This document shows, in pieces, positions 1 to 22,449 of a stretch of 22,449 bases of DNA. Each line of letters begins with the position of its first letter. Position 1 is the stretch's first letter. Source of the DNA: a virus. Where the stretch lies: IMG/VR virus record IMGVR_UViG_3300010300_000125, positions 1-22,449 of that record. One strand, 5' to 3'. The notes under the pieces are model-generated. The model was given only the letters and a program-made list of their open reading frames with translations, had not been told where the DNA came from and did not search any database. Position numbers and translations under genes: made by a program.

Positions 1-564
1 GAAGAGCTAAAGGATATGCGTTATGGATACAGGATTAACCCTGAAGATGGGTTACCCATTAAGTCATCCACTTTCGGTAGTGCAGTTCATGCAAGACTAG
101 AAGATAGGATTAATTACATTATAGACGAAAGCAATCCAAAGCCTAGTTTATCCCCTTTCGATCCTTGGGCTGATCCCTTCATTGATTTCATATTAGATGA
201 AGACATCAAACCTGTGGCTTGTGAAACGATACTTTTTTGCAATAGAGATAAGGCAGCAGGGTCTGTTGATTTCATTGCAAAGGTAGATGGCAAGTATCAC
301 TTGTTTGACTACAAGTGCAGAGATACAAAGGGTACAGGTGGTAAGTTCTACGAAACAAAAGATTGTACTCAGTTGGCTATTGAATCTAAGTGGTTGCAAA
401 AAGACTTGTCCCTGGACTATCAGCCAAAATGCACAAGCGTCTGTATATGTACAGAAAGCAGAAACCATTATCACAAAAATTGGAGCGAAGTACAAATTAA
501 AAAAGGAGTACAGAGATTCAAGTACCTAGCTAAACTCTATTGGATGGATTGGATGCGTAAATGA
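1..564 (+). CDS. PD-(D/E)XK exonuclease, RecB/Cas4-like (5' end outside window)
   Basis: Probable DNA end-processing nuclease of the PD-(D/E)XK superfamily, likely acting with the ERF annealing protein encoded downstream. Numbered from the first ATG (position 16), the classic motif order is visible: His25 in HARLED, Glu70, Asp85 in GSVDFIA, D98-Y-K100 (the D-x-K catalytic pair) and Gln119 in the QLAIES motif. I see no Cas4-type four-cysteine iron-sulphur cluster. The frame is open to the left edge with no stop (E-E-L-K-D precedes the Met). RecB-like phage nucleases usually have more sequence before the His motif, so I treat the gene as cut by the window, although a start at 16 is possible. 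Its stop overlaps the next start as ATGA. Superfamily assignment is fairly safe; exonuclease versus other nuclease is inference. Confidence 0.8.
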   Translation, partial: EELKDMRYGYRINPEDGLPIKSSTFGSAVHARLEDRINYIIDESNPKPSLSPFDPWADPFIDFILDEDIKPVACETILFCNRDKAAGSVDFIAKVDGKYHLFDYKCRDTKGTGGKFYETKDCTQLAIESKWLQKDLSLDYQPKCTSVCICTESRNHYHKNWSEVQIKKGVQRFKYLAKLYWMDWMRK

Positions 565-1013
565 TTAAGTCTAAACATCATCCATTTAACAAGGAGTGCT
601 TTGATGCAGTTGATGCTGAAAGCCGTAGGGCGAGTAAGCGTTACATTGCTTCAAAGGGCTACAAGGTAGAGGACCACTTAGATCAGTTTGCAGTTGACTT
701 AGTTGTAACTGCACCTGATGGACGAACAATCTATGTTGAGTGCGAAAGAAGGAACATTTGGTCAGGAGGCAGATTTCCTTACAATACCATTCACATACCC
801 TATCGAAAGAAAAAATTTTTAGAGTTAGATTTTCCTTGCGTGTATCACGCTTGGGATTCAAACTACGAGTATGCAGTTAGCATACATTCAGATGTCATAA
901 AGCAATCCCCTGTCGTAGAAGTTCCAAACAGAGCTATTGCAGCAGGAGAATATTTTTATGATGTACCAATAAATAAAACAAAAATAATAAAATTAAATGA
1001 ACAATGTGGATAA
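561..1013 (+). CDS. Hypothetical protein, possible PD-(D/E)XK-type nuclease fold
   Basis: A 150-aa protein with a core pattern like a restriction-endonuclease fold: a strand with Asp46 (AVDLVV), a short hairpin (APDGRT), then Glu60 and Glu62 in IYVECERR. This is an acidic-x-acidic/basic arrangement typical of divergent PD-(D/E)XK enzymes. After it comes a motif FPYNTIHIPYRKKKF that I recall from small marine-phage proteins of unknown role. It starts in an ATGA overlap with the upstream nuclease and its last codons overlap the methyltransferase start by 17 nt, so the three genes are probably translated together. The gene is real on length, coupling and codon use; the nuclease role is inference. 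A substrate-binding or regulatory protein with this fold cannot be excluded. Confidence 0.7.
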   Translation: MIKSKHHPFNKECFDAVDAESRRASKRYIASKGYKVEDHLDQFAVDLVVTAPDGRTIYVECERRNIWSGGRFPYNTIHIPYRKKKFLELDFPCVYHAWDSNYEYAVSIHSDVIKQSPVVEVPNRAIAAGEYFYDVPINKTKIIKLNEQCG

Positions 1014-2127
1014 TACCAAAAAACTTACACACCTTTCCCTCTGTACAGGTTATGAGGGAATCGGACTCGGACTCAAAAGAGTTCTGCCAAATATCAGAGA
1101 AGTCGCTTATGTTGAGATCGAAGCCTACGCTATCTTCAACTTGGCTAAGAAGATTGAACAAGGGTGGCTTAGTAAAGCACCTATTTACACGAACCTTAAA
1201 ACCTTCCCATACAGAAAGTTTCGAGGACAAGTGGATATTCTTTCAGGAGGCTTCCCCTGCCAACCCTTTTCTGTTGCAGGAAGTAAAAGAGCAACTGAAG
1301 ACCCTAGACACTTGTTCCCATACATTGCCGAAGGAATCAGAGAGTGCCAACCTAGAATTGTTTTCCTTGAAAATGTCGAAGGAATCATCACCCAACGAAC
1401 AGGAGACGGAGAACCAGTTCTCAAATATGTCCTCAGAAGATTGGAAGAATTGGGTTACAGAGCAACGGCAGGAATATTCTCAGCGAGTGAAGTCGGCTTG
1501 CCACACCAAAGAAAGCGTGTCTTCATCCTTGGCATATCCAACTCCGAGTGTAGCAGGATGCACGGAGGGGGGAGTAGCGAAGAATGTTTATTTGAGCAAC
1601 AACTCGTTCAAGGCAGAGAGGGAGAACGGAACACAGTACGGAGCAAAACTGAGAGATGCAATGGTACACCTGCAGAATTGGGCTACACCGAACACGATGG
1701 ACTATATGCCGAGCAGAAGCTACGAAGCAGCAGTTCGCCAAGCAACGACAACTCGCAAGGGCAGAAACCTACCGAGCAACTTGAGGGAGCAAGTCGATCC
1801 CATGATGGTTCAAGCATATTCAGATGCAAAGCAGTCGCAAGAGCAGACCAAGACCAATACGATTGGGAAGAACCAAGGGTTGTGGGGGACTCCGAAGGAA
1901 CAAGACTCAAGAGCTTGTTTGACAGACAGGAAGAAGTCGAACCTTGGGGAACAAGTACAAGGTATGCACGACCATTCTTTGACGAAGTGGAGGCTCAATC
2001 CAAATTGGGTGGAACAGTTGATGGGGCTACCTGTAGGGTGGACGCTCTCAGACTCCTCGGAAACGGAGTAGTGCCTGCGACTTGTTCCAAAGCTTTCGTT
2101 ACTTTATTTAACCGACTAAATGGCTAA
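997..2127 (+). CDS. dcm: DNA (cytosine-5)-methyltransferase (Dcm family)
   Basis: Transfers a methyl group from SAM to C5 of cytosine in DNA, probably to protect phage DNA or mark it during infection. C5-MTase motifs appear in order: motif I SAM-binding loop LCTGYEGIGLG (residues 15-25), motif IV GGFPCQPFS with catalytic Cys88, motif VI ENV (125-127), motif VIII HQRKRVFILG (170-179), a variable target-recognition stretch (about 181-340), and motif X LLGNGVVP (353-360). At 376 aa it is a normal length for phage family members. The first 17 nt overlap the upstream gene and the last 8 nt overlap the next start. The variable part carries recurring LGYTEHDG/VGDSEG-type motifs. The whole TRD and much of the core is also open in the +1 frame (1004-2071), which is unusual. 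Sequence specificity cannot be read from the protein. Confidence 0.95.
   Translation: MNNVDNTKKLTHLSLCTGYEGIGLGLKRVLPNIREVAYVEIEAYAIFNLAKKIEQGWLSKAPIYTNLKTFPYRKFRGQVDILSGGFPCQPFSVAGSKRATEDPRHLFPYIAEGIRECQPRIVFLENVEGIITQRTGDGEPVLKYVLRRLEELGYRATAGIFSASEVGLPHQRKRVFILGISNSECSRMHGGGSSEECLFEQQLVQGREGERNTVRSKTERCNGTPAELGYTEHDGLYAEQKLRSSSSPSNDNSQGQKPTEQLEGASRSHDGSSIFRCKAVARADQDQYDWEEPRVVGDSEGTRLKSLFDRQEEVEPWGTSTRYARPFFDEVEAQSKLGGTVDGATCRVDALRLLGNGVVPATCSKAFVTLFNRLNG
1004..2071 (+). CDS. Nested +1-frame ORF inside the methyltransferase gene (candidate overlapping gene)
   Basis: A 355-codon ORF without a stop lies wholly inside dcm, in the +1 frame. Its first third looks nondescript, but from about residue 117 it reads like protein. 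It has ELFSLKMSKESSP, then SSEDWKNWVTEQRQEYSQR (143-161), then three WxTPxxxD-like repeats: AYPTPSVAG (177-185), WATPNTMDYMPSRS (226-239) and WGTPKEQDS (294-302). A basic TTTRKGRNLPSNLREQV segment (248-264) follows, and it ends LNPNWVEQLMGLPVGWT (331-347). I recall proteins ending LNPxWVEWLMGFPxGWT annotated in other phages, but cannot verify this here. There is no good SD for ATG 1004, nor for internal ATGs at 1373 and 1427, so expression could be by internal initiation or +1 frameshift from dcm. Alternatively it is a long shadow maintained by dcm codon bias. Confidence 0.4.
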   Translation: MWIIPKNLHTFPSVQVMRESDSDSKEFCQISEKSLMLRSKPTLSSTWLRRLNKGGLVKHLFTRTLKPSHTESFEDKWIFFQEASPANPFLLQEVKEQLKTLDTCSHTLPKESESANLELFSLKMSKESSPNEQETENQFSNMSSEDWKNWVTEQRQEYSQRVKSACHTKESVSSSLAYPTPSVAGCTEGGVAKNVYLSNNSFKAERENGTQYGAKLRDAMVHLQNWATPNTMDYMPSRSYEAAVRQATTTRKGRNLPSNLREQVDPMMVQAYSDAKQSQEQTKTNTIGKNQGLWGTPKEQDSRACLTDRKKSNLGEQVQGMHDHSLTKWRLNPNWVEQLMGLPVGWTLSDSSETE

Positions 2128-2323
2128 CAGATATGAAATCAAATATAAACACTACGATATGCCGTCAGAATACATGGGCAAGACAACTAAATGGGCGAAT
2201 GACGAAAAGAAAGCGTTATCTTTCCTGTGCCGTAGCAAGCCTAATAAAGATGGTGTATGCCTTACCAAAAAAGGTGCGATCATTAAAATTATTGAAGTAA
2301 ATGAAATACCTACCTCAGACTAA
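2120..2323 (+). CDS. Small hypothetical protein
   Basis: A 67-aa, lysine-rich protein with no family I recognise. It begins MANRYEIKYKHYDMPSEYMG and ends in a beta-strand-like stretch, AIIKIIEVNEIP. The start overlaps the last 8 nt of the methyltransferase, and its final 23 nt overlap the start of the endonuclease VII-like gene. This fits the tight coupling of the operon and supports it being real. It has no membrane segment, signal peptide or cysteine pairs (a single Cys). A regulator or accessory of the neighbouring DNA enzymes is possible but unsupported. Confidence 0.65.
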   Translation: MANRYEIKYKHYDMPSEYMGKTTKWANDEKKALSFLCRSKPNKDGVCLTKKGAIIKIIEVNEIPTSD

Positions 2324-2750
2324 GATCAAAGAGTTCAGAGATGCCAACAAGGGCAAGAAGTGTCCTATATTTGACATTAGTCTGACGGATGCAGTTGTAG
2401 ATCACGACCATTCTTCAGGGGTGGTTCGTGGTTGCATCCATAGGCAAGCCAATGCTTGGGAGGGCAAAGTGTACAATGCCTGGAAAAGATACGGAGGAAA
2501 CAACGCTAATGTAACCTATGTAGAAGCGTTAAGGAAGTTGGCAGACTACATAGAGGGTAACCACTTTGACCTGCTGCACCCTGTAGGGGTAACCCAATTA
2601 TGCAAAAGATTTGGCAGACTAAAGAAGGAAGAACAACAGTTTGCATTGAAGACATTAAAATATAAAACAAGCGAAATTAATGCTTGCATTAATGCTAAAC
2701 AAAGAATAAAACTGTACAGGAATTTTTTAACACAAAATAAATATGAGTGA
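2301..2750 (+). CDS. Endonuclease VII-like HNH nuclease (Holliday-junction resolvase type)
   Basis: Resembles phage recombination endonuclease VII (T4 gp49 type), which cuts branched DNA such as Holliday junctions and replication intermediates. The diagnostic segment is VVDHDHSSGVVRGCIHRQAN (32-51), where the DHDH block (34-37) and the following Asn51 correspond to the HNH catalytic residues, followed by AWEGK. The C-terminal half is helical and basic. T4 endonuclease VII folds around a zinc held by two CxxC pairs. Here only Cys21 (KKCPIF) and Cys45 remain at those places, so the zinc site looks lost or replaced. At 149 aa the length is typical. It overlaps the genes on both sides and sits between the methyltransferase and the ERF gene, fitting a recombination module. 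Confidence 0.85.
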   Translation: MKYLPQTKIKEFRDANKGKKCPIFDISLTDAVVDHDHSSGVVRGCIHRQANAWEGKVYNAWKRYGGNNANVTYVEALRKLADYIEGNHFDLLHPVGVTQLCKRFGRLKKEEQQFALKTLKYKTSEINACINAKQRIKLYRNFLTQNKYE

Positions 2751-3207
2751 AAAACTAAATATCAGGCAGAAACTATCTGCCTTACAACAGAGAGTCTCTA
2801 TACCAAAAACTAGACTCAACAAATTCGGTGGCTACAAGTATTGGAATTGTAGCGACATACTCAACGGAATCAAAAAAGAATCCGAAGAGCTAGATGTAAG
2901 TATCCTATTAAATGATGAAGTTCAAGTAATAGGAGATAGATTCTATATCAAGGCTACTGCTACAATCGTTGATAATGATTCAGAAGAATTGATACAAGTA
3001 TCTGCTTTTGCAAGAGAGCCATTGCAAGTCAAAGGACAAGCCGAGGCTCAAATTTCAGGTAGTAGCTCCTCTTATAGCCGTAAGTATGCATTATCAGGAC
3101 TCCTAGCCTTGGATGACGAGCAAGATGCAGATGCAACTAATACCCACGGAAAGTCAGCACCGAAGGGTCAAACAATAGTAAACAATGCTGATTCAGATTT
3201 ATTCTAA
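2743..3207 (+). CDS. erf: ERF-family single-strand annealing protein
   Basis: Single-strand DNA annealing recombinase of the ERF superfamily, which pairs complementary strands during phage recombination-dependent replication or end joining. The family signature is strong: GSSSSYSRKYALSGLLAL (106-123) followed by acidic DDEQDAD (124-130), preceded by strands YIKATATIVD and LIQVSAFAREP. The N-terminal half has the usual LSALQQRVSIPKTRLNKFGG and YWNCSDIL segments. After the core comes a flexible tail ending in NNADSDLF, an acidic-then-hydrophobic tip reminiscent of SSB interaction tails. It starts 8 nt inside the endonuclease VII-like gene and is 12 nt from the mini-SSB-like gene. Together with the RecB/Cas4-like nuclease upstream it makes a nuclease plus annealase pair. 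Confidence 0.92.
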   Translation: MSEKLNIRQKLSALQQRVSIPKTRLNKFGGYKYWNCSDILNGIKKESEELDVSILLNDEVQVIGDRFYIKATATIVDNDSEELIQVSAFAREPLQVKGQAEAQISGSSSSYSRKYALSGLLALDDEQDADATNTHGKSAPKGQTIVNNADSDLF

Positions 3208-3219
3208 CCAAAAATAATT

Positions 3220-3462
3220 ATGTCAAAAGAATACGATAATACTAATACATTTGTTTTATTCAAACAAGATGTAGACGAAGGCTCTAACAAGCCTTTATTC
3301 ACAGGTACTGCTAATATGGGTGGTAAGGAAATGAGAGCCGCAGTTTGGGTCAATAAAGATGCCAAGGGCAACACTAGACTCAACGGCAAGTTCAGCGAGT
3401 TCCAACCTAAGGAGGGTGCGAAGTCAGCACCTGCACCTGCAAGTGAAGAAGTGCCGTTCTAA
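3220..3462 (+). CDS. Small ssDNA-binding-like protein with SSB-type C-terminal tip
   Basis: An 80-aa protein directly after the ERF gene. The body has an OB-like or DUF736-like pattern of short strands: FVLFKQD (11-17), PLFTGTANMGGKEMRAAVWV (25-44), then RLNGKFSEF (53-61). A short Ala/Pro linker follows and the last residues are SEEVPF. Bacterial and phage SSBs end in an acidic patch and a Pro-Phe that dock partner proteins, and EEVPF matches that logic. Position and tail suggest a miniature SSB serving the ERF protein, helicase or nuclease. Known SSB OB-folds are longer, so DNA binding is inference; DUF736 resemblance is from memory. Its stop overlaps the next start by one base (TAATG). Confidence 0.7.
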   Translation: MSKEYDNTNTFVLFKQDVDEGSNKPLFTGTANMGGKEMRAAVWVNKDAKGNTRLNGKFSEFQPKEGAKSAPAPASEEVPF

Positions 3463-3830
3463 TGAAAGTCCAGGAAGAAAATAAAACTCTTCCTGATAGT
3501 GGTAGCCGTACTGCCTTTGATACAGGGGCAGTACGAGATGCCATGAAGGGAAAAGGAATCCCAAGTATGATTCCTACCTGTGCAATTATGGCTATGGCTA
3601 GACGCTTTGAAGATGGAGCGACTAAGTATGGTGCAGACAATTGGAGAAAAGGCATACCCTTATCTCGATATTGTGATGCTGCCTACAGACATTTAATGCA
3701 ATGCAGAGACAATGATTTTTCAGAAGATCATTTTGGAGCAGTAATGTGGAATATGGCTTGTTGGCTATGGACACTTAATAAAATTGATGCAGGAGAATTG
3801 CCTGCTGAACTAGATGACATTCAAAATTAA
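3462..3830 (+). CDS. dATP/dGTP diphosphohydrolase-like protein (DUF5664-type)
   Basis: A 122-aa protein with the helical pattern of the phage dATP/dGTP diphosphohydrolase N-terminal family (DUF5664-type, MazG-like): IPTCAIMAMARRFEDGATKY (37-56), GADNWRKGIPLSRYCDAAYR (57-76), then HFGAVMWNMACWLW (90-103). Members are alpha-helical NTP pyrophosphohydrolase-like proteins thought to hydrolyse purine dNTPs to monophosphates. The conserved FxxGAxKYGxxNW block and the downstream helix with acidic residues (FSEDH) are both present. In a phage replication operon it would tune dNTP pools. I see no PurZ or modified-base genes here, so a role in base modification is not supported within the window. Starts in a TAATG overlap. 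Family call is good, substrate is inference. Confidence 0.8.
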   Translation: MKVQEENKTLPDSGSRTAFDTGAVRDAMKGKGIPSMIPTCAIMAMARRFEDGATKYGADNWRKGIPLSRYCDAAYRHLMQCRDNDFSEDHFGAVMWNMACWLWTLNKIDAGELPAELDDIQN

Positions 3831-3834
3831 TAAA

Positions 3835-4140
3835 ATGGATTACATAGAGAAATACAAGAACTCACACATAAAAGGGTTTTGCGATGATACTGATGGCAAG
3901 ATTCGTGAGGAATTTTATAAACAAGCTAGAATGGATGTTGGTCGTGCTATTATCCGAGGAGATATAAGTGAGTACGGAGATGACATTCATTCTATTATTG
4001 AAGCAACAAAGAGAAAGAGAATTACCCAAGCAGACAGAGATTATATGATTAACTCCCCTAAACCTAAGGAAGAGATAGCCGTTGATGTCGGTTGCTCGGT
4101 ATTCTATGTAGCCAAGGTCAGAAAAGAAGCAGGGTTATAG
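3835..4140 (+). CDS. Hypothetical protein with C-terminal HTH-like segment
   Basis: A protein of 101 aa from the ATG at 3835, five bases after the preceding stop. An in-frame ATG at 3814 would give 108 aa with a 17-nt overlap; neither start has a well-spaced SD, so the choice is based on economy. The body is charged and helical. The last 28 residues, SPKPKEEIAVDVGCSVFYVA followed by KVRKEAGL, look like a helix-turn-helix (EIAVDVGCS as helix and turn, VFYVAKVRKE as recognition helix), as in small phage DNA-binding proteins. It abuts the helicase gene directly (stop then ATG with no gap), so a helicase loader, origin-binding protein or operon regulator are all possible. No function is recognised with certainty. 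Confidence 0.75.
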   Translation: MDYIEKYKNSHIKGFCDDTDGKIREEFYKQARMDVGRAIIRGDISEYGDDIHSIIEATKRKRITQADRDYMINSPKPKEEIAVDVGCSVFYVAKVRKEAGL

Positions 4141-5466
4141 ATGCTAGAAAATAATATAGAACAACCATTTGCTCAAGATGCAGAGGAAGTGGTAGTATCT
4201 TCCTGTCTACTGACTGAAGGTTCTGATAACTTTGACTTAGTATCCCAAATAGTTACCTCAGAAGATTTCTACGATCCTAGATGCAAGATTATCTACCAAT
4301 GCATGGAAGAACTTGCAAAGGATAACAAGAGTATAGATGAGATTACTGTATGGGATAAGATACGAAGAAAGAATCTCGGAGATGATGTAGGTGGCATAAA
4401 TGGTTTGTACGAAATCCAGGGAAAAGTACAGACAGGGATGATGTCCTTAAATGCCTCTAAAATCGTCAAGGAGAGGTCGCAAGCTCGATCCTTACTCCTA
4501 GCATCAAGGTCGTCCATAGAATCGCTTCTAGGGGGTTCTACGGCTGATTCTGTTGCTATAGAACTAGATAAATCATTGAGAGAGATCACAGATGCTAAAA
4601 ATGACAAAGATGACATTAAGAAAGCATCAGATGAACTCAAAGATAAGCTAGAGGCACAAGCTAATGGCACATATGAGTTTACTGCATTGCAGACTGGTAT
4701 AGAACACCTAGATGCAAAGTTAGATGAAGGAGGCATAGGCAAGGGCGAAGTCTTTGTTATATCTGCACCTACATCTTGTGGTAAATCTCAGTTGGCCCTT
4801 AATATTGTACTGAGGGCAGCCGTCCAAGATAACAAGCCTGTAGGTATATTTTCATTTGAGATGCCTACGGAGCAGTTAACTAAAAGAATGGCTCAAACTG
4901 CTAGTGCCGTGAACCTCAGAAAATTTAGAGATCAAGTAGCATCCGAGGAGGATAAATCTAATGTTTATTCTTCTTTAGAAAAAATTCAACAAGCTCCAAT
5001 ATATACTGAACACTATGTTCGTAATGTAGACGAGCTACGATCTAAAGCTAGATCAATGAAAAGAAAATATGGCATAGAAGCGTTAGTCATTGACTATCTG
5101 CAACTTATACCATATGATACAAAAATGTCGAAGAATGACGGAGTTTCGTTCATTTCTCACGCTATCAAGCAGCTTGCCATAGAGCTTAATATACCTATTA
5201 TACTCTTGGCACAAGTGAATCGAGAAGGAGCAAAAAGAGACTCAGGATTAAGTATACATGACCTTAGGGATTCCGGAGACATAGAGAATGATGCAGATGT
5301 AATCCTGCTAATGTGGGCAAGGGGTGGAGACATTAATAACTGTAAGGTTTTTGATGGCAAAACTACCTACCTCGAATTAGATTACAAAATAGCTAAAAAC
5401 CGTGAGGGCGAAAGAGACCTCATGGGTAAATTCAAATTCATTAACCATATAGGAAGATTCAGATAA
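4141..5466 (+). CDS. dnaB: Replicative DNA helicase, DnaB-like
   Basis: Hexameric ATP-driven helicase unwinding DNA at the phage replication fork. The N-terminal DnaB domain (about 1-110) starts with EEVVVSSCLLTEG and EDFYDPRCKIIYQCM. A linker with charged helices precedes the RecA-like motor: Walker A SAPTSCGKS (208-216), FSFEM (237-241), Walker B ALVIDYLQLI (314-323), LLAQVNR (355-361), the DLRDSGDIENDADVILL block (374-390) and AKNREGER (418-425) with the arginine-finger region. The Walker A P-T-S-C variant keeps the key Gly-Lys-Ser. At 441 aa it is full length. No separate primase is seen in the window. It is followed after 2 nt by a small coiled-coil gene. Confidence 0.95.
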   Translation: MLENNIEQPFAQDAEEVVVSSCLLTEGSDNFDLVSQIVTSEDFYDPRCKIIYQCMEELAKDNKSIDEITVWDKIRRKNLGDDVGGINGLYEIQGKVQTGMMSLNASKIVKERSQARSLLLASRSSIESLLGGSTADSVAIELDKSLREITDAKNDKDDIKKASDELKDKLEAQANGTYEFTALQTGIEHLDAKLDEGGIGKGEVFVISAPTSCGKSQLALNIVLRAAVQDNKPVGIFSFEMPTEQLTKRMAQTASAVNLRKFRDQVASEEDKSNVYSSLEKIQQAPIYTEHYVRNVDELRSKARSMKRKYGIEALVIDYLQLIPYDTKMSKNDGVSFISHAIKQLAIELNIPIILLAQVNREGAKRDSGLSIHDLRDSGDIENDADVILLMWARGGDINNCKVFDGKTTYLELDYKIAKNREGERDLMGKFKFINHIGRFR

Positions 5467-5468
5467 TT

Positions 5469-5678
5469 ATGACTACTGCAGTATTAAATAAACCAACCAC
5501 CGATATGTTCAAAACTTCAGCCGAAGATGTACTAAAAGGAGGACTATCAGCAATGACTATTGCTTGTGAAACACTAACTAAGCAAAATAACCAACTTAAT
5601 AAAGATATAAATAATTTGAAACAAAAGTTGCGTTCTGCCGAAGAAAAGTTAATTATCAATTCCGAAGAAAGAGAATAA
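5469..5678 (+). CDS. Small coiled-coil protein, last gene of the early operon
   Basis: A 69-aa protein, unrecognised. The C-terminal half, TLTKQNNQLNKDINNLKQKL then RSAEEKLIINSEERE (about 35-69), has heptad-like spacing of Leu/Ile and many charged residues, predicting a coiled coil. The N-terminal part has a short TTDMFKTSAEDVLKGGLSA segment. It starts 2 nt after the helicase stop and ends just before the terminator region, so it is the promoter-distal gene of the rightward operon. A helicase accessory or oligomerisation factor is conceivable from position alone. Confidence 0.65.
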   Translation: MTTAVLNKPTTDMFKTSAEDVLKGGLSAMTIACETLTKQNNQLNKDINNLKQKLRSAEEKLIINSEERE

Positions 5679-5692
5679 GGTAACATAGAGTG

Positions 5693-5734
5693 GTAACACC
5701 TATGGGGTGGGGTTTTTGATATTTCTCCCCCTCC
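5693..5734 (+). other. Imperfect GC-rich hairpin after the early operon
   Basis: Downstream of the last + strand gene, GGGGTGGGG (5704-5712) can pair imperfectly with CTCCCCCTCC (5725-5734) across a T-rich loop (8 pairs including two G-U, one mismatch). Just before it, GTAACACCTATG (5693-5704) is complementary, with one mismatch, to CATAGGGGTTAC (5807-5818) in the terminator that follows. It could be a first pause or stop element, or part of an alternative fold. No clear U-tract follows the GC hairpin. Confidence 0.3.
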
Positions 5735-5789
5735 TATTTAAATCCTTATCTTTTTCTTCAATAGATAAAAGATAGTTTTCATTATCTAC

Positions 5790-5825
5790 AAAAGGGTAAC
5801 TCTCGTCATAGGGGTTACCCTTTTT
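5790..5825. terminator. Bidirectional rho-independent terminator between convergent operons
   Basis: A perfect 11-bp stem AAAAGGGTAAC (5790-5800) / GTTACCCTTTT (5814-5824) with a 13-nt loop ends in a T-run on the + strand. Because the stem base is A4/T4, it also ends in a U-run when read from the - strand. It sits exactly between the stop of the rightward early operon and the stop (5828-5830) of the leftward late operon, as expected for a shared terminator. Confidence 0.85.
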
Positions 5826-5827
5826 AG

Positions 5828-8800
5828 TTACTCTGTTGGAGGCTTAAAGTTTTTGATAGCTCTTAGTAAAGCTTCATTTCTTTCAGAATCAGATGTCTTC
5901 AAATATTCCTGCATATAGGCAGACAGTACTGGATCGGTAGACATCTCTGTGATTAATATATTTGTAGCTTCTCCAGAAGCCAAAATCATTGGAATCATCT
6001 CTGTAAGCAGCTTATCTGCTTTAGCACCTCTGTCTTGCAATAAGTTTCTAAAGCCTGGAGTTCTCATTGCTATACCCTGCAACTTAGTGATAACTGCATC
6101 AAAAGGAACTGCCATATAGAACCTACTATTATTGCCTGAAAGAATATATCTAGGATCACGGAAAGTTTCTCCACCTTGTTCTCCAAAAGATAACAATCCA
6201 CCTTGTACAGATTTATCAATCTCGCCTGACTCTCTAAGTATAATAGCTAAATTGTTTAAATCCTGCAAATCTTCCTTTGTTAAAATAGTCTTCCATCTAT
6301 CTGCAAGCTTTGGATCATTCAATGTATTGTAAAGTACATTTCCATCAGATATTCTTCTGCTGCCAACTTCGTATCCACCTGTAGTAGAACTATAATATCT
6401 AGCTCTATCTATCAACCTTGATTTCATTTTCATTTGAATGGACTTTACTGCATCATCAGGCAAGAATGAGAATAGTTCTGCTATATCTGCATTCTTCATC
6501 GTAGGAATCATATCTAGTATTTCATTTTCATTTAATGCTATATTTGGATTATCTGACCTAAGTTCTGTTAGTACCTTATTTTTGTTGGCTCTTATGATTC
6601 TATTTCTGTTAGAAAATCCTTGTGCAATTTTATTTCTAAGCTCTAACCTAACCTTAGGATCTGTTACAGATAAGAAATCGTCAAATAGGGCTTCGTCTAT
6701 TACAAGTGCATCAGGATTTGTTTTACCTAAAGAGTTCACCATTTTATTGTAATTTTTATTTAGGTAATCTAAATCCTTTACTACCTCTTTGCTGAAATAC
6801 TTTTGCATTAATGCAGTATCATTCATTACATTTGATAACCCCTGGAAGCTTATGCCTCCACCCTGTCTAGTAAAGTTACCTCTTATCCTAGAAGATATAT
6901 ATTCTTTTACTCTTTGGTTGAATAATTCAGGGTCACCTGATAGTTTTGCAAGTTTATCTAAGTCCGTAAACCTTGATGTGTTGCTCTTTTTAAACACGGC
7001 ATCAATTACAGGGATTACATCATTTGCATAATGCTCTCCATCAGGAGTTAACTTCAATATTGTATTTAATTGTTTGTTTTCCAACAATGGAACTTTATTC
7101 GATCTAAAGAAACTATTGGCAGCTTGTAATGCTTCAAATGCTCCACCACCTGCTTGCTCTGACTTTGTTAGCATTAAGTCATCTATACCCTTGATAGCAT
7201 CAGCTATTGTTTTCTTATCTATGTTATTTTTACTTGCAGTTGAATACATAGAGCCTAGCGTTTTACGCATTTCAATAAGTTGATTCCAATCCAATGTAGG
7301 CATTGCTTGACCTAGCTTGTCGTCAAAGTCTAAAAGATATTGTATTTGGTTTCCGTCAAAATCAATTAACCCAACTTGTTCCATTGTAGGTATTTGACCT
7401 TTTAGTTGCCCTGATTGGTTTAAAATTTTTCTAGCGTTAGGAGGCAAAAATGAAGCTAATATTTTCCCTTGTTGTGACTTGGGAACATTAGGCATTGATG
7501 CAAGTAATGTTTCAGCTAACTCAAGATATGTAGCTTCAGGAACACTTGCGTTGAATTGTTTAGCAGTATCGTACAATAAATCTACATTTGAATCAACTGA
7601 AGTAGTAATATCTTGGAATATATTTCTAATGTTATTAGATGATGTTTCTAATGTTTGATTATAGAAAGAAAGATTATCTAATACATTTTCCGTGTATTCA
7701 TCAAATGATCGTTGTAAAAATGTATTTTGTTCCGAAACATCTTTTGAAGCTTTTTTAAGCATTGCTTCATAGCCTGATCTCCATTCATCAGCAATTTCCT
7801 TAAATTGTTTAACATTTCCGGTTTTAATAGCTTCTTCTATTTGATAAAGTGCATTTCTTGTTAACTCTCTTTTTTCTTGGAAGTATTTATCTCCCTTATT
7901 AGCAAGCTTTACCTCTGCCTCTGAGAAGGCTCTTGTTTTAGTCATACCAAATGTTTGAGGTATGTCTATTCCATATTTTTCAGATAGCTCTCTGATTGAT
8001 CTTCCTAACTCGTCAAACTCAACATCAGCACCTGTTCTTGACGGATCTCTGCTAACTTTAGCAAATAACTCAAAACCCTTACCAAGTGCCATATCAGTAC
8101 CAAATGTAACTGCACCATCTATTATTGGTTTTAATACCTGTATATCTTCAGTAGTGCCTTCTACGCCTAGATTCATTAAATCCTCTACAATCTCTGCACC
8201 AAACTCTCCTGTTGCCCTAGCACCACCTGCTTTAGCAGATGCACTAAAAACAGTCTTTGGCATAACAAACTGTAATACAGTTCCAGCATCAACTGCTTCA
8301 TCTACTGTCTTTGCAGTTTTTGCTGCTTTTACTGCATCTACACCTGCTTCTACAGTTTTTTCTATTATTTTAGCTTTTCTCTTTAAACCTAAAAATGGTG
8401 CTATTAATTCAAGTGATGTAACTGCTATATCTCTAGTTCCATCAAATATATCATTAAAACTAGCACCCCTTTCATCAACTAATATAAATTTTCCATTTTC
8501 TCTAACTGCGTATCCAATTTTATTTTCATAAGGAAACTGAATAGCATTTTTATCTCCGTATTTTGCTTTTAGTATAGCTAATTTATCATCAGGGTCTTTA
8601 TCTAAAGATAGCCTTGATCTTATGCCGGGACCTAACCCTGAAGTTAAATCAATGTCTTTTTTGGGTAACCCTGTAACAATACTGAAATCATTGAGAACTT
8701 GTTCCTCCTGAAGCCTTGTTTTTTCTAATGAATATTCAGGATTTTTTCTCAATGAAGGTGGAGTCGCCCCATATGTAGGATAAGGTCCTATATCAGATGG

Positions 8801-9013
8801 TCTTACATTTTCCAAAAATTCAGGAATACTTTCATCTACCTGAATACCTGAAAAATCTGCAGTTGCAATTCTTTGCATTGCATCAATCTTTTGTTCATTA
8901 GAATACATTGAATTAATGCCTGATTTAGATAAGGCATCTTCAATTTGTTCCTGTGATGTACCATCAGGAAAAGATACATTTTTTCCATTAGGCAGCTGAA
9001 TAACTATACTCAT
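5828..9013 (-). CDS. Large internal virion / DNA ejection protein (putative)
   Basis: The largest gene in the window (1061 aa) and last in the late operon. The N-terminus has IQLPNGKNVSFPDGTSQEQI (5-24), a small module I recall at the start of podophage internal-virion or ejection proteins. The rest is long, mostly helical and charged, with an Ala-rich amphipathic, moderately hydrophobic region (about 195-280, with LELIAPFLGLKRK and repeated VDAVKAAKTAKTVDEAVDAG) that could meet or cross a membrane. No lytic transglycosylase or peptidase motif was seen. Position beside two other internal-virion-type genes, and length near that of T7 gp16-like proteins, suggest it leaves the capsid with DNA to help build the trans-envelope channel. 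It starts in a TAATG overlap with the upstream gene. Tail tape-measure is less likely without longer tail genes. Confidence 0.7.
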   Translation of the reverse strand: MSIVIQLPNGKNVSFPDGTSQEQIEDALSKSGINSMYSNEQKIDAMQRIATADFSGIQVDESIPEFLENVRPSDIGPYPTYGATPPSLRKNPEYSLEKTRLQEEQVLNDFSIVTGLPKKDIDLTSGLGPGIRSRLSLDKDPDDKLAILKAKYGDKNAIQFPYENKIGYAVRENGKFILVDERGASFNDIFDGTRDIAVTSLELIAPFLGLKRKAKIIEKTVEAGVDAVKAAKTAKTVDEAVDAGTVLQFVMPKTVFSASAKAGGARATGEFGAEIVEDLMNLGVEGTTEDIQVLKPIIDGAVTFGTDMALGKGFELFAKVSRDPSRTGADVEFDELGRSIRELSEKYGIDIPQTFGMTKTRAFSEAEVKLANKGDKYFQEKRELTRNALYQIEEAIKTGNVKQFKEIADEWRSGYEAMLKKASKDVSEQNTFLQRSFDEYTENVLDNLSFYNQTLETSSNNIRNIFQDITTSVDSNVDLLYDTAKQFNASVPEATYLELAETLLASMPNVPKSQQGKILASFLPPNARKILNQSGQLKGQIPTMEQVGLIDFDGNQIQYLLDFDDKLGQAMPTLDWNQLIEMRKTLGSMYSTASKNNIDKKTIADAIKGIDDLMLTKSEQAGGGAFEALQAANSFFRSNKVPLLENKQLNTILKLTPDGEHYANDVIPVIDAVFKKSNTSRFTDLDKLAKLSGDPELFNQRVKEYISSRIRGNFTRQGGGISFQGLSNVMNDTALMQKYFSKEVVKDLDYLNKNYNKMVNSLGKTNPDALVIDEALFDDFLSVTDPKVRLELRNKIAQGFSNRNRIIRANKNKVLTELRSDNPNIALNENEILDMIPTMKNADIAELFSFLPDDAVKSIQMKMKSRLIDRARYYSSTTGGYEVGSRRISDGNVLYNTLNDPKLADRWKTILTKEDLQDLNNLAIILRESGEIDKSVQGGLLSFGEQGGETFRDPRYILSGNNSRFYMAVPFDAVITKLQGIAMRTPGFRNLLQDRGAKADKLLTEMIPMILASGEATNILITEMSTDPVLSAYMQEYLKTSDSERNEALLRAIKNFKPPTE

Positions 9014-10227
9014 TATTTTACTGGAATAAGACTTTTTGTGGTTGGATCATATTTATAATCAACCTTTTCGTTTTTTGAAGAGTCCGTTGATGAAGGTGTA
9101 GATTCTTTCAATGGAATATAATCTATACTAAATATATCGTGTACCCCTGGATACCTTCTTAAAGAATTATATCTAGTAATTGCACTTTTTTCTGCTGCGT
9201 ACTTTCCTTGAAGTATTTCTTTAATAGCGTCTCTAACAACTTCTATGTTACTTGTTGCTCCAAAGTCACCTAAAGCTTTTTCAAGTCTTATTGCATCTTG
9301 TTCTGTCATAACCCCTGGACCGAGAACAGCTTTTCTGTTCTGACCTTTTAGTTGTTCAAATAAAGCCTTTGCAGTTTTTACATTTATTTGATCAGGAGTT
9401 AATGTCATACCTAATAAATTTGCAATGTTACCTGTTATTTGATTATACAATAAATCTAGTCCTGAAGGACCTTCTTCACGAACATCTAAATATTTTTCAA
9501 GAGATCGAATTGAATTTTGGTTTTCTTTGATTTCCCCTTCAGCTTCAAGTGCTTTTGTTTGTCTTACACTAACGCTACCAGGCATAAATACTTGAGAATC
9601 ATTAGGTAATACATTAAAGTTACCCTGATCATCATAATAACCTGCTGATCCTTCAGGAACTAATTTTCCATTTACTTTTAAAGCTCCACCTGATGTTTGT
9701 ATCTGACCTCCTATAACAACTCTACCACCTTGTTTTTCGTACAAAGGATTCTTTTTGTCTTCTTCAGACAATCTATCAAAAGGAATAAAGTATTCTTTTG
9801 AGTTTTCAAATCCTTCGCCTATAACAGGTGCAACTCCTTCATTAGCCTTTGCTTCAGCTTCAATTAAATCAGCATTTGCTTTCGCTTGATTTGCTTGTGC
9901 CGTTATTCTGTTGGTTTGGAATGCTTGAAAGTTTTTAAACTGACCCATTAAATCAGCATCCTTAGACAAAGCTTTTAGCGTTGAATTAAATGTAGAAGAA
10001 CCAGGCTCTCCTGCCATGCCACTTTGTGCTAACATTGGAGCAAGTGCTTGCATACGCATTTCCTGATCATCCTTTTCTTGTTTTTTAGTTAAAACAGTAT
10101 TTACTGCTTTATTAATACTATTGCTCATATCTACAATAGCTTGTTGCTCTAAAGCACCTGCTCTTTCAGCAGGGCTAAAATCTAAGCTTTGAAAAGCAGG
10201 TTGTAATGGTGTTGATCCTTTAAGCAT
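9013..10227 (-). CDS. Putative internal virion / structural protein
   Basis: A 404-aa protein. The N-terminus has coiled-coil-like helices rich in Gln/Ala (about 20-130). The middle is a beta-rich region with GGRVVIGGQ and LKVNGKLVPEG. The C-terminal helical region contains FEQLKGQNRKAVLGPGVMTE (290-309) followed by QDAIRLEKALGDFGA, a block I recall as conserved in structural proteins of marine phages. The tail ends YDPTTKSLIPVK. It lies between the 374-aa Gly/Ala-rich protein and the 1061-aa presumed ejection protein, with a TAATG junction, matching the three-gene ejection cluster of podoviruses. Stop codon and downstream start share one base. Virion role is inferred from context; no enzyme motif is visible. 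Confidence 0.65.
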   Translation of the reverse strand: MLKGSTPLQPAFQSLDFSPAERAGALEQQAIVDMSNSINKAVNTVLTKKQEKDDQEMRMQALAPMLAQSGMAGEPGSSTFNSTLKALSKDADLMGQFKNFQAFQTNRITAQANQAKANADLIEAEAKANEGVAPVIGEGFENSKEYFIPFDRLSEEDKKNPLYEKQGGRVVIGGQIQTSGGALKVNGKLVPEGSAGYYDDQGNFNVLPNDSQVFMPGSVSVRQTKALEAEGEIKENQNSIRSLEKYLDVREEGPSGLDLLYNQITGNIANLLGMTLTPDQINVKTAKALFEQLKGQNRKAVLGPGVMTEQDAIRLEKALGDFGATSNIEVVRDAIKEILQGKYAAEKSAITRYNSLRRYPGVHDIFSIDYIPLKESTPSSTDSSKNEKVDYKYDPTTKSLIPVK

Positions 10228-10229
10228 AA

Positions 10230-11354
10230 TTAATTAGTATATCCTCCCATTCCAAAGCCTCCTTGTCCACCGAAGCCTCCTGCATTAAATCCTCCTTGTC
10301 TCATAGCTCCTATACTGAATCCATAATTATTATTATTAGATAATGAACCTAATACATTAGTATTACCAAAGCTACCAAAATTGCCAAATGAAGGTGTATT
10401 TGGTTTAAACATATTTCCAAAACTTTGTGCTGCACCTGCAATTGCATTTCCTATAATTTGTCCACTTGCCGCAGTTCCTTGTGCTCCTGCCATACCTTTA
10501 GCGAGAATCATATCTGCTTTTCTTTGGTCTGCTGCTGAACCTAAATTATATGCATAGCCTGGATCAGTTACTTGAGGTCCTAAAGTACCACCTAAGAAAC
10601 TTTGCATCATTTGTTGCTCTACACTAGGCATACCATACTGAAACTGATATGGATCAACTGCAGCGGCTTGTGCTGATTGTCCTGCACTTGTAAATGCATC
10701 TAAAGCAAAACTTTTTTGTTTTTGCTTTTGAGCCGATCTATTCATTGCTGCATTGGCTAAACTTGCCGCATCACCAGCTCTACCACCTGATCCTGCTAAA
10801 GCGGCTTGAGTTGCATCTCTTGCTGCATCAGGACTTAATGGACTCATAGCAGTATCATATGCAGATTCGGCTAGTTCCATTTTTTTGTCAGCTATATTTC
10901 TTAATCTTGGGTCTTCCAAAACATCTCTAATTTGTTGACTGTTTTGACCTAAGAAACCTAGTTGATCTAACTTAGTTTGATCTCTTATTGTAGAAACAAT
11001 GTCAGCTGCACCGAAACCCCTGAGTTCTTGTAATTTTTGAAATTCAGGTATAAACTTACTTTCAGCACCAAGTATGCCAAACATAGTATCATCACCGTAT
11101 ATGCCACTTTGACCATAGGCTTCCCCTAGTATTTCAGTTGGATCTCTAAAAGCACCAAATGCTTCTTGTATTGATCTTTGTCTTTGTCTAGCTGCTTTAC
11201 GAGCAGATCTTGATCCAAAGATTCCACCTAAAATATTGCCACCTACTGCAAATGCAGTCGCTGGATCAATGCATTTAATAAATCCTAGCTTAACTAGGCA
11301 TGAAAATATAAAGGTATCTAATGGTCTAAAAAATTCTAACAATAATTTCTTCAT
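10230..11354 (-). CDS. Ala/Gly-rich virion protein with N-terminal hydrophobic segment (putative ejection protein)
   Basis: A 374-aa protein. The start has a basic and hydrophobic segment (LLLEFFRPLDTFIFSCLVKL, 4-23), then FAVGGNILGGIFGSRSARKA (35-54), a pattern seen at the N-terminus of small phage ejection proteins. The middle is Ala-rich helical sequence with repeated DAARDATQAALAGSGG-type segments. The last 35 residues are Asn/Gly-rich and low complexity, with GGFNAGGFGGQGGFGMGGY. The codons for MGGY provide a GGGAGG ribosome-binding site for the next gene, whose ATG is 2 nt past the stop. Together with the two downstream genes it forms the presumed internal-virion cluster. Lipid interaction is inference. 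Confidence 0.65.
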   Translation of the reverse strand: MKKLLLEFFRPLDTFIFSCLVKLGFIKCIDPATAFAVGGNILGGIFGSRSARKAARQRQRSIQEAFGAFRDPTEILGEAYGQSGIYGDDTMFGILGAESKFIPEFQKLQELRGFGAADIVSTIRDQTKLDQLGFLGQNSQQIRDVLEDPRLRNIADKKMELAESAYDTAMSPLSPDAARDATQAALAGSGGRAGDAASLANAAMNRSAQKQKQKSFALDAFTSAGQSAQAAAVDPYQFQYGMPSVEQQMMQSFLGGTLGPQVTDPGYAYNLGSAADQRKADMILAKGMAGAQGTAASGQIIGNAIAGAAQSFGNMFKPNTPSFGNFGSFGNTNVLGSLSNNNNYGFSIGAMRQGGFNAGGFGGQGGFGMGGYTN

Positions 11355-11355
11355 A

Positions 11356-12024
11356 CTAAGCTGTTCTTTTAAACATAAATGTTACTATAAATGGAGGCAT
11401 ATTATTGTGTATTTGACCTCCACCTTTGTTTTCTGTTGAGTCTGTTGTATTTACACCACCTGAACCTCTACTGCCATCTCTTATTTCACGAATATTTGTT
11501 TCTGCACCACCAAAATATTCAACTTCAGGATTAGTGTTAGTTAAAATATTGTGATCGTGAACAGGCATTTCATTAACTGTTAACAAGTGATCATATGCAC
11601 CATCTTCATGACCTGCAGATGCAAAGTTTTTAGTAACACCTCTGCTATCTGTTGTTTGTCCGAAACCTAATAGCATTCTACCTGAAGCATATTCAACCCA
11701 AGTAGTGTCATTATTCCCTCCAAAAAATAAAGTATCAGGATTTGTATTAACTGTTGATATATAAACAGAACCAACAGGATATACCTTGTTCATTATTCCG
11801 TATAACCCTGAATTAAGTTGTATATCTGTAGATAGTTTTACGAAGTCAATTTGACCATCTTCTATCTGCAGTCTTCCACTACTTGCTATGCTTAATCCAC
11901 CACCTGTTTCGCAGGTTCCGGTTGATCCAGATACAAATGTAGAGCTATCCACTAAAGCGTGCAGCTTTCCTGATGTAATTTGTTCATTTGCACCAAATGT
12001 TTGTCCTTTACTTAATATAGCCAT
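11356..12024 (-). CDS. Tail collar / Gp10-C-like tail protein
   Basis: A 222-aa virion protein whose C-terminal half matches the baseplate Gp10 C-terminal/collar-type domain: YPVGSVYISTVNTNPDTLF (82-100), TTWVEYASGRMLLGFG (107-122), the AGHEDGAYDHLLTVNEMPVH stretch (137-156) with DHN next, and the end GGGQIHNNMPPFIVTFMFKR (201-220) then TA. This domain is found in many phage tail-tip and fibre proteins, where His residues can bind metal along a trimer axis. The N-terminal 80 residues form a small beta-rich attachment region (FGANEQITSGKLHALVD). It lies between the nozzle-like gene and the ejection-type genes. Role as tail tip or fibre component is likely; exact position on the virion is inference. 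Confidence 0.82.
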   Translation of the reverse strand: MAILSKGQTFGANEQITSGKLHALVDSSTFVSGSTGTCETGGGLSIASSGRLQIEDGQIDFVKLSTDIQLNSGLYGIMNKVYPVGSVYISTVNTNPDTLFFGGNNDTTWVEYASGRMLLGFGQTTDSRGVTKNFASAGHEDGAYDHLLTVNEMPVHDHNILTNTNPEVEYFGGAETNIREIRDGSRGSGGVNTTDSTENKGGGQIHNNMPPFIVTFMFKRTA

Positions 12025-12046
12025 ATTAATACATTATTTATTTATA

Positions 12047-14347
12047 CTATTCTACAGAGCTTGTCGAGTTGTTTGTTTGAGTTGCTCCGATTTTTAATGA
12101 CCTAAATCTAGGTCTACCTAAAATACTATCTAAAGTAACCTGTAATCCATAGGCTCTTTTGTTTCCTATACGACCTCTAACTGATACATCTTCGTCAGGT
12201 TCTATTACATTGCCAAGATGAAATTCTGCAGTTTTTAAGTCAAGAGCAGGTTCTGAATCGATATTTTCAGATGTTGCTGATATAGCTACATCTGATGAAT
12301 TATCAACTCCTGACTGTAAATGAAGCTCAAAGTTATTAAACTTTTTCCTATCTATGCTTTTCATAGTAAACATTCTAGTTGTAGCCGATCCCTGAACTCT
12401 TGTTTCACTTTCAGATGTTTCTCCAATATCTGTAATAACTCTATCTATACCATCTTCAAACACTTCTAGCTTGTGTATACCACCCTGACTATTAACTACA
12501 TATATGCCCCTATCACTACCTTTACCAGCTATTAATATATTAGAAAACTCAAAGTCAGTAATTGGATTTTTAGATAAATCTATATCGTGAACTGTATCTA
12601 CTGATTCCCAACTTTTGTTTAGGAAGTTATATATTAATAAAGCATTATTGGTTGTAGCTACCTTTAAGTTTCCATTGGCATCTCTTTTATTTAAAGGAAC
12701 TGCCAAATAATATTTATTATCAAAGTAAACTGCTTTGGCATTTTCCATAGCATCTTTGTTAATGTTATCTATAGTTTTTTGAATGCTTTCGGATAAAGGA
12801 GTTGTATTACCTCTAAGATTATACAAATCTAAAAAGTTTGCTCCATATATACCATTATCTGATAAAAATAAAATTTGATTTCCCACCTGAATAACTGAAT
12901 CTCTAGCGACTAATCCAACTTCATTTGTTAAAAGTTGAACAGAAGCTACACCAATATTTTGTGATCCAGATACTAAATGTATACTATTTCTGTTAAATAC
13001 AATTAACTTATCATCAGAGAAAGAATGCATACCAACATTAAAATCAGATGTACCTGCATTAAATCTAAAGTTGGCATATATTTGATCAAATGTATCTGTA
13101 TCTAAAATATCAGAAATAAGAATTTCATCAAATATTTTTCTATCACTATATGTGTCATTAGATGCTTCTACTTTATATCTATATGGAACGGCAATTCTTT
13201 TTTGATGGTAAACACCATATTTAGCAGCAGGCATATGCGAATATCCTAAACCTTCTGAAACTAGTTTAGAAAAAATAGGTCTAACACTACTTGATGCAGT
13301 TACATCCGGTGAGTTTACAAAGAACTCAAATTCATTAACATCAATAACACGGCTAACAATGTATTCATCTCCTTCAATTAAACCACTATGTATTGGATCA
13401 ATAACTTGAATTGTATCACCAATTTTATATCCGTGTTGATTGCTACCTAAATCAACAGTTGCCTTATTATTTGCTATAGAAAATCCTGAAGCCGGAGCTT
13501 GAATTAATACAGGTTGTGCATAAGTACCACTTGCTACATTTTGCATTGCCGGACTTGTATTTATATTAGTTGCAGACAAGTCTCTTTCTAGTGGTGTATC
13601 ACCATCTCTAAATATAAACAATTTATTAAAAGCCTGCATAACATGGCATGGCTCTGACACTCTTTCGGTAGCAGGAAAAGCTAAAGTATAAGTAACACTT
13701 GGGTCATCAACCTTAACTGCAATAACCTTAGAGTTTGCCACTAGCATTATATAACTATCTGTATCAGAATTTGGATCGGCAAAAAGACAAGAACCATATA
13801 TTTCGTTAACTAAATCATCTGTTGTTTTTGCACTATCTAAATCTACTGTTCCACCAGGTGTACCACTTGTGTATGTTAATTCATACAACTCAAAAGTAAT
13901 TGCACTTGCACTAATAGCTACTACCTTAACTTTATGATTACCAGATGCTAATGAAATTCCTGTTATATTTGCAGAATCAACAAAAAGTACACCTAGCATA
14001 TCTAAGCTTAATGTAGATGTTAAATCTTGAGCTAATGTAATTCTTAATTTTTGACTAACAATACTGCTGCCACTTAATGTTTGGCTTGTGTATCCTGTAC
14101 TGTCATTAACTAAAAAAAACGGCAACTGAAATGCAGTTTCATTTGTGGTAAACGGAGCTTTGATATTATCAATACCTTTTCTTGTTTGCCACTCGCCATT
14201 TCTAGCCATACGACCATTTTGGCTATCTGACAGTATACCTGAAGGTAATTGATCAGGACGCAACCTATTGTTGAATCCTACAAATCCAATATCTAGTTCA
14301 TCTACGATTTTATCATCGAATTTAGTATATGTATTATACCTTGCCAT
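12047..14347 (-). CDS. Large tail structural protein, nozzle/propeller-like (putative)
   Basis: A 766-aa, strongly beta-rich protein. The N-terminus has GFNNRLRPDQLPSGILSDSQ (24-43) then NGRMARNGEWQTRKGI, a pattern I associate with podovirus tail structural proteins. A later segment, KLIVFNRNSIHLVSGSQ (447-463), VQLLTNEVGLVARDSVIQVG (470-489) and ILFLSDNGIYG (492-502), looks like propeller-type repeats as in tail-nozzle or tail-needle-associated proteins. No enzyme motif is seen. A 22-nt gap separates it from the next gene, the Gp10-like tail protein, and its own start lies one base from the DUF5872-like small gene. Assignment to the tail is reasonable; nozzle identity is inference from size, fold pattern and neighbours. 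Confidence 0.65.
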   Translation of the reverse strand: MARYNTYTKFDDKIVDELDIGFVGFNNRLRPDQLPSGILSDSQNGRMARNGEWQTRKGIDNIKAPFTTNETAFQLPFFLVNDSTGYTSQTLSGSSIVSQKLRITLAQDLTSTLSLDMLGVLFVDSANITGISLASGNHKVKVVAISASAITFELYELTYTSGTPGGTVDLDSAKTTDDLVNEIYGSCLFADPNSDTDSYIMLVANSKVIAVKVDDPSVTYTLAFPATERVSEPCHVMQAFNKLFIFRDGDTPLERDLSATNINTSPAMQNVASGTYAQPVLIQAPASGFSIANNKATVDLGSNQHGYKIGDTIQVIDPIHSGLIEGDEYIVSRVIDVNEFEFFVNSPDVTASSSVRPIFSKLVSEGLGYSHMPAAKYGVYHQKRIAVPYRYKVEASNDTYSDRKIFDEILISDILDTDTFDQIYANFRFNAGTSDFNVGMHSFSDDKLIVFNRNSIHLVSGSQNIGVASVQLLTNEVGLVARDSVIQVGNQILFLSDNGIYGANFLDLYNLRGNTTPLSESIQKTIDNINKDAMENAKAVYFDNKYYLAVPLNKRDANGNLKVATTNNALLIYNFLNKSWESVDTVHDIDLSKNPITDFEFSNILIAGKGSDRGIYVVNSQGGIHKLEVFEDGIDRVITDIGETSESETRVQGSATTRMFTMKSIDRKKFNNFELHLQSGVDNSSDVAISATSENIDSEPALDLKTAEFHLGNVIEPDEDVSVRGRIGNKRAYGLQVTLDSILGRPRFRSLKIGATQTNNSTSSVE

Positions 14348-14593
14348 TTAGCAATTCCAAGCTCTTCTTGACCAATAGTTTGCAGATAATTTATTAGATT
14401 TGCCTTTTATTCCACCACTTCTTGCACAGTAGCTTTTTTTGCGAGCAGGTCTGTTTTTCTTAATTGTCATATTGGCATCACCAAATCTAACAATTTTTTC
14501 CTTACCTCCCTGGCAAGCTTTTACAACAAATTTCTTACCTCCCTTGACTTCTCTGCGAGGTACATTGCATTTCATTTTTTTCTTATCTGCCAT
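14348..14593 (-). CDS. Small basic protein, DUF5872-like
   Basis: An 81-aa, very basic protein with the family pattern V-x-F-G-D-x-N-M-x-I-K-K: here KIVRFGDANMTIKKNRPARK (33-52), followed by KSYCARSGG (53-61) and a C-terminal SANYWSRRAWNC (70-81). I recall this as a small family (DUF5872-type) in phages and large algal viruses that usually ends ARYWSCKKW. Five Cys, with none in a clean zinc-binding spacing. High Lys/Arg content suggests nucleic-acid or virion binding. Its ATG lies just after the stop of the upstream fibre-like gene, and the upstream gene's last codons carry its ribosome-binding site (GGAG). Confidence 0.75.
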   Translation of the reverse strand: MADKKKMKCNVPRREVKGGKKFVVKACQGGKEKIVRFGDANMTIKKNRPARKKSYCARSGGIKGKSNKLSANYWSRRAWNC

Positions 14594-15342
14594 ATTATGT
14601 GTCTCCTAATCTTGTAATTTCTATGTGACCCATGTATTTACTTCCAGTTTCGTTAAAATACATAGAAAAATTATTGCCATTTTCACCTATGTGCTTTGTG
14701 CCGGTTACATCGGTAACATCTATGTATAATTTTACACCTCTTGTAAAGGTATCCAAGGCAGTATCCGGACTTAATAAAAAATCATTACCAGGTATATTTA
14801 GTGGTATACCATTATATGTTAACGAGGTAACTGTGTTTGTACTGCCAACTGCACTACATACAAAAGTATCATATATTCCATTTACATTAGGAGGAGATAT
14901 AGTAAAATTTAAATCTATAGTATACAGCCCTGTATTATTTATAGTTATTTTATTGTTTGTTCTATTAGTTTGACTACTAATAGTAACTAAATTATCAGGA
15001 TCTGATATTTTTTGCCATCCATCCATCTTTAAACCACTTCCTTGACTAGCAGTCCATAAATGGCATTTTGGTAAAGCAGATGCTACAGTAATGCTGTCAC
15101 CTAAATTAAGGGCACTTCCGTTAACTGTTATAGAGCTATTTGCTAAATCGCTATTAGATATAGGCAAAGATAAACCATTTCCTACAGTAATGGAATCTCC
15201 TAACTTTACATGAGTATCATTAATTTTAACAAAGTTTTTATTTAATTTAAGAACACCTTTATCATTTTTAATTGATACTCCATCCGTTACCTTTGGTATT
15301 TGTTGAATTTTTTTACTCATATTATGTATCTCCTAATCTTGT
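14591..15342 (-). repeat. Pair of 25-nt near-identical gene junctions (fibre C-terminus, SD and next ATG)
   Basis: Two copies, 14591-14615 and 15318-15342, differ at one base. Each spells the last sense codons of a fibre paralogue (ACA AGA TTA GGA GAY ACA), its stop TAA, one T, and the ATG of the next gene. The conserved Leu-Gly-Asp-Thr codons therefore also form the AGGAG ribosome-binding site. Seen directly; the dual role is inference. Confidence 0.7.
14595..15320 (-). CDS. Fibre-like protein, paralogue A (C1q/TNF-like C-terminal fold suspected)
   Basis: A 241-aa beta-rich protein clearly paralogous to the upstream gene. Shared parts are the N-terminal anchor (NDKGVLKL at 19-26, KINDTHVKLGDSITVGNG at 32-49, LPISNSDLANSSITVNGS at 52-69) and a C-terminal run with KLYIDV, GNNFSM and IEITRLGDT. 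The centre has NKITINNTGLYTIDLNFTI, a pattern typical of C1q/TNF-like jelly rolls (ligand-binding trimers). Probable tail-fibre or receptor-binding component. The variable middle and constant ends fit receptor-specific diversification. The conserved end codons (TTA GGA GAC ACA TAA) carry a GGAG ribosome-binding site for the next gene. Receptor binding is inference. Confidence 0.75.
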   Translation of the reverse strand: MSKKIQQIPKVTDGVSIKNDKGVLKLNKNFVKINDTHVKLGDSITVGNGLSLPISNSDLANSSITVNGSALNLGDSITVASALPKCHLWTASQGSGLKMDGWQKISDPDNLVTISSQTNRTNNKITINNTGLYTIDLNFTISPPNVNGIYDTFVCSAVGSTNTVTSLTYNGIPLNIPGNDFLLSPDTALDTFTRGVKLYIDVTDVTGTKHIGENGNNFSMYFNETGSKYMGHIEITRLGDT

Positions 15343-16170
15343 TAGTTCTATTAATCCTACACCTTCCCATCGATAAAATGAATTTGCCTGTGGCGATGCA
15401 GATAAAGAAAAAACATTTCCTTTATTTGATGCTAGACCATTAGCTATATCAATATTATATGCATTATTTGTATATTGAACATCTATATATAGCCTAACTT
15501 TTCTAAAAGAATCCGAGTATGCGTGATTACCATTAATACCTCTTAATTGTCCCTGATCAATTCCTTCACTTTGAGTTAAAAACGCTTGTTGATGATTTAC
15601 ATATTGAGCTGGTATATTTATAAAACTCAAATTATTGGAAGGAGTTCCGTCAGCTGGACCTATAGTTACTGCATAATTAAGTGGTATATAAGCTGTTGAT
15701 GTTAATGGTTCGTGATGTATAAAATTTATTTCTAATAAATACAAACCAGTTTGTTTAATTTTTATTCTGTTGTTAATTGGATTTATAGCCTGAAGAGACC
15801 ATGCTGAATTTTCAATTTCTATAAGATTATGTGGATCACTTATTATTTCCCAATTCATCCAATATTGACCACCAACATTAAGTCGACCATCACGAGCATC
15901 AGATGTAAAACAAAATGCTTTTAAGTGATCACCAAAAGTTCCAACATCTGATCCTAATTCCTTAGTTTCGCCATTAATACTAAAAGAATTATTTTGTAAA
16001 TCATTATTTGATATTGGACTAGTAATACCATCAGCAATAGTTACTCCTGCACCAACTTTACATCTAACTCCATTTATTTGAATAGAGTCTGATTTTAATT
16101 TAAGAACACCCTTATCATTTGTAAGCGTTTTTCCATCAATTAAATTAGGAACATTTGCTTTTGAGGGCAT
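15322..16170 (-). CDS. Fibre-like protein, paralogue B (C1q/TNF-like C-terminal fold suspected)
   Basis: A 282-aa beta-rich protein with the same architecture as its downstream neighbour. The anchor has NDKGVLKLKSDSIQINGVRC (18-37), then KVGAGVTIADGITSPISNND and LQNNSFSINGETKELGS. The end has RKVRLYIDVQ, GNVFSLSA and IELTRLGDT. The middle, with NNRIKIKQTGLYLLEINFI, is again C1q-like but about 40 residues longer and only weakly similar. The two arose by tandem duplication and then diverged in the presumed binding part. Its final codons (GGA GAT ACA TAA) again place an AGGAG site ahead of the next ATG (15320), one base after the stop. Likely tail fibre or receptor-binding subunit; a host glycan target is not deducible. 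Confidence 0.75.
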   Translation of the reverse strand: MPSKANVPNLIDGKTLTNDKGVLKLKSDSIQINGVRCKVGAGVTIADGITSPISNNDLQNNSFSINGETKELGSDVGTFGDHLKAFCFTSDARDGRLNVGGQYWMNWEIISDPHNLIEIENSAWSLQAINPINNRIKIKQTGLYLLEINFIHHEPLTSTAYIPLNYAVTIGPADGTPSNNLSFINIPAQYVNHQQAFLTQSEGIDQGQLRGINGNHAYSDSFRKVRLYIDVQYTNNAYNIDIANGLASNKGNVFSLSASPQANSFYRWEGVGLIELTRLGDT

Positions 16171-16171
16171 T

Positions 16172-16417
16172 TTACTTTTTAGTTCTTACTTTTGCTTTTG
16201 GCGTATTTGATACAAATTGTTTTCCTTTTGATCCTGCTCTTTTCTTTTTCTTAGCAGTTGACGCTCTTTCAGCCTTGGATAGACTTCTAGCTTTAGCCAA
16301 TGGAAGGCATCTGTCCGGATTCTTCTTGTTTTTAGATGTGCCACAAGGTCCTTTAATTGATCCATCTGTACCAATCCTTACCCAATTTTGCCTTCTCCAT
16401 TTTGCTAACTCGCCCAT
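16172..16417 (-). CDS. Small basic protein, DUF6321-like
   Basis: An 81-aa, Lys/Arg-rich protein with the pattern I recall for DUF6321: an N-terminal WRRQNWVRIG (8-17), then GPCGTSKNKKNPDRCLPLAK (23-42), ARSLSKAERASTAKKKKRAG (43-62), and a tail with KGKQFVSNTP. The CG..S...PDRCLPLAKARSLSKAER block is very like marine-phage homologues. Two Cys (25 and 37) could bind metal or form a disulphide. Function unknown; charge suggests a DNA- or virion-associated role. It overlaps the upstream coiled-coil gene by one base (TAATG) and is one base from the fibre paralogue downstream. Confidence 0.8.
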   Translation of the reverse strand: MGELAKWRRQNWVRIGTDGSIKGPCGTSKNKKNPDRCLPLAKARSLSKAERASTAKKKKRAGSKGKQFVSNTPKAKVRTKK

Positions 16418-16614
16418 TACTCAGTTTCTTTAAGCATTTTTCTAAGTGTTCTAATTTCTTCATCAAGTCTTTTTTGATCCTTAATTAGAAATCTCTGAAA
16501 CTCCTTATCAACAGAATTATGCTTAATCATATCATTTGCTTTTCGAGTCAACTCTTGGTTGCCTTTGATTGCATCTTGAATTTGTTCTCTTCTACTTTTT
16601 TCTAAAAATGCCAT
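16417..16614 (-). CDS. Small coiled-coil protein
   Basis: A 65-aa charged helical protein with no family recognised. Two helices are suggested: EKSRREQIQDAIKGNQELTR (5-24) and a C-terminal stretch with FQRFLIKDQKRLDEEIRTLR (39-58) with regular hydrophobic spacing, typical of a short coiled coil. It is coupled to the DUF6321-like gene by TAATG and sits after the 55-aa microgene (stop at 16621). A minor virion or assembly factor is possible from location. Confidence 0.7.
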   Translation of the reverse strand: MAFLEKSRREQIQDAIKGNQELTRKANDMIKHNSVDKEFQRFLIKDQKRLDEEIRTLRKMLKETE

Positions 16615-16620
16615 AATAAA

Positions 16621-16788
16621 TTATTTTTTCTTTTTGCGTTTACCCTTTGCACCCTTTGCGTAATTAGGGTCTTTACAGTATTTTGAAGCAGCCATATTAG
16701 CGTATGCTGATGGATACTTATCAAAAGTTCTTCTAGCCCATGCTATACCTGCAGGACATATTTTGTTAGACTTTTTTCCTTTTGCCAT
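16621..16788 (-). CDS. 55-aa basic microprotein (CPAGIAWARRTFDKYPSAYA motif)
   Basis: A short ORF read here from the reverse strand: ATG at 16788, TAA at 16621. It begins MAKGKKSNKICPAGIAWARR, continues TFDKYPSAYANMAASKYCKD then PNYAKG, and ends in a poly-Lys tail (KRKKKK). Two Cys (11 and 38) and a basic tail are seen. I recall very similar small proteins in marine phage genomes (CPxGxAWAKRxFxxYPSAYAN), function unknown. It overlaps the next microgene upstream by 23 nt, and its stop lies 6 nt before the coiled-coil gene's ATG. The motif makes it convincing despite its length. Confidence 0.75.
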   Translation of the reverse strand: MAKGKKSNKICPAGIAWARRTFDKYPSAYANMAASKYCKDPNYAKGAKGKRKKKK

Positions 16789-16894
16789 AACTTGTTTTTC
16801 TTGCTATTTGCTTTGCTTCTTGTTCAGCAGCACAAGCAGGGCAACAGGCCCCTTTTGGCTTACCAAATACTACAACTGACATTAACCTAGACAT
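16766..16894 (-). CDS. 42-aa basic Cys-containing microprotein
   Basis: A short ORF from ATG 16894 to TAA 16766. It reads MSRLMSVVVFGKPKGACCPA followed by CAAEQEAKQIARKTSYGKRK and KV. The CCPAC group (17-21) could be half a zinc-binding site or a disulphide partner. An ATG at codon 5 is an alternative start. The first ATG shares its base with the stop of the 29-aa gene upstream (TAATG), which favours the longer version. It overlaps the 55-aa gene by 23 nt in another frame. Function unknown. Confidence 0.55.
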   Translation of the reverse strand: MSRLMSVVVFGKPKGACCPACAAEQEAKQIARKTSYGKRKKV

Positions 16895-16983
16895 TAGTAT
16901 TTTATTTTACCTCGCATTACTGTACGACTTGTTTTCTTGCCACCTTTTTTTTCCCCACAACTTCCTTTACCTGCGTGTGCCAT
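16894..16983 (-). CDS. 29-aa basic microprotein
   Basis: A very short ORF from ATG 16983 to TAA 16894: MAHAGKGSCGEKKGGKKTSR followed by TVMRGKIKY. It is Lys/Gly-rich with one Cys. Its ATG lies 2 nt after the stop of the 73-aa gene and its stop gives the TAATG junction with the next microgene, so it fits the coupled array with almost no spare DNA. I recall similar MAHAGKGSCG-type small proteins in phages. Being so short, it might be chance. Confidence 0.5.
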   Translation of the reverse strand: MAHAGKGSCGEKKGGKKTSRTVMRGKIKY

Positions 16984-16985
16984 AA

Positions 16986-17207
16986 TTATTTATCCTTTCG
17001 TTTTTTATCGTTTGGTTGTTTTGTTAGCTTATTAGTAACAGTAGCTACTCCTCCTGCTCCTGCAGTAGATTTAGCTACAGTATCTATAAAATGTTTTTCA
17101 CTTTTGTATCCTTTAATTAATTTACGCACAAAAGGTTTAGCTACTTTAACTAATCTTCCAACCGGAACTAAAGATGCTGATATACTTGGTTTACTTGTTT
17201 CTGGCAT
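16986..17207 (-). CDS. Small basic hypothetical protein
   Basis: A 73-aa Lys-rich protein (MPETSKPSISASLVPVGRLV start) with a helical VAKPFVRKLIKGYKSEKHFI segment (22-41), a short Gly/Ala/Val stretch (AGAGGVATVT) and a basic tail KQPNDKKRKDK. It starts one base after the stop of the VPEP protein. No known domain. Possibly nucleic-acid- or membrane-surface-binding given the amphipathic basic helix. Confidence 0.7.
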   Translation of the reverse strand: MPETSKPSISASLVPVGRLVKVAKPFVRKLIKGYKSEKHFIDTVAKSTAGAGGVATVTNKLTKQPNDKKRKDK

Positions 17208-17208
17208 A

Positions 17209-17496
17209 TTATTTTCTTTTAATTAATGTTAAAGCTAATAAGCAAAATCCCATAAATAAACCAACAAATGAAGGTTCAGGAACTCCACTATAATCTACCG
17301 AAAGTCTATAATCTACTTCAGCCCACTCATATGTGACTCCTTCATATATTAATCCATCGTATTCACTATATGCCCATTCAGGTAAAGATGGAACAAAGAA
17401 ATAGTTTAAGTTTGTTACTGTTGATGTTATACTGTCGTCCCAATCGTATTCAGGCTCTGTTATCAGTAAAGGGCGTGTTTGTGCTTCGTGACTCAT
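17209..17496 (-). CDS. PEP-CTERM-like membrane-anchored protein
   Basis: A 95-aa protein whose C-terminus has the three parts of a PEP-CTERM sorting tail in order: VPEPS (72-76), a hydrophobic span FVGLFMGFCLLALTLI (77-92) and a terminal basic KRK (93-95). In bacteria such tails are processed by exosortase at the envelope. The N-terminus (MSHEAQTRPLLITEPEYDWD) has no signal peptide. The middle is acidic and Tyr/Trp-rich (EWAYSEYDGLIYEGVTYEWA, 40-59), suggesting a small extracytoplasmic or capsid-surface region. It overlaps the upstream 54-aa membrane protein by 4 nt (ATGA) and lies in the lysis/tail neighbourhood. It could equally be a plain C-tail-anchored phage protein (holin accessory) whose VPEP is coincidental. 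Confidence 0.7.
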   Translation of the reverse strand: MSHEAQTRPLLITEPEYDWDDSITSTVTNLNYFFVPSLPEWAYSEYDGLIYEGVTYEWAEVDYRLSVDYSGVPEPSFVGLFMGFCLLALTLIKRK

Positions 17497-17657
17497 TTTT
17501 TGAAAAAGGATGTAAATATTGATGCAAATTCTTTAAATATTTTTTTGATGAAATTGTCTTTAGGCAAAAACATCATAATAATTGATATTATACCAATATA
17601 AGCAAATGACATTGCTAATAAATCGTCTTTGTAGTTTGTGAATATATATTCTATCAT
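17493..17657 (-). CDS. 54-aa single-TM protein (holin-like candidate)
   Basis: A short ORF read from the reverse strand, ATG 17657 to TGA 17493. It begins MIEYIFTNYKDDLL, has one hydrophobic helix (LAMSFAYIGIISIIMMFLP, 14-32) and a basic amphipathic end, KDNFIKKIFKEFASIFTSFF (33-52) then KK. It overlaps both neighbours by 4 nt (ATGA on each side), strong evidence of translation within the operon. Size, TM and basic tail fit small phage membrane proteins such as pinholin-like or lysis accessory proteins. Function is inference. Confidence 0.7.
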   Translation of the reverse strand: MIEYIFTNYKDDLLAMSFAYIGIISIIMMFLPKDNFIKKIFKEFASIFTSFFKK

Positions 17658-18496
17658 GATACAGGGGATACTTGTCTTATGCTTGAATGTGGTTTAATGT
17701 CATCATTCATTGGCATAAAAGGTGTTTCAACTTTGGGAATACTAGACTTGACAGGTTCTGAATTTGTGTCAGACTGCGATGATGATTCGCCTTCTTGAGA
17801 TTCTGTCTTACCTTCAGTTTTTTGTTCTTGGGCTTGCTCTTGCTTACCTTTGTTATCTTCTTGTGAACCGTTATTTTTAGATGAATTTTCTCCTTTTGAT
17901 TCTTGCTCTGTTTTTTGTGACTCTTGTGATTTATCAGTATTGGAAGGCTGATCGCTTTGAGAAGATTTTTCGGAGGAAGAATTATGTGAAGAAGCAGAAG
18001 GTACAGGTTTGGAATCCTGTGGATCAGAGGATTGAGTGGAGGTCTGTAGTTGTTCGGAAGCCGACTCAACAAAAGCCTGTGCCTCGGAAACCTTTTCTAT
18101 AAGTACAACTTGACCCCAATCATTAAGCTCGTGGAAATCAATAAAAGTGTCGATGAACCCTGGAACTTCAAAACGCTCTTCCACAACATCGTTTGCGATA
18201 TTTGCCACGAAGACTTCTGTTTGATCTATCGCAACCGTTGTCTGAGCAACTGCGGCTGTACTTACAGCAACACTTCCAGCAGTACCTAGTTCGCTTACTT
18301 TTTGTATAACAGGTAAGTCTTTTATTTTTTCAATAAGCGACTTTTTAAGTTGCTTACTAGCCGACCTAGCCTGTTGTATAGCTTCTTGAGACTGTTCTTT
18401 AATCTCATCAGCACTTTCATAACTCTTTCCGTCCAAGACTTCGGACAAAGAATCACGCAGTTCTTTGAGTTTAATTTTGGCAGTCTTTTTATCCAT
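17654..18496 (-). CDS. 280-aa protein with Ser/Gln/Glu/Lys-rich disordered tail
   Basis: The N-terminal 60 residues form charged helices (KTAKIKLKELRDSLSEVLDG, 4-23), followed by a modestly hydrophobic stretch GTAGSVAVSTAAVAQTTVAI (71-90) that could associate with a membrane, and a short folded-looking part with FEVPGFIDTFIDFHELNDWG (109-128). From about residue 148 to 250 the protein is almost wholly S, Q, E, K, N, G and T, which is low complexity and surely disordered. It then ends with a conserved-looking PKVETPFMPMNDDIKPHSSI. It lies between the holin-like gene and the small TM gene, with an ATGA junction to the latter. A lysis accessory or virion linker is plausible. No family recognised. 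Confidence 0.75.
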   Translation of the reverse strand: MDKKTAKIKLKELRDSLSEVLDGKSYESADEIKEQSQEAIQQARSASKQLKKSLIEKIKDLPVIQKVSELGTAGSVAVSTAAVAQTTVAIDQTEVFVANIANDVVEERFEVPGFIDTFIDFHELNDWGQVVLIEKVSEAQAFVESASEQLQTSTQSSDPQDSKPVPSASSHNSSSEKSSQSDQPSNTDKSQESQKTEQESKGENSSKNNGSQEDNKGKQEQAQEQKTEGKTESQEGESSSQSDTNSEPVKSSIPKVETPFMPMNDDIKPHSSIRQVSPVS

Positions 18497-18517
18497 TTAC
18501 AATTTTTGCAATTCATA

Positions 18518-18925
18518 TTATTTACTTACTGCGGCTGATCCAAAGTAAAAACTAATTATACTAATTACTGCAGTTTTGATCTCAGGAAGAATAATATATC
18601 CGTGCAATGTTTGATAAGTTGTTCCTGAAGCTAATCCCCACCACTTACTGTATTCACTTGCTACTGTTACACCTTCTTCGCTATGAGCTAAAATAAATGG
18701 TGCAATAATTACTCCAAACAGTACAGTAAGTACAATAATCCGTCTTGTCCAAGCACCAAAGGCATCTACCCTAGCTGCTGCAGCATCTGCACTTTCGTCT
18801 GATGCTTTTTGTTTTTTGATAAGTCCTTCGGTAATGGCTGCTTGATTTTGCACCATTGTACCAATAAGCTTAAATACAAACCCGGAAAATCCTCCTCCGA
18901 GCATTGCTAATAGTTCTGTTGTCAT
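18518..18925 (-). CDS. Holin, 3TM type (GTA_holin_3TM-like)
   Basis: A 135-aa membrane protein matching the phage/GTA 3TM holin pattern: an N-terminal hydrophobic amphipathic helix MLGGGFSGFVFKLIGTM (8-24), a charged linker with GLIKKQKASDESADAAAARV (34-53), a TM helix AWTRRIIVLTVLFGVIIAPF (58-77) then ILA, and a final hydrophobic helix LPEIKTAVISIISFYFGSAA (113-132). Holins pierce or open the inner membrane and time lysis. It has an ATGA overlap with the small membrane gene upstream. No endolysin is visible in the window; it may lie outside. Family resemblance is from memory, but the topology is clear. Confidence 0.8.
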   Translation of the reverse strand: MTTELLAMLGGGFSGFVFKLIGTMVQNQAAITEGLIKKQKASDESADAAAARVDAFGAWTRRIIVLTVLFGVIIAPFILAHSEEGVTVASEYSKWWGLASGTTYQTLHGYIILPEIKTAVISIISFYFGSAAVSK

Positions 18926-19092
18926 TTGTCTCCCCTTCTAAATATATGCCACCAGGCAATAGACAATGATGCTACTGCTGCTGACAAATGCATTATAATT
19001 TGTGCTTCTGTTCCAAAATCATCCATAGCTACAGTAAACTGAGTTACTCCTACTATGCCCCAAATTTTAAGGTGACTAATAAGTGCTTCCAT
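18922..19092 (-). CDS. Small membrane protein beside the holin
   Basis: A 56-aa protein starting MEALISHLKIWGIVGVTQFT. A longer reading from 19146 would overlap the upstream gene by 53 nt, so I chose the ATG at 19092, two bases from that gene's stop. Two short hydrophobic stretches, LKIWGIVGVTQFTVAM (8-23) and IIMHLSAAVASLSIAWWHIF (33-52), then RRGDK. Two possible TM helices and a basic end, as in small holins or antiholins. It shares an ATGA junction with the 3TM holin-like gene, so it may tune lysis timing; this is inference. Confidence 0.72.
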   Translation of the reverse strand: MEALISHLKIWGIVGVTQFTVAMDDFGTEAQIIMHLSAAVASLSIAWWHIFRRGDK

Positions 19093-19093
19093 G

Positions 19094-19351
19094 TTATTCT
19101 TCTTCTGTAGGGAATGTAACAGTTGTTGTGATTGCTGACTCCTCATCCTCTGTTAGTTCGTATCCATTTACCATAAGTGCATACTTTCCATTGGCAGTTA
19201 ATTGTGGGTAAGTAGCATAACGAGTACCAGTGCCTATCCTATGATAAGCATAACCTCGTCTAGCACCTTCTGCGTCTGCTTTTTCAATAGCATCATCTAG
19301 TGTTTCGTATACTAAGTAATTAATTGTAATTTCCTCTGTTTCTTCGCTCAT
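19094..19351 (-). CDS. Small acidic hypothetical protein
   Basis: An 85-aa acidic protein with an N-terminal EEITINYLVYETLDDAIEKA (6-25) and a segment GYAYHRIGTGTRYATYPQLT (33-52) followed by ANGKYALMVNGYELTEDEES. The arrangement suggests a small beta/alpha domain, with the ends rich in Glu. I recall similar proteins beside tail-fibre genes in marine phages but know no function. It starts 2 nt after the fibre gene stop. Possible fibre-assembly chaperone by position only. Confidence 0.72.
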   Translation of the reverse strand: MSEETEEITINYLVYETLDDAIEKADAEGARRGYAYHRIGTGTRYATYPQLTANGKYALMVNGYELTEDEESAITTTVTFPTEEE

Positions 19352-19353
19352 AA

Positions 19354-22020
19354 TTATAAATTGTAATAACTTTTTACCTCTGTATTTATTGTATCTGCAT
19401 CACTTTGCAGTTTTTGGGTTGTTAAAAATATTTCAGATATAACTCCATCAAACCTAAATCCATTAGATAATTGACCTATTTTACTATCTGTAGCAGTAAC
19501 TGCTTGATCTACCAAAGCTGTTGTTCCTACACTAGAACCATTCTTAAATGCTTCTATGTTTGTGTCTCCAGAGAATGCTGAATACAAATTGCAAGTTCCA
19601 GTTAATGTAATTCCAAAACTTACTTTTGCTGCACTATCGTTATACCCAAGATTTGGAGTAGTGCCTCCACTATAAAAAGGAAAATAAAATCTTGAGTTAT
19701 CGCTAGATACACCTTGTGTAAATCCAGCTACTCTATTGGTATCTCCAGAATCTTTTTGAGTTACTACATATGCACTTACTGAATTAAGGTTGCTAATTAA
19801 TAAACCAATATCTAATTCTGTTAAGTTAGCTGATTCAAATTTTACTGATGGAAAGCCTTTAACATTTTTAACAATACCTCCATTGTCTACAATTTTTGGT
19901 TGTTGACTAGCTGTTGTCTGTGTAGCATTATTACCACTACTACTTTGGTCGTACCAAGTTTCTATGAAACCATCACGAGCTATGCGAGATATTTTAAAAT
20001 TAGATAATGTAGCTGTTTTAGTAGAACCATTACCATCTAAATTAATAGTCATAAATTCAAAACTAGCTCCAGTTCTTAATGATAATGAATTAAATCCATT
20101 TGTTATCGTTTGTGCAGTAGCACCAGAACCAGTTGCAGTAGACCTTAGTTGAGCATCATCAAATAATCCATTTGGATCATCTACAAAAAAACTAACTTTG
20201 TAGTAGTCATTAGTAGCAGTTGATGGAGATGTAAATCTATATTTAAAGCTACATATATTATCTCCATCGGCAGTTATAGTAAATCCATCTTTACCATTTG
20301 CCGTAAATGTTGTTGTACCATCTTGTACATTATTTTGCCATTCAGTATTTGTAGCATCGTCCCACTCGTTTTCATCATTATATAGATTATAATGATTATT
20401 AATATTAGACTCAATTAAAAATCTATTATTAGCTTGGTCTGAGTTGTAAAATATTAACTCATTTAAATTAGCCCTTAATCCTAATGTAGTTGGTGTGGTA
20501 TCGGTTCTGCCACCAACTCCTATGAAACTCTTATCTTGAGTAACAGAACCCATAGTATTGCTAGTAAAATTAAATGCAGGGGAAGAATTAACACTTGCAT
20601 TTATGGTTGTACTATCTTTATCTAAAGTAAGTAATCTTTTAGGAGTACCAACAACTTCATCTGAAGTATCATTTGTATTACCTCCAGAGGAATAAATAAA
20701 TGCTTGTGCTTTTTCAGAGGCATTTAACCCAAAAGCAAAACCTTCATCAGCCGCACTCCTTGATGTTATAATGCCACCAAATGCATCTTGTCCTTGAGCT
20801 TCACCAATAACTATAGTTACAAAAAAATCTGTAGAATCTCCTAGCTTAGAGTCTGTTTCTAAAAAGTCTGGACTACTTCCACTTACATCTGCATTAAATT
20901 TAATGCCATCAAGTAATGCCCCATTCTCTGCAATTTTTGGTTGACTACCAGCAGTCGCTTGAACTGCATCGTTTGACCCAGCTTGGTCGTACCAAGTGTG
21001 GACAGTAGCTCCACTATCTGTTGCAGTTACCGTTATGTCCTTGAATGCAATGAAGTCACTTCCATTGGGTGAAAAGAAAGCATTTTGGTCTTTTGCAGCA
21101 TTGATATAAAGTTGTGTAGCAGTCGGTATTGCACTAGTGAAAGAAAAATCTACCCATTGGTCGGTAGCTGGTACTGTGTTAGTTGCACCACTCAAGGAAG
21201 GTGAAGAACCAGAAGTGCCATTTACAATTTTAAATGCATTGACAGTAGTCTGTCCACTAGGAACATATACTTGACCACTTATTGTATATGTGCTTGATGC
21301 AGAAACATCAAAGAATGAAGTTATACCAAATAAAGCAGAAGTTCCAGTTCCACTATTAGGTGTAAATTTTCTGTAATTTACTTCGCCACCTAGAGCTGTA
21401 CTTGTTTCAAAACTATCTGTTGAGCGAATGTTTGCCCAAGATTGACTGCTTGAATCAGTAAATATATTAATATCTTCAGTTAAAAAATCTCCAAGGGTAG
21501 TAGCAGTTGTGCTTCCTAAATCTGCATCTGGGTCTGGTGTCAACTCTGTTCCACCATCTGTAATAGGAGAGCTTGCACTTACCTTATCATCTGAATCAAA
21601 AGCTACATTTACCTCAATATCATCTGAGCTTCTACGAATACGAACTGCATCATTTGCATAACTAGCTTTTACCTTACGAAGACTATAAGCAGCTGCGGCT
21701 GTGTCTACATCTGCTGGTAGCGTAGTCTCTAGTTTGCCGTTTACCCAATCTTCTAATACACCACTTTGTACTTGATTAGCCGAAAATCTTTCTTCATCAT
21801 CTATTCCAGCTGTAGTATCATTTGGTTCTCTACGAACTCTGACAACAGAGCCATTCATTGCACCAATATCTCGCAATGAGTAGGCGGCTGCAGAATCACC
21901 AAATCTACGAGCTACTCCTAGATCAGTATAGTTAGCAGAAGCACCGTCCAAGATATTCCAGGACGCACCAAGATCGCCCTTTAACTCCGTTTGGGCAGAT
22001 GCTAGATGTTCTGAAGACAT
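19354..22020 (-). CDS. Large tail-fibre/adhesin with duplicated LamG/arabinofuranosidase-like modules
   Basis: An 888-aa, beta-rich, Thr/Ser/Asn-rich virion protein. The N-terminal region carries two copies of an AAAYSLRxxxx...VRxRR module (SAAAYSLRDIGAMNGSVVRV at 43-62, AAAAYSLRKVKASYANDAVR at 108-127), a pattern I know from alpha-L-arabinofuranosidase-B-like phage fibres. Then come two large repeats, each with a carbohydrate-binding-like sandwich leading to HTWYDQAGSNDAVQATAGSQ (341-360) or ETWYDQSSSGNNATQTTASQ (687-706) with PKI next. Each is followed by a LamG-like concanavalin fold ending NINNHYNLY (539-547) or NTEVKSYYNL at the C-terminus. It probably binds host-surface polysaccharide; catalytic residues for hydrolysis are not evident. 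It is flanked by the small virion-like gene upstream and the small acidic gene downstream, with 2-nt gaps. Confidence 0.82.
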   Translation of the reverse strand: MSSEHLASAQTELKGDLGASWNILDGASANYTDLGVARRFGDSAAAYSLRDIGAMNGSVVRVRREPNDTTAGIDDEERFSANQVQSGVLEDWVNGKLETTLPADVDTAAAAYSLRKVKASYANDAVRIRRSSDDIEVNVAFDSDDKVSASSPITDGGTELTPDPDADLGSTTATTLGDFLTEDINIFTDSSSQSWANIRSTDSFETSTALGGEVNYRKFTPNSGTGTSALFGITSFFDVSASSTYTISGQVYVPSGQTTVNAFKIVNGTSGSSPSLSGATNTVPATDQWVDFSFTSAIPTATQLYINAAKDQNAFFSPNGSDFIAFKDITVTATDSGATVHTWYDQAGSNDAVQATAGSQPKIAENGALLDGIKFNADVSGSSPDFLETDSKLGDSTDFFVTIVIGEAQGQDAFGGIITSRSAADEGFAFGLNASEKAQAFIYSSGGNTNDTSDEVVGTPKRLLTLDKDSTTINASVNSSPAFNFTSNTMGSVTQDKSFIGVGGRTDTTPTTLGLRANLNELIFYNSDQANNRFLIESNINNHYNLYNDENEWDDATNTEWQNNVQDGTTTFTANGKDGFTITADGDNICSFKYRFTSPSTATNDYYKVSFFVDDPNGLFDDAQLRSTATGSGATAQTITNGFNSLSLRTGASFEFMTINLDGNGSTKTATLSNFKISRIARDGFIETWYDQSSSGNNATQTTASQQPKIVDNGGIVKNVKGFPSVKFESANLTELDIGLLISNLNSVSAYVVTQKDSGDTNRVAGFTQGVSSDNSRFYFPFYSGGTTPNLGYNDSAAKVSFGITLTGTCNLYSAFSGDTNIEAFKNGSSVGTTALVDQAVTATDSKIGQLSNGFRFDGVISEIFLTTQKLQSDADTINTEVKSYYNL

Positions 22021-22022
22021 AA

Positions 22023-22346
22023 TTAGTCAGTAAACTCAGTTAAGTACAAATTAGATGTAGTTGAACCTGCTCTGATAAAACTAGCCACTTCCATAGCCGT
22101 TTTACTGAAAGTATAAGAGCGACCTGCATATAATCTGTGACCTGTTGTTCCTGATTGACTAGCATTTGTGCCGTCAAAGCGAACAAAAGCATCTGCATCC
22201 TGAACATCAAGAGCAATGTACTTAGTTAAAGAATTATATGTAGTTGTCTTACCCTCTGCTGTTGAGCTACTATCAAGAACAATTTTCTCCATAGTTGTAC
22301 CCTGCGTAGGCTTTGGATATAGGTTGGTTACAAATGAATTAGGCAT
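22023..22346 (-). CDS. Small virion protein (head/tail-decoration-like)
   Basis: A 107-aa beta-rich protein: SFVTNLYPKPTQGTTMEKIV (4-23), an exposed strand KYIALDVQDADAFVRFDGTN (42-61), GHRLYAGRSYTFS (69-81) and a C-terminal strand TTSNLYLTEF. I recall similar small proteins with a YPKxTQGTxMEKIVLD start in phage structural blocks, where they sit as head or connector decoration. It is the right-most gene visible in the leftward block, 2 nt upstream of the fibre gene. More late genes probably continue beyond the edge. Confidence 0.7.
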   Translation of the reverse strand: MPNSFVTNLYPKPTQGTTMEKIVLDSSSTAEGKTTTYNSLTKYIALDVQDADAFVRFDGTNASQSGTTGHRLYAGRSYTFSKTAMEVASFIRAGSTTSNLYLTEFTD

Positions 22347-22364
22347 ATTAGTATTCTATGTTAA

Positions 22365-22390
22365 ATGTCAACGGCTTTGGTGGTTGACAT
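22365..22390. promoter_or_regulatory. Palindrome with TTGACA on both strands upstream of the fibre block
   Basis: A perfect 8-bp inverted repeat ATGTCAAC (22365-22372) / GTTGACAT (22383-22390) with a 10-nt spacer. Each arm contains a TTGACA -35-like hexamer, one per strand. On the - strand it is about 20 nt from the start of the first visible gene, with no convincing -10 at the right spacing (a weak AT-rich stretch only). It may be an operator/promoter, or a hairpin in the late transcript. Confidence 0.3.
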
Positions 22391-22421
22391 AGGTTGAAAA
22401 TTTTTGATTTATTGAATTATT

Positions 22422-22449
22422 GTTAGACCTCATGTCTATTTTTTCTAAC
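22422..22449. repeat. Inverted repeats at the right edge
   Basis: GTTAGA (22422-22427) pairs with TCTAAC (22444-22449), and alternatively TAGAC (22424-22428) with GTCTA (22434-22438). Short and AT-rich, these may be a weak terminator or regulatory hairpin continuing past the window. Confidence 0.25.

What the first reader, a model, noticed from the sequence alone, without database searches (positions are those of the whole stretch)
1004..2071. Two protein-like frames in one gene: a 355-codon ORF nested in the +1 frame of a C5-methyltransferase
The +1 frame of dcm is stop-free for 1068 nt in a low-GC genome where random frames close quickly. Its second half has ordered, repeated, protein-like motifs: SSEDWKNWVTEQRQEYSQR, three WxTPxxxD-like units, RKGRNLPSNLREQV and a WVEQLMGLPVGWT end. 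The same bases in the dcm frame encode recognisable C5-MTase features. ELGYTEHDG lies opposite WATPNTMD, VVGDSEGTR opposite WGTPKEQDS, and VDGATCRVDALRLLGNG opposite QLMGLPVGWTLSDSSE. I recall both styles of protein annotated in other phages, which suggests the overlap may be old and shared. It could be an anti-restriction or MTase-partner protein, a second gene, or an alternative C-terminus made by frameshift.
Basis: partly seen in the sequence, partly recalled or inferred. Interest (0 to 1): 0.85.

Follow-up and report, generated by a model that had tools for sequence, protein, structure and literature searches.

The report
Methyltransferase split across two overlapping frames
A phage DNA-cytosine methyltransferase is written as two proteins in two overlapping reading frames of the same DNA, each carrying parts of the enzyme that the other lacks; this was known from one bacterial enzyme described in 1995 and proves here to be the rule across several large phage families.

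Summary
A 355-codon ORF (1004-2071) lies in the +1 frame of a C5-methyltransferase gene (997-2127). It is not chance: 80 of 80 relatives found with the dcm-frame N-half alone keep it open, and synonymous shuffles of the N-half predict 0.67 open of 37 where 37 were seen. Substitutions at the three codon positions show that selection alternates between the frames: motifs I-VIII belong to the dcm frame; the WxTP-repeat region and motif IX (LNPxWVExLMGLPxGWT) to the +1 frame; a short WEEPR segment and motif X to the dcm frame again. In one clade the dcm frame is full of stops after motif VIII, while the +1 frame stays intact. Best reading: dcm frame = alpha subunit (I-VIII, X), +1 frame = beta subunit (variable region, IX) of a two-polypeptide C5-methyltransferase built like M.EcoHK31I. 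In 96 of 103 relatives alpha has a GTG start that overlaps beta's ATG (ATGTG); in 66 it is alpha's only start. The same layout occurs in phages N15, SEN5, Lc-Nu, BcepC6B, Paenibacillus phages and Bacteroides plasmids. Not an anti-restriction protein, not a simple frameshift product. Expression and activity are untested.

The parts
997..2127 (+). alpha: C5-methyltransferase frame (dcm), 376 aa from ATG 997, or 373 aa from the conserved GTG 1006
   Evidence: PF00145 E=5e-39, phrog_363, AF2 model with Z 21 to M.HhaI
1004..2071 (+). beta: nested +1-frame ORF, 355 aa, WxTP repeats and motif IX
   Evidence: phrog_1008 E=2e-16; open in 80/80 alpha-seeded relatives; substitution pattern
1004..1008 (+). 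twin overlapping start codons ATGTG: ATG of beta, GTG (1006) of alpha
   Evidence: ATGTGG in 95/103 relatives, alpha GTG at +2 in 96/103, sole alpha start in 66/103
1011..1013 (+). stop codon (TAA) of the upstream gene 561-1013 in the third frame, inside the start region
   Evidence: third-frame stop within 20 nt in 79/103 relatives
1009..1539 (+). motifs I-VIII, dcm frame (PCQ and ENV included); +1 frame also open and constrained
   Evidence: AF2 pLDDT mostly >90; f0 p1/p2/p3 differences 370/213/701
1532..1993 (+). variable WxTPxxxD cassette region, constrained in the +1 frame; dcm frame is filler except for the WEEPR segment
   Evidence: f0 p1/p2/p3 differences 1372/881/780; alpha pLDDT <50 at residues 196-273; cassettes shuffled between relatives
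1834..1884 (+). conserved ADQDQYDWEEPRVV segment, dcm frame (WPARPxxxQYEWEEPR in relatives)
   Evidence: conserved in A4; f0 p1/p2/p3 differences 82/36/135
1994..2044 (+). motif IX, LNPNWVEQLMGLPVGWT, +1 frame
   Evidence: invariant L331 N332 W335 E337 G341 T347; joining it to I-VIII and X extends the PF00145 match to motif X, shuffled or deleted IX does not
2035..2124 (+). motif X, RVDALRLLGNGVVPATCSKAFVTLFNRLNG, dcm frame
   Evidence: AF2 pLDDT 92-97 near the C-terminus; invariant G355 N356 G357 V358

Best explanation
The locus encodes one two-polypeptide DNA cytosine-5 methyltransferase. Alpha (dcm frame) supplies the catalytic and SAM-binding domain: motifs I-VIII, a WEEPR segment and motif X. 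Beta (nested +1 ORF) supplies what alpha lacks: motif IX and the variable, probably target-recognising, WxTP region. Beta would dock on alpha to complete the small domain, as the two subunits of M.EcoHK31I do. Both proteins are probably started by ribosomes arriving at one place, at an ATG (beta) and a GTG (alpha) that overlap, which would tie their amounts together. Shown here: the overlap, its conservation, selection in both frames with alternating ownership, motif IX in beta and X in alpha, the shared start region. Inferred: translation of beta, complex formation, methylation, and that the WxTP region sets the target.
For: Open +1 frame in 80/80 alpha-seeded relatives, in 37/37 non-redundant N-halves against 0.67 expected. 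Third-position change of the dcm frame in the N-half is about 1/3 to 3/4 of that in flanking genes at equal protein identity. Codon-position pattern switches frame by region. Dcm frame destroyed after motif VIII in a clade where the +1 frame is intact. Motif IX found in +1 and never in the dcm frame: 67/74, 26/32 and 64/69 untruncated loci in three alpha-seeded samples, 0/175 in the dcm frame; most misses are regex misses that still show LNP-type motifs. Motif IX identity supported by PF00145 scoring with shuffled controls. X sits in beta when it leaves alpha (L063). AF2 of alpha: I-VIII and X fold, the middle does not. Published precedent for the motif split (PMC3404938).
Against: No expression or activity data. 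AF2 gives beta no confident fold alone (mean pLDDT 55), and a beta profile finds no solved structure. A contiguous alpha-beta chain could not be modelled. PMC3404938 places the predicted TRD of M.EcoHK31I in the large subunit, whereas here the variable region is constrained in beta. What beta's N-half (overlapping I-VIII) does is unknown. Homologues are not independent, so the counts overstate significance.
Confidence: 0.86

Rival explanations
1. The two frames make one chain by ribosomal frameshifting: 0 to +1 after motif VIII, and back before motif X.
For: Functional motifs alternate between frames in the order of a normal C5-MTase; the joined virtual chain fits PF00145 better than alpha alone (139.6 against 135 bits).
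Against: It needs two shifts. It does not require the +1 frame to be open and constrained over motifs I-VIII or to have a conserved ATG, which it is and has. In intact members the dcm frame is open throughout, so alpha can be made without shifting.
Confidence: 0.06
2. Beta is a separate protein with another role (anti-restriction, regulator, or protein partner of unknown function) that overprinted dcm.
For: Beta has no significant Pfam, NCBIfam or PADLOC match of its own; long overprinted genes are known in viruses.
Against: Alpha lacks motif IX in all 175 untruncated loci while beta carries an IX-like motif directly before X; X moves into beta in L063; the dcm frame is not constrained where beta is, so beta is not a late addition on top of a complete dcm.
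Confidence: 0.06
3. The +1 frame is an accident of base composition and of dcm conservation.
For: In high-GC relatives +1 frames stay open easily; PHROG models may have been built from over-predicted ORFs.
Against: This genome is low-GC; all contradict it; in the clade of L018 the dcm frame holds 7-34 stops where the +1 frame has none.
Confidence: 0.01

Closest known systems
M.EcoHK31I (YGGCCR, two-polypeptide C5-MTase; Lee, Kam & Shaw 1995, NAR 23:103)
   Same: Large subunit has I-VIII and X, small subunit has IX (motif split as stated in PMC3404938). From memory, not tested: the small subunit is encoded inside the large one in another frame.
   Different: Beta here runs almost the whole length of alpha (355 aa against a recalled 176) from a start codon overlapping alpha's; the variable region is constrained in beta, whereas PMC3404938 puts the predicted TRD of M.EcoHK31I in the large subunit; phage-borne; one clade has alpha itself in two pieces.
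M.AquI (CYCGRG, split C5-MTase)
   Same: Two subunits divide the C5-MTase motifs (PMC3404938).
   Different: AquI beta has both IX and X; here X stays in alpha, except in L063, which in motif content is AquI-like.
PHROG phrog_1008 / phrog_31772 ('DNA methyltransferase')
   Same: Beta matches phrog_1008 (E=2e-16); N15's +1 ORF matches phrog_31772 and phrog_1008; beta of Paenibacillus phage Diva (DIVA_50, noted 'g49 internal gene') matches phrog_1008 at E=1e-73.
   Different: The library names it a DNA methyltransferase, but it contains no catalytic motif; it is the partner subunit.
Hidden out-of-frame HNH endonuclease in a phage methylase (ShiLan insertion, PMC11855218)
   Same: A second protein in another frame of a phage methylase gene.
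   Different: That is a mobile insertion; here the second frame carries part of the methyltransferase itself.

Membership tests
C5-cytosine DNA methyltransferase (PF00145), alpha | motifs I-VIII with PCQ and ENV | tested here: met
C5-cytosine DNA methyltransferase (PF00145), alpha | motif X | tested here: met
   GNGVVPATCSKAF, invariant GNGV in 64 sequences
C5-cytosine DNA methyltransferase (PF00145), alpha | motif IX in the same chain | tested here: not met
   0 of 175 untruncated loci have the IX pattern in the dcm frame; it is in the +1 frame. So alpha alone is filed as the large subunit of such an enzyme, not as a complete one.
M.EcoHK31I-type two-polypeptide C5-MTase | large polypeptide with I-VIII and X but no IX | tested here: met
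M.EcoHK31I-type two-polypeptide C5-MTase | small polypeptide with motif IX | tested here: met
M.EcoHK31I-type two-polypeptide C5-MTase | small polypeptide encoded within the large one in another frame (feature recalled, not read in a source held here) | tested here: met
M.EcoHK31I-type two-polypeptide C5-MTase | TRD in the large polypeptide (as predicted for EcoHK31I in PMC3404938) | tested here: inconclusive
   only a short WEEPR segment of the variable region is constrained in alpha; the rest is constrained in beta
M.EcoHK31I-type two-polypeptide C5-MTase | both polypeptides needed for methylation | not testable with these tools
   needs expression and assay
M.EcoHK31I-type two-polypeptide C5-MTase | sequence homology to EcoHK31I alpha and beta | not tested
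phrog_1008 | profile match | tested here: met

The most novel reading that the evidence does not exclude
A whole branch of phage C5-methyltransferases is obligately heterodimeric and encoded in two frames from twin overlapping start codons. The nested frame acts as a swappable specificity subunit that evolves by shuffling WxTP cassettes while the catalytic frame carries neutral filler; in one clade the enzyme has become three polypeptides.
Probability: 0.4. Interest if true: 0.87.

Novelty: new variant of a known kind. Interest (0 to 1): 0.74.

Why it matters
The gene is normally annotated as one methyltransferase, and the subunit that probably reads the target sequence is missed or called hypothetical. 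If both frames are needed, cloning the annotated gene alone with recoded codons would give a dead enzyme, and specificity predictions made from the dcm frame would read filler. It turns an isolated 1995 oddity into a widespread layout, makes a clear test case for how long overlapping genes arise and persist, and offers naturally split methyltransferases.

Tried and rejected
Chance opening: rejected. Bias from seeding the search with the nested protein: removed by reseeding with the dcm-frame N-half only and with two distant alphas. Frameshift product: disfavoured (constraint and start in the +1 N-half). AF2 of beta alone was of low confidence, so no fold search was made with it. A profile of beta against PDB sequences found nothing credible. 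Some 'dcm-frame stops' in the list are only beta running past alpha's end (L024, L034, L037, L043, L044, L058, L059); the true interruptions are L018-20, L030/31, L036, L039, L049, L052, L054 and L063. The Lee 1995 paper is not held; no held paper found describes this layout in phages.

Full report
OBSERVATION. Window 997-2127 is a C5-methyltransferase ORF (PF00145 E=5e-39; phrog_363). In its +1 frame lies a 355-codon ORF, 1004-2071. Shuffling the synonymous codons of dcm gives a longest +1 run of 123 codons on average and never 356 in 5000 trials; redrawing codons from the rest of the phage gives 53. The other frame is ordinary.

HOMOLOGY. The nested protein matches phrog_1008 at E=2e-16 over residues 79-349. 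The dcm frame's own last 35 residues match the next part of the same profile (286-319) weakly (E=0.05, 1.8e-4). The gene family that PHROGs sees thus crosses from one frame to the other.

CONSERVATION WITHOUT SEED BIAS. A first IMG/VR scan used the nested protein (+1 open in all where it could be read). To remove that bias I searched with the dcm-frame N-half only: 80 of 80 relatives have the +1 frame open from before motif I, in most to about 18-26 codons before dcm's end, while the +2 frame runs 13-96 codons. For 37 non-redundant N-halves, synonymous shuffles predict 0.67 open +1 frames; 37 were open. Two further seeds, the alphas of Paenibacillus phage Diva and coliphage N15, gave the same: +1 open for 80 or more codons past motif VIII in 31/32 and 67/69 untruncated loci, the IX motif in the +1 frame in 26/32 and 64/69, and never in the dcm frame. 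The layout was also read directly in phages N15, SEN5, Lc-Nu and R23.9, in Paenibacillus and Bacteroides plasmids, and in Xanthomonas, Burkholderia, Bordetella, Salmonella and cyanophage records.

SELECTION. In 47 greedy pairs, differences at dcm positions 1/2/3 were: motifs I-VIII 370/213/701; WxTP region 1372/881/780; WEEPR segment 82/36/135; between that and IX 164/82/64; motif IX 182/87/73. Dcm position 1 is the third position of the +1 frame, so ownership passes from dcm to +1, back for the WEEPR segment, to +1 through motif IX, and back to dcm for X. For the window itself against L082, alpha changes 26 and beta 47 residues in the N-half, but 87 and 38 in the C-half. In the N-half both frames are constrained: at 97-100% protein identity the dcm third-position rate is 0.039 against 0.113 in flanking genes, and it stays lower in every identity class. 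Relatives are not independent, so these are effect sizes and not exact probabilities.

NATURAL KNOCK-OUTS. In L018, L030, L036, L039, L049, L052 and L054 the dcm frame has 7-18 stops (34 in L052) after motif VIII while the +1 frame is uninterrupted. The dcm frame reopens before WPARP...WEEPR and motif X, with an in-frame ATG seen ahead of WPARP in those inspected. There alpha seems to have become two pieces, and beta is intact. In L063 motif X has moved into the +1 frame behind IX.

MOTIF IX IS IN BETA. Alpha aligned over 64 sequences shows I-VIII and X but no IX. AF2 gives alpha high confidence for about residues 10-181 (with a dip at 81-100) and for the C-terminal 20, and below 50 for 196-273 and 297-355; the confident part is the M.HhaI fold (Z 21). 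Joining alpha I-VIII, beta C-half and alpha X in silico raises PF00145 from 135 to 139.6 bits and carries the match to profile position 314. Shuffling or deleting LNPNWVEQLMGLPVGWT drops it to 133.4-134.2 and the match stops at 265-266. A relative, L196, behaves alike: 144.5 against 137.9-138.2.

START. Beta's ATG is conserved in nearly all relatives (ATGTGG in 95 of 103). Alpha has a GTG two bases downstream in 96 of 103, its sole start in 66. An SD-like sequence precedes in 43 of 103 against 10.6 in shuffles. The window also has an ATG at 997 for alpha. The upstream gene's stop (1011-1013) sits in the third frame of the same few bases.

MECHANISM. Best reading: a heterodimeric C5-methyltransferase, alpha catalytic (I-VIII, X) and beta completing the small domain (variable region, IX), made from one mRNA at twin starts. 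Beta's middle is a string of WxTPxxxD cassettes shuffled between relatives, which fits a role in target choice; that part is inference. Beta alone has no confident fold, as expected of a subunit that folds on its partner, but this is not proof.

COMPARISON. PMC3404938 states that M.EcoHK31I has I-VIII and X in the large and only IX in the small polypeptide. That the small one is nested in another frame is my recollection of Lee et al. 1995, not held. The present system works like it. Membership by sequence was not tested. Differences: the overlap is nearly total, the starts overlap, the variable region is constrained in beta, and alpha can be fragmented.

VERDICT. The idea of an MTase partner is supported; anti-restriction and frameshift are not. 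The general kind is known; its breadth, the alternating ownership of frames and the twin start were not found described in the papers held.

Noticed in passing
window 561-1013: Upstream 150-aa ORF ends inside the twin start (TAA 1011-1013) and has a VDLVV...DGRTIYVECE stretch like a PD-(D/E)xK nuclease (Pfam REase_MTES_1575, E=0.1, not significant); found upstream in only 6 of 153 relatives, so a restriction partner is possible but unproven.
   Followed up: partly
L062 and L064, dcm frame codon 129: A single TAG where a tryptophan would be expected (EPL*FFGENV, just before motif VI) in two contigs, with the rest of both frames open; recoding, a dead enzyme or an error.
   Followed up: no
window 1001-2500: GC is about 0.47 here against 0.30-0.41 in the rest of the window, as might be expected if two frames constrain the same bases.
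   Followed up: no
L178 (Bacteroides finegoldii plasmid) 1347-2463: Dcm frame stops at 190 aa while a 353-codon +1 frame with LLPTP repeats and LNPLFVAEMMGFPPDWT runs on; annotated only as fragments.
   Followed up: partly
L190 (Paenibacillus provirus): Motifs I-VIII and the WPTP/LNPDWAECLMGFPIGWTD part are in one frame, as if a frameshift had fused alpha and beta.
   Followed up: no
window 17654-18496 and 17707-18072, minus strand: A second nested pair of ORFs (280 aa Ser/Gln-rich, 121 aa inside it in another frame); may be only compositional.
   Followed up: no
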